Positions 1 through 64,000 of a DNA stretch of 64,000 nt are shown here, one piece after another (the first letter of the stretch is position 1; each line of letters begins with the position of its first letter). Position numbers and translations under genes: made by a program. The stretch covers positions 95,073 through 159,072 of the IMG/VR virus record IMGVR_UViG_3300047510_002187, one strand, 5' to 3'. A model generated the notes under the pieces. That model saw nothing but the letters and a program-made list of their open reading frames with translations, searched no databases and had not been told where the DNA came from. This stretch comes from a virus.

Positions 1-3000
1 AGTAATTATTATCAATATTTTTCTTATGACTTAAAATCAAATATTGATTATGAGACATGGAATCCATATGTAAGTAATTTAAATCACACATCAGGATTTA
101 AAAAATTTGGTAGTTTAGTTATAGACTCAAAATCAGATTATACTGGCATTTCAACTGAACAAAACCAAAGTGATTTTGTGGGCATTTCTCATATTAACCA
201 AATTGTAGATTTAAATTGTTATCATGATTTTGATTTGGTTAAAGAAAATAATATTACCATTAATAATGAATCAGTAACTGATCAAATAATTTTTAATAGC
301 AAATTTATTCAAGATTATATTGAATCTATTGGAAATAGAGTTCTAGTAATAGATGATCTATCGGACACTTTCAATAGTAATCCAAGATCAGATATTTACA
401 GTGTTGTTGATTCTTTTGATTTGGAAAATATATACAAAAAGTATTTTATTTTTATTAGAGATAAGGTATTTGTAGATTTTAAACAATCATCAATGGTTTC
501 ATTAATTCAAAATAATGAATTTGGTTATTTGAGTCAATATGGTGTAGTAGGAAATATCTCTGATCTTGGATATTTTGAGTTTAGAAGGTCTGGATCATTT
601 GGTAATTTGTTATTTTTCCCCAAAAAGTTTGATTTTGGATCATATGATGTAAGTTATATAAGTTTTGATTTATATAATACTATCACTGGTATTGGACAAA
701 CTTCATTCGGAAATGATCCTACATTAATAACTACACAAACAAATGTAACGGATGGTGTTACCACTAAGATTGTTGGAATACCAACTTCATATAAAGGATC
801 TAAGGTATTAGTACATATTAGAAGTTATGATGATACTATACCCAATGATGCCTATTATGAAGTTCATGAACTAACTCTATTACACAATGATGTTGATGTT
901 TCTGTTTTGGAATATGGACAATTTAATACTTCTTCGTTATTAGAAAATTCTGGGGTTGGTATCGCAACTTACAATGCATATATTTCTAATAATGAATTAA
1001 TATTAGATATAAAAACAAATGTAGGTTCTGGAGTATCTTTTGTTGTTAACACATCAGCAATTTCTATAGGAAATGATTCCCCAAATACTGTATCCTACCT
1101 AGACTTCAGAGAAGGAACAATAGCATCTGGATCTATTTTTATTGCAGCAAATTCTTTACCTTTTCCCTCAGTGGCAGTAAGTATGCCAAATAATTGTGAG
1201 ACATCATATATCATATCTTTGGTTCATGATCTTACCAATAATGAATATAGTATTTCCGAAATTATAACATTAAAAGATGAAATTAGTGGTGAACTTTTAG
1301 TGACAGAGTATGGTATATTAAATACGGATACAAATATTGGCGTTTATAGTGCGGATAATACTTATGGTACAGATTCATATAATTTACTTTTTACTCCAAA
1401 TCCAAATATTGACGTAAAAGTTACATACTTCCAAATGTCTCTTGGTAGATTTGATGATGCGTATAATAATCCTAATATTTTAGATTTAAATAATTATACT
1501 TTAAGTTCTGGATATGGAGAATATTTTGGAACTAGTTTAGATATTAGAAAAGAATTTAACCTAACATATAAAGGAAGTACAATATTTGAGAAGGTATTTA
1601 ATGCATCTAGTTCTGAAGTCGTTAATATTAATGACAGTTCTGTATTATTGTCGTACCATTTCTTCACTACTGGCGAAGAAATAGAATATAGATACAACAA
1701 TTCAGATACTTCCTCCGAAAATGCGATAGAGATTACGCCAACATTTATATCTGGAATAGGTGTAACTGATAAATTACCAACAACATTATATATTGTAAAG
1801 GATAGTGATATTAAAGTTAGAGTTTCTGCTTCTGCGTCACAATCTTTACAAAGCATTCCAGATGTTTTGAATTTTACAAATTTGGGAATTGGTACTGAAC
1901 ATAAATTCATTTCCAAAAAGAGAAATGAAAAATCTTTGATTGCAATTGATAATGTAATACAATCTCCTATTGTTTCTACATCAACAACTGCTGGATTAAC
2001 AACTTCTATGAGTAGGATAAATTTATATCTTAGTGTTGATGATTCTGAAGATTTATTTGGTGGCGATTTAATTAAAGTAAATAATGAAATAATGTTAATC
2101 CGAGCCGTAGATTCGCCAATTAAAAATGTTTTACTTGTAGATAGATCTCTATTGGGAACAGGAATTTCTTCTCACCCAAAAAATTCCACTGTATTCAAAG
2201 TAAAGGGAAACTATAATATAGTTGATAATAAAATTTATTTTTCAGAGGCACCATTTGGTAAAGTTCCCGTTTCAAACCCCAATGCCAGATTTGATGAAAT
2301 AGATTATTTTGGACTAGAAATAAGTTCCAGATTCAATGGTAGAGTATTTTTGAGGTCTGGTATTTCTAATTCTAATGATGATACTTATATTAATAATAAA
2401 ATTATAGATGATATTTCTAGTGAATTCAATACCATAAAATCTACTTTTGAATTAAAGTATGATAGTTCAAATATTACCGGAATATCAACAGATAATGCTA
2501 TAGTCTTAGTTAACAGTGCCGTTCAATATCCAGAATTATCTTACGTTTTAACCGAAAATGCTGGCATAACTACCATAAAAGTTAATAGTCCAGAATCAAC
2601 TACATATGATTCAAGAATAATTAGTTTGCCTAAGGGTGGAATTATATTATCTGTTGGATCTTCTGAGGGATTTGGATATCAACCATTAGTTTCTGCTGGA
2701 GGTAAACCTGTTGTATCTTCAAGTGGAACTATACAATCTATCCTAATAAACAATACTGGATCTGGATATAGACCAGGAATACAAACATCAGTGAATGTTT
2801 CAGTATTAAAAACCGATTCTTCAGATTATGAATCTGAAGTAGTTGGAATTGCTTCTATAATTAACGGAGAAGTTGTTAGCGTAACTATAACTAATCCTGG
2901 TTCTGGTTATACATCCACTAATCCACCAGATGTTGTTTTTGATCCTCCATATTCATATACAGATATACCTTTAGTTTATAGTAATGATTCTGGATCCATT

Positions 3001-4740
3001 GGTATTGGCACAGAGGCCACAGTAAATATAATTGTAGGACAATCATCTAATGTTGTAGATTTTGAATTCAAGAACCTTGGATATGGATATAAAAAGGGTG
3101 ATGTTTTAACTATAGATATTGGTGGGCAAACTGGAATACCAACCACTTCAAATTTTGTGGAATTTAAAATTTTTGTTGATTCCATTTTTAGTGATAGTTT
3201 CTCTGCTTGGACTGTCGGGGGTCTACAAATTTTAGATTCTTTTGAAGATTTATTTGATGGCACTAGAAAAAGATTTCCAATATCAATTGATGGAAATCTA
3301 GTATCTATAGTATCTAAAAAAGGATCTAATATTGATATACAATCAACACTATTAGTATTTGTGAACGATATTTTACAAGTTCCTGGCGAAGGTTATGTTT
3401 TTAATGGGGGCAGTATAATTGAATTTACAGAATCTCCAAAACCAGAAGATAAGTGTTCAATAATTTTTTACACCGGAACTAGTAATGTAGATACATTTAA
3501 TTTTGATATTTTAGAAACTGTTAAAATTGGGGATGAACTAACAATTAATAGTGATGATCCATTATATCAAGAAAAAACTAGAATTATAGAATCTATAACT
3601 AACGTAGATACTACTAAAACCAACTTCTATAATGATCAAGGAATAGATAGAGAGTCTACTCGTTTTAGACCAGTTTTATGGTGCAAACAAACTGAAGATA
3701 AGATTATTAATGGAAATTATGTCGGAAAAGATAGGGTATATTATGAACCTTACATATATCCAACAACAAATATAATTCAAAATGTCGGATTAGGTACTGA
3801 CATCATTTTTGTGGAAAGTGTTAAGACTTTCTTTGATAGTGAAAAAGAATATTTCCATAACGGGGTAAATGAAAAACCACAAAATAAAATTATTATAATA
3901 TCTCAAGACTCTGTGACTTCTGCCGCAGCAACAGCAATTGTTTCATCTTCAGGAACTATTTCATCTATTATTATTAATGATGGTGGTATAGGGTATAGCA
4001 CTGATCCATCAATTTCTATAAGCAATCCAATTGGGTTGGGAACTACCGGTAGAGCACAAGCACAGTCTTTTATTACAAATGGATCTGTATCTTCGGTTTC
4101 AATATCAACGGGAGGGTTTGGTTATGATCAAATGCAACCACCAGAAATTCTTTTTGAGTCTCCATCTCCAAAATACGAAATTTTAGATAATATTTCATAT
4201 GAAGGAGATTTTGGTGTTATTACTGGAATTTCAACAATATCAGTTGGTGCCGCATTAACAGGTATTGTGTTTGATTTATTCATTCCTCAAGATTCGGTTT
4301 TGAGAGATACTGATATAGTAAAAGTGGGGATAGCAACAACGGGAATTAGTGGTATTCAAACTGGTTATTATTTTATAGTTAAAAATTCCAATCTCGGTAA
4401 TGGTTTAAAATCTTTAGATTTATCGGGAAATGTATTATCTATAGGAAATAGTTTTATAGATAATACTTATCAAGTTGCTTCAGTTTCCATCGCACAAACA
4501 TCAGTTCCGGGCATTGGAATAACATATGTTGCCAAAGTAATTGTTGGAGTATCTTCATATAATAATTTGACCGGATTAGGATTCAGTGATTTTTATGGCG
4601 AATATAGTTGGGGAAGAATTTCTTCTTCAACTGAAAAAACCGAAAATGAATTCATATCTTATGGATATAATGGAATATCTACTTCTCCAGTGATCCAAAG
4701 ATTTAATAGATTAAAATATATCGGGTATTCAACTACATAA
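1..4740 (+). CDS. Large baseplate/tail structural protein, 5' end outside window
   Basis: Frame 1 is open from the first base to a stop at 4738-4740, so at least 1579 residues are present and the true start is upstream; the GTG at 178 is only an internal codon. The protein is rich in Ser, Asn, Ile and Gly and reads as beta structure. Glycine-tyrosine repeats (SSSGTI-x-SI-hydrophobic, then GSGY) are at about bases 2690-3130 and 3920-4160. A second module, with an EIMLIR core and a DRSLLGTG turn, is at about 2011-2210. Both also occur in later tail genes. The gene sits directly before gp8, the place of gp7 in T4, so a baseplate wedge role is inferred from position and style. I recognise no T4 gp7 sequence motif. 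A tail-fibre-related protein is the alternative. Confidence 0.75.
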   Translation, partial: SNYYQYFSYDLKSNIDYETWNPYVSNLNHTSGFKKFGSLVIDSKSDYTGISTEQNQSDFVGISHINQIVDLNCYHDFDLVKENNITINNESVTDQIIFNSKFIQDYIESIGNRVLVIDDLSDTFNSNPRSDIYSVVDSFDLENIYKKYFIFIRDKVFVDFKQSSMVSLIQNNEFGYLSQYGVVGNISDLGYFEFRRSGSFGNLLFFPKKFDFGSYDVSYISFDLYNTITGIGQTSFGNDPTLITTQTNVTDGVTTKIVGIPTSYKGSKVLVHIRSYDDTIPNDAYYEVHELTLLHNDVDVSVLEYGQFNTSSLLENSGVGIATYNAYISNNELILDIKTNVGSGVSFVVNTSAISIGNDSPNTVSYLDFREGTIASGSIFIAANSLPFPSVAVSMPNNCETSYIISLVHDLTNNEYSISEIITLKDEISGELLVTEYGILNTDTNIGVYSADNTYGTDSYNLLFTPNPNIDVKVTYFQMSLGRFDDAYNNPNILDLNNYTLSSGYGEYFGTSLDIRKEFNLTYKGSTIFEKVFNASSSEVVNINDSSVLLSYHFFTTGEEIEYRYNNSDTSSENAIEITPTFISGIGVTDKLPTTLYIVKDSDIKVRVSASASQSLQSIPDVLNFTNLGIGTEHKFISKKRNEKSLIAIDNVIQSPIVSTSTTAGLTTSMSRINLYLSVDDSEDLFGGDLIKVNNEIMLIRAVDSPIKNVLLVDRSLLGTGISSHPKNSTVFKVKGNYNIVDNKIYFSEAPFGKVPVSNPNARFDEIDYFGLEISSRFNGRVFLRSGISNSNDDTYINNKIIDDISSEFNTIKSTFELKYDSSNITGISTDNAIVLVNSAVQYPELSYVLTENAGITTIKVNSPESTTYDSRIISLPKGGIILSVGSSEGFGYQPLVSAGGKPVVSSSGTIQSILINNTGSGYRPGIQTSVNVSVLKTDSSDYESEVVGIASIINGEVVSVTITNPGSGYTSTNPPDVVFDPPYSYTDIPLVYSNDSGSIGIGTEATVNIIVGQSSNVVDFEFKNLGYGYKKGDVLTIDIGGQTGIPTTSNFVEFKIFVDSIFSDSFSAWTVGGLQILDSFEDLFDGTRKRFPISIDGNLVSIVSKKGSNIDIQSTLLVFVNDILQVPGEGYVFNGGSIIEFTESPKPEDKCSIIFYTGTSNVDTFNFDILETVKIGDELTINSDDPLYQEKTRIIESITNVDTTKTNFYNDQGIDRESTRFRPVLWCKQTEDKIINGNYVGKDRVYYEPYIYPTTNIIQNVGLGTDIIFVESVKTFFDSEKEYFHNGVNEKPQNKIIIISQDSVTSAAATAIVSSSGTISSIIINDGGIGYSTDPSISISNPIGLGTTGRAQAQSFITNGSVSSVSISTGGFGYDQMQPPEILFESPSPKYEILDNISYEGDFGVITGISTISVGAALTGIVFDLFIPQDSVLRDTDIVKVGIATTGISGIQTGYYFIVKNSNLGNGLKSLDLSGNVLSIGNSFIDNTYQVASVSIAQTSVPGIGITYVAKVIVGVSSYNNLTGLGFSDFYGEYSWGRISSSTEKTENEFISYGYNGISTSPVIQRFNRLKYIGYSTT

Positions 4741-4743
4741 ATA
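4736..4743 (+). promoter_or_regulatory. Late promoter octamer CATAAATA before gene 8
   Basis: CATAAATA overlaps the stop of the preceding gene and lies 16 bases before the gene 8 start. It matches the T4 late promoter (TATAAATA) and the NATAAATA form reported for cyanophage S-PM2, read by the gp55 sigma factor encoded at 33626-34123. AT-rich sequence makes chance matches common, so the position before a virion gene carries most of the weight. Confidence 0.5.
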
Positions 4744-4759
4744 TATAAAAAACCGTAAA

Positions 4760-6334
4760 ATGTCTGCAATTATAACTGACCAATTAAGGATATTAAATGC
4801 GAAAAATTTTGTTTCAAATTTAATATCTACTGATAGATCATATTATACTTTTATCGGTCTTCCAAATGCTACCGATTATGATGAAAATTGGGATGCAACT
4901 CCACCATCACCAAAAGACAATTTTGATCAAGAGAATGATTATTGGGATTCAATGATCGCATTGAAAAAAATAAAACCTAGTGATGTTAGTTTGGTTGTAA
5001 GAAAAATAACGTGGGAATCTGGTATAACTTATGACATGTATCGTCATGATATCAGTAGAACAAAATTATCTTTACCTTCACAGTCTACAAATTTATATAA
5101 TTCAAATTTTTATGTAATTAATAGTGAGTACAAGGTTTATATATGTTTACATAACGGAACAGATCCGGAAAATCCGGAAGGAAGACCATCTTTAGATGAA
5201 CCAACATTTTCAGATTTAGAACCAAGATCTGCGGGTGATAGTGGTGATGGTTATGTATGGAAATACTTATTCACGATACCTCCTAGTGATATAATTAAAT
5301 TTGATAGTATTAATTTTATTCCTGTCCCGAAAAATTGGGGAGAAGATACTTCCAGTTCACCCATAAAATTAAATGCGAAAACAAGTGGACAATTAAAAAT
5401 TGTAACAATCGTTGACAGAGGATCTAATTTGGGTCCTGGGGATACGGTGTACACTAATGTTCCAATTGATGGTGATGGTACTGGAGCAACTGCTACTATT
5501 GTAATTAATAATGAATCGCAAGTAGAATCAGTGACAGTTTCTAATGGTGGTGAAGGTTATACATATGGAACAATAAATTTAAAAAATTCATCAATAGATA
5601 CAAATACACCAAACTTTTCGTCTCCTATTTTTGATGTTATTATTCCACCCAAAGGTGGGCATGGTCATGACGTTTATCGTGAACTTGGATCTTTTAATGT
5701 CTTATTATATTCTAGAATTGAAAATGATAACGAAAATCCAGATTTTATTGTAGGAAATCAAATTTCAAGATTTGGTATTGTGGAAAGTCCAAAAAAATAT
5801 AATTCCACAGATTTATTAACTGATGATAAAGTTAGTTCTTTGTCCGCAATAAAATTAAAAGGAAATATTGAAGATGCGGTTTTCCCTCAAGATAGTCAAA
5901 TATCCCAGACTGTAGGGGCAGGAATGACTGCTGTAGGAAAAGTCATTTCGTATGATAGAAATACCGGAATATTGAAGTATTGGCAGGATAGATCATCTTA
6001 TGGGTTTAACTATGATGAAACTAAAAATGATAGTCCAGATTACGGATTTAAAAAAATTAGTTTTACATCTTTTCCCGGTGCAGGAGGAAGTTTAATAATT
6101 CAAGGTGAAAATTTCAATTTGGAAATAGATAATGAATTTGGAACTCCTTCGTCCCCCGGTATTACAACCCAAATAAATAATAAAGTATATTATTTGGGTC
6201 AAGAATTTCAGTACGGAATTTCTAATCCGGAAGTTAAAAAATATTCTGGTAATATAATATATGTAGATAATAGACCTTCCATAACAAGATCTAAAAATCA
6301 AAAAGAAGATATTAAAATCATTTTGCAATTCTAA
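4760..6334 (+). CDS. 8: Baseplate wedge subunit gp8
   Basis: 524 residues, against 334 for T4 gp8. Two blocks match my memory of T4 gp8: DGYVWKYLFTIPP at residues 163-175 (T4 has DGYVWEYLFEIPP), and the C-terminal stretch with NRPSI followed by EDIKIILQF (T4 has NRPPI and EEINILFTF). gp8 is a dimeric wedge component joining gp6, gp7 and gp10 in the baseplate. The extra length is largely an inserted beta repeat at residues about 207-280, with a GATATI strand and GGEGY turn of the kind also found in gp14 and the flanking large proteins. The start at 4760 follows a late promoter octamer by 16 bases. The next gene begins 5 bases after the stop. Confidence 0.9.
   Translation: MSAIITDQLRILNAKNFVSNLISTDRSYYTFIGLPNATDYDENWDATPPSPKDNFDQENDYWDSMIALKKIKPSDVSLVVRKITWESGITYDMYRHDISRTKLSLPSQSTNLYNSNFYVINSEYKVYICLHNGTDPENPEGRPSLDEPTFSDLEPRSAGDSGDGYVWKYLFTIPPSDIIKFDSINFIPVPKNWGEDTSSSPIKLNAKTSGQLKIVTIVDRGSNLGPGDTVYTNVPIDGDGTGATATIVINNESQVESVTVSNGGEGYTYGTINLKNSSIDTNTPNFSSPIFDVIIPPKGGHGHDVYRELGSFNVLLYSRIENDNENPDFIVGNQISRFGIVESPKKYNSTDLLTDDKVSSLSAIKLKGNIEDAVFPQDSQISQTVGAGMTAVGKVISYDRNTGILKYWQDRSSYGFNYDETKNDSPDYGFKKISFTSFPGAGGSLIIQGENFNLEIDNEFGTPSSPGITTQINNKVYYLGQEFQYGISNPEVKKYSGNIIYVDNRPSITRSKNQKEDIKIILQF
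5378..5599 (+). repeat. Beta repeat inserted in gp8
   Basis: Protein-level repeat, residues about 207-280 of gp8, with the pattern GATA-x-I, then V-x-SVTVSNGG-x-GY. T4 gp8 has no such segment at this place as far as I recall. It is the same module as those in gp14 (16003-16506) and in the two giant neighbours. Confidence 0.6.
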
Positions 6335-6339
6335 AGGTT

Positions 6340-9300
6340 ATGCCACAAGAAACTAACTTAAATGTTTTTCCTTATTATGATGATTTTGACCCAATTAAGG
6401 ATTACTATAAGGTATTATTTAAACCTGGGTATCCAATACAGGCAAGAGAGTTAACCAATTTACAATCTATTTTACAAAATCAGATTGAAAATTTTGGAAG
6501 TCATATCTTCAAAGAAGGTTCCATGGTAATACCTGGACAAATCAGGTATGAAAATCCTATCAATGCTGTTGAAGTTGAAAGTCAATTTGGAAATATTCCA
6601 ATATCAGTATATTTTAAGGATCTTGTTGGGAAAAAGGTAAGGGGTTCCTTAAGTGGCGTTTCTGCTGAAATTTTTTATGTTTTAAGCAATATAAATTCCG
6701 AAAGAAATAACTATACACTTTATGTTAAATATTTGGAAAGTGGTGGAAGTAATTTTGAAAACAAAATATTTCAGGATGGTGAAACATTAGTATTAGAGTC
6801 TAGTCTCTCATATGGTGAGTTGTCTTTCTCTATACCTGCTGGTCAAGGAGTTGCTAATGTTATTAGAACTTCTAGAGCATCTGGAGTATCCATTGCTTCT
6901 GGAATTTATTTTGTTCGCGGAATTTTTGCAAGAGTATCGCCACAGTTTATATTACTTGATCAATACTCATTAAACCCATCATATAAAGTTGGTTTTAATG
7001 TAATAGAAAGTATTGTAAATCAAAATCAAGATGAATCTCTATCGGATAATGCTCAAGGGTTTAATAATTATGCCGCCCCTGGTGCAGATAGATTTTCAAT
7101 GGAATTGGTCTTAGATAAAAGAGATCTAAATGACCTTGAAACATCTAATTTTGTAGAACTATTAAGAGTAAGCAACGGTATACCAGAATTTTTTAATACA
7201 AATGTTCAATATAACTTAATTAGGGACGAATTAGCAAAAAGAACTTTTGATGAGTCTGGAAATTATTTTGTAAAACCATTCACATTATTTGTTAGAGACA
7301 GTTTAAACGATAGGGTGCTAAGTAATGGTATTTACTTTGAAGGTCAGCAAACAATAAATGGAAATATACCATCAGAAGATATGATGGTATATCAGATTGG
7401 ACCTGGAAAGGCGTATGTTAATGGGTATGATGTAGAAACTATATCAGCAAGATTACTTGATGTCAAGAAACCTAGAACAACAAAAACCTTACAGAATCAA
7501 GTAATCCCATACAATGCGGGATCTCTAGTCGTAGTTAATAATATCTACGGATCCGCTGCAATAGGGTTAGGGACGGATGCAACAGTAAGTCTTAACAATT
7601 CTAGACTTGGTTTAAATAAATCTGTAGCAGCAGGCGATGAAATAGGAGTAGCAAGAGTATATGATTTTGTTCCAGAAAGTGATTATGTTGATAACACCAG
7701 TAGATTAAGTTTGCGTTTATTTGATATTCAAACTTACACTAAAATTGGTTTAACTGCCGGATTTAGTTCTATCCTCTCAAAATCTACTCATATTAAAGGT
7801 AAACGAAGTAATGCATCTGGTTACTTGACGGAAAATCTTTCTATTGGTAGTAAAATTCTAACTTTATATAATGTTTCTGGAAATTTCTTAGAAAATGAAC
7901 CTATTATCATAGATAGTATAGAAGATAGTAGATTAATAAATGAAGTTACTGATTATTCAATAAATGATATTAAATCTATATACTCAAATATTGATGGAAA
8001 AATATTTAATTGTGACACAGTATTAGATAAAAAATCTTATATTGCAAAACCGGGCACAACATTTAGATTTAATAATGGTGTAGTTTCTGCTGGTTTAGAG
8101 AATACATTCACAAATACTATAAAAATTGGTGATATAATTTCATACACAGGCACAAGTTTTAGTGGAGATCCAATTTATAATGTAGTAACTAATGTTGGTG
8201 CTGGCGGAACAAACTTTACAGTATCTAGTATCATTTCAGTTTCTGGAGTTTGTAATGGAACTTTGACTACGGGAACATTTGAAGTGACAAATGTATTAAA
8301 AATATCCTCTATTTTGAGTTCTGAAAATTCTTCATTATTAACTAGATTAAATCAATCTAATATTTCTTCTATAAATTTTGATGATGGTGAGTTAAAGCAA
8401 AGAAGAATATACAAAGATGTTTCAGTAAATTCTAATAGTACAATAAGTGTAACTATAGATTCTATAGAAAAAGATATATTTTTTGATTCATTTGACGAAG
8501 ATAGATTTGTTATAACTTACTCTGATGGTTCTATTGAACCCATAAGAAGAGACAAATATGATTTGGATACCACCGGAAAAATATTAACGTTTAGAGGATT
8601 GACCAAATCCAGTGGAACTGCGGATATTATAACCACTATAATAAACTTAAAACCTACTTCTAAAATTAAAAAGTTAAACAAAGTTTCTACTTTAATCGTT
8701 GATGGGTCAAAATATAATTCTTCGGGTATCGGAACTACTACTTTAAATGATGGTCTTTCATACAGAATTCCTTATGGAACGAGGGTTCAAGATGACGAAA
8801 TTTCATTAAATGTTTGTGATGTTATCCGCGTTATCGGAATTTATGAATCAAATGGAATAGAAGATCCATTTCTTCCAAGGGTTAAATTGACATCATTTAC
8901 CAATCCATTGGTAAATAATCAAAATTTTATAATTGGAGAGCAAATTATTGGAGAAACAACTGGATCAGTTGCAATTGTCGTAAGTAAAATAGATTCAGAT
9001 TCTTTAGAGTATGTTTATTTAAATACTTTCCAATTTGCAGAAAATGAAACTATAGTTGGTAAAGAATCTAATACTAGATCAACAGTTTCCCAACTCTTCA
9101 ATGGTAGTAAAAATATAACTCAAAATTATCTACTTGATGATGGACAAAGAGATACTATCTACGATTATAGTAGAATTGTAAGAAAGAAAAATGTTGAAGA
9201 ACCTAAGAAAAAACTAAAAATAGTATTTCAAAATTATACCATAGATTCTTTAGATACTGGAGAATTTGTAACTGCAAATAGTTATGCAGAAAATTTATTT

Positions 9301-12300
9301 AAACATGATATTTCATATTATCAAAATTCAAGACTTACTGATTATATTGACATAAGACCTCGCGTTGCCCCTTATGTTTTATCAACCAAGTCACCTTTTG
9401 AATTTGATTCAAGAAATTTTGATAACTCTGGTCAATATTCTAAGTATCCTCTTTGTCCAGATGAGAATATCGTAATATCATATTCTTACTATTTGGGTAG
9501 AATTGATAGAGTGTATCTCAATTCAGATGGAACTTTTGAGGTTTCTGAGGGAATTCCTTCAGAAAATCCAGTTCCACCACCATTGAAATCAAATGCATTT
9601 GATATTGCAACTATCTACATTCCACCTTATGTTTATAATGCCAAAAATATAAATGTGGATATGTCTGTCCATAAGAGATATAGAATGCAAGATATATCTT
9701 TATTGGAAGATAGAATTGAAAGGGTTGAAAAATTTACCACACTTTCTATGTTGGAAAGTAAGACGGAAAATTTCACTATTCGTGATGTAGAAACAGGTCT
9801 AGATAGATTTAAATCTGGATTTTTTGTAGATAATTTTAATTCCCATGAATATCATGATTTACAGAATCCGAGTTTTAGAACTTGCATTGACACTAGCACA
9901 AATACTCTAAGACCTCTACATTATACTACTTCAATTGATTTACAGTTAGGTTCTGAGGTCATTGAAGGTATTGGGACAACTTATGAACCAAATAAGGATC
10001 AAAGTTATGTATCTGATTTAGGTTCTCCTGGAATAAGAAAAACTGGCGATTTAATTACATTAAATTATAATAATATTCAATATTTTGAGCAACCATATGC
10101 ATCTAAAACTGAAAGTGTTACTCCATTTTTAGTAAAATATTGGTCAGGTCTTATTGAATTAAATCCTCCAATTGATAGTTGGGTTGAAGAAAGAACAATC
10201 AATACTACAAGTTTTAATGAAGTTGTCAATAATCAAGAACCTTTGCCCGATGAAAATATAACAAGGGTTCAAAATGTTGTAGTCAACAGAGAAGTGTGGA
10301 CTAATCCGCCATTACCACAAACTGGAATACCTCCTTTTGATTGGATTACAAATGCTAGAAACATACTTACTGGAATTAGAAGAATTGGTGGAATTGATAT
10401 AGATTTTAGACCAGATCTAAATTCAAGAATTTTTTCAAATAATGTTCAAAATTTAGTGGGTTCTGATATTATTAATTTAGCAGTGATTAGAGATCGTGTA
10501 ACAGATGCTGACAGAGAACTAATAAGAAGACTATTGCCCACTGATGCTGCAAATAATTTCTTAACTGAGATTGGTAGATCAACTGCTAGATCATTATCTA
10601 TTAGATTTGTTCCTGGCAATAATGGATCTATTATTGAAAATCGCGTTAATACTACAAGTACAGAATCCACTAGTAATACTAGAACAATAATTATTCCTCC
10701 AGAAATTTTAACTACAACAACTACTTCCGAATCTATATCTAACTATACAGAACCAGTAAGATTTTTAAGAAGTAGAAATATTGAATTTGATGTAAAAGGT
10801 TTGAGACCAGTTACTAGATTCTATTCTTTCTTTGAAGGTATAGATGTTAGTAAATACATAATACCAAAATTACTAGAAATTGAAATGATTTCTGGTAAAT
10901 TTGAAATTGGAGAAACTGTTGAAAGTGATCCACATTTTGTAACTAATAAAATAAGATTTAGATTATGTAAACCAAATCACAGAACTGGTCCTTTTGACGG
11001 ATCTAATCCTCCATTTATAACAAATCCTATCCCTGTACTAGATTTTACCACTGGTCAAATTCTAGATCAGAATAACACACAAAAGTTGGATATATTTGCA
11101 TTAAATCCCTATAATCAAAGTCCGTTTCCAGAGGATTATAGTGAGTCATCTACAGTATTAAATGTAGATACTAGATCATTACAGATGCCATCAGAAACAA
11201 ATTATTTTGGATCAATTTCTGCTGGAATGAGGCTGATTGGTAAAAAATCTGGAGCAATAGCAAGAATTTCAAATATTAGATTAGTATCTGATAATCAAGG
11301 AAGATTAATAGGATCTTTGTTCATTCCAGATCCAAATGTTCCAGGTAATCCACAATGGATTAATGGAGAAAACACATTTACTGTTATTGATACTCAATCA
11401 TTGCAGCAAATTTCTAATGAATCTGTAAATGAAAGTTCCGCAGAAGCAGAATTTTCTTCTTCTGCAGTCTCAAATGTAACAGAAAGTAATATCATAACAA
11501 CTAGAAATGTTACTATAATTCCTGCAAGAAATATTAATGTAACTACAATAACAAATACAACAACTAATTTAACAACAATCACACAAAGAAGGCAACAAAC
11601 AAATCCAACTTTCCAAACCAGAGTTTGGGAAAATGTTGATCCTCTAGCACAATCATTTTATGTTAGAGAAGATACTGGTATATTCTTAACTGCCGTAGAT
11701 GTTTTCTTTGAAACTAAAGATGATTCCATTCCAGTTACTTTACAAATAAGGACCATGAGTGGAGGAGTTCCTAGTAATGTAGTTATCCCATTCTCTGAAG
11801 TAACCTATACTCCAGACAAAATAGAAGTATCTTCAAATGGATCAGTTGCTACTAGGTTTACTTTCCCATCACCAGTTTATTTGCCAGGTCCTCAACAATT
11901 AGAAGTAAGACAATCGCCCATTGCAAGTCAACAAACATCGGAATTTGCTGTAGTTTTACTTTCTAATAGTCCTCAATATAGAGTATTTGTTGCGGAACTT
12001 GGTAAGGATGATATACAAACTGGTATTAAATTATCTGCACAACCTACTTTAGGAAGTCTATTCAAATCCCAAAATGGATCTACTTGGACTCCTTCACAAT
12101 TAGAAGATCTTAAATATAGGTTGTATAGAGCAGATTTTGTAAATGAAGGTTTGGTTAGATTTTTCAATCCTACATTGAGTTTAAAAAATCAAAAAATAAC
12201 TGTTACTGGAGAAAATCAGTTTACAACATTATCTAAAAAGATCATAGTTGGATTAGGATCTACAGGATTTAATCAAGCAACAGTAAAACCTGGAATAACA

Positions 12301-14145
12301 CTAAAACAGAACTTGGCAACAGGTACACTTGTAGCAATTGGAGGTAGTATTACTCAATCTGGATTGGGTGTGACAGTCTCACAAGTGGGTGTTGGATATA
12401 CTCCAACTTCCGGACAATTTACCTTCACCAATGTAATTTTAGATACTGAAACAGGTTCTGGTCAAGGTGCTGTCGCAAATATTACTGTCAATAATGGTTC
12501 TATTTCAAGTGCAACAATAACTAATGGAGGATTCGGATATTCTGTTGGAGACTCTTTAATCATTCCGGAAAATAATTTTGGGTTAAATGTTGGATTTGGT
12601 GGAAAACTTACAGTAGATTCTATTTCGGTCAATAATTCTTTTATAATTGACAATATACAGGGTACATTCGTTTCTGGAATGACTACAATAAATTATATAA
12701 ACTCTTCTGGAACCGAAGTTCCAACAGGTATTGGAGTAACTATTAATGACATAATTGAAGATCAATATTATGATGGTTTGCATATGAAAATATATCATAT
12801 GAACCATTGTATGCATTCTTCCGAAAATTATGTTTCAATTAGTGATGTTAGACCATCACTTTCTGAAGTTAATACAAAGTTATCTACTCAAATTGATTCT
12901 TCAACATTAACTATTCCAGTATTGTCTAATTCGGGATTTGAAACTTTTGAAGGAAAAGAAGTTAACACATCTAATCCAGGATATGTAATAATTGGAAATG
13001 AAATAATCAAATATACTTCTCTTACTGGGGAAAATACAATTTTCGCCACAGAAAGAGGAATTGATGGCACGCAAAGTCAATCATATGATTCCAATGTTCC
13101 AGTGTATAAGTATGAATTTAATGGCATTTCCTTAAGAAGAATAAATAAAGTTCATAATTTTACAAATGTTGATAAGAGTATACATGCAATTGATTTAAAT
13201 TCATATCATATTAAAGTGAACATGAGTGACTCTGAAGGTACTGGAACTAATAGATCAAATGATCTTTATTTCCAATCAACCGAACAAACTGGAAGATCTG
13301 GCGCTCTCTTATCAAATAACATTCAATATGAAGCCTTAACACCAAATATTGCCCACATTATACCATCAAAAACAAATATATCAACAAGAGTAAGAACGAC
13401 CAGTGGAACTAGTATTGGAGGCAATGAAAAATCATTCATTGATCAAGGTTTTGTGGATATTCCAATTGATCAGACTACATATTTCGCAAATCCAAATATA
13501 ATCTGTTCGGAAATAAATGAAACTAATTTCCTAAACGAAACTCCAGGAAGTAAATCATTTACTATGGAATTTTTAATGAATTCTAGTGATTCTAGAGTAT
13601 CTCCGGTTATTGATACTATAAGAACATCTGCGATTTTAACTTCAAATTTAATTAATAATCCATTAGGAATTGGTGAAAATTCTAACTATGCTGATGATGA
13701 CAGTGTAAGAAGTTTGATTAATGACAAACATAGTGCAATTTACATATCTAAACCTATAAGACTTAAAATACCTGCAAATTCACTAAAAGTTATTTTAACT
13801 GCAAGTAGAAATGAGTTTAATGATATGAGAGTATTGTACCAATTATTCAGAAGTGATGCTGAAAATTCTATTCAATATTTTGAATTATTCCCAGGATATT
13901 CAAATTATAGTATTGACGGTCAAGGAATTAAACGAGTAGTTGATTTATCAAAAAATGATGGTTCTTCCGACTCTTTTGTTCAACAATCTTCAGATAGATC
14001 ATTCCGTGAGTATGAATATTCAATTGACGATTTACCAGATTTTGATGGGTTTGCAATTAAACTTGTGATGTCTAGTTCAAATCAAGCAACGCCACCAATT
14101 ATAAGTCAATTGAGAGCAATTGCAACAATCAAACCCAAAGTATAG
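6340..14145 (+). CDS. Giant DUF4815-type virion structural protein
   Basis: 2601 residues, the longest gene here. The N-terminus (PYYDDFDP, then FKPGYPIQARELTNLQSIL) is characteristic of DUF4815, a family of large tail/baseplate proteins in T4-like cyanophages. It occupies the T4 gp9-gp10 slot, so a role at the baseplate rim or in host attachment is inferred. Visible parts: a GE-x-IIGE-TG module at bases about 8930-9110; Thr/Asn-rich linkers near 10640-10760 and 11440-11600; a jelly-roll-like segment beginning AQSFYVREDTGIFLT near 11650; a glycine-tyrosine beta repeat at about 12361-12570; and a NEIIKYTS/ERGIDGT module at about 12890-13120. It starts 5 bases after gp8 with AAAGG just upstream. 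It could be a fibre-like adhesin rather than a wedge protein. Confidence 0.85.
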   Translation: MPQETNLNVFPYYDDFDPIKDYYKVLFKPGYPIQARELTNLQSILQNQIENFGSHIFKEGSMVIPGQIRYENPINAVEVESQFGNIPISVYFKDLVGKKVRGSLSGVSAEIFYVLSNINSERNNYTLYVKYLESGGSNFENKIFQDGETLVLESSLSYGELSFSIPAGQGVANVIRTSRASGVSIASGIYFVRGIFARVSPQFILLDQYSLNPSYKVGFNVIESIVNQNQDESLSDNAQGFNNYAAPGADRFSMELVLDKRDLNDLETSNFVELLRVSNGIPEFFNTNVQYNLIRDELAKRTFDESGNYFVKPFTLFVRDSLNDRVLSNGIYFEGQQTINGNIPSEDMMVYQIGPGKAYVNGYDVETISARLLDVKKPRTTKTLQNQVIPYNAGSLVVVNNIYGSAAIGLGTDATVSLNNSRLGLNKSVAAGDEIGVARVYDFVPESDYVDNTSRLSLRLFDIQTYTKIGLTAGFSSILSKSTHIKGKRSNASGYLTENLSIGSKILTLYNVSGNFLENEPIIIDSIEDSRLINEVTDYSINDIKSIYSNIDGKIFNCDTVLDKKSYIAKPGTTFRFNNGVVSAGLENTFTNTIKIGDIISYTGTSFSGDPIYNVVTNVGAGGTNFTVSSIISVSGVCNGTLTTGTFEVTNVLKISSILSSENSSLLTRLNQSNISSINFDDGELKQRRIYKDVSVNSNSTISVTIDSIEKDIFFDSFDEDRFVITYSDGSIEPIRRDKYDLDTTGKILTFRGLTKSSGTADIITTIINLKPTSKIKKLNKVSTLIVDGSKYNSSGIGTTTLNDGLSYRIPYGTRVQDDEISLNVCDVIRVIGIYESNGIEDPFLPRVKLTSFTNPLVNNQNFIIGEQIIGETTGSVAIVVSKIDSDSLEYVYLNTFQFAENETIVGKESNTRSTVSQLFNGSKNITQNYLLDDGQRDTIYDYSRIVRKKNVEEPKKKLKIVFQNYTIDSLDTGEFVTANSYAENLFKHDISYYQNSRLTDYIDIRPRVAPYVLSTKSPFEFDSRNFDNSGQYSKYPLCPDENIVISYSYYLGRIDRVYLNSDGTFEVSEGIPSENPVPPPLKSNAFDIATIYIPPYVYNAKNINVDMSVHKRYRMQDISLLEDRIERVEKFTTLSMLESKTENFTIRDVETGLDRFKSGFFVDNFNSHEYHDLQNPSFRTCIDTSTNTLRPLHYTTSIDLQLGSEVIEGIGTTYEPNKDQSYVSDLGSPGIRKTGDLITLNYNNIQYFEQPYASKTESVTPFLVKYWSGLIELNPPIDSWVEERTINTTSFNEVVNNQEPLPDENITRVQNVVVNREVWTNPPLPQTGIPPFDWITNARNILTGIRRIGGIDIDFRPDLNSRIFSNNVQNLVGSDIINLAVIRDRVTDADRELIRRLLPTDAANNFLTEIGRSTARSLSIRFVPGNNGSIIENRVNTTSTESTSNTRTIIIPPEILTTTTTSESISNYTEPVRFLRSRNIEFDVKGLRPVTRFYSFFEGIDVSKYIIPKLLEIEMISGKFEIGETVESDPHFVTNKIRFRLCKPNHRTGPFDGSNPPFITNPIPVLDFTTGQILDQNNTQKLDIFALNPYNQSPFPEDYSESSTVLNVDTRSLQMPSETNYFGSISAGMRLIGKKSGAIARISNIRLVSDNQGRLIGSLFIPDPNVPGNPQWINGENTFTVIDTQSLQQISNESVNESSAEAEFSSSAVSNVTESNIITTRNVTIIPARNINVTTITNTTTNLTTITQRRQQTNPTFQTRVWENVDPLAQSFYVREDTGIFLTAVDVFFETKDDSIPVTLQIRTMSGGVPSNVVIPFSEVTYTPDKIEVSSNGSVATRFTFPSPVYLPGPQQLEVRQSPIASQQTSEFAVVLLSNSPQYRVFVAELGKDDIQTGIKLSAQPTLGSLFKSQNGSTWTPSQLEDLKYRLYRADFVNEGLVRFFNPTLSLKNQKITVTGENQFTTLSKKIIVGLGSTGFNQATVKPGITLKQNLATGTLVAIGGSITQSGLGVTVSQVGVGYTPTSGQFTFTNVILDTETGSGQGAVANITVNNGSISSATITNGGFGYSVGDSLIIPENNFGLNVGFGGKLTVDSISVNNSFIIDNIQGTFVSGMTTINYINSSGTEVPTGIGVTINDIIEDQYYDGLHMKIYHMNHCMHSSENYVSISDVRPSLSEVNTKLSTQIDSSTLTIPVLSNSGFETFEGKEVNTSNPGYVIIGNEIIKYTSLTGENTIFATERGIDGTQSQSYDSNVPVYKYEFNGISLRRINKVHNFTNVDKSIHAIDLNSYHIKVNMSDSEGTGTNRSNDLYFQSTEQTGRSGALLSNNIQYEALTPNIAHIIPSKTNISTRVRTTSGTSIGGNEKSFIDQGFVDIPIDQTTYFANPNIICSEINETNFLNETPGSKSFTMEFLMNSSDSRVSPVIDTIRTSAILTSNLINNPLGIGENSNYADDDSVRSLINDKHSAIYISKPIRLKIPANSLKVILTASRNEFNDMRVLYQLFRSDAENSIQYFELFPGYSNYSIDGQGIKRVVDLSKNDGSSDSFVQQSSDRSFREYEYSIDDLPDFDGFAIKLVMSSSNQATPPIISQLRAIATIKPKV
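12361..12570 (+). repeat. Glycine-tyrosine beta repeat in the DUF4815 protein
   Basis: Protein-level repeat unit (VGVGYTP, then GAVANITV, SISSATITNGGFGY) matching the repeats of gp14, gp8 and the protein at 1-4740. It probably forms a small beta sandwich or beta-helix-like surface domain; the fold is inferred. Confidence 0.55.
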
Positions 14146-14155
14146 GTAAATTAAA

Positions 14156-14380
14156 ATGAATCATATAAAAGTAAAAGAAAAAGATCATTTGGTTCGTGAT
14201 ATTGATAATAATGCAATTATTAATACTGATATTGATGGTTATAATGAATATGTTGAAATATATAAAAATAAAATTAATAGTGTGGAAAAAATTAAAAATT
14301 TAGAGAATCAAATATATTCTCTAAAAGATGATATTAATGAAATAAAAACCTTATTGCGGAATTTGACCAATGGATCCTGA
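14156..14380 (+). CDS. Small coiled-coil protein of the neck/tail block
   Basis: 74 residues, charged, with a heptad-like stretch (KIKNLENQIYSLKDDINEIKTLL) over its second half that should form a coiled coil. It has no Cys and no membrane segment. I do not recognise a named family. It begins 10 bases after the giant tail gene, with only weak upstream purines, and its last 11 bases overlap the next small gene. That places it in the same late transcript and suggests a small structural or assembly protein. Confidence 0.7.
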   Translation: MNHIKVKEKDHLVRDIDNNAIINTDIDGYNEYVEIYKNKINSVEKIKNLENQIYSLKDDINEIKTLLRNLTNGS

Positions 14381-14534
14381 TGCCATAACACTAGAAAATA
14401 TGTCTAAAATGTTTGAATATGAGAAAATATCTAGAGAGATAGATAATATAGACGATATTAATATTTTAAGAGATTTTGCAAAATCTTATATTAAATTGTA
14501 TTTAAAACAACAAGAAGTTATTTCAAAACTATAA
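14370..14534 (+). CDS. 54-residue conserved small protein upstream of gene 13
   Basis: ATG at 14370 opens a 54-residue frame beginning MDPDAITLEN and ending KQQEVISKL. It overlaps the preceding gene by 11 bases, and its stop shares bases with the gene 13 start (TAATG), which suggests translational coupling. The composition is helical and acidic-amphipathic (ISREIDNIDDINILRDFAKSYIKLYLK). I recall similar small proteins at this position in other T4-like cyanophages, but I cannot name a function. A tail or neck assembly factor is a guess from context. Confidence 0.7.
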   Translation: MDPDAITLENMSKMFEYEKISREIDNIDDINILRDFAKSYIKLYLKQQEVISKL

Positions 14535-15379
14535 TGTCACAACCATCAAGTAAACAAGAATTAGTAGATTATTGTTTGAGAAAACTTGGATATCCTGTTT
14601 TGGAAATTAATGTTGCTGAAGAACAAATTGATGACTTAGTAGATGATGCCCTTCAATTTTTTCATCAAAGACATTTTGATGGTTCATATCAAACATATTT
14701 AAAATATCAAATAACACAAGACGATATTGATAGGGGAAGGGCAACAGGAATTAGTGGTGTTGGGATTGCTTCCACCTCAACAACTTCTGTTATTGATGGA
14801 CAAGCAACAACTTTTAATTTTTATGAAAATAGTAATTACTTGTCTATTCCTCCTCATGTTTTTGGAGTAAACAAAATATTTCATTTTGAAGGGTCCAATT
14901 CTATATCAAGTGGAATGTTTAGTATTAAATATCAATTATTCTTAAACGATCTTTATTATTGGGGATCTACTGAATTATTGACATATTCAATGGTTAAGAC
15001 TTATTTGGAAGATATTGACTTTTTACTAACAACCCAAAAACAAATAAGATTTAATAAGAGGCAAAATAGACTATACTTAGATATTGATTGGTCTTCTTTA
15101 AAACCTGGACAATATTTAGTTATTGATTGCCTTAGATTATTAGATCCAAGTGACTATTCTAGAGTTTGGAATGATTCTTTTTTGAAAGCGTATACAACTG
15201 CACTAATAAAAAGGCAATGGGGTTATAATCTTTCAAATAAATTTAGAGGAATGAAACTTCCTGGTGGCGTTGAAATAGATGGTAGACCTCTAGTAGAAGA
15301 TGCACAAAGAGAAATTGATTCTTTGATGGATAAATTCTCGTTGACGTATGAACTTCCACCATTGGATATGATTGGATAA
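14534..15379 (+). CDS. 13: Neck protein gp13
   Basis: 281 residues (T4 gp13 is about 309). The N-terminus has the helical KQELVDYCLRKLGYPVLEIN pattern followed by QIDDLVDDALQFFHQRH, typical of gp13 in cyanophages. The C-terminus carries KRQWGYNLSNKFRGMKLPGG and ends in a Pro-rich tail. gp13 and gp14 form the neck that closes the filled head and accepts the tail. It is followed after 2 bases by gp14, as in T4. The start ATG overlaps the stop of the preceding 54-residue gene. Identification rests on sequence pattern plus gene order, and both agree. Confidence 0.9.
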   Translation: MSQPSSKQELVDYCLRKLGYPVLEINVAEEQIDDLVDDALQFFHQRHFDGSYQTYLKYQITQDDIDRGRATGISGVGIASTSTTSVIDGQATTFNFYENSNYLSIPPHVFGVNKIFHFEGSNSISSGMFSIKYQLFLNDLYYWGSTELLTYSMVKTYLEDIDFLLTTQKQIRFNKRQNRLYLDIDWSSLKPGQYLVIDCLRLLDPSDYSRVWNDSFLKAYTTALIKRQWGYNLSNKFRGMKLPGGVEIDGRPLVEDAQREIDSLMDKFSLTYELPPLDMIG

Positions 15380-15381
15380 TT

Positions 15382-16809
15382 ATGTTAAACCCATTCTTTT
15401 TAAACGGATCAAAAAGTGAACAAGGTCTATTGCAAGATCTTATCAATGAATCTATTAAGATTTATGGTGTAGAAGTATATTACTTACCAAGACAGTATTT
15501 AACTACGAATAAAGTAATTGAAGAGGTAGTTCAATCCGAATTTAATTTTGCATATCCAATAGAAGCATATGTAGATTCTTATGATGGTTATGGTGGTCAA
15601 GGAACTATACTTTCAAAGTTTGGAATACAGGAATTAGATGACCTAAATTTAATAATTTCCAAAGAAAGATGGGAGACTTACATACAAGCGTTAATTGAAA
15701 ATTTACCTGACGTAAAATTATCATCTAGACCTAAAGAAGGAGATTTGATATATTTCCCTCTTGGCAATAAAATTTTTGAAATAAAATATGTTGAACATGA
15801 AAAACCTTTTTATCAATTACAAAAAAATTATGTTTATGAATTAAGATGTGAATTGTTTAGGTATGAAGATGAGCTTATTAATACTGGCGTAGACTTTATT
15901 GATGATCCTTCTGGAGGAGGTTCTGATGGTGATGGTACTGGTGATACTGTTACTGATAGGGATCAATATTCAGTAACACAAACTCTTCAATTAGTTGGAT
16001 TAGGATCTACAGCAAGTGCTATAACAACCATTGTTAATGGTGGTGTAAGATCTATAACAGTAACAGATAGAGGATCTAGTTATACATCTACTCCTACTGT
16101 AGCAATTTCAACTTCCCCCACCGGAACAAGAGCAACTGGTATTGCTACTATGATTGGAGGAATAGTTGATTTATGTGAACCAGATAGTAAATTATTGAGA
16201 GTTCAAAGTATTGATATAACAAATCCTGGATCTGGATATACTACACCACCTAAAGTAGTAATTCGTGGAGGTGGAGGTAGTGGAGCAACTGCAGTAGCAA
16301 CAATAGGTGACGGTGTACTTGGAATAATAACAGTCACAAATGGAGGATCTGGTTATTTAAGACCTCCAGAAGTTTCATTTGTTGGTGTATCATCTTTTGC
16401 GGCATCAGCAAATGCTATAATAAATAATTCTGGACAAGTAATTAGAATTGTAATTGAAAATGCTGGATTGGGATATATAGAACCACCTGTTATTCAAATA
16501 TCTCCTCCAGATGTTATTGTTGGAATGGGAACATATAAATTTAATGAAAAAGTAGTAGGATCTGTAAGTGGAATTAGTGCAAGAGTTAAGTCCTGGGATG
16601 TGGTTACTAAGATTTTAAAAGTATCAAATGCTACAGGAGAATTCTCTGCCGGAGAAACCATAGTAGGAGAAACATCTGGAGCAAATTATAATATTAGAAC
16701 CATAAATACATCTGGCACTATAGATAGATTTGCGCAGAATGATGATATCCAAGATTTAGGAGATGAAATTTTGGATTTTGATGAAATAAATCCTTTTGGG
16801 AATCCTTAA
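15382..16809 (+). CDS. 14: Neck protein gp14 with inserted beta repeats
   Basis: 475 residues, against about 256 for T4 gp14. The first 165 residues look like the gp14 core (QDLINESIKIYGVEVYYLPRQY, then KEGDLIYFPLGNKIFEIKYVE, and YQLQKNYVYELRCELFRYEDE). After a Gly/Asp-rich linker, residues about 208-375 hold four tandem glycine-tyrosine units (NPGSGYTTPP, NGGSGYLRPP, NAGLGYIEPP). Residues 386-440 hold a separate VVGSVSGISA/GETIVGETSG module. The C-terminal tail is acidic. gp14 works with gp13 at the head-tail junction. The additions roughly double the protein and would be expected to project from the neck; that last point is inferred. Confidence 0.9.
   Translation: MLNPFFLNGSKSEQGLLQDLINESIKIYGVEVYYLPRQYLTTNKVIEEVVQSEFNFAYPIEAYVDSYDGYGGQGTILSKFGIQELDDLNLIISKERWETYIQALIENLPDVKLSSRPKEGDLIYFPLGNKIFEIKYVEHEKPFYQLQKNYVYELRCELFRYEDELINTGVDFIDDPSGGGSDGDGTGDTVTDRDQYSVTQTLQLVGLGSTASAITTIVNGGVRSITVTDRGSSYTSTPTVAISTSPTGTRATGIATMIGGIVDLCEPDSKLLRVQSIDITNPGSGYTTPPKVVIRGGGGSGATAVATIGDGVLGIITVTNGGSGYLRPPEVSFVGVSSFAASANAIINNSGQVIRIVIENAGLGYIEPPVIQISPPDVIVGMGTYKFNEKVVGSVSGISARVKSWDVVTKILKVSNATGEFSAGETIVGETSGANYNIRTINTSGTIDRFAQNDDIQDLGDEILDFDEINPFGNP
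16003..16506 (+). repeat. Tandem glycine-tyrosine beta repeats in gp14
   Basis: Four consecutive protein-level units of roughly 40 residues at residues 208-375 of gp14. Each ends in a turn of the type N/D-x-GSGY or GSSY followed by a PP-x-V strand. The copies are diverged at DNA level, so this is an old duplication and not recent tandem slippage. Confidence 0.7.
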
Positions 16810-16826
16810 TTTAACTGGTATAGAAA

Positions 16827-17828
16827 ATGTTTGGACACTTTTATCACGAAATATTTCGTAAAACTATTATTGGATTTGGAACTCTTTTCAATAATATTAT
16901 AATTAAAAAGAAAGATGATAATGATGATGTATTTTCGTCTATAAAAGTTCCTTTGGCATATGGTCCAACACAGAAATTTCTTGCAAGATTAGAACAACAA
17001 CCAAATTTGAATAAACCAGTTCAAATAACTTTACCAAGAATGTCATTTGAGTTTACTGGACTATCTTATGATGCTGCTAGAAAATTAACAACAACTCAAA
17101 CATTTATCACTAGTTCCGTTTCAGATAGGACTGATGTGAAAAAAGTGTATATGCCAGTACCTTATAATATGAGTTTTGAACTATCTATATTTTGTAAAAT
17201 AAATGATGATATGCTTCAAATTGTGGAGCAAATTTTACCATATTTTCAACCTTCATATAATTTAACTATTGATTTAGTAGAGACTATTGGGGAAAAGCGT
17301 GATATTCCTATAGTATTAGATAGTATCACTATGCAAGATGATTATGAAGGAGATTTTTCCACAAGGAGAGCATTAATTTATACTTTAAACTTTACTGCTA
17401 AAACATATTTGTTTGGTCCAGTTTCTGGTGGTGTTGGAAAAGATATCATTAAAAAAGTTTCTTTGGGATTTGTTTCTGGGGATTCAAATTCACTCACTAG
17501 AGATTTGACTTATTCCCAAACCCCAGTAGCAACAAGAAGTTACTCGGAAAATACAGTTGCTATTTTAAATAATGATATTGAACCTGGAGATACTAAATTT
17601 ACAGTTAATGATATATCTTCAATTACAGAAAAATCATACATCACAATAAATGATGAGACTATGTTAGTTTCTGCTATAGATGGGAATGATATTACTGTAG
17701 TTAGGGGATCTTATAATACCATAATAACAGATCATGTTTCTGGTTCAGAAATACAGTTAATAACTGAAGCAGATAATGATTTAATTGAATTTGGAGATGA
17801 TTTTGGGTTTAGTGGAGAATTTTTATGA
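16827..17828 (+). CDS. 15: Tail sheath stabiliser gp15
   Basis: 333 residues (T4 gp15 is 272). The start MFGHFYHEIFRKTI with GTLFNNI is close to T4 gp15 (MFGYFYN, then GDLFSNI), and the middle keeps ITLPRMSFEFTGLSYD. gp15 is the hexameric tail terminator/connector that docks the tail to the neck. Residues about 243-313 form an added module (GDTKFTVNDIS, then DETMLVSAIDG, VVRGSYNT) absent from T4 gp15 but resembling segments in the proteins at 1-4740 and 6340-14145. The last 4 bases overlap the gene 16 start (ATGA). Confidence 0.93.
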   Translation: MFGHFYHEIFRKTIIGFGTLFNNIIIKKKDDNDDVFSSIKVPLAYGPTQKFLARLEQQPNLNKPVQITLPRMSFEFTGLSYDAARKLTTTQTFITSSVSDRTDVKKVYMPVPYNMSFELSIFCKINDDMLQIVEQILPYFQPSYNLTIDLVETIGEKRDIPIVLDSITMQDDYEGDFSTRRALIYTLNFTAKTYLFGPVSGGVGKDIIKKVSLGFVSGDSNSLTRDLTYSQTPVATRSYSENTVAILNNDIEPGDTKFTVNDISSITEKSYITINDETMLVSAIDGNDITVVRGSYNTIITDHVSGSEIQLITEADNDLIEFGDDFGFSGEFL

Positions 17829-18280
17829 CTAAAAGTTTTGACAGTTTAGATGATGTTTTTAATATAACAAAAGAAGTTGTAGATATAAGCACTGTTAATG
17901 AGAATATTGACGCAAATGCTGAAGTTTCTCAAGAAAAAATAAAAATCAATACTTCCAATATCAGCGATATTGAAAAAGATTATGAATACACTAGAGGTAA
18001 TTTATATTCTATAATAGAAAAGGGGCAAGAAGCGATAAATGGGATTTTAGAACTTGCTCAGGAATCTGAACAACCTAGAGCATATGAAGTCGCTGGTCAA
18101 TTAATTAAAAACGTTGCAGATGCTACAGAAAAACTTTTAGATCTCCAGAAAAAACTAAAAGACATTGAAGGTAGTAGTCGCTCATCTGGACCAACTAATG
18201 TCACCAATGCTCTGTTTGTTGGTTCTACTGCAGAACTTTCAAAACTACTAAAAAATAAGTTAAATACTCCAGAAAAATAA
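17825..18280 (+). CDS. 16: Terminase small subunit gp16
   Basis: 151 residues (T4 gp16 is 164). The central helical region, DYEYTRGNLYSIIEKGQEAINGIL followed by PRAYEVAGQLIKNVADATEKLLDLQKK, is the hallmark of the gp16 terminase small subunit. This protein forms oligomeric rings and regulates the packaging ATPase gp17. The start ATG overlaps the gp15 stop by 4 bases, so translation is probably coupled. Unusually, two other genes (18287-19840 and 19852-20106) separate it from gp17; in T4 genes 16 and 17 are adjacent. Confidence 0.88.
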   Translation: MTKSFDSLDDVFNITKEVVDISTVNENIDANAEVSQEKIKINTSNISDIEKDYEYTRGNLYSIIEKGQEAINGILELAQESEQPRAYEVAGQLIKNVADATEKLLDLQKKLKDIEGSSRSSGPTNVTNALFVGSTAELSKLLKNKLNTPEK

Positions 18281-18286
18281 ATAAAA

Positions 18287-19840
18287 ATGTTATCCAAAGC
18301 AGTAGAAGAACTAGAGGTTGGTCTAGTTAAGTTAAACAAAATTACTTACGATTCTATTGATAAGTTAATGCGAAAAATAATGAAATCTTATGGGGTAACT
18401 GCTAAAGAACTTCACAATTCTTTTAAAAATAAGCATAAAAAAACACCAGACGATTGGATTAAAGAAAAAATGAAAAAACTAAACGAAGACCATAAAGAAA
18501 TTTCTTCTGGTAAGAAAACAGATGATGAAGGATATATGGCAAGAAATGAGTTGGACTCTATAGAAAATGCTGTTAAAAACCTCAGAAGATCCATAAAATC
18601 AGGAAAACAGCAACTTCCTGCTTGGGTTCAATCAAAAATCACTAAGGCAGCAGATTATATTGATACTGCAGCAGAATATCTTCAAAGTGACGAAAAAGTT
18701 GATGAAGAAACAAGTTTTACTATAGGTTCTGAGCATAAAAAAGCATCAAAACAAAATAAAATTACTAAAAAAATAGATAGTCCAGGAACTGCTGGAGAAA
18801 GTAATGCTGCTAAAAATGTTGCACAAAAATTAGGTGGAACTGGTGCGCAATTACCAAATTTTAGAAAAGAAGAAATCTCATTAGTAGAAAAAATTCTAGG
18901 CGAAGAAAAGTGTGGTAAGGGAATGTATTGGTGCAATACTGATAAGGTATGCAAACCACTTCCAACTGGTCTCAAAGTTCCTGGACAAAAAATTAAACCT
19001 ACTGAGGTTGGTATAGGTAAAGCAGTTGATGGTTCATGTACACACACAGGAAAGGGTAAAAAGTGCCCTGTACATGGTATGAATGAATGTCCAGTTTCAG
19101 AAGAAAAAGATCCAAAAGGACCAACTCAACCATATAAGACTGTAGAAGAAATTGCCAGGAAACATGGTGTTTCATTAGCGCACATAGAAAAACAAATTAA
19201 AATGGGAACTAAAGTTGAACTTGAGCATACATCAGATAAACAAAAGGCAAAAATAACAGCACTTCAACATCTTGATGAACTTCCAGATTACTACAGTAAA
19301 TTGAAAAAAATGGAAACTCAAAAAGAAAGTACTACAGTAAGAGACGCTAATGGTAATTTCTATGCAGAGTTTATTGATATCATAAAAGCGGGAACTATTG
19401 AAGAGGAAAATCCAGTTTGGACAGAATCTAAAAACAAAAAAGGAAAAGAGCAGGGTATTGATGGAAAGGCGTGTTGGAAAAATTATAGATATGCTGGAAC
19501 TGAGAATGGAAAAGATAAATGTGTTAAAGTAAATGAAGCAACAAGAATGCCTTCTAAAACTGGAAATAATCTTTTCGTAACTCTTTCTTGGAGAGGTAAA
19601 TATTACTCTATTCAAATATTTTTCCCACAAGCAAAGGTTCCGTCAAGAGCAGAAATATCTTATGAGATTGAAAAAATTTATCCCGGATCTAAAGTAGTAA
19701 CTTATAGAATTTCCGAATTAAAACCAGGAGAACCCTTACTTTATGCAAATCAAGGTGGTGATAGAGGAAAACCTGGATCAAACAAAAACTATGTAAAAAC
19801 TATGGGTGAAGAGGTTGAAATATTAGATGAAAAAAAGTGA
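18287..19840 (+). CDS. Mosaic multidomain protein inserted between gp16 and gp17
   Basis: 517 residues, built like a phage polyvalent protein. Residues 1-70 are a basic helical head. Residues 85-135 carry a PAWVQSKITKAADYIDTAA segment that I recall as a recurrent phage module. Residues 207-268 form a Cys-rich region (CGKGMYWCNTDKVC, then CTHTGKGKKCPVHGMNEC) likely to bind zinc. Residues about 283-342 look like DUF5661 (EIARKHGVSLAHIEKQI, KVELEHTSD, LDELPDYYSKL). Residues 393-415 are a small ACWKNY/KCVKV module. Residues 420-490 are a beta-alpha domain. No enzyme signature is evident. It starts 6 bases after gp16 and ends just before the DUF6321-like gene. Co-packaging into the virion is an inference from the family style. 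Confidence 0.75.
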   Translation: MLSKAVEELEVGLVKLNKITYDSIDKLMRKIMKSYGVTAKELHNSFKNKHKKTPDDWIKEKMKKLNEDHKEISSGKKTDDEGYMARNELDSIENAVKNLRRSIKSGKQQLPAWVQSKITKAADYIDTAAEYLQSDEKVDEETSFTIGSEHKKASKQNKITKKIDSPGTAGESNAAKNVAQKLGGTGAQLPNFRKEEISLVEKILGEEKCGKGMYWCNTDKVCKPLPTGLKVPGQKIKPTEVGIGKAVDGSCTHTGKGKKCPVHGMNECPVSEEKDPKGPTQPYKTVEEIARKHGVSLAHIEKQIKMGTKVELEHTSDKQKAKITALQHLDELPDYYSKLKKMETQKESTTVRDANGNFYAEFIDIIKAGTIEEENPVWTESKNKKGKEQGIDGKACWKNYRYAGTENGKDKCVKVNEATRMPSKTGNNLFVTLSWRGKYYSIQIFFPQAKVPSRAEISYEIEKIYPGSKVVTYRISELKPGEPLLYANQGGDRGKPGSNKNYVKTMGEEVEILDEKK

Positions 19841-19851
19841 GTAAGGCAGAA

Positions 19852-20106
19852 ATGCCTTGCAACAAACCTAAAGCACAACCTGTAGGAGATTCTCAAACTG
19901 GAAAATCTCATGTCGTCAAAGCATGTGAAGATGGAAAAGAAACAATCATTAGATTTGGTCAACGTGGCGTAAAAGGATCCCCTAAAAAGAAGGGAGAATC
20001 TAAGCAATATGCAAGTCGTAGACATAGATTTCAATCAAGACATGCAAAAAACATTGCAAAAGGAAAGATGTCGGCAGCTTATTGGTCTAATCTTGTAAAA
20101 TGGTAA
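19852..20106 (+). CDS. Small basic DUF6321-like protein
   Basis: 84 residues from ATG 19852, which has TAAGG five bases upstream; a GTG at 19837 would add five residues but has no good ribosome site. The sequence is strongly basic. A KSHVVKACEDGKETIIRFGQRG strand pair is followed by SRRHRFQSRHAKNIAKGKMSAAYWS, a pattern I associate with DUF6321. In other phages this domain is often the C-terminal part of mosaic proteins like the one just upstream, so the pair may be a split version of such a fusion. Nucleic-acid binding is suggested by charge only. Confidence 0.75.
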   Translation: MPCNKPKAQPVGDSQTGKSHVVKACEDGKETIIRFGQRGVKGSPKKKGESKQYASRRHRFQSRHAKNIAKGKMSAAYWSNLVKW

Positions 20107-20126
20107 AAAAGGTAAAGTGGTGATTT

Positions 20127-21788
20127 ATGGCAGATGAGTATTATCTTGGTAATCCGCTTCTAAAAAAAGCGAATACCAAAATGGAATTTACCGAAGATCA
20201 AATTATTGAATGGGTCAAGTGTGCCCAAGATCCGGTATATTTTGCAAGAAATTATATTAAAATCGTAACACTTGACCATGGTTTAACTGGATTTGATATG
20301 TATCCTTTCCAGGAAAAAATGGTAGATACATTCCACAATAACCGCTTTAGTATATGTAAACTACCAAGACAGTCTGGAAAGAGTACTACAGTAGTTTCAT
20401 ACTTATTACATTATGCTATTTTTAATGATAATGTAAATATAGCAATTCTTGCCAACAAAGCATCTACTGCCAGAGATCTTTTAGATCGTCTACAGACAGG
20501 TTATGAGAACCTACCAAAATGGTTACAGCAAGGTGTTGTTTCATGGAATAAAGGTTCTATGGAACTGGAAAATAAATCAAAAATTACTGCAGCGTCAACC
20601 TCTGCATCATCAATCCGTGGAGGAACTTATAATATTATTTTCTTAGACGAATTTGCGTTCGTTCCAAACCAAGTTGCAGATAACTTCTTTAGTTCGGTAT
20701 ATCCAGTAATTACTTCCGGATTATCTTCTAAGGTTATCGTGGTCAGCACTCCTTACGGTATGAATCATTTTTATCGGTTATGGGATGATGCTCAAAAGAA
20801 TAAAAACGAATATGTTCCCATTGAAGTACATTGGACTGATGTTCCGGGTAGAGATGAAAACTTCAAAAAAACTACCATTGCAAACACCAGCGAAAGTCAA
20901 TGGAGGCAGGAATTTGAATGTCTATTTTTAGGATCTTCCGATACACTAATATCTGGTCCCGTTTTAAATCGTTTAGTTTTCACCAATCCAAAGACTTCTA
21001 GTGCCGGTTTAGATGTATATGAAGACCCACAGGAAGATCACACCTATGTGGTCACTGTAGACGTTGCTAGAGGCGTTGAGAAGGACTATTCTGCCTTTTT
21101 GGTAATAGATGTCTCACAGTTCCCACATAAGGTAGTTGCTAAGTATAGAAACAATCAAATAAGACCTATTCTATTCCCTCAAATAATAAAAGAAGTTGCA
21201 ACTTCTTACAATAAAGCATTTATACTTTGTGAAGTAAATGATATTGGAGATCAAGTTGCTGCAGGTCTACACTACGACTTAGAATATCCTAATCTTTTAA
21301 TGAGCACAATGAGGGGTCGTGCTGGACAAATATTAGGACAAGGTTTTTCTGGAAAAAAAGTTCAACTTGGCGTAAAAATGTCCAAAACTACTAAAAAAGT
21401 TGGATGTTTAAATTTAAAAACTCTAATTGAAGATACTAAATTAATATTTGAAGATTTTGAAATCATAAACGAATTAACTACATTTATACAAAAAGGAAAT
21501 TCTTTTGAGTGTGAAGAAGGTAGAAATGATGATTTAGTTATGTGCTTAGTAATATATGCTTGGTTAATCCTTCAAGATTATTTTAAAGAATTAACCGATC
21601 AAGATATAAGAAAAAAGATATATGAAGAACAAAAAAATCAAGTAGAGCAAGATATGTCTCCTTTTGGATTTATTGTTGATGGAATAAATGATGAAAATAC
21701 TTTTGTTGATAATAATGGTGATAGATGGTATACCGATGAATATGGCGATGCTCAAGCAGAGTTTTCATACATGTGGAATTATTTGTAA
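20127..21788 (+). CDS. 17: Terminase large subunit gp17
   Basis: 553 residues (T4 gp17 is 610). The packaging ATPase domain has Walker A KLPRQSGKST at residues 79-88 and Walker B IIFLDEFAF from residue 170. The C-terminal nuclease domain shows VTVDVARGVEKDYSAF, whose first Asp fits the metal-binding acidic residue of the RNase H-like fold, and NDDLVMCLVIYAW near the end. gp17 pumps DNA into the prohead at the portal and cuts concatemers. The start at 20127 has AAGGTAAAGTGGTGA upstream. The stop overlaps the next start (TAATG). No intein or intron interrupts it. Confidence 0.96.
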   Translation: MADEYYLGNPLLKKANTKMEFTEDQIIEWVKCAQDPVYFARNYIKIVTLDHGLTGFDMYPFQEKMVDTFHNNRFSICKLPRQSGKSTTVVSYLLHYAIFNDNVNIAILANKASTARDLLDRLQTGYENLPKWLQQGVVSWNKGSMELENKSKITAASTSASSIRGGTYNIIFLDEFAFVPNQVADNFFSSVYPVITSGLSSKVIVVSTPYGMNHFYRLWDDAQKNKNEYVPIEVHWTDVPGRDENFKKTTIANTSESQWRQEFECLFLGSSDTLISGPVLNRLVFTNPKTSSAGLDVYEDPQEDHTYVVTVDVARGVEKDYSAFLVIDVSQFPHKVVAKYRNNQIRPILFPQIIKEVATSYNKAFILCEVNDIGDQVAAGLHYDLEYPNLLMSTMRGRAGQILGQGFSGKKVQLGVKMSKTTKKVGCLNLKTLIEDTKLIFEDFEIINELTTFIQKGNSFECEEGRNDDLVMCLVIYAWLILQDYFKELTDQDIRKKIYEEQKNQVEQDMSPFGFIVDGINDENTFVDNNGDRWYTDEYGDAQAEFSYMWNYL

Positions 21789-22018
21789 TGAATCTAGATG
21801 ATAATTTAAATCTTGATCATTTATTTTTATATGAACGAAGATGTAAGAAATGCGGATTGACTAAAAATTTAATAGATGAATTTTATAGGACAAGGAAAGA
21901 TAGAGGTCCGGTTTCTTCTTCTTTTTCTTATGAATGTAAAAATTGCACTAAAAAAAGAATCATTGGAAGTAGAAAAGATACTCCAAGTGTTAAAATGTGG
22001 GAATATCCTGACTGGTAG
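21788..22018 (+). CDS. Small zinc-ribbon protein downstream of gp17
   Basis: 76 residues from ATG 21788, which overlaps the gp17 stop. Two CxxC pairs (RRCKKCGLTK and YECKNCTKKR) are spaced about 35 residues apart, as in a zinc ribbon. A C-terminal MWEYPDW follows. I recall similar small Cys4 proteins behind gp17 in cyanophages. There is no HNH catalytic histidine pattern, so it looks like a binding protein and not a nuclease. Nucleic-acid or terminase binding is inferred from the ribbon and the coupling to gp17. Confidence 0.75.
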   Translation: MNLDDNLNLDHLFLYERRCKKCGLTKNLIDEFYRTRKDRGPVSSSFSYECKNCTKKRIIGSRKDTPSVKMWEYPDW

Positions 22019-22059
22019 ATCTGTTCACGCAGCGTTTCCCGAATGAAAAGTAAGGTTTT

Positions 22060-22067
22060 AATAAATA
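22060..22067 (+). promoter_or_regulatory. Late promoter octamer AATAAATA before gene 18
   Basis: AATAAATA lies 33 bases upstream of the tail sheath gene, in an 82-base gap that holds no other feature. It fits the NATAAATA late motif. A GTTAGGAG ribosome-binding region sits between it and the ATG at 22101. Confidence 0.5.
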
Positions 22068-22100
22068 TTTTTTAGGTAAACTGAGTTAGGAGAATTTTAA

Positions 22101-24287
22101 ATGGCTACTCCTCAATTATCTCCCGGTGTTCTTATCCGTGAGGTTGATTTAACTGTAGGAAGAGCTGATAATGTACTAGATAATATTGGGGCAATTGCAG
22201 GACCTTTTGCAATTGGACCTATTGATGAACCAATTGACATCACTACAGAGCAAGAGTTAATTAACGTTTTTGGAAAACCAATTTCCACAGATGCACAGTA
22301 CGAATACTGGATGAGTGCATCTTCTTTTCTTTCTTATGGTGGTGTTCTTAAGGTCGTAAGAACCAGTGGTTCTAATTTAGTGAATGCAAACGCTATTAGA
22401 AATGCATCCGGCGTATCAACTGCAGGTGAACCAAGTCTCAAAATCAAGAACTTTGATGATTATGAGGCAAACTATGCAGATGATGTTGCAAATTATATTT
22501 TTGCAGCAAAAAATCCAGGATCCTGGGCAAATAACTTAAAAGTTTGTGTAATTGATGATAAAGCAGATCAAACTTTTACTGGTATAGCAACATCCGTAAT
22601 TGAAGAGATAGCAGTTGGTTATGGTGTTACTACTTCATTAACTAGTGTACCTTCGGCTGGAATTGGCACTACCACAACATTTACTGGTTACTTAAAAGGT
22701 ATCGTAACTGGCGTATCAACATCTAATCGTACTGTTGATGTTAAAATAGTTTCATTAGTTGATGGTTCTAATGCCGAAATTCCTATCACTTATGCTCAGA
22801 GAAGTGATCTGAGATCATTTAGACCAAGTGATGTTGTAACATTTGTTACTAATGCAGGAGTAGGAACTACTAGTGCAACATTAGGATCATCTAATGTTCT
22901 TGATTGGTATGATAACCAAACTATTGAATTAAGTAATGCTTCAGTTTTCTGGAGATCAATTGCACCAAAACCTGGCACTAGTCAGTATGCAGGCGAAAGA
23001 AACTCAAAAAGTGATGAAATTCACGTAGTTGTAATTGATGACACTGGATCCGTTACAGGAATTCAAGGAAATATCTTAGAAAAGCATATTGGACTATCAA
23101 AAGCTTCTGATGCAATTTCTGCGGTAAATTCCCCACAAAAAATCTGGTGGAAAAATTATATTGCACTTTATTCAAAGTATCTTTTTGTTGGCGACAATCC
23201 TTCTGATGATCAAAATGCAAATGAAGATACTGCTCCAGTCGGTTTTAGTTCTTCTTTTACTGCCTATACTGCACCACAAGGTCTCTGGAATGAACCAGCA
23301 CAGGATAAAACATTTAGTGCCCTTGGAAATGTAGTTTATAATTTAACTGGTGGTAAAGATTACTCCGATAATGGTGGAATGAATGTTACACTTGGAGATC
23401 TAATCACTTCTTATAATCTTTTCTCAAATAGAGATGAAATTGCAGTAGATTACTTAATCATGGGTCCAGGTCTAAGTGATATCTATCAATCTCAAGCTAA
23501 GGCTAGAACATTGATTGATATTGCAAATTCAAGAAAAGATTGCATGGCAGTTATTTCTCCTCACCGCGAAGCGGTAGTGGATATTACCAATACTGACACG
23601 CAGACCGATAATATTATTGAATTCTTTGCACCATTACCATCATCATCATACGCTGTTTTTGATTCAGGTTATAAGTACACTTATGACAGATTCAACAATA
23701 AATTCCGTTATATTCCTTGCAACCCAGACGTTGCTGGATTGATGGTAAGAACTTCCATTTTTGCTTATCCTTGGTTCTCACCAGCTGGACAACAAAGAGG
23801 AATTCTTAATAATGCAATCAAACTTGCATACAATCCAAATAAGGCACAAAGAGATCAATTGTATCCACAAAGAGTTAATGCAATTGTAAATCAACCAGGA
23901 ATTGGAATTTTACTTTATGGTGATAAAACAGCTCTTGGTTACGCTTCCGCTTTTGATCGTATTAATGTTCGTCGCTTATTCTTAACTATTGAGCAATCAC
24001 TAGAGAGAACTGCGCAGGCTCAACTCTTTGAATTGAATGATGAAATTACCAGAGCAAACTTTATCAATGTCGTTGAACCATATCTCCGCGATGTTCAGGC
24101 AAAACGTGGTCTTTACGGATTTCTTGTTCGTTGCGATGCCTCCAATAATACTCCAGACATTATTGATAATAATGAATTTAGGGCAGACATTTTCCTAAAA
24201 CCAGCTAAGTCTATCAATTATGTAACTTTAACATTTGTTGCAACCAGAACTGGTGTTTCATTTGAAGAAGTTGCAGGTTCTGTTTGA
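22101..24287 (+). CDS. 18: Tail sheath protein gp18
   Basis: 728 residues (T4 gp18 is 659). The N-terminus QLSPGVLIREVDLT is the classic contractile sheath start. The C-terminal part contains ANSRKDCMAVISPHREAVV, then YPWFSPAGQQRGILNNA and GDKTALGYASAFDRINVRRLF, typical of the conserved sheath core domain that forms the contracting helix around the tube. The variable surface domains lie between residues about 100 and 330. Translation begins after GGAGAATTTTAAATG. The next gene encodes the tube protein, as in T4. Confidence 0.96.
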   Translation: MATPQLSPGVLIREVDLTVGRADNVLDNIGAIAGPFAIGPIDEPIDITTEQELINVFGKPISTDAQYEYWMSASSFLSYGGVLKVVRTSGSNLVNANAIRNASGVSTAGEPSLKIKNFDDYEANYADDVANYIFAAKNPGSWANNLKVCVIDDKADQTFTGIATSVIEEIAVGYGVTTSLTSVPSAGIGTTTTFTGYLKGIVTGVSTSNRTVDVKIVSLVDGSNAEIPITYAQRSDLRSFRPSDVVTFVTNAGVGTTSATLGSSNVLDWYDNQTIELSNASVFWRSIAPKPGTSQYAGERNSKSDEIHVVVIDDTGSVTGIQGNILEKHIGLSKASDAISAVNSPQKIWWKNYIALYSKYLFVGDNPSDDQNANEDTAPVGFSSSFTAYTAPQGLWNEPAQDKTFSALGNVVYNLTGGKDYSDNGGMNVTLGDLITSYNLFSNRDEIAVDYLIMGPGLSDIYQSQAKARTLIDIANSRKDCMAVISPHREAVVDITNTDTQTDNIIEFFAPLPSSSYAVFDSGYKYTYDRFNNKFRYIPCNPDVAGLMVRTSIFAYPWFSPAGQQRGILNNAIKLAYNPNKAQRDQLYPQRVNAIVNQPGIGILLYGDKTALGYASAFDRINVRRLFLTIEQSLERTAQAQLFELNDEITRANFINVVEPYLRDVQAKRGLYGFLVRCDASNNTPDIIDNNEFRADIFLKPAKSINYVTLTFVATRTGVSFEEVAGSV

Positions 24288-24321
24288 TCTTTATAATTAA
24301 TTACAATAGGAGGATCTAAAA

Positions 24322-24924
24322 ATGGCAACCATTAAAGGTTTATCACAATTCAAAACAAAACTATCTGGTGGAGGCGCCAGACCCAATCTATTTGAGGTAA
24401 CAATGCCTTCTCTACCTGGAATTAATCTTAATGTCCAAGGAGACAGTGTTGGATTTGATGCTGAAAAATTCACATTCTTATGTAAAGCAGCTGCTTTACC
24501 AGCATCAAATATAGCACCAATTGATATACCATTTAGAGGTAGAATTTTAAAAGTTGCTGGAGACAGAACATTTGATACCTGGACAATTACAGTTATCAAT
24601 GATGAAGATTTCATGTACAGAAGAGTATTTGAAGCTTGGATGCAAAATGTTGGTCAATATTCAGACCATAGTGGACTTACTGAACCAGCATCTTATATGA
24701 CAAATGCTACGGTAAGACAACTTGGTCGTGCTGTAGTCGCTCAAGAGAGTGGTCAAGGTACTGGCGGAAATGCAAACATACTTGCCCAGTATGAATTTGT
24801 TGATATTTTCCCAACAAATATTTCCCAGATTGATTTATCATACGAAACATCAGATACTATTGAAGAATTCACCGTAGAATTCCAAGTTCAGTTCTGGTAT
24901 CCTACAAGTCCAAAAGCAGCCTAA
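24322..24924 (+). CDS. 19: Tail tube protein gp19
   Basis: 200 residues (T4 gp19 is 163). It begins MATIKGLSQFKTKLSGGGARPNLF and carries FLCKAAALPASNIAPIDIPFRGR, then WTITVINDEDFMYRRVFEAWM, typical of the T4 gp19 tube family. It polymerises into the inner tail tube inside the gp18 sheath. A very strong ribosome site (AGGAGG, 9 bases upstream) fits a protein needed in more than 100 copies. It shares a domain pattern with the gp3-like protein at 30611-31171. Confidence 0.94.
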   Translation: MATIKGLSQFKTKLSGGGARPNLFEVTMPSLPGINLNVQGDSVGFDAEKFTFLCKAAALPASNIAPIDIPFRGRILKVAGDRTFDTWTITVINDEDFMYRRVFEAWMQNVGQYSDHSGLTEPASYMTNATVRQLGRAVVAQESGQGTGGNANILAQYEFVDIFPTNISQIDLSYETSDTIEEFTVEFQVQFWYPTSPKAA

Positions 24925-24947
24925 ATAACTGAACAATTACAGTTATT
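24924..24947 (+). repeat. Inverted repeat just before gene 20
   Basis: AATAACTG at 24924-24931 and its exact complement CAGTTATT at 24940-24947 flank an 8-base loop, ending 6 bases before the portal gene ATG. No T-run follows, so it is not a typical terminator. In RNA the hairpin would sit where the ribosome-binding site should be, and no AGG-type site is visible. Confidence 0.5.
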
Positions 24948-24953
24948 ATAATA

Positions 24954-26621
24954 ATGGCAAGATTATTTGGATTTTCAATTGACGATAAAAATCTCCAATC
25001 ACCTGGAGTAGTGTCCCCCGTTCCTCAAAATAATGAGGACGGGGTTGACCATTATTTGACTAGTGGATTTTTTGGTTCTTATGTAGACATTGAAGGTGTC
25101 TATAGAACCGAATTTGAAATGATAAAAAGATATCGTGAAATGGCACTTCATCCAGAAGTTGATAGTGCCATTGAAGATATTGTAAATGAAGCAATTGTTT
25201 CGGATACTAATGATTCCCCGGTAAAAATAGAATTATCAAATTTAAACGCCAGTGATGGCATTAAAGAAAAAATAAGAGAAGAATTTAAATATATTCTTGA
25301 ATTATTAGATTTTGATAAAAAATGTCATGAAATTTATAGAAATTGGTATATTGATGGTAGACTCTATTACCATAAACTAATTGATATAAAAAATCCACAA
25401 GAAGGTATACAAGAACTTCGTTATATTGATGCAATGAAGATGAGATTCATCAGAAAGCAGAAAAAGAAAAAGAACGAAGGTGTGGGTTCAATAAAAAATG
25501 ACTTAAATGACCCAATAGATTATAATTTTCCAGAAATTGAAGAATTTTTTATGTATACTCCCAAAGCATCATATCCTGTTGGATCGCTTGGGGGTCAACC
25601 TGGAACACCTTCTTCATCGCAAAATGGTGGGGTAAAGTTCTCAAGAGATTCTATCACTTATTGCACTTCTGGTCTAGTAGATAGAAATAAAGGTACTTGT
25701 CTCTCATATCTCCATAAAGCAATTAAATCACTCAATCAACTCCGAATGATTGAAGATAGTTTGGTTATCTATAGATTATCAAGAGCACCAGAACGTAGAA
25801 TTTTTTACATTGATGTTGGCAATCTACCAAAAGCAAAAGCAGAGCAATATCTTCGTGATGTTATGATGCGCTATAGAAATAAACTTGTTTATGATGCATC
25901 AACTGGAGAACTACGCGATGATAAAAAATTCATGAGTATGCTTGAAGACTTTTGGTTGCCTAGAAGAGAAGGTGGTAGAGGTACAGAAATTACCACCCTT
26001 CCTGGAGGTCAAAATCTCGGAGAGATTACAGATATTAAATATTTCCAAGAAAAACTTTATCGTTCACTAAATGTTCCGCCAACAAGAATTGGGGGAGAAG
26101 GTGGATTTAATCTTGGGCGTTCTTCTGAAATTCTACGCGATGAACTGAAATTTACTAAGTTTGTTGGTAGATTGCGAAAAAGATTCTCTAACATGTTTAA
26201 CGACATGTTAAAAACACAATTAATTCTTAAGAATATAATTACTGCAGAAGATTGGAAGATAATGCGGGAACATATTCAATATGACTTCCTGTATGATAAT
26301 CATTTCTCAGAACTAAAAGAAGCTGAGTTAATGACAGAAAGATTAAATATGGCAGCAACTGCGGAACCATATATCGGTAAGTATTACTCACAAAATTATA
26401 TTAGAAGAAAAATACTTCGTCAAACTGATGAAGAGATTTTGGAAGAAGATATTCTCATTCAACAAGAAATTGAAGAGGGCAAAATTCCTGATCCCAATGC
26501 TCCTATTGATCCTGCTACAGGTCTACCTATGCCTACTACAGGAGACAACATAAATGGTGCTTCTGGGCAAGTTCCAATAGAACCATTAGTTAATGATAAA
26601 GCAGTAGAACCTCCAAAATAA
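24954..26621 (+). CDS. 20: Portal vertex protein gp20
   Basis: 555 residues (T4 gp20 is 524). Family features: FEMIKRYREMALHPEVDSAIEDIVNEAIV near residue 60, LRMIEDSLVIYRLSRAPERRIFYIDVGNLP in the middle, and GRSSEILRDELKFTKFVGRLRKRF toward the C-terminus. gp20 forms the dodecameric ring at one head vertex through which gp17 drives DNA, and it nucleates prohead assembly. The C-terminal tail is acidic and Pro-rich. An exact 8-base inverted repeat sits just before the start codon. Confidence 0.96.
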   Translation: MARLFGFSIDDKNLQSPGVVSPVPQNNEDGVDHYLTSGFFGSYVDIEGVYRTEFEMIKRYREMALHPEVDSAIEDIVNEAIVSDTNDSPVKIELSNLNASDGIKEKIREEFKYILELLDFDKKCHEIYRNWYIDGRLYYHKLIDIKNPQEGIQELRYIDAMKMRFIRKQKKKKNEGVGSIKNDLNDPIDYNFPEIEEFFMYTPKASYPVGSLGGQPGTPSSSQNGGVKFSRDSITYCTSGLVDRNKGTCLSYLHKAIKSLNQLRMIEDSLVIYRLSRAPERRIFYIDVGNLPKAKAEQYLRDVMMRYRNKLVYDASTGELRDDKKFMSMLEDFWLPRREGGRGTEITTLPGGQNLGEITDIKYFQEKLYRSLNVPPTRIGGEGGFNLGRSSEILRDELKFTKFVGRLRKRFSNMFNDMLKTQLILKNIITAEDWKIMREHIQYDFLYDNHFSELKEAELMTERLNMAATAEPYIGKYYSQNYIRRKILRQTDEEILEEDILIQQEIEEGKIPDPNAPIDPATGLPMPTTGDNINGASGQVPIEPLVNDKAVEPPK

Positions 26622-26661
26622 AAAAGAATCTAAATAAAAGATAGTTAACATATTAATTTTT

Positions 26662-26823
26662 ATGGAAGAACTTATGAATATGATTGTGGCAGATGAGTCA
26701 CCTGCTCAAATCAGCGACACGATTAAAGATGTTTTGTTTGCTAAAGCTGCAGAAAGAATTGAAGCAATAAGACCACATGTAGCATCTTCTCTGTTTAACG
26801 CAGAAGATGCTGAAGGAGAATGA
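26662..26823 (+). CDS. 67: Prohead core protein gp67-like
   Basis: 53 residues from ATG 26662, beginning MEELMNMIVADESPAQ and ending NAEDAEGE. Size, acidic C-terminus and position between portal and protease match T4 gp67 (PIP), a small prohead core protein that gp21 degrades during maturation. Direct similarity to T4 is weak; position and the pattern seen in other cyanophages carry the call. A CTAAATA element lies upstream at 26631-26637. Confidence 0.72.
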   Translation: MEELMNMIVADESPAQISDTIKDVLFAKAAERIEAIRPHVASSLFNAEDAEGE

Positions 26824-26827
26824 TTTA

Positions 26828-26835
26828 AATAAATA
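26828..26835 (+). promoter_or_regulatory. Late promoter octamer AATAAATA upstream of gene 21 cluster
   Basis: AATAAATA immediately after the gp67-like stop and 21 bases before the next start. It is consistent with a gp55-dependent late promoter for the small beta protein and the prohead protease. Confidence 0.4.
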
Positions 26836-26856
26836 GTTAAAATACAATCTCATAAA

Positions 26857-27123
26857 ATGCAAAGAACAAGAATAATTGAATCTGAAATATCTACTCCAAT
26901 TAGTGCTGGAGTGGCATCAAGTATATCAAATGCAACTTGTTTAAGACTTCATAATATTACTTCAGGAATTGTTACGGTAGCAATTGCATCTTCAGTTGGT
27001 GCAGCGACTAGTAACTACTTTTCAATGCCTGGAAATTCTGTTGAATTTTTGGAAAAACTTCCAACAGATGTTATTTGGACATCGGCAGAAATAAAAGTAT
27101 CAAAAGTAGGATTCACCAACTAA
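26857..27123 (+). CDS. Small beta-rich protein between prohead core and protease genes
   Basis: 88 residues, poor in charge, with alternating hydrophobic stretches (CLRLHNITSGIVTVAIASS, then NYFSMPGNSVEFLEKLP, and SAEIKVSKVGFTN) suggesting a compact beta barrel or jelly roll. There is no signal peptide, membrane helix or Cys pair. It sits where T4 has gene 68, but I see no similarity to gp68, which is helical and acidic. A small head-associated or decoration protein is inferred from position and fold style. It ends 4 bases before gene 21. Confidence 0.65.
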   Translation: MQRTRIIESEISTPISAGVASSISNATCLRLHNITSGIVTVAIASSVGAATSNYFSMPGNSVEFLEKLPTDVIWTSAEIKVSKVGFTN

Positions 27124-27127
27124 GAAA

Positions 27128-27775
27128 ATGAAATTAATCACAGAAGAAATAGAACAGGTTAAAGTTATTAAAGAAGGTAAGGGTGATTCCCAAAGACTTT
27201 ATATTACAGGACCTTTTTTACAATCGGAATGTGTGAATAGAAATGGAAGAATGTATCCATTTTCAATTATGGAAAAGGAAGTGAGACGTTATAATGAAAA
27301 TTATATTCAAAAAGGTCGTGCTCTTGGAGAACTTGGACACCCAGAAGGTCCCACAGTAAATCTTGATAGAGTTTCTCATAAAATTGTTTCTCTTACATGT
27401 GAGGGAAATAATTGGATTGGAAAGGCGCAAATTCTTTCTACCCCAATGGGAAAAATTGCAGAATCACTTCTCAATGATGGCGTTACCCTTGGTGTTTCTT
27501 CGCGTGGAATTGGTTCTCTTAGAGAAAATAATAAAGGTTATAAAGAAGTTGGTGAAGATTTCATGCTTGCTACTGCTGCAGATATTGTAGCAGATCCTTC
27601 TGCACCTGATGCCTTTGTTCAAGGAATTATGGAAGGTGTTGAATGGATTTATGATGCATCTAGAAATTCTTGGTTAATAGAAAAAACTAGAACAAAAATA
27701 AATCGTTTAGTTGAAACAAGACAGTATCAAGAGAAAAAACTTGAACTATTTGATGAGTTTTTAAACTCATTGTAA
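27128..27775 (+). CDS. 21: Prohead core protease gp21
   Basis: 215 residues (T4 gp21 is 212). The serine protease triad of this herpesvirus-assemblin-like fold is visible: His in ELGHPEG (H71), Ser in TLGVSSRG (124/125), and Asp in AADIVADPSAPDAFV (153/156). gp21 cleaves scaffold and capsid proteins after L/I-x-E sites during head maturation. A WLIE site near residue 185 could serve self-cleavage. The gene is followed by gp22 and gp23, its main substrates. Confidence 0.95.
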   Translation: MKLITEEIEQVKVIKEGKGDSQRLYITGPFLQSECVNRNGRMYPFSIMEKEVRRYNENYIQKGRALGELGHPEGPTVNLDRVSHKIVSLTCEGNNWIGKAQILSTPMGKIAESLLNDGVTLGVSSRGIGSLRENNKGYKEVGEDFMLATAADIVADPSAPDAFVQGIMEGVEWIYDASRNSWLIEKTRTKINRLVETRQYQEKKLELFDEFLNSL

Positions 27776-27785
27776 AATGTTAAAT

Positions 27786-27793
27786 TATAAATA
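27786..27793 (+). promoter_or_regulatory. Late promoter octamer TATAAATA before gene 22
   Basis: An exact TATAAATA 40 bases upstream of the scaffold gene; an overlapping AATAAATA ends at 27797. It matches the T4 late consensus. A CGGAGAG ribosome site follows at about 27821. Confidence 0.6.
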
Positions 27794-27833
27794 AATATAG
27801 TTACTTAATTAAAAGTTAAACGGAGAGTTTCAA

Positions 27834-29036
27834 ATGTCTCGTGGCAAAAATCTACAGGAAATGGAAGTAGGCACTAAGCAATCCAGAACTGCTGTGAATG
27901 CAAACGCTAAAGCAGCAGATCCTATGCAAAAATTGACTACGGGTATTCCCGATGGTCAATCTACTAGTTGGATAGATTTGGGTGGACCTACACCACAAAA
28001 TTACAAACCAGACGATGGTTCTGCAGAACTAAAGGATGCAGGATCTCCCCTTAAGCAAGTCAAGGATATTGTAAATAAGGGCGCAAAAGGTTCCGATCCT
28101 ATGAAAGGAATTAAAAAGTCTGATGCCGTAAAGGAAGAAGAAGAACTAGAAGATGAAGATTATATTGAAGAAGATATGGAAGATGAAGATGAAGATGTGA
28201 TTACCGAAGAAGAAGATGATGAAGAAGATGATGAAGAAGGAGATGAAGAAGGAAAAGGTGATTCTAAGAAAAAGAAAAAGGAAGAAGAAGATGATGATAT
28301 GAAGGAAGAGTTTGACATTGATGAAGATGTCAATGCCCTTCTTGAAGGTGAGGAACTCTCCGAAGAATTCCAAGAAAAAGCAAGACTGATTTTTGAATCA
28401 GCACTTCGCACAAAAGTTAATGAAATCCGCGAGTCTCTTGAAGTTGAATACGAGAATCGTCTTGTAGAACAAGTTCAAGAAATCGCAGGAGAACTAGAAG
28501 AGCGTGTAGACGCATATCTAGAATATGTTGCCGATGAATGGATGAACGAAAACGTTCTTGCCGTTCAAAACGGACTCAAGGAAGAACTCACTGAGTCATT
28601 CCTTGGTGGTCTCAAGCAACTTTTTGAAGAGCATTATGTAGAATTACCTGAAGAAAAATATGATGTACTTGAGAGTATGGCAGAAAAACTTGATGATATG
28701 GAGACTAAACTCAACGAGCAAATTGAAAAGAACATTCATTTAAACAAGCGTTTATCTGAATCTGTTGCAGACAGAATCTTTGATGAAATTTCTGAAGGTC
28801 TAGCTACCACACAGAAAGAAAAGCTCGCTTCACTTGCTGAAAGTGTTGAGTTTGAAAGTGATGCACAATATCGTGAAAAACTGGAGACTTTGAGGGAATC
28901 ATATTTCCCATCAAGAGTAGTTGCTCCATTAGCAACATCTGAAACACTATCTGAAGGTGTAGACGTTTCACCTGAGTTCCACTCAGATTCAATGAACGCT
29001 TATCTCAGAACTCTTTCAGCAGTTGCAAACCGCTGA
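27834..29036 (+). CDS. 22: Prohead scaffold protein gp22
   Basis: 400 residues (T4 gp22 is 269). An extreme Asp/Glu tract at residues about 102-165 (bases 28135-28330) precedes a long helical region with ALLEGEELSEEFQEKARLIFESAL, the mark of gp22-type cores in cyanophages, and coiled-coil segments to about residue 345. The protein fills the prohead, shapes it and is then cut into small peptides by gp21. The N-terminal 60 residues are unlike T4 and look flexible. It lies between its protease and the capsid gene, as in T4. Confidence 0.93.
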   Translation: MSRGKNLQEMEVGTKQSRTAVNANAKAADPMQKLTTGIPDGQSTSWIDLGGPTPQNYKPDDGSAELKDAGSPLKQVKDIVNKGAKGSDPMKGIKKSDAVKEEEELEDEDYIEEDMEDEDEDVITEEEDDEEDDEEGDEEGKGDSKKKKKEEEDDDMKEEFDIDEDVNALLEGEELSEEFQEKARLIFESALRTKVNEIRESLEVEYENRLVEQVQEIAGELEERVDAYLEYVADEWMNENVLAVQNGLKEELTESFLGGLKQLFEEHYVELPEEKYDVLESMAEKLDDMETKLNEQIEKNIHLNKRLSESVADRIFDEISEGLATTQKEKLASLAESVEFESDAQYREKLETLRESYFPSRVVAPLATSETLSEGVDVSPEFHSDSMNAYLRTLSAVANR

Positions 29037-29090
29037 ATTTAATATTAAATCAAACAAAAACAATTTCATTTTTACAAAGAGGTAAAAGCA

Positions 29091-30542
29091 ATGTTTCAAT
29101 CCGAAAGATTGCAAGAAAAGTGGGCACCGCTTCTTGACTTTGATGGATTAGATCCTATCAAAGATTCGCACAGAAGAGCTGTAACCGCTGTCTTGCTCGA
29201 AAACCAAGAAAGATTTTTAAGAGAACAGAATTCATTCTCTCATGGTGAGTTCTTGACAGAAACCCCATCCATGAGCACTGCTTCTGGCACTTCTGCTGGA
29301 TTTAGTGGTTATGCCGCATCTGAAGGCCCAGTTGCAGGTTTTGACCCCGTTCTCATTAGTCTCATTCGTCGTTCAATGCCTAACTTGGTCGCTTATGACC
29401 TCGCTGGCGTTCAACCAATGAATGGTCCTACTGGTCTTATCTTTGCTATGCGTTCACGCTATGGTAAAGTCCAAGGTCAAGGTCCAGAAAACCTATACGA
29501 CGAAGTAGATACCGCATATTCCGCACAGAATAGTCAGTTTGATTTAGATCAAGGTCAGTACACATCTGTAGATGGTGCAAGAGTTGGTTCTGGATCTACT
29601 GTAGGATTCGGTACTACAAATGCTGGTGTAAACAACAGCCCAGGTAACTTCAACGATAACCCTGGTCTCTTGAACCCAGATGGTCAACTTGCCTATACCA
29701 CTGGTCAGGGTATGAGCACTGCTGACGCAGAAGGTCTCGGTTACGGTAACTCTCAGTTCAACGAAATGAACTTCTCTATTGAGAAAGTTCTCGTTGAAGC
29801 AAAGTCCCGTGCTTTGAAAGCTGAGTACAGTCTTGAACTTGCTCAAGACCTTAAGGCAATTCATGGTCTTAATGCTGAAGCAGAACTCGCTAACATTTTG
29901 TCTAGCGAAATTCTTGCTGAAATTAACCGTGAAGTTATCCGTACCATTTACAAGGTTGCACGTCCTGGTGCTCAGGCAAACGTAGCAACTGCTGGTGCAT
30001 TTGACCTTGATGTTGACTCCAACGGTCGTTGGTCTGTTGAGAAGTTCAAAGGTCTCCTTTTCCAAATTGAGCGTGACGCTAACGCTATTGCGCAGCAAAC
30101 ACGTAGAGGAAAGGGTAATGTTATCATGTGCTCTGCTGACGTTGCTTCTGCTCTAAGCATGGCTGGTGTACTTGATTACACTCCTGCTCTTAATGCAAAT
30201 CTCAACGTTGATGACACTGGTAACACCTTTGCTGGTGTTCTTCTCGGTAAGTTCCGTGTCTATATTGACCCATATGCTGCAAACGTAAGTTCTAACCAGT
30301 ATTACGTTGTTGGTTATAAGGGTTCTTCTCCTTATGACGCTGGACTCTTCTATTGTCCTTATGTTCCTCTCCAAATGGTTCGTGCCGTTGGTGAGAACAG
30401 CTTCCAACCAAAAATTGGATTCAAGACTCGTTACGGTCTTGTTGCTAACCCATTTGCGGAAGGTCGTACACAAGGTATGGGTGCTATTAATCCTAATAGC
30501 AACGTATACTATAGAAGAGTACAAGTTCGCAACCTTATGTGA
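29091..30542 (+). CDS. 23: Major capsid protein gp23
   Basis: 483 residues (T4 gp23 is 521), HK97-type fold. The N-terminus FQSERLQEKWAPLLDFDGLDPIKD and VLLENQERFL form the scaffold-directed delta domain. Cleavage by gp21 is expected after FLTE near residue 57, giving a mature start TPSMSTASGTSAGFS. Later signatures are LISLIRRSMPNLVAYDLAGVQPM, then VIMCSADVASALSMAG and IDPYAANV. Codon use is richer in C-ending codons than in neighbours, as expected for the most expressed gene. A ribosome site AGAGGT lies 10 bases upstream, and a UUCG terminator follows. Confidence 0.97.
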   Translation: MFQSERLQEKWAPLLDFDGLDPIKDSHRRAVTAVLLENQERFLREQNSFSHGEFLTETPSMSTASGTSAGFSGYAASEGPVAGFDPVLISLIRRSMPNLVAYDLAGVQPMNGPTGLIFAMRSRYGKVQGQGPENLYDEVDTAYSAQNSQFDLDQGQYTSVDGARVGSGSTVGFGTTNAGVNNSPGNFNDNPGLLNPDGQLAYTTGQGMSTADAEGLGYGNSQFNEMNFSIEKVLVEAKSRALKAEYSLELAQDLKAIHGLNAEAELANILSSEILAEINREVIRTIYKVARPGAQANVATAGAFDLDVDSNGRWSVEKFKGLLFQIERDANAIAQQTRRGKGNVIMCSADVASALSMAGVLDYTPALNANLNVDDTGNTFAGVLLGKFRVYIDPYAANVSSNQYYVVGYKGSSPYDAGLFYCPYVPLQMVRAVGENSFQPKIGFKTRYGLVANPFAEGRTQGMGAINPNSNVYYRRVQVRNLM

Positions 30543-30563
30543 ACCATTTCATATAAGTTACAG

Positions 30564-30587
30564 GGAGTCCTTCGGGACTCCTTTTTT
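30564..30587 (+). terminator. UUCG-loop terminator after major capsid gene
   Basis: GGAGTCC (30564-30570), loop TTCG, GGACTCC (30575-30581), then six Ts. The C(UUCG)G tetraloop is unusually stable. This is a textbook rho-independent terminator closing the head gene block. Confidence 0.95.
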
Positions 30588-30593
30588 AATGGA

Positions 30594-30601
30594 AATAAAT
30601 A
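30594..30601 (+). promoter_or_regulatory. Possible late promoter octamer AATAAATA before gene 3
   Basis: AATAAATA between the gp23 terminator and the gp3 start, only 9 bases before the ATG. If used, the transcript would be almost leaderless, so the call is weak. A promoter is nonetheless needed here after the strong terminator. Confidence 0.35.
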
Positions 30602-30610
30602 ACTAAAAAA

Positions 30611-31171
30611 ATGCCAAAAAATCAAATAGAAAATAGGAACTTTTTAACCTCAATTGGTTTTAGGTTTACCTTAAATAGAGCGCCAAAGGTTGCATTTTTT
30701 TCTAATGTGGCGAACATTCCTGGAATTACTTTGGGAGTTGCAAATCAACCAAACTATTTAAATGATGTCCCTGTTCCTGGTGACAAAATGGAATTTGAGG
30801 ATTTTACATTAAAATTCTTGGTTGATGAAAATCTAGAGAACTATATGGAAATACAGAATTGGATGAGGGGTCTTGGATTTCCGGAAAGTCTTCAAGAAAT
30901 ATACGATTGGCAAAAGACTAATGAAATCTTTGAACAACCTTTCAGATCAGATATGAATCTATATTCAGATGGGACTCTATTGGTACTCAACAGTAGTCAA
31001 AACTTCAATTTTAATGTAGTATTTAAGTCCATGTTTCCCTACCAGTTGAGTGCTCTCCAGTTTGACGCCACAAACAGGGACAATGAGTATTTAACCGCAG
31101 ATGTCACATTCAAGTATTTGATGTATAATATAGTGGACAAGACGGGGAAACCATTAAATCCTACAAAATAA
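30611..31171 (+). CDS. 3: Tail completion protein gp3 (gp19-like fold)
   Basis: 186 residues (T4 gp3 is 176). The pattern SIGFRFTLNRAPKVAFFSNVANIPGITLG, then DKMEFEDFTLKFLVDENLENYMEIQNWM resembles tube-protein folds of the gp19 family. Cyanophage genomes place gp3 directly after gp23, which supports the name. gp3 caps the completed tail tube and sheath. A second tube-like protein is the alternative reading. The next gene begins 3 bases after the stop. Confidence 0.78.
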   Translation: MPKNQIENRNFLTSIGFRFTLNRAPKVAFFSNVANIPGITLGVANQPNYLNDVPVPGDKMEFEDFTLKFLVDENLENYMEIQNWMRGLGFPESLQEIYDWQKTNEIFEQPFRSDMNLYSDGTLLVLNSSQNFNFNVVFKSMFPYQLSALQFDATNRDNEYLTADVTFKYLMYNIVDKTGKPLNPTK

Positions 31172-31174
31172 ACT

Positions 31175-31609
31175 ATGATTGATTTAGATAAAATACAAGA
31201 GATGTGGGAACAAGATTCTAAAATAGATCCAGACAATCTACATACAGAATCTTTAAATATCCCAATTTTACATGCCAAATACTATGACATTTATAATAAT
31301 ATAATGCTCTTAAAAAAGAAAGCAGAACAACAAAAAAGAAATATCAGACATCAGAAATACGAATACTATACTGGTAAAGCAGATCCTGATGTTTATATTC
31401 AAAATCCTTTTCCCAAAAAAATAAGGGATAAAGATGCGCTACAAAAATATATGGATGCTGATGAAAATTTATCGCAAGCATCCTTGAAGGTTGAATATTA
31501 TGACATAATGCTTACATATCTTCAAGATATTTTAAAAATGATACACAATAGGTCTTTTCAAATAAAAAATAGCATTGAATATATGCGTTTTGCTAGTGGT
31601 TTGGGATAA
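31175..31609 (+). CDS. uvsY: Recombination mediator UvsY
   Basis: 144 residues (T4 UvsY is 137). The heptad-rich start LDKIQEMWEQDSKID, the central KYEYYTGKADPD (T4: LDYYSGRGDGD), and the end IHNRSFQIKNSIEYMRFASG (T4: IKSRGFAIKHIQDMRAFEAG) line up along the whole length. UvsY loads the UvsX recombinase onto gp32-covered single-stranded DNA. It stands directly before uvsW, as in T4. Confidence 0.88.
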   Translation: MIDLDKIQEMWEQDSKIDPDNLHTESLNIPILHAKYYDIYNNIMLLKKKAEQQKRNIRHQKYEYYTGKADPDVYIQNPFPKKIRDKDALQKYMDADENLSQASLKVEYYDIMLTYLQDILKMIHNRSFQIKNSIEYMRFASGLG

Positions 31610-31611
31610 CC

Positions 31612-31619
31612 CATAAATA
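31612..31619 (+). promoter_or_regulatory. Late promoter octamer CATAAATA before uvsW
   Basis: CATAAATA just after the uvsY stop and 22 bases before the uvsW start. T4 uvsW is also late-expressed, which makes a late promoter here sensible. Confidence 0.55.
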
Positions 31620-31641
31620 ATCATAGAAATTTAATGATTCT

Positions 31642-33114
31642 ATGAGTGACGTAATAATACATAAGAAAAATGAGGTTTACATTAAACTAGAATGTGAACC
31701 TCATATTTTATATGAACTTGCCCCACACTTTACATTTAGTGTGGAGTCGGCAAAGTTTATGCCACAGTATAGAAAGAAAGGATGGGATGGAGAAATAAGA
31801 CTCCTAAGCACTGCAACAGGAGAAATTTATGCTGGACTTCTGGATAAAGTAATTGCCAAAATAAAAAATTACGGATATACATATGAGTTCCGTGATAATA
31901 AGTATTATGGTCTCCCATTTGAAGTCAATGAAGAGATTACAGAAGAAGGTGTTAAGGGATATATGAAGTATATTTCTAATCTTGATCCTTACGAATACCA
32001 GATTAATACAGTATATGAATGTTTAAGGTACAATAGAAAAACAGTCATATCTGCGACCTCTTCTGGTAAATCTTTTATGATTTACTCTTTAATAAGATAC
32101 TATGTTTCTAAGAAATTGAAGTGCTTGGTTGTTTTCCCTACAACTGGACTGATACATCAAATGTATAAAGATTGGCAAGAGTATGGTTGGGATCCGGAAA
32201 ATTACTGCCATATGGTTTATTCAGGACAAGACAAAATTGCCGATAAATTAGTAACTTTGTCCACATGGCAAAGCATCTATAATATGAATAAAGTATTTTT
32301 TGAAGATTATGATTGTGTAATCGTTGATGAATGTCATGGATGCAAATCAAAGTCTTTAATAGACATCATGAAAAAGTCTCATAATGCGAAGTATAGATTT
32401 GGATTCACAGGAACCCTATCTAATGGAGGAAAGGACTCTAAGACTCATGAATGGGTCATTTCGGGTCTATTTGGTCCTCCATACAAAGCAGTGGGAACTA
32501 AGGAACTTATTGAGAAAGGTAGAGCATCTAAATTAGATATTCATTGTATAGTACTTAAGCATAAACCACAAAAATTTGATAAGTATGAAGATGAAATTCA
32601 GTTTATTATTACTAATGAAAAAAGAAACAACTTTATTAAAAAACTTGCTTTAGATTTAAAAGGTAATACTTTGATTCTTTTTTCTAGAGTAGAAACTCAT
32701 GGACTCCCATTGTACCAACTCATAAATAGTGATAGTGATTCAAACCGTAAGGTCTTTTTTGTTCATGGTGGAGTAAACGTTTCAGAAAGAGAATTAGTTA
32801 GAGAAATAACCGAAAGAGAAAATAATGCAATTATTGTTGCTTCTTATGGTGTTTTTAGTACTGGTATTTCTATCAAAAACCTACATAATGTAATATTTGC
32901 TTCACCAAGCAAATCTAGAATCAGAAACTTACAATCTATCGGTAGAGTATTGAGAAAAAGTAGTAATAAAGAAAAAGCAACCTTATATGACATTTCCGAT
33001 GATACTACATATAATTCAAGAAAGAATTATACTTTAAATCATTTTATAGAACGAGTTAAAATATATTCTGAAGAAGACTTTAATTACGAAATTATACCAA
33101 TTCAACTAAAATAA
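31642..33114 (+). CDS. uvsW: UvsW DNA/RNA helicase
   Basis: 490 residues (T4 UvsW is about 500). SF2 helicase motifs: I at SATSSGKSF, II VIVDECHG, III FGFTGTL, and VI QSIGRVLRKS. An N-terminal substrate-binding part contains YRKKGWDGEIRLL. UvsW unwinds branched DNA and R-loops, and so shuts off origin replication in favour of recombination-driven replication late in infection. A CATAAATA octamer precedes it. The next gene starts 3 bases after the stop. Confidence 0.95.
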   Translation: MSDVIIHKKNEVYIKLECEPHILYELAPHFTFSVESAKFMPQYRKKGWDGEIRLLSTATGEIYAGLLDKVIAKIKNYGYTYEFRDNKYYGLPFEVNEEITEEGVKGYMKYISNLDPYEYQINTVYECLRYNRKTVISATSSGKSFMIYSLIRYYVSKKLKCLVVFPTTGLIHQMYKDWQEYGWDPENYCHMVYSGQDKIADKLVTLSTWQSIYNMNKVFFEDYDCVIVDECHGCKSKSLIDIMKKSHNAKYRFGFTGTLSNGGKDSKTHEWVISGLFGPPYKAVGTKELIEKGRASKLDIHCIVLKHKPQKFDKYEDEIQFIITNEKRNNFIKKLALDLKGNTLILFSRVETHGLPLYQLINSDSDSNRKVFFVHGGVNVSERELVREITERENNAIIVASYGVFSTGISIKNLHNVIFASPSKSRIRNLQSIGRVLRKSSNKEKATLYDISDDTTYNSRKNYTLNHFIERVKIYSEEDFNYEIIPIQLK

Positions 33115-33116
33115 CT

Positions 33117-33512
33117 ATGGAAGATGATTTTTATGCCACAATAAAACTAAAGACAGGTGAAGAAATATTTGCCAGAGTAGTTCCATCAGAAGAAAATGGC
33201 AATAATGTTCTTCTTATTAATAATCCAGTAGTAATTAAATCTTATAAATCCAAATTAGGTAAAGATGGTTATAAGATTGAACCTTGGTTAAAGACTACTA
33301 CTGATGATTTGTTTATTTTAAATTTAAAGGATGTACTTACTATGTCAGAATCAAAAGATATTGAAATGATTTTACTACACCAACAATTTATAGAAAAAGC
33401 AGAAAACCCTAACATGGGTAACACTAAAAGCAATTTATCTAGAAAGATGGGATACATTAGTAGTGTTACAGATGCTAAAATACTCCTAGAAAAGCTTTAT
33501 AATAATAGCTAG
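33117..33512 (+). CDS. Sm-like small protein, paralogue of 45578 and 45876 genes
   Basis: 131 residues. It opens with FYATIKLKTGEEIFARVV, the strand-turn-strand start of Sm/Lsm-type barrels, and has a middle NNPVVIKS and an IEPWLKTTTDDLFIL block followed by an amphipathic end. The two genes at 45578-45889 and 45876-46130 show the same order of elements (LKSGENLIS and NWPILSKDRTVEI; FDNGTAIIS and SPWLSDYSSQDTFLV). The function is unknown. An RNA-binding or partner-binding barrel is inferred. Distances to uvsW suggest a shared transcript. Confidence 0.72.
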   Translation: MEDDFYATIKLKTGEEIFARVVPSEENGNNVLLINNPVVIKSYKSKLGKDGYKIEPWLKTTTDDLFILNLKDVLTMSESKDIEMILLHQQFIEKAENPNMGNTKSNLSRKMGYISSVTDAKILLEKLYNNS

Positions 33513-33551
33513 AGCCATCACCTTCAAACCGGACAAGCCTATTCTACACAC

Positions 33552-33590
33552 TTTTTAATGGTCTGTCAAGTTGCCATTATCCATTAAAAA
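33552..33590 (+). repeat. Perfect inverted repeat around the gene 55 promoter
   Basis: TTTTTAATGG at 33552-33561 and its exact complement CCATTAAAAA at 33581-33590, 19 bases apart. The -35 hexamer lies in the centre and the right arm lies in the -35/-10 spacer. The layout fits an operator for a dimeric regulator. It could also fold as a hairpin in read-through RNA from upstream. Confidence 0.6.
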
Positions 33591-33599
33591 TGCTATAAT
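33571..33599 (+). promoter_or_regulatory. Sigma70-type promoter of gene 55
   Basis: TTGCCA (33571-33576), 17 bases, TATAAT (33594-33599) in a 113-base gap before the sigma factor gene. It matches the host housekeeping consensus at 10 of 12 positions with ideal spacing, so gp55 should be made early or in the middle phase. A 10-base inverted repeat surrounds it. Confidence 0.85.
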
Positions 33600-33625
33600 A
33601 ACTACATATTGAATTAAGCATTCTT

Positions 33626-34123
33626 ATGATTTCAACCGCAGTAATGAAAAAAAGAAAAAGATCTGAACATTATGTCAATAATAAACAATTTTTAGAGGCT
33701 CTTATTGAGTATAGGAGAAGGGTTGCTGTTGCGGAAGAAAATGGGAATCCAAAACCCCCAATACCTAATTACATTGGCGAATGCATTCTTAAAATTGCCA
33801 CCCATTTGTCCTTTAAACCTAATTTTGTAAATTATATGTTTAAGGATGATATGATTTCTGATGGCATTGAAAACTGCATCCAATACCTCCACAATTTCAA
33901 CCCAGAAAAGTCTCAGAATCCCTTTGCATATTTTACGCAGATCATTCACTATGCCTTTCTCCGTAGAATACAGAGAGAAAAGCGTCAATTGGAAATTAAA
34001 AACAAAATATTGGAAAGAACTGGGTTTTCGGAAGTCTTTGCTGACGACTCAAGTGTTGACGGATCCAATTATTCGGAGTATAATAGTATCAAGGAATCCG
34101 TTCATATTAAAATGAGGTATTGA
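33626..34123 (+). CDS. 55: Late-transcription sigma factor gp55
   Basis: 165 residues (T4 gp55 is 185). The core ECILKIATHLSFKPNFVNYMFKDDMISDGIENCIQYL, then FNPEKSQNPFAYFTQIIHYAFLRRIQREKRQ, is sigma region 2, with the aromatic promoter-melting segment. gp55 redirects host RNA polymerase to TATAAATA late promoters, many of which are present in this window. ATG 33626 lies about 20 bases past the predicted transcription start; the ATG at 33644 (MKKRKRS) is a possible alternative start. Gene 47 begins 1 base after the stop. Confidence 0.93.
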   Translation: MISTAVMKKRKRSEHYVNNKQFLEALIEYRRRVAVAEENGNPKPPIPNYIGECILKIATHLSFKPNFVNYMFKDDMISDGIENCIQYLHNFNPEKSQNPFAYFTQIIHYAFLRRIQREKRQLEIKNKILERTGFSEVFADDSSVDGSNYSEYNSIKESVHIKMRY

Positions 34124-34124
34124 A

Positions 34125-35159
34125 ATGCTTGTCGCCATTCTCACTGATACACATTTTACAGCGAGAAAATCTTCAAGACTTTTTCACGATTACTTTGAAC
34201 TCTTCTATAAAAACGTATTTTTCCCAACACTGGAACAGCATGGGATTGATACTGTTATTCACATGGGAGACGCCTTTGATAGTCGTAAAAGTATAGATTT
34301 CTGGGGACTAGATTGGACAAGGAGAGTGGTTTTAGAACCTCTCTCCAAATATAATGTCCACATGATTGTTGGTAATCATGACATTTTTTTCCGAAATTCA
34401 AATAAAATAAATTCCCCAGACCTTCTTCTTAAAGATTATTCAAATATAAAAACATATTCAGAACCTACAGAAGTAAAACTTGGCAATTTAAATGTACTTT
34501 TGTTGCCTTGGATAAATGTAGAAAACAGTGAAAAGTCTTTTACCAAAATTAAAAAGACTTCATGTAAAATTGCTATGGGACACTTAGAACTAAATGGGTT
34601 TGCGCCTTATCGTGGGCATATTATGGATAGCGGATTGGATTCTGGTATATTTGATAATTTTACCAAGGTTTTTTCTGGACACTATCACACTAGGTCAGAC
34701 AATGGTAAGGTATATTATATTGGAAATCCTTATGAAATTTATTGGAATGATGTAAATGATGATCGTGGTTTTATTATCTTTGATACTGAAACCACAGAAC
34801 ACATTTATGTGGATAATCCATATAGAATGTTTTATAATATCTACTATGAAGATACTCCATACCAAACTTTTGATGTTCGCGAATATGAAAATAAAATAGT
34901 TCGGGTGATTGTCCGTAAAAAGACAGATCAAAAGAAATTTGAAAAATTTATTGATAACCTGTATACTGCAAATGTTGCTGAATTAAAAATAGTTGAGAAT
35001 CACCAAATAACTGAATCTGAAGAATTTGAAGCACTTGAATCTGAAGATACTCTTTCAATCTTACAGAGATATGTTTCAGAAAGTGAATGTGACTTGGATA
35101 AAACTATTATAATTAATATGCTGGAAGAAGTTTATAGAGAGTCTTTGGAAATGGTGTAA
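34125..35159 (+). CDS. 47: Recombination nuclease subunit gp47 (Mre11-like)
   Basis: 344 residues (T4 gp47 is 339). Calcineurin-like phosphoesterase motifs run in order: LTDTHF, HMGDAFD, VGNHD, GHLELN, and SGHYHTRS with YIGNPYEI. With gp46 it forms the exonuclease complex that makes single-stranded ends for recombination-dependent replication and degrades host DNA. The stop overlaps the next start (TAATG). Confidence 0.96.
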   Translation: MLVAILTDTHFTARKSSRLFHDYFELFYKNVFFPTLEQHGIDTVIHMGDAFDSRKSIDFWGLDWTRRVVLEPLSKYNVHMIVGNHDIFFRNSNKINSPDLLLKDYSNIKTYSEPTEVKLGNLNVLLLPWINVENSEKSFTKIKKTSCKIAMGHLELNGFAPYRGHIMDSGLDSGIFDNFTKVFSGHYHTRSDNGKVYYIGNPYEIYWNDVNDDRGFIIFDTETTEHIYVDNPYRMFYNIYYEDTPYQTFDVREYENKIVRVIVRKKTDQKKFEKFIDNLYTANVAELKIVENHQITESEEFEALESEDTLSILQRYVSESECDLDKTIIINMLEEVYRESLEMV

Positions 35160-35434
35160 TGTATTTAATTACTGTAGATGGGAAAGAAGACCAAGGCGCT
35201 TATGCTGGCGTTGATGAACTTGGCAACCATATTCTTTATATTTTTGAGGAAAAGGATGATGCAGTACGTTTTGCATTGTTATTAGAAGAAGATGATTATC
35301 CTAAAATGAGTGTTATGGAAGTGGAAAAAGAGATTGCAATAAAAGCGTGTAATCTTCATGGGTATGAATATAAAATTTTTTCATCGGAAGATATTGTTAT
35401 TCCACCTTATTCGGAGAACGTAGAGTTTATTTGA
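35159..35434 (+). CDS. DUF3110-type protein between gp47 and gp46
   Basis: 91 residues: AGVDELGNHILYIFEEKDDAVRFALLLEEDDYPKMSV, then ACNLHGYEYKIF and VIPP. This fits DUF3110, a family I know mainly from cyanobacteria and plastid-bearing plants, whose role is unknown. The frame overlaps the gp47 stop (TAATG) and ends 1 base before gp46, so it is made with the nuclease complex. Acquisition from a cyanobacterial host is likely, and a function linked to gp46/47 is possible but unproven. Confidence 0.78.
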   Translation: MYLITVDGKEDQGAYAGVDELGNHILYIFEEKDDAVRFALLLEEDDYPKMSVMEVEKEIAIKACNLHGYEYKIFSSEDIVIPPYSENVEFI

Positions 35435-35435
35435 T

Positions 35436-37145
35436 ATGATAATTTTTGAAAGAATAAAATTTAAAAATTTCCTCTCATACGGGAATCAATTCACTGAGAT
35501 TGATTTTCAGAAATCTAAAACTACCTTAATAATTGGTGGTAATGGTTACGGCAAAAGTACTTTTCTTGATGCACTAACATTTGGTTTATTTGGTAAATCA
35601 TTTAGAGGAATAAATAAACCTCAATTGGTTAATTCTATTAATGAGAAAGATTGTTTAGTTGAAGTTGAATTCAAAATTGGAACCAATAATTATAAAGTTC
35701 GTCGTGGAATAAAACCAAATATTTTTGAAATTTATTTTAATAATACTTTACTTGATCAAACATCTTCTTCCGTAGACCAACAAAAATGGTTTGAACAAAC
35801 TGTACTTAAAATGAATTTTAAGTCTTTTACTCAAATTGTTATAATTGGAAGCAGTAATTTTGTTCCATTTATGCAACTCTCCCCCACACACAGGAGAGAA
35901 GTGATTGAAGATCTCTTAGATATTAAGGTCTTTTCCACTATGAATGCAATCATTAAAGAAAAGATTAGAACTATAAAAGATGATATTAAAACTTTAAATT
36001 TAAAAAAAGAATCTTTAAAGGATAAAGTCCAAATGCAAAAAGACTTTATTGAAGAACTTGAAAGTAGAGGTAAAGAAAATATAGATAATAAAAGAAATGT
36101 AATTGATAAACTCACTAAAGAATGTGACGCCTATATTTTAAAGAGTTCTGAAATTGAAGAAGATATTTTTTCTTTAACTGAAGATTTAGAAGAAGTTTCT
36201 GAATCTAAAGAAAAACTTAGAAAACTTGGAAATCTTAAAGGTAAAATATCTCAAAAAATATCTACAATAACTCATGATCATAAGTTCTTTTCAAATAATG
36301 TAATTTGCCCAACTTGCACACAAGAAATTGATGAAGAATTTCGTTTAAATAAAATTAGTGAAGTAGAAATAAAAGCAAAAGAGTTAAAAACCGGTTACAA
36401 AGAACTTGAAAATGCAATTAAAGACGAAGAAATTAAAGAAAGTCATTTTCTCCGAATCTCAAAAGAGATCACTAATTTAAACCATGAAATTTCTAAAAAT
36501 AATACAAGAGTTTCTGGACATCAGAGACAAATCCGAGATCTGGAAAAGGAAATTCAAACTATTGCCAAACAACTTGAAAATAGAAATACTGAACATGAGA
36601 AATTGAAACAATTTGAGAGTAGTTTAAATGAAACCTTTGAGGAATTATCTAGTAGAAAAGAATTAATTTCTTACTATGATTTTTCGTATTTATTACTTAA
36701 GGATGGTGGAGTGAAAACTAAGATTATCAAAAAATATCTGCCATTGATAAATCAACAGATTAATAGATATCTTCAAATGATGGATTTTTATATTAACTTC
36801 ACTTTAGATGATGAATTTAATGAAAGTGTTCAATCTCCAATCCATGAAGATTTTTCTTACAGTTCTTTCAGTGAAGGTGAAAAGTCTAGAATTAATTTAT
36901 CATTACTTTTTGCTTGGAGAGAAGTTGCTAAATTGAAAAATTCGGTTTCTTGCAATTTGATCATTTTTGATGAGGTGTTTGATAGTTCTTTGGATAGTTC
37001 TGGTACTGATGAATTTCTTAAGATTATCAGATATGTAATTACAGATGCAAATATTTTTGTAATATCACATAAAACTGGACTTGAGGACAAATTTGAAAGT
37101 GTCATACAGGTGGACAAGAGAAGCAATTTTTCCCATATACTATAA
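35436..37145 (+). CDS. 46: Recombination ATPase subunit gp46 (Rad50-like)
   Basis: 569 residues (T4 gp46 is 560). SMC-type ATPase: Walker A IIGGNGYGKST near residue 33, a long coiled coil broken by the zinc hook CPTC (bases about 36308-36319), the ABC signature FSEGEKSRINLSLLFAWRE, and Walker B LIIFDEVFDSSLD. It binds DNA and drives the gp47 nuclease. The order 47, small gene, 46 is as in T4, where 47.1 separates them. Confidence 0.96.
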   Translation: MIIFERIKFKNFLSYGNQFTEIDFQKSKTTLIIGGNGYGKSTFLDALTFGLFGKSFRGINKPQLVNSINEKDCLVEVEFKIGTNNYKVRRGIKPNIFEIYFNNTLLDQTSSSVDQQKWFEQTVLKMNFKSFTQIVIIGSSNFVPFMQLSPTHRREVIEDLLDIKVFSTMNAIIKEKIRTIKDDIKTLNLKKESLKDKVQMQKDFIEELESRGKENIDNKRNVIDKLTKECDAYILKSSEIEEDIFSLTEDLEEVSESKEKLRKLGNLKGKISQKISTITHDHKFFSNNVICPTCTQEIDEEFRLNKISEVEIKAKELKTGYKELENAIKDEEIKESHFLRISKEITNLNHEISKNNTRVSGHQRQIRDLEKEIQTIAKQLENRNTEHEKLKQFESSLNETFEELSSRKELISYYDFSYLLLKDGGVKTKIIKKYLPLINQQINRYLQMMDFYINFTLDDEFNESVQSPIHEDFSYSSFSEGEKSRINLSLLFAWREVAKLKNSVSCNLIIFDEVFDSSLDSSGTDEFLKIIRYVITDANIFVISHKTGLEDKFESVIQVDKRSNFSHIL

Positions 37146-37148
37146 ATA
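37141..37148 (+). promoter_or_regulatory. Late promoter octamer TATAAATA after gene 46
   Basis: An exact TATAAATA overlapping the gp46 stop and 15 bases before the small basic gene at 37164. The spacing is right for a short-leader late transcript. Confidence 0.55.
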
Positions 37149-37163
37149 GTTTCTTTTGGTCCC

Positions 37164-37316
37164 ATGCAAGTCCCAAACCGATACCACCACTCCAAAAAAG
37201 AGCAAAAACGAAAACTTAAACCTCAGGCTTTGCGTCAAGCAAAGGCGAGGAGGAGACAATTGAAAAACCGTCTACTTAACCCTTCCCAAAAGAAGGGTTT
37301 TGTTGTATGCTCTTAA
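37164..37316 (+). CDS. 50-residue highly basic protein
   Basis: ATG 37164 opens a 50-residue frame (MQVPNRYHHSKKEQKRKLKPQ at the start, KKGFVVCS at the end) with about one third Lys/Arg and an Ala/Arg helical centre. It follows an exact TATAAATA late octamer and has a terminator hairpin inside its last codons. Nucleic-acid binding is suggested by charge only. The frame could be fortuitous, but the fit between promoter, frame and terminator argues for a real one-gene transcript. Confidence 0.5.
   Translation: MQVPNRYHHSKKEQKRKLKPQALRQAKARRRQLKNRLLNPSQKKGFVVCS
37278..37302 (+). terminator. Terminator hairpin at the end of the small basic gene
   Basis: AACCCTTC (37278-37285), loop CCAAAA, GAAGGGTT (37292-37299), with the last Ts continuing to 37301. 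The stem is a perfect 8 base pairs. The T-run is short, so efficiency may be moderate. Confidence 0.65.
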
Positions 37317-37337
37317 TGTCGTTATCGGAAATATTTG

Positions 37338-39395
37338 ATGTCGGTAAACTACGAAATCAAAGGAATTCTTGCTCGTCTTTTGGCGACAGAGGATCTTCTT
37401 GTAGAACATAAAACTGTACAAACTGCTTCTTTCAATGTCAATACTAGAGTGTTAACTCTCCCTATGTGGGAGAAAGCGAGTAGTAATGTTTATGATCTTC
37501 TCGTTGGACATGAAGTTGGACATGCCTTAGAAACTCCAACTAAAGACTGGATGGAAATAACTGACATCCCAAAAGATTTTGTAAATGTGGTTGAAGATGT
37601 CAGGATTGAAAAATTAATCAAGCGTAGATATCCAGGAATATCAAAGTCTTTCTTTATTGGATACAAAGAACTTTATGATGAAGATTTCTTTTCTCTTGAA
37701 AATAAAGAAATCAATGATATGAATCTTGCAGACAGGGTAAATCTTCATTTTAAAATAGGAAATTTTATAAGGCTAAATTTTTCTTGCGAAGAAAAAGATA
37801 TTGTAGATCTTATTGCTTCTGCCGAAACGTTTGATGAAGTATTATACGCTTCAAAAGTTCTGTATGAGTATTGTAAAAAAGAATCTAAAGAAAAGTCCTC
37901 TAAACAAGAAACAAATTCCGAAAATACCACTAAATCGGATAGTTTAACTGGTGCGTTTGATGAGGACAATTCTCAAGATTCACAAGATCATGAAGAGTCA
38001 AAAGAAAATGGTTCTTCAGGTAATGATCCAAAAGTTGAAACTATGGAATCTTTTGAAGAATCTATAAAAAAACTTCTTAGTGAAATCCAAAAGCAAGAAA
38101 CTGTTTATGTTGAAGTTCCAAAAATTGATTTAAAAAATGTAATAATTGATAATATTACCATACATAACACATGTTCAAATTTTTGGAATAATCTTTCAGA
38201 TAATCATAAAACTTACATTAATAGGATAGATTCTAGATATAGAGATTTTAAAACTTCTGCCCAAAAAGAAGTTAATTATCTGGTTAAAGAATTTGAGTGT
38301 CGCAAAGCAGCAGATTCTTACTCAAGATCTTTAGTGTCTCCCACTGGGGTTTTAGATTGTTCTAAAATTCATATGTATAAATTCAATGATGATATTTTTA
38401 AAAAAATTACTAATGTCACTGAGGGTAAAAATCATGGGTTGATTTTTATTTTAGATTGGTCTGGATCTATGGGTAAGGTTCTATTAGATACTATAAAACA
38501 GTTATACAACCTCATTTGGTTCTGTAAAAAAGTTTCTATTCCTTTTGAAGTCTATGCATTCACTGAGCATTATCCAATAGCAAATAATACATCATATAAA
38601 ATTAGACCAAATTGCTATACAAAAATTCCTGGTATTTTTTGCATTGATCCTAGATTTTCTTTGATGAATTTATTTACTAGTAAGGTAAATTCATTAAATC
38701 TAGAAATTCAAATGAAAAATATTTACAGAGTTTGTATGTGCATTAATACAGAATTAGCACCTCCAGAGTTGGCATTATCCAGCACTCCCTTAAATGAAGC
38801 ATTAATTTGTTTACATGAGATTATTCCAATCTTTAAAAAGCAGAATAAAATTCAAAAAGTGCAATGTGTAGTTTTGACTGATGGCGATTCTAGTCAATTG
38901 TTTTATCATAGGCAATTTAATAGAAAATGGGAAACCGAGCCATATATTGGGACTAGTAGAATTGATTCAGTACACTCAGTTTTTTTGAGGGATCGCAAAA
39001 TTGGAAAAACATATCTATTCCCAAAAGATACTAATTACCAAACTGATACTATATTAAAAAATTTAGTTGATAAATTTTCCGATACTAGTTTTATTGGAAT
39101 TAGAGTATTGGATTCATTACACTCTGGATCTTTTATTAGAAAATATTGTGACAAAAATGGAAATGAATACACCCAAGCGATGTCGTCTTGGAAGAAAGAA
39201 AAATCTTTTTGTCTATTCAATTCTGCATATCATGTTTATTTTGGGATAGGATCTAGTAATCTTTCAGAATCCCCGGAATTCAATGTTTCTAGTGATGCAA
39301 CAAAAAGAGAAATTAAAAGTGCATTTATGAATAGTCTTAAGACTAAACGAAACAACAAGAAAATTTTAAATGAATTTATTAAGCAAATTGCTTAA
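37338..39395 (+). CDS. cobT: CobT-like VWA protein with HExxH metallopeptidase motif
   Basis: 685 residues from ATG 37338. Cyanophage homologues are usually named CobT after the cobaltochelatase subunit. A von Willebrand A domain shows the MIDAS motif DWSGSMG at residues 373-379 and VLTDGDSS further on. The N-terminal part carries LLVGHEVGHAL, that is H58-E59-x-x-H62, and a downstream NVVEDVRIE that could give the third zinc ligand, as in gluzincin peptidases. An acidic Ser/Glu-rich linker (about 175-245) joins the halves. The cobS-like MoxR ATPase follows. A MoxR-VWA protein-remodelling or proteolytic pair is at least as likely as cobalamin synthesis, since no other cob gene is present. Confidence 0.82.
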   Translation: MSVNYEIKGILARLLATEDLLVEHKTVQTASFNVNTRVLTLPMWEKASSNVYDLLVGHEVGHALETPTKDWMEITDIPKDFVNVVEDVRIEKLIKRRYPGISKSFFIGYKELYDEDFFSLENKEINDMNLADRVNLHFKIGNFIRLNFSCEEKDIVDLIASAETFDEVLYASKVLYEYCKKESKEKSSKQETNSENTTKSDSLTGAFDEDNSQDSQDHEESKENGSSGNDPKVETMESFEESIKKLLSEIQKQETVYVEVPKIDLKNVIIDNITIHNTCSNFWNNLSDNHKTYINRIDSRYRDFKTSAQKEVNYLVKEFECRKAADSYSRSLVSPTGVLDCSKIHMYKFNDDIFKKITNVTEGKNHGLIFILDWSGSMGKVLLDTIKQLYNLIWFCKKVSIPFEVYAFTEHYPIANNTSYKIRPNCYTKIPGIFCIDPRFSLMNLFTSKVNSLNLEIQMKNIYRVCMCINTELAPPELALSSTPLNEALICLHEIIPIFKKQNKIQKVQCVVLTDGDSSQLFYHRQFNRKWETEPYIGTSRIDSVHSVFLRDRKIGKTYLFPKDTNYQTDTILKNLVDKFSDTSFIGIRVLDSLHSGSFIRKYCDKNGNEYTQAMSSWKKEKSFCLFNSAYHVYFGIGSSNLSESPEFNVSSDATKREIKSAFMNSLKTKRNNKKILNEFIKQIA

Positions 39396-39399
39396 TCAC

Positions 39400-39428
39400 T
39401 TGACATCTAACCATTTATACTATATGAT
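39400..39428 (+). promoter_or_regulatory. Sigma70-type promoter of cobS-like gene
   Basis: TTGACA (39400-39405), 17 bases, TATGAT (39423-39428), 20 bases before the cobS-like ATG. The -35 is perfect and the -10 is five of six. A TAAAGGAG ribosome site follows. Confidence 0.85.
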
Positions 39429-39448
39429 CTAAAGGAGTTCAAAAAATT

Positions 39449-40537
39449 ATGTACGACCAAATTATTGTGACAAAAGAAGAACTTGTAAATTCGTTAAAGT
39501 CTCTTTATGGGACAGAAGTAACAACTGGAGACATTAGAGCATTTTGTGCAATTAATTCATACGACTATGAATCTGTAACTCAAACAATAGAAGAATATAA
39601 AATTTGCCAAGGTAAGTGGAATTTTGAGTTACCCACAGAATATATTCATGAGATTGAAAAGTCTTTTAATTCCATATCAGTTATTCCTGATTATGCACAA
39701 AACCTTATTCCAGAAGTTGATGATAACTTTGTCAAATTTGGAAACTTTAATGACATTAAAGGTATTATTAAATCTGGTTTGTTTTATCCTGTTTTTATTA
39801 CTGGTCTTTCAGGAAATGGAAAAACATATAGTGTGGAACAAGCATGTGCTCAATTAAAGAGGGAACTTATTCGTGTCAATATTACGATTGAAACTGATGA
39901 AGACGATCTTATTGGAGGATTTCGTCTTGTAAATGGAGAAACGGCATGGCATAATGGTCCAGTAGTTGAAGCATTAGAACGTGGTGCTATTCTTCTTTTG
40001 GATGAAGTTGATTTGGCATCAAATAAGATCTTGTGTCTTCAATCTATCCTTGAAGGTACTGGAATCTTTCTGAAGAAAATCGGAAAGTACATTTCTCCAG
40101 CAGAAGGATTTAATATAATTGCCACTGCTAATACTAAGGGTAAAGGTTCCGAAGATGGGCGTTTTATTGGAACTAATGTTTTGAATGAAGCATTTCTTGA
40201 GCGTTTTCCTGTTACGTTTGAGCAGTCTTATCCCCCACAATCATCGGAAAGAAAAATTCTTGAGTCTATTTGTTATACCTTAGGAATGACTGATGATGAT
40301 TTTTGCGAAAAACTTGTAGATTGGGCAGATGTAATACGAAAAACATTTTATGATGGTGGAATTGATGAGATCATTTCTACTCGTCGCCTTGTTCATATAA
40401 TCAGAGCTTATGCCATCTTTGGAGATAAAGGTAAGGCAATTCGGGTTTGCATAAACCGATTTGATGATGAAACCAAACAAGCTTTTCTGGAACTGTACGA
40501 TAAAATTGACCCAAATTTTGTCATGCCTAAAAAGTAG
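39449..40537 (+). CDS. cobS: CobS-like MoxR AAA+ ATPase
   Basis: 362 residues. Walker A FITGLSGNGKTYSVEQA, Walker B AILLLDEVDLAS, and arginine-rich sensor regions (NTKGKGSEDGRF, NEAFLERFPVTF) mark a MoxR/CobS AAA+ ATPase. The first 90 residues are a phage-specific helical extension. CobS genes are common in cyanomyoviruses. In bacteria CobS with CobT and CobN inserts cobalt, but MoxR ATPases more broadly act as chaperones with VWA partners. It has its own sigma70 promoter, so it can be made earlier than the cobT-like gene before it. Confidence 0.88.
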   Translation: MYDQIIVTKEELVNSLKSLYGTEVTTGDIRAFCAINSYDYESVTQTIEEYKICQGKWNFELPTEYIHEIEKSFNSISVIPDYAQNLIPEVDDNFVKFGNFNDIKGIIKSGLFYPVFITGLSGNGKTYSVEQACAQLKRELIRVNITIETDEDDLIGGFRLVNGETAWHNGPVVEALERGAILLLDEVDLASNKILCLQSILEGTGIFLKKIGKYISPAEGFNIIATANTKGKGSEDGRFIGTNVLNEAFLERFPVTFEQSYPPQSSERKILESICYTLGMTDDDFCEKLVDWADVIRKTFYDGGIDEIISTRRLVHIIRAYAIFGDKGKAIRVCINRFDDETKQAFLELYDKIDPNFVMPKK

Positions 40538-40546
40538 TCCTGGTAT

Positions 40547-40575
40547 TTGACACACCTCAGAAATGATGGTATACT
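40547..40575 (+). promoter_or_regulatory. Sigma70-type promoter before the gp45 gene group
   Basis: TTGACA (40547-40552), 17 bases, TATACT (40570-40575). The predicted start, about 40581-40583, falls inside the 5' arm of the hairpin at 40579-40600. Confidence 0.85.
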
Positions 40576-40578
40576 GTT

Positions 40579-40605
40579 GGGGAGGAATTACATCCTCTCC
40601 ATTTT
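40579..40605 (+). terminator. Terminator hairpin overlapping the transcription start
   Basis: GGGGAGGA (40579-40586), loop ATTACA, TCCTCTCC (40593-40600) with one G-U pair, then ATTTTT. It should stop read-through from cobS. Transcripts beginning at about 40582 lack most of the first G-run and cannot form the full stem. Confidence 0.7.
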
Positions 40606-40624
40606 TAATGTTTGATTTACGTTT

Positions 40625-40954
40625 ATGTCTGAAAATACAAACCACCTTTGGAAATATAATGAAGATAAAATCATCAAGGATATTGAAGATTATGTGACCT
40701 CTACTTATAATAGTCATTATTGTGGAACTGACGATGATTATAAAGATATTCAAACAATTGATCTAATGGCGGCAAAAGGACTTGCCCAAGATTTCTGTCA
40801 AGCAAATATACTGAAATATGGAAGTCGGTATGGTGAGAAGGATGGAAGAAACAAGCGTGATCTTTTGAAAGTCATCCACTATGCGATGCTTCTCATGCAC
40901 TTTGATAAGCATTATTCTCGCCAAAATAACGGTCTAACTGAATTCTCTCGCTGA
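40625..40954 (+). CDS. DUF3310-like protein
   Basis: 109 residues. DYKDIQTIDLMAAKGLAQDFCQANILKYGSRYGEK, then KRDLLKVIHYAMLLMHF follows the DUF3310 layout (IEPIDYI, FC-x-GN-x-x-KY-x-x-RY, DL-x-KA-x-x-Y), a helical phage family with all-alpha NTP-pyrophosphohydrolase-like character. The biochemical role is not established. It is the first gene after a strong sigma70 promoter, 10 bases before gene 45, so it is likely expressed with the replisome. Confidence 0.8.
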   Translation: MSENTNHLWKYNEDKIIKDIEDYVTSTYNSHYCGTDDDYKDIQTIDLMAAKGLAQDFCQANILKYGSRYGEKDGRNKRDLLKVIHYAMLLMHFDKHYSRQNNGLTEFSR

Positions 40955-40964
40955 TTTATAAAAT

Positions 40965-41630
40965 ATGAAATTTTCTGAAACCACCTTTGCTATTATTAAA
41001 AACTTTTCTAATATTAATCAGTCTTTATTTTTTAAGCAAGGAAATACTTTAAAAACTATTAGTGTCTCAAAAACAATTCTTGCTGAAGCAACCATTGAAG
41101 AAGAGATCCCAAGAGATTTTGGTATTTATGATCTCAACCAGTTTCTCAATGGACTATTGTTACATAAGGATGCTGAACTGGATTTTGAGAATGATAGTTA
41201 TGTTGTTATCCGAGAGGGAAGAAGTCGCTCTAAGTATTTCTTTGCACAACCTAGTGTCATAGTAACACCACCAGATAAAGAAATTACTCTTCCTAGTAGT
41301 GATGTTTGCTTTTTGGTGGATACTAAGCAACTTGAAAAGTTGATCAAGGCTTCTGCAATTTATCAGTTGCCAGATCTTTCTGTTGTTGGTGAAGCGGGAG
41401 TGATTAAATTGCTTGTCCGCGATAAAAAGAATGATACCTCAAACGATTTCTCAATTATTGTTGGGGAAACTGATGAAGAGTTTGTATTTAATTTCAAAAT
41501 TGAAAATATTAAAATTCTTCCAGGAAACTATGAAGTTGTGATTTCTAGAAAACTGCTTTGTCATTTTAAAAACACTGACATGCCAGTTTCTTACTGGGTT
41601 GCTCTTGAACCTGACAGCAAATTTGGATGA
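40965..41630 (+). CDS. 45: Sliding clamp gp45
   Basis: 221 residues (T4 gp45 is 228). It begins MKFSETTFAIIKNFSNINQSLFFKQGN and carries DFGIYDLNQFLNGLL, then DVCFLVDTKQLEKLIKASAIYQLPDLSV, as in gp45. The trimeric clamp tethers polymerase gp43 and, with gp55, activates late transcription. Its ATG lies 8 bases after the DUF3310-like stop. Its stop overlaps the ATG of a 37-residue frame (ATGA). Confidence 0.95.
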   Translation: MKFSETTFAIIKNFSNINQSLFFKQGNTLKTISVSKTILAEATIEEEIPRDFGIYDLNQFLNGLLLHKDAELDFENDSYVVIREGRSRSKYFFAQPSVIVTPPDKEITLPSSDVCFLVDTKQLEKLIKASAIYQLPDLSVVGEAGVIKLLVRDKKNDTSNDFSIIVGETDEEFVFNFKIENIKILPGNYEVVISRKLLCHFKNTDMPVSYWVALEPDSKFG

Positions 41631-41740
41631 GACTAAGTTTTACTCAAGCTTTAATACTTTGGAAACTTAAAGGATCTATAAAGCATCCCAATTTAGGGTT
41701 GAATTTGATTCTCTTTATACTTAGTGACAAAAATATATAA
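41627..41740 (+). CDS. 37-residue small protein coupled to gene 45
   Basis: ATG 41627 overlaps the gp45 stop (ATGA), and the stop at 41738-41740 overlaps the next ATG (TAATG), so the frame exactly bridges two genes. The product MRLSFTQALILWKLKGS, then a hydrophobic GLNLILFILS end, may associate with membrane. Without this frame there would be a 109-base hole in a tightly coupled operon. The precise double overlap is the main evidence; there is no family match. Confidence 0.55.
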   Translation: MRLSFTQALILWKLKGSIKHPNLGLNLILFILSDKNI

Positions 41741-42054
41741 TGGAAAATTATCTTTTTAATCCATCAAAAAAGTTAGATTCATATCTATATTCTGTTTTTC
41801 TAAATTATGCTTCTGCTGATGAGTTAGAGCAAGATATTCTATTTACTACCACTCACTGGCAAATTCTGAAGTATTTCAATGATAGTTGCGAAGAGTACAC
41901 TGTATGGTTTGTTGATGGAGTGGCAGTTACTAAACAACCCGAAAGAGTTGATGCTAAGATTATGTCATCATCAATAAGAAGATATATTAATATAAAAAAT
42001 CCTAATGATCCATATAACAAAGCGATCATTCAACCAAACATTGAAGCATACTAA
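41740..42054 (+). CDS. Hypothetical protein between gp45 and gp44
   Basis: 104 residues: YLFNPSKKLDSYLYSVFLNYASADELEQDILFTTTHW, then YTVWFVDGVAVTKQPERVDAKIMSSSIRRYI. Mixed alpha/beta, with no motif I can name. The start overlaps the 37-residue frame and the stop is 8 bases before gene 44, so it is produced with the clamp and clamp loader. A replisome accessory role is a contextual guess. Confidence 0.75.
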   Translation: MENYLFNPSKKLDSYLYSVFLNYASADELEQDILFTTTHWQILKYFNDSCEEYTVWFVDGVAVTKQPERVDAKIMSSSIRRYINIKNPNDPYNKAIIQPNIEAY

Positions 42055-42062
42055 TTTTAATT

Positions 42063-43007
42063 ATGACAAGTGAATTTCTTTTATTTGAAAAATATCGTCC
42101 CCAAGTAATTGAGGATTGTATTCTTCCTGATGACATCAAAAAAACATTTAAGGAGTTTGTGGAGAAAGGAGAGATTCCAAATCTTCTGCTTTCTGGACCT
42201 CCTGGAATTGGTAAGACCACAATTGCAAAGGCGCTTTGCAATGAACTGGGTGTTGATTCATATGTTATTAATGGATCTGATGAAGGACGATTTTTGGACA
42301 CGGTGAGAAATCAAGCAAAGAATTTTGCTTCTACTGTATCTTTAGTTGAATCTTCCAAGCACAAAGTTATTATTATTGATGAAGCAGATAATACTGGCAA
42401 TGATGTTCAACTTCTTTTGCGAGCAAACATTGAAGCGTTCTACAATAACTGTAGATTTATCTTCACATGCAACTATAAAAACAAAATTATTGAACCCCTT
42501 CATTCTCGCTGCGCAGTAATTGATTTCTCAATTAAAGGAAAGCAAAAGACGCAACTTGCGGGAGCATTCTTTAAAAGACTGCAAACAATCTTAGATTTAG
42601 AAAACATTCAATATGAAGACAAAATTCTCGCTGAACTGATCACAAAATATTTCCCAGATTTTAGACGTATTCTCAATGAATGTCAGAGATATTCTACAAG
42701 TGGAAAAATTGATGCGGGTATTCTCGCATCTTTCTCTGATATTTCTGTAACGGAGTTGATCAAAAATATGAAATCTAAGAACTTTCCGGAAGTTCGTAAA
42801 TGGGTAGTTTCCAACTTGGATAATGATACATCCAGGATAATGAGAAGAATATATGACGCATTTTATGAGCACTTAGTTCCATTGTCAATTCCTGCTGCGG
42901 TTCTTATTATTGCAAAGTATCAATATCAGTGTGCATTTGTTGCGGACCAAGAGATCAATCTTTTGGCATGTCTTACTGAGTTAATGTGTGAATGCGAATT
43001 TCGTTAG
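42063..43007 (+). CDS. 44: Clamp loader large subunit gp44
   Basis: 314 residues (T4 gp44 is 319). AAA+ motifs: YRPQVIEDCILPDDIK at the start, Walker A SGPPGIGKTTIAKALC, Walker B VIIIDEADNTG, sensor 1 RFIFTCNYKNKI, and the SRC arginine finger HSRCAVIDF. With gp62 it opens the gp45 ring and loads it on primed DNA. Confidence 0.96.
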   Translation: MTSEFLLFEKYRPQVIEDCILPDDIKKTFKEFVEKGEIPNLLLSGPPGIGKTTIAKALCNELGVDSYVINGSDEGRFLDTVRNQAKNFASTVSLVESSKHKVIIIDEADNTGNDVQLLLRANIEAFYNNCRFIFTCNYKNKIIEPLHSRCAVIDFSIKGKQKTQLAGAFFKRLQTILDLENIQYEDKILAELITKYFPDFRRILNECQRYSTSGKIDAGILASFSDISVTELIKNMKSKNFPEVRKWVVSNLDNDTSRIMRRIYDAFYEHLVPLSIPAAVLIIAKYQYQCAFVADQEINLLACLTELMCECEFR

Positions 43008-43020
43008 GGTGTGAATTTAA

Positions 43021-44085
43021 ATGACACTGATTTTAACCGAACAAGATGCCATTTATGCGGCAGATAAGTTTATAAATTACTATTCTCAATTTAATCGTAT
43101 TGATGATTATCTTCGTTTTGTGAAGAAAGACAGAATAACTTCTAGATCTGGATGTTTGTTTGGTGCGGAAACTGAAATGTTTGATGCATTTCAAATGCAT
43201 CCAAATGATATGGATATTTGTATTCATGTTGTTGATACAAGTTCCAAACCTACATCTAAATTTAATCAGTGGTTGTATTCGGAAACTTTAAATTTAACTG
43301 CTTCAAATGCCGTAGAAGAAGCAATTCCAGGTAGAACCCATAAATGGATAGTTGAAGAAACTAACACTAAAAAGGTTCTTGGGGTAGTTAGATTTGGGTC
43401 TCCGACTATTAACTCAAAACCAAGAAACGAATACTTTAATAAAGTTCTTCCTCTGGAAACTATTAATAATGAATTCGTGATGGCGTTTAATATTGTACCT
43501 GTTCAACCATTTGGATATAATTATCTTGGGGGTAAACTTCTTGCGCTTTTAGCGTGCTCTAAAGAACTCAAAAATCAATTTGATACAAAGTATGGTACAG
43601 ATTTAAAATATTTTGAGACTACTTCATTGTACGGAACAACTAAGGGCGTTTCCATGTATGATGGTCTTAAACCATATCTCAAACATATTGGGGACACTGA
43701 AAGTAATTTTCTTCCATTATTCCATGATGATGAATTTAGAGATTTCTTTTGGTGGTTCAATGAGAGAAATAATGGGGAACGATTGGTTCCTGCAGACAAG
43801 TCTTCCAAAAAATTGAAAATCCAGCAAAAGATGATTTCTATTATCCGAAATTCATTAAAGGATGAGACCAAGTTGAATCAATTCAATACTGCAATTGAAA
43901 ATGCTAAAAAATTAACAGAAAAGAAAAGGTATTATATTTCTGAGTTTAAGCATGATGTCAATGATGTTATTACTTGGTGGAAGAAAAAATCATCTAAAAG
44001 GTATGAAAAACTAATTGAAGAAAACAGATTGAGAACTACCTTAGAGATATGGGAACCCGGCAGTGAATTGGAGATTATTAGATGA
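43021..44085 (+). CDS. DUF4338/Mom-like GNAT-type protein in clamp-loader operon
   Basis: 354 residues, between gp44 and gp62. The middle shows HKWIVEETNTKKVLGVVRFGSP, an ordered FVMAFNIVPVQPFGYNYLGGKLLALLACSKELKNQF block, then KYGTDLKYFETTSLYGTTKG and KHIG. This strand-helix-strand order resembles DUF4338 and the Mu Mom family, both GNAT-like folds; Mom modifies adenine in DNA. The first 110 residues and last 100 residues are phage-specific. Its last 4 bases overlap gene 62. DNA modification coupled to replication is an attractive inference, but key catalytic residues cannot be assigned by eye. Confidence 0.6.
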   Translation: MTLILTEQDAIYAADKFINYYSQFNRIDDYLRFVKKDRITSRSGCLFGAETEMFDAFQMHPNDMDICIHVVDTSSKPTSKFNQWLYSETLNLTASNAVEEAIPGRTHKWIVEETNTKKVLGVVRFGSPTINSKPRNEYFNKVLPLETINNEFVMAFNIVPVQPFGYNYLGGKLLALLACSKELKNQFDTKYGTDLKYFETTSLYGTTKGVSMYDGLKPYLKHIGDTESNFLPLFHDDEFRDFFWWFNERNNGERLVPADKSSKKLKIQQKMISIIRNSLKDETKLNQFNTAIENAKKLTEKKRYYISEFKHDVNDVITWWKKKSSKRYEKLIEENRLRTTLEIWEPGSELEIIR

Positions 44086-44468
44086 CACATGAATTAAAGG
44101 ATTGGTTGAATTCTATTAATAATACTAAAAAGAACTTGATGAACGAAGATCCAACTTCCATCAAGGATTATCCACCTTATATTATAAATAAATGTCTATC
44201 TGGTCATATTGATGCAATATTATTTGCTAATGAAATGAACATGAATAGTCATATAGATAAAGATATGCAATATGCGTTTTATCTAAATACTTTAAGGAAA
44301 AGGAAAAGATTTTCTCCTTGGATCCGAAAAGATAAGGTCACGGATTTAGAATACATAAAAAAATATTATGGTTATAATAATGAAAAAGCATTACAAGCTT
44401 TAAAAATTCTAAATAAAGAACAGATTGACTTTATAAAAAAACGACTTGACACAGGCGGAACAAAATGA
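44082..44468 (+). CDS. 62: Clamp loader small subunit gp62
   Basis: 128 residues, short against 187 in T4. LKDWLNSINNTKKNLM, then YPPYIINKCLSGHIDAILFANEMN and YAFYLNTLRKRKRFSPWIRKDKV fit cyanophage gp62. It starts within the preceding gene (ATGA) and ends within regA (ATGA), as expected for coupled translation. Confidence 0.88.
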   Translation: MTHELKDWLNSINNTKKNLMNEDPTSIKDYPPYIINKCLSGHIDAILFANEMNMNSHIDKDMQYAFYLNTLRKRKRFSPWIRKDKVTDLEYIKKYYGYNNEKALQALKILNKEQIDFIKKRLDTGGTK

Positions 44469-44905
44469 CGAATCAAACAATTGAACCACAAGTAAACTGG
44501 TCTCCAAACATGATGGTGGAGGTCATTCTTAATGAACCTGATGATTTCTTGAAAGTTCGTGAGACTTTGACAAGGATTGGGGTTGCATCAAGAAAAGAAA
44601 AGAAACTGTATCAATCTTGCCACATTTTACATAAGCAAGGTAGATATTATATTGTAAGTTTTAAGGAACTTTTTGCTCTTGATGGTAAGCACGCAAATCT
44701 TACGGTAAACGATATTCAACGAAGAAATAGAATTATACGTTTGCTTTCCGATTGGGGTCTAATCGCAGTAGTTGATACTGATAAAATATTAGACATTGCA
44801 CCACTTAACCAGATCAAGGTAATTTCTTATCGGGAGAAAGGAGAGTGGGAACTTGAGCAAAAATATAATATCGGGAAAAAAGTAAAGGTTCAGGAAACCG
44901 AATGA
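44465..44905 (+). CDS. regA: Translational repressor RegA
   Basis: 146 residues (T4 RegA is 122). The match to T4 is close: NEPDDFLKVRETLTRIGVAS, then KLYQSCHILHKQGRYYIVSFKELF and LLSDWGLIAVV. RegA binds start regions of early mRNAs, including those of the clamp and clamp loader. The N-terminus has about 14 extra residues (TNQTIEPQVNWSPN). The gene ends the clamp-loader operon, and a terminator follows within 6 bases. Confidence 0.95.
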   Translation: MTNQTIEPQVNWSPNMMVEVILNEPDDFLKVRETLTRIGVASRKEKKLYQSCHILHKQGRYYIVSFKELFALDGKHANLTVNDIQRRNRIIRLLSDWGLIAVVDTDKILDIAPLNQIKVISYREKGEWELEQKYNIGKKVKVQETE

Positions 44906-44910
44906 AAAGT

Positions 44911-44934
44911 GGGGAGTTCTACACTCCCCTTTTT
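44911..44934 (+). terminator. Terminator after regA
   Basis: GGGGAGT (44911-44917), loop TCTAC, ACTCCCC (44923-44929), then five Ts. Rho-independent; it closes the gp45 to regA operon. Confidence 0.92.
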
Positions 44935-45038
44935 ATTGAAATCTAATATATAATAGTGATGGGTGAGACTAAAATCTACCCATTGTTAATTGGCGCCGAA
45001 AGGGTCAAAAACAAACTCGCTTAAAAAGGAGAACTATT

Positions 45039-45473
45039 ATGAATAATCTTTCCCGATATACTACAGCAGATCTTTCTGCAATAATGGATAGAATTGGTAG
45101 ATACAGTATTGGAATGGATGAATATTTTCATCGCTTATTGACGTTACACGAAACTACAACAAATTATCCTCCATATAATCTTGTGCAAGTTAGTAATGTA
45201 GAATCTAGACTTGAAATTGCTCTTGCTGGATTTAAGAAAAAAGAAGTTTATGTGTATACCCAAGATGGGAAACTTTTTGTGGAGGGGCAAAAAGAAGATA
45301 AGGAAACTGATACCGATTATGTCCATAAGGGATTAGCGCAGAGATCTTTTAAGAGGTCATGGACTATGGCAGATGATACAGAAGTAAAAGATGCAACATT
45401 TGAAGATGGACTTCTAATTATTAATATTAGAAAAATTGTTCCTGAGCATCATAAAAGAAAAGATTATTTTTAA
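45039..45473 (+). CDS. hsp20: Small heat shock protein Hsp20
   Basis: 144 residues. The alpha-crystallin domain spans about residues 40-140: YNLVQVSNVESRLEIALAGFKKKEVYVYTQDGKLFVEG, then FKRSWTMADDTEVKDATFEDGLLIINI. The C-terminal I-x-V-type anchor is not obvious. Hsp20 genes are widespread in T4-like cyanophages between regA and gp43 and probably protect phage or host proteins during infection. A strong AAGGAGA site lies 6 bases upstream, after a 100-base leader between two terminators. Confidence 0.95.
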   Translation: MNNLSRYTTADLSAIMDRIGRYSIGMDEYFHRLLTLHETTTNYPPYNLVQVSNVESRLEIALAGFKKKEVYVYTQDGKLFVEGQKEDKETDTDYVHKGLAQRSFKRSWTMADDTEVKDATFEDGLLIINIRKIVPEHHKRKDYF

Positions 45474-45500
45474 ATAAATAGTATTAACTATCATCGCCGC

Positions 45501-45546
45501 ATGGGGGAGTTCCTGGCAAAATCCAGGTTGACTCCCCCATTTTTTT
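45501..45546 (+). terminator. Long terminator after hsp20
   Basis: ATGGGGGAGT (45501-45510) pairs perfectly with ACTCCCCCAT (45531-45540). An inner CCTGG/CCAGG stem sits inside, and six Ts follow. The -35 hexamer of the next promoter is partly inside the 3' arm. Confidence 0.93.
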
Positions 45547-45556
45547 GTGGTATAAT
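45528..45556 (+). promoter_or_regulatory. Extended -10 sigma70 promoter for the gp43 group
   Basis: TTGACT (45528-45533), 17 bases, TATAAT (45551-45556) with the extended -10 TG at 45548-45549. Eleven of 12 consensus positions match. The -35 overlaps the terminator stem, and the predicted start near 45563 lies past the terminator. Confidence 0.88.
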
Positions 45557-45577
45557 GTGTATTGGTGTACGACTGAT

Positions 45578-45889
45578 ATGACTGTAAAACTTGCAATTCT
45601 AAAATCTGGGGAAAATTTAATCTCCAATATCAAAGAAGCATATTATCAAGAATCATTAATGTATTATATTTTTGAGGATCCTTGTGAGGTCAAATTAGCA
45701 GGATCTTATGCTTTAAATGGTGGTGATTTTACTCATAGCATAACTTTGAATAACTGGCCTATTCTATCTAAAGATAGAACTGTGGAAATACATCCTGAGT
45801 GGATTGTTACCATAGTGGAACCAGTTGATAGATTAAAAGAACTTTACGAAAACCGTGTATCTGGAGATGAGCAAAATGGAAAAAATTAA
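45578..45889 (+). CDS. Sm-like small protein upstream of gp43 (copy 1)
   Basis: 103 residues from ATG 45578. An in-frame ATG at 45545 is rejected because it lies upstream of the predicted transcription start. VKLAILKSGENLISNI, then FEDPCEVKL, NNWPILSKDRTVEIHPEWIVTIVEPVDRLKELY. It shares the order of elements with the genes at 33117 and 45876. The function is unknown. The last 14 bases overlap the next gene. Confidence 0.72.
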   Translation: MTVKLAILKSGENLISNIKEAYYQESLMYYIFEDPCEVKLAGSYALNGGDFTHSITLNNWPILSKDRTVEIHPEWIVTIVEPVDRLKELYENRVSGDEQNGKN

Positions 45890-46130
45890 GATTCTTATAT
45901 TTGATAATGGAACCGCAATTATTAGTGAAGTTGAGGAAGTTGATGCTGTTCTCGGAGATCCTGATTGGAAACTAATAAAACCCTTCATAATAAATTCGGA
46001 CAGTACTCTTTCTCCATGGTTATCTGACTATTCATCCCAAGATACTTTCTTAGTACATTCTGATAAATTTTTTACTGTCACTAACCCTAAAGAAATCATT
46101 CTCGGAAAGTATCAAAATATTACCAAATGA
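45876..46130 (+). CDS. Sm-like small protein upstream of gp43 (copy 2)
   Basis: 84 residues from ATG 45876, chosen over in-frame GTG 45855 and ATG 45867 because GGAG lies 9 bases before it. IKILIFDNGTAIISEV, then IKPFIINSD, LSPWLSDYSSQDTFLV and TNPKEIILGKYQNI. It is a paralogue of the preceding gene and of 33117-33512. Its stop overlaps the polymerase ATG (ATGA), so it may set polymerase translation by coupling. Confidence 0.72.
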   Translation: MEKIKILIFDNGTAIISEVEEVDAVLGDPDWKLIKPFIINSDSTLSPWLSDYSSQDTFLVHSDKFFTVTNPKEIILGKYQNITK

Positions 46131-48625
46131 AATTTTACACAAATGTCCAAATGATCGGGAATAATTTCCTGGTTAGAGGTTATGATAATGGTGAGCATGT
46201 TATGTTCAAAGAAGAGTATTCACCTACTCTTTTTCTGAAATCAAATATTCCTACAAAATATAAAACCTTAGATGGTGAATATGTAGAAGCAATTAAACCA
46301 GGATCTGTGCGAGAATGTAGAGAATTATATAAAAAGTATGATGGAATTGAAAACTTTAATGTATATGGAAATGAAAGATATGTCTATCAGTATATTTCCG
46401 ACAAGTATCCGGAAGATGAAATTAAGTTTGATATCACAAAGATTAAATTAGTAACCCTTGATATTGAGACTACATCTGAAAATGGTTTTCCGGATACAAA
46501 ATCCTGCGATGAAGAAATACTGCTAATTACAATTCAGGACTATTCAAGCAAACAAATAACTACTTGGGGAACCAAACCCTTTACGAACAAACAAAAAAAT
46601 GTAAAATACATTGAATGTGCTTCTGAATATGATTTGCTTAATCGCTTCATAAATTATTGGGAGTTTAATCCTCCAGAAGTTTTGACTGGATGGAACATTG
46701 AATTTTTTGACGTTCCTTATATTTGTGGGCGTTTGTTGCGTGTTCTTGGTGAAAAGAGAATGAAAAGATTTTCGCCTTGGGGTCTCATTACGCAAAATGA
46801 AGTTTGGATAAATAATCGGAATCAAATTTGCATAGATATAGGCGGAATTACCCAACTTGATTATTTAAAACTGTATAAGTGGTCTCCTGGAACTCCACCA
46901 CAAGAGTCTTACCGACTTGATTACATTGCCTCACAAGAGTTGGGGCAAAAGAAACTTGACCACTCGGAGTTTGATACCTTCAAGGATTTTTATACTAAAG
47001 GATGGCAAAAATTTGTAGAATATAACATTGTTGACGTAGAACTTGTAGACCGTCTAGAAGATAAGTTAAAACTTATTGAACTTGCCATTACTATGGCATA
47101 TGATGCAAAAACAAACTATGAGGATGTTTTTTCTCAAGTTCGCATGTGGGACAATATTATATACAACTACTTAAAGAAAAGAAATGTTGTCATTCCACAA
47201 AGAGACAGAACAGAAAAGAATGAAAAGTATGCTGGAGCATATGTAAAAGAACCGATTCCTGGTGTTTATGAATGGGTTGTGAGTTTTGACTTGAACTCAC
47301 TTTATCCCCACCTCATCATGCAATATAATATTTCTCCAGAAACACTTATGGATGAAAAACATCCTACAGTAAATGTTGATAGAATTCTTAATCAAGAACT
47401 TGATTTTGAGAAATATAATAATTATGCCATATGTGCAAATGGGGCGATGTTCAGGAAAGATGTTCGTGGTTTTCTTCCAGAGTTGATGGAAAAAATTTAT
47501 AGTGAACGTTCCATATTCAAGAAAAAAATGCTTGCTGCCGAACAGGAGTATGAAAAAACAAAGAAGAAAGATCTCATAAAAGAGATTGCCAGATGTAATA
47601 ATATTCAGATGGCAAGAAAAATTCAACTTAACTCTGCTTATGGTGCTATCGGAAATCAATACTTTAGATACTATAAATTAGAAAATGCTGAGGCCATTAC
47701 TCTTTCTGGGCAAGTATCCATTCAGTGGATTATGAATAAGATGAACACTTATTTAAACAAGACGTTGAAAACTGATGGAGTAGACTATGTTATTGCTTCT
47801 GATACTGACTCTCTCTATATCAATATGGGTCCTTTGGTTGAAAAGGTATTCGCTGGAAGAGAGAAAATTACTGAAAGCGTTGTTTCGTTCCTTGATAAGG
47901 TCTGTCAGGTGGAATTTGAAAAGTATATTGAAAGTTCTTACCAAAAACTGGCCGACTATGTAAATGCCTATGAGCAAAAAATGGTAATGAAGAGGGAGTG
48001 TATTGCTGAGCGTGGCATTTGGACTGCAAAAAAGCGTTACATTTTGAGCGTATGGGATAGTGAAGGTGTGCGGTATTCTGAACCGAAACTTAAAATTAAA
48101 GGAATTGAAGCAATCAAATCTTCAACACCGGCACCATGTCGCAAAATGCTAAAAGATTCCTTTAAAATCCTTATGAGCGGAACTGAAGATGATATAATTT
48201 CATTTGTGGAAAACTGTCGTTCAGAATTTAAAACTCTAACACCAGAAGACATTTCTTTCCCCCGATCTGTGAATGATCTGACAAAATACAGTTGTGTCCA
48301 ATCAATCTACGAAAAAAGTACTCCCATAGCAGTTCGTGGTGCTCTTCTTTTTAACTATTATATTAAAAAGAAAGAGTTGGATAAAAAGTATTCATTGATT
48401 CAAAATGGCGAAAAGGTAAAATTTTGCTATTTGAAAAAACCAAACCCAATCTATGAGAATGTGATTTCTTTTATTCAGGAGTTTCCAAAAGAACTTGACC
48501 TAATTCCTTATGTGGATTATGATACGCAGTTTGAAAAGGGATTTCTTGAACCGTTGAATACTATTTTGAGATCTATTGGGTGGAATTCCGAAAGGAAAGC
48601 AACTCTTGATTCCTTTTTCACTTAG
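46127..48625 (+). CDS. 43: DNA polymerase gp43
   Basis: 832 residues (T4 gp43 is 898), family B. Proofreading motif Exo I VTLDIETTSE has D112 and E114. Polymerase motif A DLNSLYP begins with D388. Motif B is KIQLNSAYGAIGNQYFRYY. Motif C DTDSLY has D559 and D561. The C-terminus carries a probable clamp-binding end (ATLDSFFT). The gene is whole, with no intron or split as seen in some T4-like phages. Confidence 0.97.
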   Translation: MKFYTNVQMIGNNFLVRGYDNGEHVMFKEEYSPTLFLKSNIPTKYKTLDGEYVEAIKPGSVRECRELYKKYDGIENFNVYGNERYVYQYISDKYPEDEIKFDITKIKLVTLDIETTSENGFPDTKSCDEEILLITIQDYSSKQITTWGTKPFTNKQKNVKYIECASEYDLLNRFINYWEFNPPEVLTGWNIEFFDVPYICGRLLRVLGEKRMKRFSPWGLITQNEVWINNRNQICIDIGGITQLDYLKLYKWSPGTPPQESYRLDYIASQELGQKKLDHSEFDTFKDFYTKGWQKFVEYNIVDVELVDRLEDKLKLIELAITMAYDAKTNYEDVFSQVRMWDNIIYNYLKKRNVVIPQRDRTEKNEKYAGAYVKEPIPGVYEWVVSFDLNSLYPHLIMQYNISPETLMDEKHPTVNVDRILNQELDFEKYNNYAICANGAMFRKDVRGFLPELMEKIYSERSIFKKKMLAAEQEYEKTKKKDLIKEIARCNNIQMARKIQLNSAYGAIGNQYFRYYKLENAEAITLSGQVSIQWIMNKMNTYLNKTLKTDGVDYVIASDTDSLYINMGPLVEKVFAGREKITESVVSFLDKVCQVEFEKYIESSYQKLADYVNAYEQKMVMKRECIAERGIWTAKKRYILSVWDSEGVRYSEPKLKIKGIEAIKSSTPAPCRKMLKDSFKILMSGTEDDIISFVENCRSEFKTLTPEDISFPRSVNDLTKYSCVQSIYEKSTPIAVRGALLFNYYIKKKELDKKYSLIQNGEKVKFCYLKKPNPIYENVISFIQEFPKELDLIPYVDYDTQFEKGFLEPLNTILRSIGWNSERKATLDSFFT

Positions 48626-48634
48626 ACTTATAAT
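48606..48634 (+). promoter_or_regulatory. Sigma70-type promoter for uvsX
   Basis: TTGATT (48606-48611), 17 bases, TATAAT (48629-48634). The -10 overlaps the ATG of the 41-residue frame, so transcripts would start near 48641 and serve uvsX; the small gene would then be read only from longer transcripts. Confidence 0.65.
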
Positions 48635-48758
48635 GGAATTGCCTATAACCAAAAAAGACCTAGATTTAATTATAGAGTTAGTTAAATATAAAAATTCTGA
48701 ACTTTATGGTAGATTATGGTCTTATAGATATAAACTTAAAAATAAGGATAGAAATTAA
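48633..48758 (+). CDS. 41-residue conserved small protein before uvsX
   Basis: ATG 48633, 7 bases after the gp43 stop. MELPITKKDLDLIIELVKYKNSELY, then a basic aromatic end RLWSYRYKLKNK. Similar peptides precede uvsX in other cyanophages as I recall. It abuts the uvsX ATG with no gap. A replication or recombination accessory role is inferred only from position. Confidence 0.68.
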   Translation: MELPITKKDLDLIIELVKYKNSELYGRLWSYRYKLKNKDRN

Positions 48759-49811
48759 ATGGATTTTTTAAAAGACCTTGTAAAAGAAATTGGTGGAGAA
48801 TACGCACAACTTGCTTCAAATATTGTTGAAGATGAAACATATGTGGATACTGGATCTTATATCTTCAATGCTTTAGTGTCTGGTAGTATTTACAGTGGTG
48901 TTTCTGGAAATAAAATCACTGCGATTGCAGGTGAGCAAGCAACAGGTAAAACCTTTTTTGCTTTAGCGATGGTTAAGAATTTTTTGGAAAATAATCCAGA
49001 TGGTTATTGTTTATATTTTGATACTGAATCTGCAATAACTAAAGCATTGTTAGAAAGTAGAGGATTAGATACTTCTAGAGTTGTCGTAATCAATGTTGTC
49101 ACTGTTGAAGAATTTAGAGCAAAGACACTTAAGGCAGTTGATATCTATCAGAAAAAACCGGAAGATGAAAGAAAACCATGTATATTTGTTTTAGACAGTC
49201 TGGGAATGTTATCAACAAATAAGGAGATTACTGATACACTAGCAGAGAAGGATACAAGGGACATGACAAAACCTCAACTGATTAAGGGAGCATTCCGAAT
49301 GCTTACCCTTAAGTTGGGACAAGCAAATATTCCAATGATTGTTACCAATCATGTATATGACTCTATGAGTTTGTATTCTTCTAAAGAAATGTCTGGTGGT
49401 TCAGGTTTGCGATATGCTGCTTCTACAATCATATACCTTTCTAAGAGTAAGGAAAAGGATGGAACCGATGTAGTTGGTAATTTAATCAGAGCAAGAACTT
49501 ATAAATCTCGTTTGAGTAAAGAGAACCAAGAGGTAGAAATCAAACTGTACTATGATCAAAGAGGATTAGATCGTTATTACGGTCTTCTTCAACTTGGAGA
49601 GTATGGTGGAATGTGGAAAAGATCTGCCGGTAGATATGAAATAAATGGGAAGAAAGTTGCAGAAAAAACTATTTTATCTGATCCGGAAAAGTATTTTACT
49701 AAGGATCTTATGGATAAACTAGACGAGATTGCTAAGCATAAATTTAGTTATGGAAATTCTAAGTTAAAACTAGAAGTAGATACAGAAGAGGAACTTGATG
49801 GAGAAGATTGA
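48759..49811 (+). CDS. uvsX: Recombinase UvsX (RecA-like)
   Basis: 350 residues (T4 UvsX is 391). Walker A AGEQATGKTFFALAM near residue 60, then GYCLYFDTESA, Walker B CIFVLDSLGML, and the L2-side SKEMSGGSGLRYAAS. UvsX coats single-stranded DNA and drives strand invasion, loaded by the UvsY encoded at 31175. The end overlaps gene 41. Confidence 0.95.
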   Translation: MDFLKDLVKEIGGEYAQLASNIVEDETYVDTGSYIFNALVSGSIYSGVSGNKITAIAGEQATGKTFFALAMVKNFLENNPDGYCLYFDTESAITKALLESRGLDTSRVVVINVVTVEEFRAKTLKAVDIYQKKPEDERKPCIFVLDSLGMLSTNKEITDTLAEKDTRDMTKPQLIKGAFRMLTLKLGQANIPMIVTNHVYDSMSLYSSKEMSGGSGLRYAASTIIYLSKSKEKDGTDVVGNLIRARTYKSRLSKENQEVEIKLYYDQRGLDRYYGLLQLGEYGGMWKRSAGRYEINGKKVAEKTILSDPEKYFTKDLMDKLDEIAKHKFSYGNSKLKLEVDTEEELDGED

Positions 49812-51171
49812 ATTTTTAGTTCTCAGGAGTCTAATTAACAATGAAGATTATTTAAGAAAGGTACTTCCTTTTATTACCCCAGAATATTTTGAAGACCAAG
49901 AACAAAAAATTGTATTTGAAGAAATTTCTAAGTTTGTTTTAACTTATAATAATGTTCCTACAAAAGAGGTTCTTTCTATTGAAATACAAAAAAGAACCGA
50001 TTTAACTGAACAAGGTTATAAAAAAATCATGGGTTTGGTGAAGAACCTTGATGAAATTGTAGTTGAGCAGAAATGGTTAATTGACACTACCGAAAAGTGG
50101 TGTCGCGATCGTGCTATTTTTTTGGCACTGATGGAGTCCCTTCAACTTGCTGGAGGGACTAACCGGGATGCAATTCCATCAATTTTACAAGATGCTTTGG
50201 CAGTGTCTTTTGATAATCACATTGGACATGATTATCTTTTGGATTATGAGAAAAGATACGAACTTTATCATAAAACTGAAGATAAGATAGAATTTGATTT
50301 GGAGTATTTTAATAGAATTACGAAGGGTGGTCTTCCTAATAAAACTTTGAATATAATTCTTGCAGGAACTGGTGTTGGTAAAAGTTTAGCGTTGTGTCAT
50401 TTTGCCGCTTCAGCATTAATACAAAGTAAAAATGTGTTATACATTACTCTAGAAATGGCAGAAGAGAAAATTGCAGAAAGAATAGACGCTAATTTATTCA
50501 ATGTAAACATCACTGATATTGTCAATTTACCTAAAACTATTTTTGAAAATAAAGTATTAAATCTAGCAAAGAAATCTCACGGCACATTGATCATTAAAGA
50601 ATATCCAACTGCATCTGCTCATGCTGGACATTTTAAGGCACTCTTAAATGAATTAGCACTTAAGAAATCATTTAAACCGGATATTATTTTTATTGACTAT
50701 TTGAACATATGTTCTTCATCCAGATATAAGGGTAATAGTAACATAAATTCATATTCATATATTAAAGCAATTGCCGAAGAACTTCGTGGACTTGCTGTTG
50801 AATCTAATGTCCCAATCCTTAGTGCTACCCAAACCACAAGATCTGGATATGGTTCTTCTGATCCAGAATTGACAGACACTTCAGAATCTTTTGGTTTGCC
50901 AGCAACTGCTGATCTCATGTTTGCTTTAATATCTACTGAAGAATTAGAGGAAATGGGACAGATTATGGTTAAACAGTTGAAGAATAGATACTCTGACCCA
51001 ACACTTCATAAACGATTTGTTGTTGGAATTGATAGAGCAAAAATGAGATTATATGATGTTGAGCAGAGTGCTCAAAAGGATATCCTTGACAATGGAAAGG
51101 AATCCGAGTATGATGATGAAGAACAACAAAAGCAATCATTTAAAAACAAATTTGGAGGATTTACATTCTAA
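49798..51171 (+). CDS. 41: Replicative helicase gp41 (DnaB-like)
   Basis: 457 residues from ATG 49798 (TTG 49795 just before is not needed). Walker A ILAGTGVGKSLALCHF, H1a VLYITLEMAEEKIAERI, Walker B PDIIFIDYLNIC, and H3 ILSATQTTRSG. The hexamer unwinds the fork and works with primase gp61 (56973). It overlaps the uvsX end by 14 bases. Its own stop lies one base before the mazG start. Confidence 0.95.
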   Translation: MEKIEFLVLRSLINNEDYLRKVLPFITPEYFEDQEQKIVFEEISKFVLTYNNVPTKEVLSIEIQKRTDLTEQGYKKIMGLVKNLDEIVVEQKWLIDTTEKWCRDRAIFLALMESLQLAGGTNRDAIPSILQDALAVSFDNHIGHDYLLDYEKRYELYHKTEDKIEFDLEYFNRITKGGLPNKTLNIILAGTGVGKSLALCHFAASALIQSKNVLYITLEMAEEKIAERIDANLFNVNITDIVNLPKTIFENKVLNLAKKSHGTLIIKEYPTASAHAGHFKALLNELALKKSFKPDIIFIDYLNICSSSRYKGNSNINSYSYIKAIAEELRGLAVESNVPILSATQTTRSGYGSSDPELTDTSESFGLPATADLMFALISTEELEEMGQIMVKQLKNRYSDPTLHKRFVVGIDRAKMRLYDVEQSAQKDILDNGKESEYDDEEQQKQSFKNKFGGFTF

Positions 51172-51172
51172 T

Positions 51173-51583
51173 ATGGAAAAGCACATTGATTCTGATAAGT
51201 ATATTGAATTTGTTCGTCAGACTACATCGCCCGCTAGTAGCGATTTTGGAGCATTGGTTACTAGGTTGACTGATTTGGAAACCCAGGAAGCAGATACATG
51301 TCGTCTTATGACTGCTGCTTTGGGATTAACTGCAGAAGCGGGAGAATTCACTGAGGTTGTGAAAAAAATCTTCTTGCAGGGAAAACCTTATAATCAAGAA
51401 AATATCTTCCATATGAAAAGAGAACTTGGAGATATTTGTTGGTATATTGCTCAAGCATGTATGGCATTGGATACTAATTTCAATGAAATTTTGCAGATGA
51501 ATTATGAAAAACTTAGCGCAAGATACCCAGAAGGGGCATTTGATGTTTACCGATCAGAAGTTCGTGAAGAAAATGATGTCTAA
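51173..51583 (+). CDS. mazG: MazG-type nucleotide pyrophosphohydrolase
   Basis: 136 residues from ATG 51173, which has GGAGG 15-20 bases upstream; longer in-frame starts would run far into gp41. The MazG metal motif is seen in LTAEAGEFTEVVKKI followed by MKRELGDICWYIAQ. Cyanophage MazG proteins hydrolyse dNTPs and have been proposed to affect host (p)ppGpp signalling. A terminator follows. Confidence 0.9.
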   Translation: MEKHIDSDKYIEFVRQTTSPASSDFGALVTRLTDLETQEADTCRLMTAALGLTAEAGEFTEVVKKIFLQGKPYNQENIFHMKRELGDICWYIAQACMALDTNFNEILQMNYEKLSARYPEGAFDVYRSEVREENDV

Positions 51584-51594
51584 ATAGTAAATAA

Positions 51595-51618
51595 AGAGGA
51601 GCAAACGCTCCTCTTTTT
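51595..51618 (+). terminator. Terminator after mazG
   Basis: AGAGGAGC (51595-51602), loop AAAC, GCTCCTCT (51607-51614), T-run to 51618. Perfect 8-base-pair stem. Confidence 0.92.
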
Positions 51619-51624
51619 CGTATC

Positions 51625-51632
51625 AATAAATA
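51625..51632 (+). promoter_or_regulatory. Late promoter octamer AATAAATA before 51652
   Basis: AATAAATA right after the mazG terminator and 19 bases before the next gene, suggesting late expression of the two proteins that follow. Confidence 0.45.
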
Positions 51633-51651
51633 TAATTATAATCAAAAATAT

Positions 51652-52245
51652 ATGAAAAAATTCTCCCAATTTATTAAAGAAGCAAATAAACCAAATTTTG
51701 CAAAACTTACTGCCATGAGATTGGGATTAGTTCCTGATGGTCATGGTGGTTGGTACAATCCAAAAACTGGAGAGTATGAGGGAGAATCTGAAACTGAATC
51801 AAATGGAATTAGAATAAAATTTTCAAATAAAAATCAAAGAGCAGGAAAGCGAGATCCGGATCAAGATAGATCTAAACCGTCACCTTTAGTTCCTGCTTCT
51901 CATCAAGTTTCGGAAGAATACGAAAAAAATCTTAGAGAAAAGTATATTAATGGTGAAATATTTAATGAGGGTGATTTGGTAGAAAATTTGAATAATGGAT
52001 TGGTTGGAAAGATAATTCGTAGAGGTACAAATTATTTAATTTGCGTCACTGAAGATAGTGTGATGTTTAAACCTTGGATTAAAGATGTCATTGAGTGGAC
52101 TGATAAGTCTGGAGTTCCTGCAGATCAACGAGAGACTGGAACAGATTCTTATCGTCAGTATACTATGGATATGACTGGAACTAAAAAAATAAAAGATTTT
52201 AATATAAGGAAATTCATAAATAAGTATAAAGTTAACCGAAAATAA
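51652..52245 (+). CDS. Hypothetical protein with KOW/SH3-like segment
   Basis: 197 residues. The N-terminus MKKFSQFIKEA is a type I recall on several cyanophage accessory proteins. LGLVPDGHGGWYNPKTGEYEG follows, then a linker rich in charge. Residues about 103-145 (FNEGDLVENLNNGLVGKIIRRGTNYLICVTEDSVMFKPWIKDV) read as a small SH3/KOW-like beta barrel. The C-terminus is basic. No enzyme signature. It likely shares a late transcript with the 765-residue protein, whose ATG comes 4 bases after the stop. Confidence 0.75.
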   Translation: MKKFSQFIKEANKPNFAKLTAMRLGLVPDGHGGWYNPKTGEYEGESETESNGIRIKFSNKNQRAGKRDPDQDRSKPSPLVPASHQVSEEYEKNLREKYINGEIFNEGDLVENLNNGLVGKIIRRGTNYLICVTEDSVMFKPWIKDVIEWTDKSGVPADQRETGTDSYRQYTMDMTGTKKIKDFNIRKFINKYKVNRK

Positions 52246-52249
52246 GAAG

Positions 52250-54547
52250 ATGCTTTCTCATATTGCTACTGATTTACATAGCGCATATCTTGAAGAAGTT
52301 TTTAAACCACAATTGGGGAAGCCTGGGGCATCTACCCCCAAAAAATCTAAACCAGTTTCATCGGATTTGGATAACGATGGTGATGTGGATACTTTTGAAA
52401 AAAAAGTTCGCCAATTTATCTATGATGTTCGTCATCTGATGAAAAGAAATAATATTCCACTAGAAAAGGCATTTCAAATGAGATCTTCAAAAACAAATTA
52501 TGGCGCAGACGTTATTAAGACTGCAAAGGAAAAACTAGGAATTAAAGTTGGTGGATCTGTTGCAGTTTCTGAAGAAAGTGAAACAAGAATGGTTTATGTG
52601 ACCATTAATTATCAAAATGGCACTGTAGATAAAAGAAATGTTCCATATGATGAAATTTCTAGATTAAGGTCAAAACCAACAGTTCGTTCGGTTGAAATTA
52701 GTAGTAATCGTTCCAAAAATGATTACGATAAATCTAGAGCAGGTAAGTTGGATCCAGTTGGACAAGAAGACGGTGATATTAATAATGATGGAAAATCTAA
52801 TACCAAAACTGATAAGTATCTTTCAAATCGCAGAAATGTTAGAAGCAACGCCATTAAAAATAAAAAAACATATGGAGTGAGTGAAGGATTTTCAGATTGG
52901 CGTCAGGATCTTAAAGAAGTTCTGGGTGTTGCTGATGAAAGAGCATCCCGAAATGAAAAACAAATAAAAGAAAAAAAAGTTGATAATTATGCAGATAAAA
53001 CTATAAATTTAAAACCAGAAGTTACTGAAAAAATTTCTGTTCTTGGTGGTTATGTTGTTGAGTCTGTTGAACTTGATGAGTCTTATTTTGATAATGCTAT
53101 TGAACTTGCCACTGAGTTTTTCTACAACTTTGGGTTAAATGAGAATGGCGTAGAAATTGTTATTGAAGAACTTGGAAAGGAAAAGTTTGTTGAATGGGTA
53201 TTTGATATTGCTGAAGATAGTTTATTAATTGAACGAAAATTAAAACCAGGAGAAACTGTTTTTCCTGCAAGAACAAGAGAAAGAATTACTGGAAAACCAA
53301 TATCTAGAAAAAGAGCATCTAATTTAAAAGGTGGTGCTGCTACGACAAAAAAAACAGCAGATGAAAAAAGGAGATCTGCAAGAAAATCTACACAACAAGA
53401 ACCCGAACCAACAGAAAGACAAAAAGTATTGACAAGATTACAAGATTCGCAGAGGGAAAGAAATATTGAACGGGCAAAAGAAACTCAAGCACCTTCATCT
53501 CAACCAGATAAAAAAAGATCTATTAAAGATACCATTGCTAGGGGTGTTTTATCTGCATGGGAAGGGCATAAAGAAGCGATGAAGACCCGCAAATCTGGAG
53601 GAAATGCAGGAGAAGCAATCCGTAGGGGTCTAAGTGCTGCTTCTGGTGCTTTTAAAAAGCAAGGAACTGCACATTTTAGAGAGTGGATTACCTATTTGAT
53701 TGATGAAGGATATGACCTTTCCGATTGGACATTTGGTGAACTTCAAGAAGAATTTAATATGATTTGCGAAAAGGCAGAAAGTGAACAGCAACAAAAACTT
53801 TTTGGTCTTGCTCTTTCAGTAAAAAGAGGTGAAACCCCAAGATCCGAAGCAAGTGCTGAAGTTCTTAAGATCGTAGATAGTATGAGTGAAAAGAAAATTC
53901 GTGACTTTGCTAAAACAAAGCATGAAGGTATTCCCAAAAAAGTAGATGAAGCAATTGTTAATCCCAAAGGAAGTTCTGGCCAGAAATCGCCTAGAACAAC
54001 AAGAGGACAACAATCTGCCGCTACTATAAGTTTACTTCAAAAGTTATTGCAACAATCTAGATTGAGAGAAGATTTGAATCCAACAACCCCACAACAAATA
54101 AAAACCCAAAAAGAATTATCACAAGTGCAGGGAAAAGTTGCAAAGGCAAATCAGCAGGCATTGAAGAAAATTGAACCACCAGAAACCTCAGAGAATCAAA
54201 ATCAATCTTACGAAATGGAAGGTGAAATGATTGATGAAAGGGCAAGATCAAGAAAAGGTCAACCAAGACCTAATACAAAAGATCCTGCATGGAGAGCCAT
54301 GCGAATAGTTAAAGATGCACAAAATCCTGAAGGGATGATGACTAGAAGTGGCGGAACTGTCGCGCAACATAGAAGAAGAAGAGGAGTTCCTGGTAGATAT
54401 GAACCACCTGGACAACCAAAACAAACAACTCCGATGCAGCGACTTGCACGAAAAAAAGCAAAACCAACTCCATCAAGAGAATATGAAAATGATGTATATT
54501 CAAGAGATGGTTTAGGTGGAATTCGTGGTTATAGGTCAGGTGATTGA
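52250..54547 (+). CDS. Large mosaic protein with EF-hand-like calcium loop
   Basis: 765 residues. Residues 39-50 form a textbook EF-hand loop (D39, D41, D43, G44, D45, V46, E50). A second, degenerate dockerin-like loop begins at D176 (GDINNDGKSNTKTDKYL). A helical segment is near 290-330. A basic low-complexity stretch covers 330-460. Residues about 490-525 hold FREWITYLIDEGYDLSDWTFGELQEEF, related to the LIDEGY module in the protein at 61575. The tail is basic and Pro/Arg-rich. It reads as a mosaic of short modules, as in phage polyvalent proteins. Function unknown; virion packaging and delivery into the host is a hypothesis. Confidence 0.75.
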   Translation: MLSHIATDLHSAYLEEVFKPQLGKPGASTPKKSKPVSSDLDNDGDVDTFEKKVRQFIYDVRHLMKRNNIPLEKAFQMRSSKTNYGADVIKTAKEKLGIKVGGSVAVSEESETRMVYVTINYQNGTVDKRNVPYDEISRLRSKPTVRSVEISSNRSKNDYDKSRAGKLDPVGQEDGDINNDGKSNTKTDKYLSNRRNVRSNAIKNKKTYGVSEGFSDWRQDLKEVLGVADERASRNEKQIKEKKVDNYADKTINLKPEVTEKISVLGGYVVESVELDESYFDNAIELATEFFYNFGLNENGVEIVIEELGKEKFVEWVFDIAEDSLLIERKLKPGETVFPARTRERITGKPISRKRASNLKGGAATTKKTADEKRRSARKSTQQEPEPTERQKVLTRLQDSQRERNIERAKETQAPSSQPDKKRSIKDTIARGVLSAWEGHKEAMKTRKSGGNAGEAIRRGLSAASGAFKKQGTAHFREWITYLIDEGYDLSDWTFGELQEEFNMICEKAESEQQQKLFGLALSVKRGETPRSEASAEVLKIVDSMSEKKIRDFAKTKHEGIPKKVDEAIVNPKGSSGQKSPRTTRGQQSAATISLLQKLLQQSRLREDLNPTTPQQIKTQKELSQVQGKVAKANQQALKKIEPPETSENQNQSYEMEGEMIDERARSRKGQPRPNTKDPAWRAMRIVKDAQNPEGMMTRSGGTVAQHRRRRGVPGRYEPPGQPKQTTPMQRLARKKAKPTPSREYENDVYSRDGLGGIRGYRSGD

Positions 54548-54588
54548 AATACTAAATAATTACACCCACTTCCATAGGAGGAAGACCA

Positions 54589-54774
54589 ATGAACTTTAAT
54601 GTGCTGGTAAAATTAGGTGAAAGTCTTGTCGGTATGTTCTGGCAAAGTTGTGAAGTCAAAAGATTTGTAATTCATCTTCTTGAAAAGTATGCTGCAAGCA
54701 CTGATAATGACATTGATAATGTTGCAGTACAAATGGTAAGAACTAAACTACTCACCAATTGCCCTGAGAAGTGA
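54589..54774 (+). CDS. 61-residue small protein
   Basis: MNFNVLVKLGESLVGMFWQS, then VKRFVIHLLEKYAASTDNDIDNVAVQMVRTKLL. Amphipathic and helical, no known motif. It has an excellent ribosome site (AGGAGGAAG, 6 bases upstream) and a CTAAATA element at 54552-54558. Its stop is embedded in the GTG start of the next membrane protein (GTGA), so the pair is coupled. Confidence 0.72.
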   Translation: MNFNVLVKLGESLVGMFWQSCEVKRFVIHLLEKYAASTDNDIDNVAVQMVRTKLLTNCPEK

Positions 54775-54950
54775 TTACTTGGTATAGTTGTCTACTATTA
54801 AATAGTGGACTAACTATATTCTTTGCAGTGCTATATGCATTATCTGAATATATTGGAAGAAATCCAAATATAAAAGAAAATACACTTTACCAATTTATAC
54901 ACCATTTTTTGGTGGCGGCAACAAAAAATAATAATGAAAAGGAGAAGTAA
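54771..54950 (+). CDS. 59-residue membrane protein coupled to 54589
   Basis: GTG 54771 overlaps the preceding stop and opens a 59-residue frame. Residues about 7-28 (CLLLNSGLTIFFAVLYALSEYI) form one hydrophobic helix. An amphipathic part with QFIHHFLVAATK and a Lys/Glu/Asn-rich tail follow. The stop lies inside the terminator. A small inner-membrane protein, possibly a lysis or membrane-modifying factor, is inferred from topology alone. Confidence 0.6.
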   Translation: MITWYSCLLLNSGLTIFFAVLYALSEYIGRNPNIKENTLYQFIHHFLVAATKNNNEKEK

Positions 54951-54967
54951 CATACTTCTCCTTTTTT
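54937..54967 (+). terminator. Terminator after small membrane gene
   Basis: GGAGAAGTA (54941-54949), loop ACA, TACTTCTCC (54953-54961), then six Ts. Preceding A bases pair with the T-run, so it could work in both directions. Confidence 0.92.
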
Positions 54968-54974
54968 ATAAATA
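54967..54974 (+). promoter_or_regulatory. Late promoter octamer TATAAATA before Ig-like gene
   Basis: An exact TATAAATA at the end of the terminator T-run, 33 bases before the Ig-like structural gene. Terminator and late promoter are fused back to back. Confidence 0.65.
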
Positions 54975-55007
54975 CTTCTACGAAACAATTAGTTAAAGGT
55001 AACAAGA

Positions 55008-55871
55008 ATGGCACTTTGGGGAATCGCAGATAGTCTTTATTCTACAGGAACTGTAGAAGTAAATTATGAAACTAAAGAAATAATTGGATCTGCAACTTCA
55101 TTCACTGCATCGGGTATTTCTACTGGCGATGTAATAACAATAGGAGTTGGTGGAACTTTTGGGTCTGCTGTAATTTCTGGAATTACTTCAGACCGTTTAA
55201 TTGCTATTGCTACCACACAATACTTAACTGGTGCAGTAATTTCTGGTGTCGCATATACAATATCAGAAAAACCAATTTACACATTAGAAGATTCAAATTA
55301 TTCTTCTAATGTTGTTGGAATAACAACCACAATTCCTAAGCATGATGTTTATGGTGTGGATAAGTATGAAATTGGTCTTTTGTCCCCAGGAGCATCCGGA
55401 ATTGCCACACAGTATGGTGGTATTCATGCTGGTTGGGTTGGAATCCACACTTATATTGATATGCACGGCAATTTGAGAGTTAAATCAGAAACTCTTGTTG
55501 CAATGTCAGAAATTTCTAGCGGAACCGTTGCTTCTTACATTTCTTCTGGCGATGCTTCTGATGATGTAGTTTTTGCTGATGCAGTCATCACCATTACGAC
55601 AGACCCTGAAGATGTGGTTGGAATTGCAACAGATGAAGATGCAGTATTTGCTGTTGATGTAACTGTAGTTCCTTCCTATGCACCAGTTTCTTATCAGTGG
55701 TATGAGGATGCCAATGCACTTTCTGATGCTGGAGATTATTCTGGAACTCAAACTGCAATTCTTACAGTTGCAAACGATAGTGATAAAAACGATGGAAGAG
55801 AATATACTGTTGAAATTGTTTCTGGAGATGTTTCAGTTGTTTCTGCCGCAGCAACAATTACCTACGCATGA
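55008..55871 (+). CDS. Virion surface protein with C-terminal Ig-like domain
   Basis: 287 residues. Residues 10-95 are a beta module (YSTGTVEVNYETKEIIGSATSF, then SGISTGDVITIG) known to me from cyanophage structural proteins. Residues 95-165 are glycine-rich with HAGWVGIHTYIDMHGNLRVKSETLVAMS. Residues about 195-287 form an Ig-like domain with a core VSYQWYEDANALSDAGDYSGTQTAILTV and closing strands. Ig-like domains in phages decorate heads or tails (T4 Hoc is one) and bind surfaces weakly. A late octamer precedes it. Head decoration is the best guess. Confidence 0.8.
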   Translation: MALWGIADSLYSTGTVEVNYETKEIIGSATSFTASGISTGDVITIGVGGTFGSAVISGITSDRLIAIATTQYLTGAVISGVAYTISEKPIYTLEDSNYSSNVVGITTTIPKHDVYGVDKYEIGLLSPGASGIATQYGGIHAGWVGIHTYIDMHGNLRVKSETLVAMSEISSGTVASYISSGDASDDVVFADAVITITTDPEDVVGIATDEDAVFAVDVTVVPSYAPVSYQWYEDANALSDAGDYSGTQTAILTVANDSDKNDGREYTVEIVSGDVSVVSAAATITYA

Positions 55872-55881
55872 TAATTAATAT

Positions 55882-56268
55882 ATGATTTTTAATGAATTGA
55901 ATGAGGATAATTTTTTATTATTTGCAATAAAAAATTACGAGAATCCTCAAGCAGTAACCAAAGATGATTTTCAAAAAGATTTAAATCATTTTAAATATAT
56001 TAAGAGGTTACTGAAAAAATATAAAAAAACGGGAATCTTAAAAACCCACTTACTGATAAATCATTTTATTGTTCTTTATAATATATTTGGTGAGGCCACA
56101 ACTCCTATGTTATTTTTCAAAATTGAAAAAGAGATGTGGTCTCAGGTAAAAACTATTATATTATTTCTGAATCGCCTTCCAGAGTTCCCTAAGACTTATA
56201 TTCACGATATACTTGTTGATATAACTTGTTTGGAACAACTTCAAAAAATCTATGACAAAAATGGATAA
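55882..56268 (+). CDS. Helical hypothetical protein
   Basis: 128 residues. FLLFAIKNYENPQAVTKDDFQKDLNHFKYIKRLLKKY, then LKTHLLINHFIVLYNIFGEATTPMLFFKIEKEMWSQVKTIILFLNRLP. All-alpha; the hydrophobic parts look like buried helices, not membrane spans. I recall homologues next to replication genes in cyanophages without a function. The last 17 bases overlap the next gene. Confidence 0.75.
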   Translation: MIFNELNEDNFLLFAIKNYENPQAVTKDDFQKDLNHFKYIKRLLKKYKKTGILKTHLLINHFIVLYNIFGEATTPMLFFKIEKEMWSQVKTIILFLNRLPEFPKTYIHDILVDITCLEQLQKIYDKNG

Positions 56269-56500
56269 AACTGATATAATAGTAAGACATTTTAGGAATC
56301 TTAGAGAAGAAGGTGGACCATCTATGAATACCGGAACACCTAATGGATCTGCAGGATTTAGTGCTTATGCAGATTCTCGTGGACCTAATGCAGGTACATC
56401 TAATCCTCTTCCATTTTTCAAAAAAAAGAATGGTAAATTAGATGGAAGAAGTGTAAACAAAAGATACAAAGATTGGGTGAAATCTTTGGGTATGATGTGA
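56252..56500 (+). CDS. Small protein mimicking the major capsid N-terminal region
   Basis: 82 residues; ATG 56261 is a possible later start. Residues about 18-50 (LRE, then GGPSMNTGTPNGSAGFSAYA and DSRGPNAG) closely match gp23 just after its predicted protease site (LTE, then TPSMSTASGTSAGFSGYA and ASEGPVAG): PSM-x-T, SAGFS-x-YA-x-S-x-GP-x-AG are shared. Both have L-x-E, the gp21 cleavage pattern, directly before. The tail is basic (PFFKKKNGKLDGRSVNKRYKDW). A function in head assembly as a protease substrate or capsid-interior peptide is inferred. Confidence 0.75.
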   Translation: MTKMDKTDIIVRHFRNLREEGGPSMNTGTPNGSAGFSAYADSRGPNAGTSNPLPFFKKKNGKLDGRSVNKRYKDWVKSLGMM

Positions 56501-56503
56501 GTT

Positions 56504-56511
56504 ATAAATAA
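56504..56511 (+). promoter_or_regulatory. Late promoter octamer TATAAATA before 56581
   Basis: An exact TATAAATA, with further AAATAAATA repeats behind it, 69 bases before the coiled-coil membrane protein. Confidence 0.45.
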
Positions 56512-56580
56512 ATAAATATATTAGACTGTTTAAATGCTTAGGTGAGTTATAGGATAAAAACTTACCTAAGGGCATGGGAT

Positions 56581-56970
56581 ATGTCAGAAGAATCTGTAAA
56601 GGTCGCTATTTTGGAGCAAAGACTTGTTGACTTGAAAGATGTTGTTGTCAAAATAGATAATGCAATAGAAAAGTTAAGCGAGGTAAATATTAGCGTAGGA
56701 AAAATACTCGCGGTACATGAGCAAAAAATCCAAAAGCAAGAAAATGCGGACGAAGTATTATTTGCAAAGATTGACAAACTCCGTGATAAAATGGACAGCG
56801 ATCATAACGCAGTTTTGCTTAGAATTCAAGAAATAGAAAAGAAGATGTGGATTGGTATGGGAATTATTATTGCTTTAACCGTAATAATCAACAATCCAAA
56901 TAATATATTTGGCGACATCTTGACACCCGACCCGACTCCTGTTATAATCCAGGAGAATCCGAAACCCTGA
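56581..56970 (+). CDS. Coiled-coil protein with C-terminal membrane helix (XhlA-like layout)
   Basis: 129 residues from ATG 56581; the GTG at 56542 would add 13 residues without support. Residues 1-85 are a continuous heptad-rich helix (ILEQRLVDLKDVVVKIDNAIEKL and onward). Residues about 90-108 (MWIGMGIIIALTVIINN) form one membrane span, and a Pro-rich tail follows. The layout resembles XhlA-type phage proteins that work with holins, so a lysis role is possible but not shown. The primase promoter lies inside its last codons. Confidence 0.7.
   Translation: MSEESVKVAILEQRLVDLKDVVVKIDNAIEKLSEVNISVGKILAVHEQKIQKQENADEVLFAKIDKLRDKMDSDHNAVLLRIQEIEKKMWIGMGIIIALTVIINNPNNIFGDILTPDPTPVIIQENPKP
56920..56948 (+). 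promoter_or_regulatory. Perfect-consensus sigma70 promoter for the primase group
   Basis: TTGACA (56920-56925), 17 bases, TATAAT (56943-56948): 12 of 12 consensus positions with ideal spacing, inside the end of the preceding gene and about 18 bases before the primase ATG when the start point is allowed for. Confidence 0.92.
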
Positions 56971-56972
56971 TC

Positions 56973-57971
56973 ATGAATTTGATTGATGATAAGTTTATCA
57001 ATCTATTGTCAACACGTCTAGAAAAATTTAAAAAAGTTAAACCCGGACTTTATAATTGTAGATGTCCCATTTGTGGGGACTCTAAGAAGAATAAATCTAA
57101 GGCAAGGGGATACTTTTATTCCATAAAAAGTAACACGAACTATAAGTGTCACAATTGTGGCGCAAACTTGTCTTTTAATAATTTTCTCAAAAAGATAGAT
57201 CCAATTCTACATAAGCAGTTTTGTTTGGAGAAATTTAAGTCTGGTTTTACTGGGAAAAATTTTGTTGTAGAAGAACCCAAGTTTAACTTTGATAAACCAA
57301 AATTTAGTAAAAAATTAGATTTACCAAAAGCATCAGAAAATCTAATTGCCAAAGAGTATTTGGAAGGTAGAAAATTAAACTCAGATAAATTCTATTATAC
57401 TGAAAAATTTAAACTATGGGTTAACTCAATTAAACAAACTTTTGAGAATGTTAAATATGATGAACCTAGGATAATAATACCACTTTTCTACAATAAAGAA
57501 CTTATCGGGTTTCAGGGAAGATCATTAAAAACAAATCCATTAGTTAAATACATCACCATCATGTTAGATGAAGATGCGCCGAAGATCTATGGTCTTGATA
57601 ATATACAAAAAGACAAGACAGTTTACATTACCGAGGGACCATTTGATTCGGAGTTTATTTCTAACTGCATTGCTCTTTGTGGAGCAGATGGTAATGTGGA
57701 AGAACTTAATATTGGAGATAGGGTTTGGATTTATGATAATGAACCCAGAAATCTAGAGATTATTTCTAGAATTGAAAAGTGTATTGATCGTGGGGAAAAG
57801 GTTGTGATTTGGCCTTCTTCAATTGACAAGAAGGATATTAATCAAATGTACATTGCTGGACTTAATGTTCAGGATGTGGTAGAATCCAATACCTATTTCG
57901 GGTTGGAAGCAAAACTCAAATTTACTAATTGGAAAAAATATGAGCAACGGAACGAAAGTAAAAAAGCGTGA
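56973..57971 (+). CDS. 61: DNA primase gp61
   Basis: 332 residues (T4 gp61 is 342). Zinc-binding domain with C31-x-x-C34 and C59-x-x-C62 (CPICGD and CHNCGA). TOPRIM domain with VYITEGPFDSEFI and RVWIYDNEPRN. It makes RNA primers on the lagging strand with helicase gp41. The last 32 bases overlap nrdA in another frame. Confidence 0.93.
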   Translation: MNLIDDKFINLLSTRLEKFKKVKPGLYNCRCPICGDSKKNKSKARGYFYSIKSNTNYKCHNCGANLSFNNFLKKIDPILHKQFCLEKFKSGFTGKNFVVEEPKFNFDKPKFSKKLDLPKASENLIAKEYLEGRKLNSDKFYYTEKFKLWVNSIKQTFENVKYDEPRIIIPLFYNKELIGFQGRSLKTNPLVKYITIMLDEDAPKIYGLDNIQKDKTVYITEGPFDSEFISNCIALCGADGNVEELNIGDRVWIYDNEPRNLEIISRIEKCIDRGEKVVIWPSSIDKKDINQMYIAGLNVQDVVESNTYFGLEAKLKFTNWKKYEQRNESKKA

Positions 57972-60294
57972 TGGACGTATAGAGTCGTTAGACCTAGACA
58001 AGATGCACTTGATGGTTGGAGAGGCGTGTAAGGGTCTTGCAGGGGTCTCTGCGAGTCAAGTTGAGATGACATCAGGTATTCAATTTTATGATGGAATTAC
58101 AACTAAAGAAATTCAAGAAATTTTAATTCGCAGTGCAAGTGATCTTATTGATTTAGATCACCCTAATTATCAATTTGTTGCTGCAAGACTACTACTGTTT
58201 GCTATTCGTAAACAACTATATGGGAGAATGAAGGAACTTCCTACGCTGGAACAGCATATTATTGATTGCGTTTCCGCTGAAGTTTATGATAGTGATATTT
58301 ACACTCAATATTCTATAGAAGAAATTGAAAAGGCAGATTCTTTTATAGATCATGATAGAGATTTTCTTTTTACTTATGCTGGTCTTAGGCAAGTAGTAGA
58401 TAAGTATCTTGTTCAGGACAGAACAACTGGTTATGTTTTTGAATCCCCTCAGTTCATGTATATGATGATTGCCTTGACAAAGTTCTCAAGGTATCCAAAA
58501 GAAACACGAATGTCATATGTAAAGAGATATTACGATGCACTCTCAAAACACAAAATCAACATTCCTACACCAATCATGGGGGGAGTTAGAACCCCACTTC
58601 GTCAATTTGCAAGTTGCGTTCTTGTTGATATTGATGACACCCTCCCTAGTATTGAGTCTGGTGATTCTGCAATCTTTAGGTATGTTGCTCAAAGAGCAGG
58701 AATTGGTATCGGAGCAGGTCGAGTCCGTGGCATTAACAGTAAAATCAGAGGTGGAGAAGTTATTCACACAGGCGTTATCCCTTTCCTCAAAAAGTTTGAA
58801 GCAACTGTCCGATCTTGCACTCAAAACGGCATCAGAGGTGGATCAGCGACTGTCCACTTTCCAATCTGGCACCAAGAAATAGAAGACATTCTAGTTCTCA
58901 AAAATAACAAAGGTACTGAAGATAATCGTGTTCGTAAACTTGATTATTCAATTCAATTAAGTAAGATATTTTATGAAAGGTTTATTCAAGACAGTGAAAT
59001 TACGCTTTTCTCCCCGCACGATGTACCTGGATTATATGATTCTTTCGGAACAGACAGGTTTGATGATCTCTACGTTTCATATGAAAAAGATCCAACCGTT
59101 AAGAAAAAAACTGTTAAAGCGCAGGAACTTATTCTTAGTCTCCTCAAAGAACGTGCTGAGACGGGTCGTATCTACATTATGAATATTGACCATTGTAATT
59201 CTCATAGTTCCTTTAAGGATCAGATTACAATGTCAAATCTTTGCCAGGAAATCACACTTCCCACTACACCACTTCAGCACATTGATGATGACAATGAGGC
59301 AGAAATTGCAACCTGCATTCTATCTGCAATCAACGTTGGTAAAGTTAAATCTGATGAAGAACTAGAAGAACTTTGTGATCTTGCGGTTCGTTCTCTAGAT
59401 GAACTGATTGATTATCAAAATTATCCAGTCAAGGCAGCGGAGAATTTCACCAAACGTCGTCGTGCTCTTGGAATTGGTTATATTGGTCTTGCACATTACC
59501 TTGCAAAACTTGGATATAATTACGATTCTCAAGAGGCATGGGATGCGGTTCATGGTCTTTCTGAAAGTTTTCAGTATTACCTATTAAAGGCATCTAATCA
59601 ACTTGCAAAAGAAAAGGGTCATTGTGAATACTTTGGTCGTACTAAGTATGCTGAAGGAATTCTTCCAATTGACACTTATAAAAAAGAAGTAGACGAAATT
59701 TCATCAATACCACTACAACATGATTGGGAATCTCTTAGGGCATCTATCCTACAATACGGTCTTAGGCACTCAACATTGTCCGCACAAATGCCTTCGGAGA
59801 GCAGTTCCGTTGTGTCAAATGCAACAAATGGAATTGAACCACCTAGAGACTTCTTGTCCATTAAAAAATCAAAGAAAGGACCTCTTAAGCAGATTGTTCC
59901 TCAGTATCAGTCTCTAAAGAATCATTATACTCTTCTTTGGGAAATGAAGAGTAATCGTGGTTATATTAATGTTGTTGCGGTAATGCAGAAGTTCTTTGAC
60001 CAAGCAATTTCTGGTAATACCAGTTATAATCCAGAGAACTATCCAAACAATGAGGTTCCTGTGAGTGTATTGGCACAAGACCTTCTTACACTCTATAAGT
60101 ATGGTTGGAAAACTGCATATTATCAAAACACATATGACATTAAATCCGATGAAGTAGTTGATCTTCATGCTGGAAAAATCCATTTGGAAAATTTTAATGG
60201 TGAAGTGGTTCATGACGCTAAAGCAAAACTTGAATCTCTCTTAGATGATATTTCAAATTCTGATGAAGAAAGTTGTGAAAGTTGCACTATTTGA
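57940..60294 (+). CDS. nrdA: Ribonucleotide reductase alpha subunit NrdA
   Basis: 784 residues, class Ia. An ATP-cone is at the N-terminus (VKKRDGRIESLDLDKM). Catalytic residues are visible: the Cys pair in FASCVLVDID and ATCILSAINVG, the radical Cys with Asn and Glu in SNLCQEITL, and the redox pair CESC at the C-terminus. It reduces ribonucleotides to supply dNTPs. Transcribed from the strong promoter at 56920. The stop is 3 bases before nrdB. Confidence 0.96.
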   Translation: MSNGTKVKKRDGRIESLDLDKMHLMVGEACKGLAGVSASQVEMTSGIQFYDGITTKEIQEILIRSASDLIDLDHPNYQFVAARLLLFAIRKQLYGRMKELPTLEQHIIDCVSAEVYDSDIYTQYSIEEIEKADSFIDHDRDFLFTYAGLRQVVDKYLVQDRTTGYVFESPQFMYMMIALTKFSRYPKETRMSYVKRYYDALSKHKINIPTPIMGGVRTPLRQFASCVLVDIDDTLPSIESGDSAIFRYVAQRAGIGIGAGRVRGINSKIRGGEVIHTGVIPFLKKFEATVRSCTQNGIRGGSATVHFPIWHQEIEDILVLKNNKGTEDNRVRKLDYSIQLSKIFYERFIQDSEITLFSPHDVPGLYDSFGTDRFDDLYVSYEKDPTVKKKTVKAQELILSLLKERAETGRIYIMNIDHCNSHSSFKDQITMSNLCQEITLPTTPLQHIDDDNEAEIATCILSAINVGKVKSDEELEELCDLAVRSLDELIDYQNYPVKAAENFTKRRRALGIGYIGLAHYLAKLGYNYDSQEAWDAVHGLSESFQYYLLKASNQLAKEKGHCEYFGRTKYAEGILPIDTYKKEVDEISSIPLQHDWESLRASILQYGLRHSTLSAQMPSESSSVVSNATNGIEPPRDFLSIKKSKKGPLKQIVPQYQSLKNHYTLLWEMKSNRGYINVVAVMQKFFDQAISGNTSYNPENYPNNEVPVSVLAQDLLTLYKYGWKTAYYQNTYDIKSDEVVDLHAGKIHLENFNGEVVHDAKAKLESLLDDISNSDEESCESCTI

Positions 60295-60297
60295 ATT

Positions 60298-61509
60298 ATG
60301 TTAAATAAAACTACGCAGAAAGAAACAAGCATGGAATTTAAGGTATCTTCCACAGATCATTCCACAGAAGTTAAAGGAATGACGGTTTTTAATACTGAGG
60401 AAGTGGACACTAAAAAGCAACCAATGTTTTTTGGGAAACCATTGGGGGTTCAGAGATATGATTCCTATAAGTATCCAATTTTTGAGAAACTTACTACTCA
60501 ACAACTTGGATACTTTTGGAGACCAGAAGAGGTTTCTTTACAGAAGGATCGTGGAGATTATCAAATACTTCGCCCAGAACAGAAGCATATTTACACTTCT
60601 AATTTGAAGTATCAAATTATGCTGGATTCAATTCAGGGTAGAGGACCGGGAATGGCATTCATTCCTTACTGTTCTCTACCCGAACTTGAGGCATGTATGG
60701 AAGTATGGGGATTTATGGAGATGATTCATAGTCGTTCATACACTTATATTATCAAGAATGTTTATTCAAATCCCTCTGATGTGTTTGATACTATTATTAA
60801 GGACGAGCATATTATGGTTCGTTCCAAGAGTGTAACTGAAGCGTATAATGATTTTATTAATTCTGCCCAACAGTATGGTACTTCCGAAACATGGAAGCAT
60901 AATCTTGAGGGAGTCAATTACGCAAAGGAAAATCTCAACGATGTCAAACGAAAACTCTACAGAGCAATTGCAAACGTTAATATTCTTGAAGGTATTCGCT
61001 TCTACGTTAGTTTTGCTTGCAGTTTCGCCTTTGGTGAACTTAAACTTATGGAAGGATCCGCCAAGATCATTTCCCTTATCGCCAGAGACGAAAACCAACA
61101 CCTAGCAATTACTCAGAATATTCTTAACAAATGGCGAGAAGGCGATGATCCAGAAATGCAACAAATTGCTAAGGAGGAAGAAGAGTGGGTTTATAGAATG
61201 TTTGATCTTGCTGTAAATGAAGAAAAGAGATGGGCAGACTATCTTTTCAAGGATGGTAGTATGATTGGTCTTAATGATAAACTTCTTCAGCAATATGTTG
61301 AATGGATTGCTAATCGTCGTATGCGGGCGATTGGTCTCAGACCTCTTTATGATATTCCTGCTAATAATAACCCCTTACCTTGGACTTCTCATTGGATTAA
61401 TTCAAAAGGACTTCAAGTGGCACCCCAGGAAACGGAGCAGGAGACGTATTTGATTGGTGGAATTAAACAAGATATGAAAAATGATACATTTGCTGGATTT
61501 AAACTTTGA
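60298..61509 (+). CDS. nrdB: Ribonucleotide reductase beta subunit NrdB
   Basis: 403 residues. Di-iron ligands fit D84 (VSLQKD), E141 and H144 (EMIHSRSY), then SFAFGE and ARDENQH. The radical Tyr is Y148. The C-terminal peptide ending in NDTFAGFKL should dock into NrdA. ATG 60298 is used; ATG 60331 (MEFKVSS) is a weaker option. A terminator follows 7 bases after the stop. Confidence 0.96.
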   Translation: MLNKTTQKETSMEFKVSSTDHSTEVKGMTVFNTEEVDTKKQPMFFGKPLGVQRYDSYKYPIFEKLTTQQLGYFWRPEEVSLQKDRGDYQILRPEQKHIYTSNLKYQIMLDSIQGRGPGMAFIPYCSLPELEACMEVWGFMEMIHSRSYTYIIKNVYSNPSDVFDTIIKDEHIMVRSKSVTEAYNDFINSAQQYGTSETWKHNLEGVNYAKENLNDVKRKLYRAIANVNILEGIRFYVSFACSFAFGELKLMEGSAKIISLIARDENQHLAITQNILNKWREGDDPEMQQIAKEEEEWVYRMFDLAVNEEKRWADYLFKDGSMIGLNDKLLQQYVEWIANRRMRAIGLRPLYDIPANNNPLPWTSHWINSKGLQVAPQETEQETYLIGGIKQDMKNDTFAGFKL

Positions 61510-61516
61510 GTTACTT

Positions 61517-61541
61517 GGGGAGTTTATAACTCCCCTTTTTT
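61517..61541 (+). terminator. Terminator after nrdB
   Basis: GGGGAGTT (61517-61524), loop TAT, AACTCCCC (61528-61535), six Ts. Perfect stem. Confidence 0.94.
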
Positions 61542-61548
61542 ATAAATA
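61541..61548 (+). promoter_or_regulatory. Late promoter octamer TATAAATA before 61575
   Basis: An exact TATAAATA beginning on the last T of the nrdB terminator and 26 bases before the next gene: the same terminator-late promoter fusion as at 54967. Confidence 0.65.
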
Positions 61549-61574
61549 ACTAAAAGTAAACTAAGAATTAAAAA

Positions 61575-63086
61575 ATGAACGCTTTTAATCTATACGAAGC
61601 ATATACTGCTGTTTATGATGAAGATCTTAGGGAAGATATTCTGACAGTAGAAGAAAATTTTGAATTTATTGATGATCTTTCTGATAATGAATTAACTCAA
61701 ATTATGGAAGAAATTCTCTCAGAAAGAGAAGTAACACTCAATGAATGCCTAGAAGTATTTGACTATGAGATTCTTTCTGAAGAAAGTGAAATGTCAAGAA
61801 TGAATCGTTTGGCAAATAAAAGGGCAAGAGAAAAGAAATCTGCAGCAGCAACTGCCACTAGAATGAAGTCTGCTGAGCGTGAAAGAGTTGGTAGAAAGCA
61901 CGCAGTAAAGAGACTTCAAGTTGCAACTACTCGCGCTGCTAAAAATATTTCCGATAGAGCAAAAGAAGCAGGAAGTAGAGCAAAGACTCTTGCTGGTGGA
62001 GCAGTCTCTGCCGCCGCTGGAGGCGCCGCTGAGGCAGGTAGAAAGGTGCAAAGGGGTGCTGAGAAGGTTAAGGGTAAACTTGCTTCCGCAAAGGAAAAAA
62101 TCAAAGGATTTATTAAGTCTGGCAGAAAAGCAGCAGCTGGTGGTCTTCGTAATCTTGCCGCTAAAGTAGAACCGAAAGAAACTCCTGCAGCAAAACCAAA
62201 AGCAAAAGAAGGAACTCCAGAAAATCCAAGAGTTGGTCAACCTGCTAAAGAAAGACCCGCACTTCCCCCAGGAAGAACTGTAACCGCAAATAGAAGATCA
62301 CTCGCTGCTAAAAAACTTGAAAATGCAGCAGCTGGAGAAGGTCCTACAGAACCCCAACAAGGTCAACCAGCAGGAACCTTTAAAGATAAAAAGTCTAGAC
62401 GAGAAGCAAGAAAAAGAGAAGCAAGACTTACTGCTAAGGAAAGTTTTGAACTCCTAGATCTCTTAATTGATGATCTAATTGCGGAAGGATATGTTAGTAC
62501 TGAAAGTGAAGCTTATGATTTAATTGAAAATCTTGATGTCAATGAGACCTATGAACTTGTAGAATCATATATTTCCGAAGATACTGTAGATCTTTATGAT
62601 ATAATCCTTGAGCATCTTATTGATGAAGGATATGCTGATACCGAGGAAGCAGCAACTGTAATTATGGCAAATATGAGTGAAGAGTGGAGAGAAGAAATTC
62701 TTGATGAATCAGTTAGAGGATCTCAAAGATCTATTGCTAATAGAATTACTGGAGATGATATTCGCTCAGTTACTGATAAAGATGGGAAAACAAAGTATAA
62801 TAAACCAAAATGGAAAGATTCAATTCAAGCACAGGTTAGACGTGGTTCGCAATTAAGAAGATCTGGTGAAAGTGAAAATAATAATGATAGAAGAGACCGT
62901 GAAAGAATTAAAGCAAATAAAAAAAGTATTAATAGATTAAATGCTGAAAAAAATATAGAACATAAGCAGGCAGATGGTGATTATGAAAATTCCATTGATC
63001 ATTCTAGGCGCGGTAAAGGTAAATCTGGTTATATGGAGGTTCCTACTGATTATCGTGCTCGCAGAAGGAGAGCATCTGGCAGATGA
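61575..63086 (+). CDS. Large protein with histone-like Ala/Lys core and LIDEGY repeats
   Basis: 503 residues. Residues 1-75 are strongly acidic. Residues about 78-200 are Ala/Lys/Arg/Gly-rich, like histone H1 tails (RAAKNISDRAKEAGSRAKTL). A Pro/Ala linker follows to about 285. Two helical repeats lie at 291-332 (LLIDDLIAEGYVSTESEAYDL) and 341-377 (IILEHLIDEGYADTEEAA). The tail is basic. Several L-S-E and I-x-E tripeptides resemble gp21 cleavage sites. A late octamer precedes it. DNA binding in the head and injection are plausible inferences; no enzyme motif is present. Confidence 0.78.
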   Translation: MNAFNLYEAYTAVYDEDLREDILTVEENFEFIDDLSDNELTQIMEEILSEREVTLNECLEVFDYEILSEESEMSRMNRLANKRAREKKSAAATATRMKSAERERVGRKHAVKRLQVATTRAAKNISDRAKEAGSRAKTLAGGAVSAAAGGAAEAGRKVQRGAEKVKGKLASAKEKIKGFIKSGRKAAAGGLRNLAAKVEPKETPAAKPKAKEGTPENPRVGQPAKERPALPPGRTVTANRRSLAAKKLENAAAGEGPTEPQQGQPAGTFKDKKSRREARKREARLTAKESFELLDLLIDDLIAEGYVSTESEAYDLIENLDVNETYELVESYISEDTVDLYDIILEHLIDEGYADTEEAATVIMANMSEEWREEILDESVRGSQRSIANRITGDDIRSVTDKDGKTKYNKPKWKDSIQAQVRRGSQLRRSGESENNNDRRDRERIKANKKSINRLNAEKNIEHKQADGDYENSIDHSRRGKGKSGYMEVPTDYRARRRRASGR

Positions 63087-63113
63087 TTATTTTTCAATCA
63101 TAACATCTCTAAG

Positions 63114-63136
63114 GGGTCTTGACAAGACCCTTTTTT
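63114..63136 (+). terminator. Terminator after 61575 gene
   Basis: GGGTCTT (63114-63120), loop GAC, AAGACCC (63124-63130), six Ts. It lies between convergent genes and stops + strand transcription before the minus-strand nuclease. Confidence 0.93.
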
Positions 63137-63171
63137 ATTGCTAGGATCGGTTTGTCGGTTTTGAAGATGGT

Positions 63172-63597
63172 TTATAAAGCTTTAGAGCTTTTAAGAACAA
63201 TCTCATAAATATTCTCTACTTCACTACTAAAGAACTTACCTTCAACATTTGTATTGTAGTAGTCTTCTCTAAGAATTACATCTCTTTTGAATTGTTCCAT
63301 AGTCTCATAAAAACTCATAGATTTCTTGTGAGGACATAGATATAAAATTTCTCGGAGAAATTTATCTTCTCCGAGATTTTTTACGTCTTCAATTAATTCA
63401 TCACAAGAACCAAAATATTTTTTCCAATCACTTTCTTTCTTTTTTCTGCGACCTGTTTTACGATCTTTTTGTCTTGTCCAAAAGTGTTTCTTTCCAATGT
63501 ATTTTTTATCATTGGTGAGATTTGTAATAAGGTAAACAAAACCTTCCATGTCTTTTGGGACTTCTGTAAACTCTTGATTGTTATATTTCCAGGTCAT
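63172..63597 (-). CDS. GIY-YIG family nuclease
   Basis: 141 residues, the only minus-strand gene in the window. The start MTWKYNNQEF at 63597 is preferred; upstream in-frame codons would overlap the next gene. GFVYLITNLTNDKKYIGKKHF gives the GIY-YIG pattern, the conserved Arg region follows, and the catalytic Glu is probably in MEQFKRDVI with an Asn in YNTNVEGKF. A basic loop (RKTGRRKKK) should bind DNA. It could be a homing-type nuclease or a DNA-processing enzyme; no intron is adjacent. Confidence 0.82.
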   Translation of the reverse strand: MTWKYNNQEFTEVPKDMEGFVYLITNLTNDKKYIGKKHFWTRQKDRKTGRRKKKESDWKKYFGSCDELIEDVKNLGEDKFLREILYLCPHKKSMSFYETMEQFKRDVILREDYYNTNVEGKFFSSEVENIYEIVLKSSKAL

Positions 63598-63651
63598 TAG
63601 ATAAGAATTGCTAATATGACTATGTAGGTTCATATATAGATTAAAAACGGA

Positions 63652-64000
63652 ATGAAATTTTTCAGAAAGATTAAGAACTTCCTCAACCACTTGACAAGGG
63701 ATCAGGATGTGGTAGAGTCCAAGGTGTCGGAGGTTCCTCAGGAACCCACTCCCATTAAACAAGAGGAAGAAACTAACTTGGACATCAACATTGAAAATGA
63801 ATGCCTCAATCAAGTGCGTGGTTGGGCAATCAAGAAAATTGAACTTCTCCATGAAGCAGATAGGCATCGTAATGCTAAGGCACTTCAAGCGGAGTTTGAG
63901 GAATGGATTAACATTCCAGAAGGTGTTGAAGAAATTGACTACTTTTCTATTGAAAAAGATGATGATGAATGGTCTGAAAATGAGACTGTAGGCAGTGTCT
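63652..64000 (+). CDS. Hypothetical acidic protein, 3' end outside window
   Basis: ATG 63652 opens a frame that is still open at base 64000 (116 full codons). It begins MKFFRKIKNFLNHLTRD, a basic amphipathic helix, then a Glu/Pro-rich linker and a helical segment CLNQVRGWAIKKIELLHEADRHRNAKALQAEFEEWI, ending acidic. It is divergent from the GIY-YIG gene, with 54 bases between starts. No family recognised. The ribosome site is weak, so a later start is possible. Confidence 0.65.
   Translation, partial: MKFFRKIKNFLNHLTRDQDVVESKVSEVPQEPTPIKQEEETNLDINIENECLNQVRGWAIKKIELLHEADRHRNAKALQAEFEEWINIPEGVEEIDYFSIEKDDDEWSENETVGSV

What the first reader, a model, noticed from the sequence alone, without database searches (positions are those of the whole stretch)
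56252..56500. Small protein copies the mature N-terminal region of the major capsid protein
Residues 18-50 of this 82-residue protein match gp23 (bases about 29250-29345) over PSM-x-T, a one-residue gap, then SAGFS-x-YA-x-S-x-GP-x-AG. Both segments follow an L-x-E tripeptide of the type cut by prohead protease gp21. The genes are 27 kb apart. The small protein may be a maturation substrate, a competitor for the site the capsid arm binds, or an internal head peptide. I know of no description of such a capsid mimic.
Basis: partly seen in the sequence, partly recalled or inferred. Interest (0 to 1): 0.8.

Follow-up and report, generated by a model that had tools for sequence, protein, structure and literature searches.

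The report
Small head protein copying capsid arm
Many marine cyanobacterial viruses carry a small separate gene whose protein repeats the short front segment that the finished shell protein uses to clamp its neighbours, and such a protein has been found in virus particles; it may plug into the shell like a spare clamp, but nobody has tested this.

Summary
The resemblance is real and far above chance. The 82-residue ORF at 56252-56500 shares 15 of 25 aligned residues with mature gp23 just after an L-x-E site (z=10 over shuffles). It belongs to a family in a fixed slot, DUF7207 - [this gene] - DUF7201 - gp61 - nrdA, in T4-like cyanophages. A profile of gp23 arms alone hits 123 of 165 distinct slot ORFs and 0 of 825 shuffles. 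The copied stretch lines up with the "N-fist" of T4 gp23*, which clamps adjacent capsomers. Slot arms match their own gp23 better than others' (27 pairs, p=1e-5), much of it phylogeny with a modest excess; there is no DNA trace of recent gene conversion. S-CREM2's slot protein was found in virions by mass spectrometry; S-SCSM1's bears a "virion protein" tag that I infer means the same; S-SM1's record says only "hypothetical". Other slot proteins keep helix and basic tail but replace the arm (37 of 250 loci by text pattern). Best reading: a minor head protein that docks on the gp23* lattice by an N-fist module and carries a basic tail. Virion presence is supported in relatives; docking is inferred.

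The parts
56252..56500 (+). small slot protein, 82 aa as listed; likely start ATG at 56261 (79 aa)
   Evidence: close relatives start at the codon equal to M4
56261..56308 (+). N-terminal helix ending in L-R-E (residues 4-19): candidate propeptide / head-targeting part, candidate gp21 cut after E19
   Evidence: AlphaFold helix 6-16 at low to moderate confidence; [LI]xE within the first 45 residues of 50 of 62 distinct short relatives; cleavage itself not tested
56318..56395 (+). gp23*-like arm (residues 23-48), lines up with the N-fist
56396..56497 (+). basic tail (9 K/R, 2 D/E) with Y-K-D-W-V-K
   Evidence: type B relatives, without the arm, align with short forms over 65 columns, tail included (98.7%)
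29091..30542 (+). gp23 major capsid protein
   Evidence: PF07068 7.6e-149; only PF07068 match in the 224.5 kb record
29253..29261 (+). gp23 L-T-E maturation site (residues 55-57)
   Evidence: aligned with FLTE of T4 gp23; T4 loses 65 residues (PMC9958956, passages)
29265..29339 (+). gp23* arm copied by the slot protein (residues 59-83); with residue 58 it lines up with T4 residues about 66-90
27128..27775 (+). gp21 prohead protease
   Evidence: PF03420 1.9e-36
27834..29036 (+). gp22 scaffold
   Evidence: PF25623 4.9e-78
55008..55871 (+). possible head protein upstream of the slot
   Evidence: best hit phrog_3086, unknown, 2e-35; phrog_613 'head protein' 4.4e-13
55882..56268 (+). DUF7207 protein, usual upstream neighbour
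   Evidence: PF23837 4.1e-53
56542..56970 (+). DUF7201 coiled-coil protein, usual downstream neighbour
   Evidence: PF23831 7e-36
56973..57971 (+). gp61 primase
   Evidence: phrog_47 1.9e-87

Best explanation
The gene encodes a minor head protein of T4-like cyanophages. An N-terminal helix ending in L-x-E probably brings it into the prohead and is probably cut off by gp21, as gp23's propeptide is. The freed segment has the sequence of the gp23* N-fist, so during shell expansion it docks where a gp23* N-fist can dock, between neighbouring gp23* subunits, probably at places with no gp23 arm of their own (portal vertex, defects) or in competition with it. The K/R-rich tail then touches DNA or the inner shell, and in long forms a small alpha/beta domain plus a long helix is held to the shell in the same way. 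Shown here: the sequence match, its spread, its upkeep at protein level, its usual place. Shown by others: presence of a relative in S-CREM2 virions; for S-SCSM1 inferred from the record's tags. Inferred: cleavage, docking site, role of the tail.
For: A profile of 40 gp23 arms hits 123 of 165 distinct slot ORFs and 0 of 825 shuffles; hhalign 97.7% (E 1.9e-12), reversed-gp23 control 6.7%. In 25 genomes picked by an arm pattern the shuffle p is at the 0.001 floor in 24 and 0.003 in one. Same-genome matching: 24 pairs p=5e-5; with S-CREM2, G052 and G051 added, 27 pairs p=1e-5, these three ranking their own gp23 1st, 1st and 3rd (I had seen these sequences before the test, and for G051 the slot letters are those of its near-identical relative L293). 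Identical residues use the same codon in 40.1% of own and 40.0% of cross comparisons, so the likeness is held at protein level. The segment equals T4 residues about 66-90, the N-fist that contacts four subunits (PMC9958956, passages; PMC7136217, passages). Virion: S-CREM2 ORF160 is in the mass-spectrometry table (PMC10665884, passages) and has the arm; S-SCSM1 SSCSM1_97 is tagged 'virion protein'. 19 of 54 distinct long forms begin at the arm itself, so the mature arm, not the cut, is what is common.
Against: No structure or binding data. Slot proteins without the arm exist, so the arm is dispensable for the family; in 7 genomes with such slots the type B middle matched once in 6, in the slot (in P-SSM2 one gene further on), and not in G036. 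Own-genome matching fails in AG-345-O18 (last of 27), S-SM1 (26th), G015 (18th) and Syn19 (17th); after allowing for phylogeny the excess is modest (own beats nearest relative's gp23 in 18 of 27, p=0.0099; partial Mantel r=0.125, p=0.0496; slot against gp23 body r=0.59). The arm is modelled at low confidence without secondary structure. S-SCSM1 tags number 48 against 45 proteins in the paper. S-SM1's virion proteome was studied (41 proteins, PMC3037559, passages), yet its record calls the slot protein hypothetical; the table of detected proteins was not read. The docking-site logic is from T4, whose N-fist sequence differs. Cleavage is not shown, and most long forms lack [LI]xE (present in 4 of 54).
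Confidence: 0.5

Rival explanations
1. It is an ordinary T4-style internal head protein (IP-like): a targeting helix is cut by gp21 and the basic peptide is packed with DNA and ejected. The arm copy is only a convenient linker or a solubility or exit element and binds no N-fist site.
For: Short, basic, L-x-E, variable between phages; some relatives have MKTFLQFQE, MKTYKELKE or MKTFKQFISE near their start, close to T4 capsid-targeting sequences as I recall them; IPs are basic and have 10-19 residue propeptides (PMC9026906, passages). Type B forms without the arm share helix and tail.
Against: Does not explain why about 30 residues of the capsid protein are held at protein level and fit the own gp23 better than others, nor the long forms without propeptide.
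Confidence: 0.27
2. Protease bait or brake: the arm is the P' side that gp21 recognises, and the small protein times or titrates gp23 cleavage.
For: Both segments follow L-x-E and share the first residues after it in several genomes (window PSM/PSM; DSL-LC02 GPTM/GPTM; G051 APTM/APTM).
Against: No other ORF of the window fits the arm pattern, gp22 and gp21 included; 19 of 54 distinct long forms lack any E before the arm; an arm protein stays in S-CREM2 virions.
Confidence: 0.1
3. Relic of a partial gp23 duplication with no present function of the arm; likeness decays with phylogeny.
For: Slot similarity tracks gp23-body similarity (r=0.59); the arm is absent or replaced in some lineages.
Against: Own-genome pairs share codons no more than cross pairs while the protein likeness persists; enrichment of own matches is not expected from old paralogy.
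Confidence: 0.08
4. Assembly regulator that acts before maturation: it occupies the N-arm path of gp23 in the prohead and delays expansion, then leaves.
For: In T4 the N-terminal regions lie disordered inside the prohead and move out on expansion (PMC9958956, passages).
Against: Detected in purified virions of S-CREM2 and by tag in S-SCSM1.
Confidence: 0.05

Closest known systems
gp23* N-fist / N-arm of T4-like phages (residues 66-91 in T4)
   Same: the copied segment lines up with it; same L-x-E upstream in most short forms; shared G..GPxAG core, mostly with [FY]-D-P after it
   Different: here on a separate small gene 27 kb away, followed by a basic tail instead of the HK97-fold capsid body
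T4 internal proteins IPI-IPIII with capsid targeting sequences
   Same: small, basic, relatives virion-borne, N-terminal peptide ending in a gp21-type site in most short forms
   Different: no capsid-protein segment is described in IPs in the passages read; some members here have no propeptide
PHROG 696 'major head protein' and PHROG 3286 (unknown)
   Same: both profiles hit the window protein (E 0.013 and 9.3e-7); RefSeq calls the slot protein 'major head protein' in S-SCSM1, S-RIM8, P-SSM4, Syn19
   Different: the name suggests a capsid subunit; the window protein has only the arm and no Pfam hit
T4 gp24 vertex protein
   Same: second gene with gp23-like sequence acting in the same shell
   Different: gp24 is a full-length relative; the window's record has a single PF07068 match

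Membership tests
T4-like major capsid protein (gp23, PF07068) | HK97-type capsid body | tested here: not met
   no Pfam hit for the window protein; only the arm aligns
gp23* N-fist module | sequence of mature gp23 N-terminus (G-F..GP.AG core) after a gp21-type site | tested here: met
   (window stand-in L015 E 3.4e-4)
gp23* N-fist module | docks on neighbouring gp23* subunits | not testable with these tools
   needs a capsid map or binding assay
T4 internal head protein (IP) class | present in the virion | tested here: inconclusive
   window's phage not tested; relatives: S-CREM2 positive (published table), S-SCSM1 positive by record tag, S-SM1 record says hypothetical
T4 internal head protein (IP) class | N-terminal targeting peptide cut by gp21 at [LI]xE | tested here: inconclusive
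   [LI]xE within the first 45 residues in 50 of 62 distinct short, 29 of 32 type B, 4 of 54 long forms, no chance control; cutting not shown
T4 internal head protein (IP) class | packed inside and ejected with DNA | not testable with these tools
   no localisation data
PHROG 3286 | profile match | tested here: met
   E 9.3e-7 over residues 5-76
Slot family DUF7207-[X]-DUF7201-gp61 | place between DUF7207 and DUF7201 | tested here: met
   for the window; for relatives

The most novel reading that the evidence does not exclude
A detachable capsid clamp: T4-like cyanophages have put the N-fist of their shell protein on a separate gene and use it as a plug-in address that fixes a basic, DNA-facing tail (or, in long forms, a folded domain) to the expanded gp23* lattice, at N-fist pockets that no gp23 fills such as those round the portal; the address varies with the own shell, so it also makes the part virus-specific.
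Probability: 0.3. Interest if true: 0.85.

Novelty: new variant of a known kind. Interest (0 to 1): 0.68.

Why it matters
Arms that stitch shells together are known as parts of capsid proteins. A separate virion protein built round such an arm would be a new way to attach components to a shell and a natural loading tag for a common group of ocean viruses. It also gives a function to test for a gene family that databases call either 'major head protein' or 'hypothetical', and the own-genome matching makes the idea testable by swapping arms.

Tried and rejected
Chance from G/A/S-rich composition: rejected. Recent gene conversion: no DNA trace. A second gp23-like or gp24 gene as source: only one PF07068 match in the record, which may be incomplete. 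Other carriers of the arm: none else by pattern in the window or in S-SCSM1 (one more pattern hit, at 213996 inside a 422-residue frame, looks unrelated). In 35 records the matches of an arm profile (22 arms, partly from these genomes) fall in gp23 or the slot gene, apart from one extra small protein in G015; one record, HTVC008M, has none. Type B middle as a mimic of another protein: it matched once in 6 of 15 records searched, each time in the slot or, in P-SSM2, one gene further on. Structure: two models (pLDDT 64.5 and 70.3), arm at low confidence; the long form has no PDB match at E<=0.001 (best 0.91) and three matches at E<=0.001 in the viral library, two of them named as cyanophage proteins. 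Solved structures by sequence: none for the small protein. S-SCSM1's deposited start looked like an arm without propeptide; an in-frame ATG upstream gives MDKTDRVIQLIRE before it, so that case was dropped from the no-propeptide argument. Counts of types use text patterns and are partly circular, as are the 25 genomes and the conserved core (28 of 62 distinct short and 25 of 54 distinct long forms were aligned, all chosen by the pattern); the gp23-only profile is not. 271 loci came from four neighbour-gene scans; 250 gave a slot ORF by my rule, 21 did not and are left out; at least seven contigs are in twice, so the distinct counts are the safer ones. In one search P-SSM2 was flagged as arm-bearing by pattern; it is type B and was removed (25 remain). 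One near-duplicate pair (L140) was dropped. Late-promoter-like words were listed without control and are not used. Literature: the searches listed no paper that by title or abstract start describes such a mimic; beyond listings I read passages of PMC9602691 (and its section 13), PMC3037559, PMC10665884, PMC9958956, PMC7136217 and PMC9026906.

Full report
WHAT WAS CLAIMED AND WHAT IS THERE. The ORF at 56252-56500 (+) gives an 82-residue protein. It overlaps the end of the DUF7207 gene (55882-56268) and is followed by DUF7201 (56542-56970), gp61 primase and a 784-residue ORF that stands where relatives have nrdA. Several close relatives begin at the codon equal to its M4, so the start is probably ATG 56261. 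Residues 23-48 align with gp23 residues 59-83, 15 of 25 identical, one gap. The local score is 67; 1000 shuffles of the small protein give 21.2+-4.5, maximum 54. Of 339 window ORFs of 35 or more residues only these two fit the arm pattern.

THE FAMILY. The slot between DUF7207 and DUF7201 was read in named phages and in IMG/VR contigs fetched by the neighbour gene DUF7207, not by the slot protein itself. Of 271 such loci, 250 gave a slot ORF by my rule, 165 of them distinct; at least seven contigs are in twice. A profile made only from 40 gp23 arms (the window's own included) hits 123 of 165 distinct ORFs (200 of 250 loci) at E<=0.01, and 0 of 825 shuffled ORFs; the window protein's identical stand-in scores 3.4e-4. 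The contigs are the nearest relatives of four query phages, so these numbers are not a census. Several builds occur. Short form: helix ending mostly in L/I-x-E, arm, basic tail often with R/K-x-W. Long form (160-215 residues; tblastn of the Syn19 protein finds relatives in 288 phage records): arm at or near the N-terminus, basic stretch, then a domain 'LFQYKV..P.VGET..Y..SPAEL' and a long helix. Big forms: in G052 (421 residues) and L293 (304; its relative in G051 is cut by the contig end) the arm lies inside, after VHE|D or LKE|E, followed by a domain that looks related by eye. Type B has the same helix and tail but another middle, 'PTNNVGxGKIAGTVEAGDDPPV' (37 of 250 loci by pattern). Short arm form and type B align over 65 columns at 98.7%, so they look like one family with an exchanged middle. 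The type B middle was not found elsewhere in the 15 records searched, save that in P-SSM2 it is one gene further on. phiN3 and HTVC008M have slot proteins without the arm.

PROFILE TESTS. hhalign of the short family against gp23 N-termini: 97.7%, E 1.9e-12; without the window's own gp23 97.6%; long family 97.4%; type B 39%; reversed gp23 6.7% (short) and 0.2% (long). Searching whole gp23 against records also pulls out the slot gene, as second or only hit, in 8 of 22, 2 of 14 and 1 of 2 records (E 1.4e-6 to 1.6e-4). In 35 records the matches of an arm profile fall in gp23 or the slot gene, apart from one further small protein in G015, 73 residues, starting MKTFKQFISE, between what I recognise by eye as psbD and psbA genes; the profile held arms from some of these genomes.

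DOES IT FOLLOW ITS OWN CAPSID PROTEIN? Slot and gp23 were paired in 41 genomes. In 25 arm-bearing pairs, chosen by a pattern, the shuffle test gives p at its floor (0.001) in 24 and 0.003 in one; in the other 16 z runs from -1.7 to 4.6. With 24 non-redundant pairs the mean own score, centred on rows and columns, is 13.4 against a null s.d. of 1.8 (p=5e-5, the floor of that test); short forms alone, 18 pairs, p=5e-5; long forms alone, 6 pairs, p=0.025. Adding S-CREM2, G052 and G051 (with L293 standing in for the slot of G051), not in the first test though I had seen their sequences: 27 pairs, p=1e-5 (floor), own gp23 ranked 1, 1 and 3 for the newcomers, median rank 3 of 27. Examples: P-SSM4 QTTGYTGADAATGPTAGYDPV / QTTGYTTGDTATGPVAGFDPV; S-CREM2 GFTGAAAPEGPVAGYDP / GFTGAAAPGGPNAGFDP; contig G006 GFGGSAQGFDPGPTAGFDP / GFGGSAQGFSAGPTAGFDP. 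Against: AG-345-O18 ranks its own gp23 last, S-SM1 (contig L192, same sequences) 26th, G015 18th and Syn19 17th of 27. Phylogeny explains much: slot similarity follows gp23-body similarity (r=0.59), own beats the nearest relative's gp23 in 18 of 27 (p=0.0099), and the partial Mantel correlation is 0.125 (p=0.0496). At identical residues the same codon is used in 40.1% of own and 40.0% of cross comparisons, so there is no sign of recent copying of DNA; the likeness is kept, or regained, at protein level.

WHAT THE SEGMENT IS. By alignment to T4 gp23 gp23 residues 58-83 equal T4 residues about 66-90, beginning at the gp21 cut. This is the N-fist. A review and a structure paper, read in passages, say that gp23* has an unusual 25-residue N-terminal N-fist touching four subunits, two of an adjacent capsomer; that these regions are disordered inside the prohead and move to the outer surface on expansion; that N-fists form in the case of gp23 (PMC9958956); [quoted passage not shown] The T4 sequence there differs from the cyanophage one, so use of the T4 picture is an inference.

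IS IT IN THE PARTICLE? S-CREM2: the published table of virion proteins found by mass spectrometry lists ORF160, 128342-129235 (PMC10665884, passages); that ORF is the slot protein and reads ...IKEEMMAAGATGFTGAAAPEGPVAGYDPLMGK.... S-SCSM1: the paper reports 45 phage proteins in virions (PMC9602691, section 13) and the record tags 48 CDS 'virion protein', including ORF91, 213 and 214 that the text names as detected and omitting several genes that are structural by name, such as a baseplate wedge gene, hub genes and the short tail fibre. The slot protein SSCSM1_97 bears the tag. I infer that the tag means detection; the supplementary table was not read. S-SM1: 41 proteins were found in its virion (PMC3037559, passages), but its record calls the slot protein hypothetical and the table was not read. 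For the window's own phage there is no proteomics.

CUT OR NOT CUT. An [LI]xE lies within the first 45 residues of 50 of 62 distinct short forms and 29 of 32 type B forms, but only 4 of 54 long forms (no chance control). 19 of 54 distinct long forms begin at the arm with no E in the first 12 residues and no upstream in-frame ATG, GTG or TTG. The deposited start of the S-SCSM1 protein is probably too late: an in-frame ATG upstream gives MDKTDRVIQLIRE before it. So cutting fits the short forms, but the feature common to the arm-bearing forms is the mature arm.

HOW IT PROBABLY WORKS. Short forms enter the prohead by their N-terminal helix, are cut by gp21 after L-x-E (inferred), and end up with nearly the same N-terminus as gp23*. 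When the shell expands, this arm can fold into a pocket between capsomers where a gp23* N-fist would go (inferred). The K/R-rich tail, 9 K/R to 2 D/E in the window, is left to touch DNA or the inner shell (inferred). Type B shows that helix and tail can go with another middle, hence the arm looks like an address that can be exchanged. Rivals and their tests are in their sections; the strongest is an IP-like internal peptide whose arm binds nothing.

KNOWN OR NEW. Databases hold pieces: PHROG 3286 (unknown), PHROG 696 'major head protein', RefSeq 'major head protein' for slot proteins. Pfam has no model for the window protein. The searches listed no paper that by title or abstract start describes a capsid-arm copy on a separate gene; most subscription papers are not in that library. 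It is not a capsid protein; it resembles internal head proteins but carries a capsid-protein module. I file it as a new variant of a known kind.

Noticed in passing
slot genes of 37 of 250 loci, e.g. L060:1356-1547, L239:1872-2081, and P-SSM2 164043-164690: Type B slot proteins share helix and tail with the arm form but have another middle, consensus PTNNVGxGKIAGTVEAGDDPPV, found only in or next to the slot in the 15 records searched; its partner is unknown.
   Followed up: partly
L373:1169-1390 (-), G015 contig: A second 73-residue arm protein starting MKTFKQFISE sits between genes that look like psbD and psbA, away from the slot, in a genome whose slot arm is weak.
   Followed up: partly
L001:4010-4234 (S-SCSM1 93082-93306): The deposited start of the S-SCSM1 slot protein is probably too late; an in-frame ATG upstream adds MDKTDRVIQLIRE.
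   Followed up: yes
slot genes of L283-L290: Another slot type has MNYNEEVAANSVG or similar near its start; the first residues after the E resemble those after the gp23 cut in the four such genomes with a gp23 (SEVAANSTG or SEVAVNSTG), with no arm beyond.
   Followed up: no
long slot forms, e.g. L140:1860-2414: Long forms carry a small predicted alpha/beta domain (about 64-107) and a long helix (109-176) with no match in the PDB at E<=0.001.
   Followed up: partly
window 56504-56518: Three overlapping ATAAATA words just behind the small gene, before DUF7201; late-promoter-like, no control made.
   Followed up: no
S-SSM4 (NC_020875.1) and S-RIM14 records: tblastn of the long form gives 310 places in 288 records; these records show two places each.
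   Followed up: no
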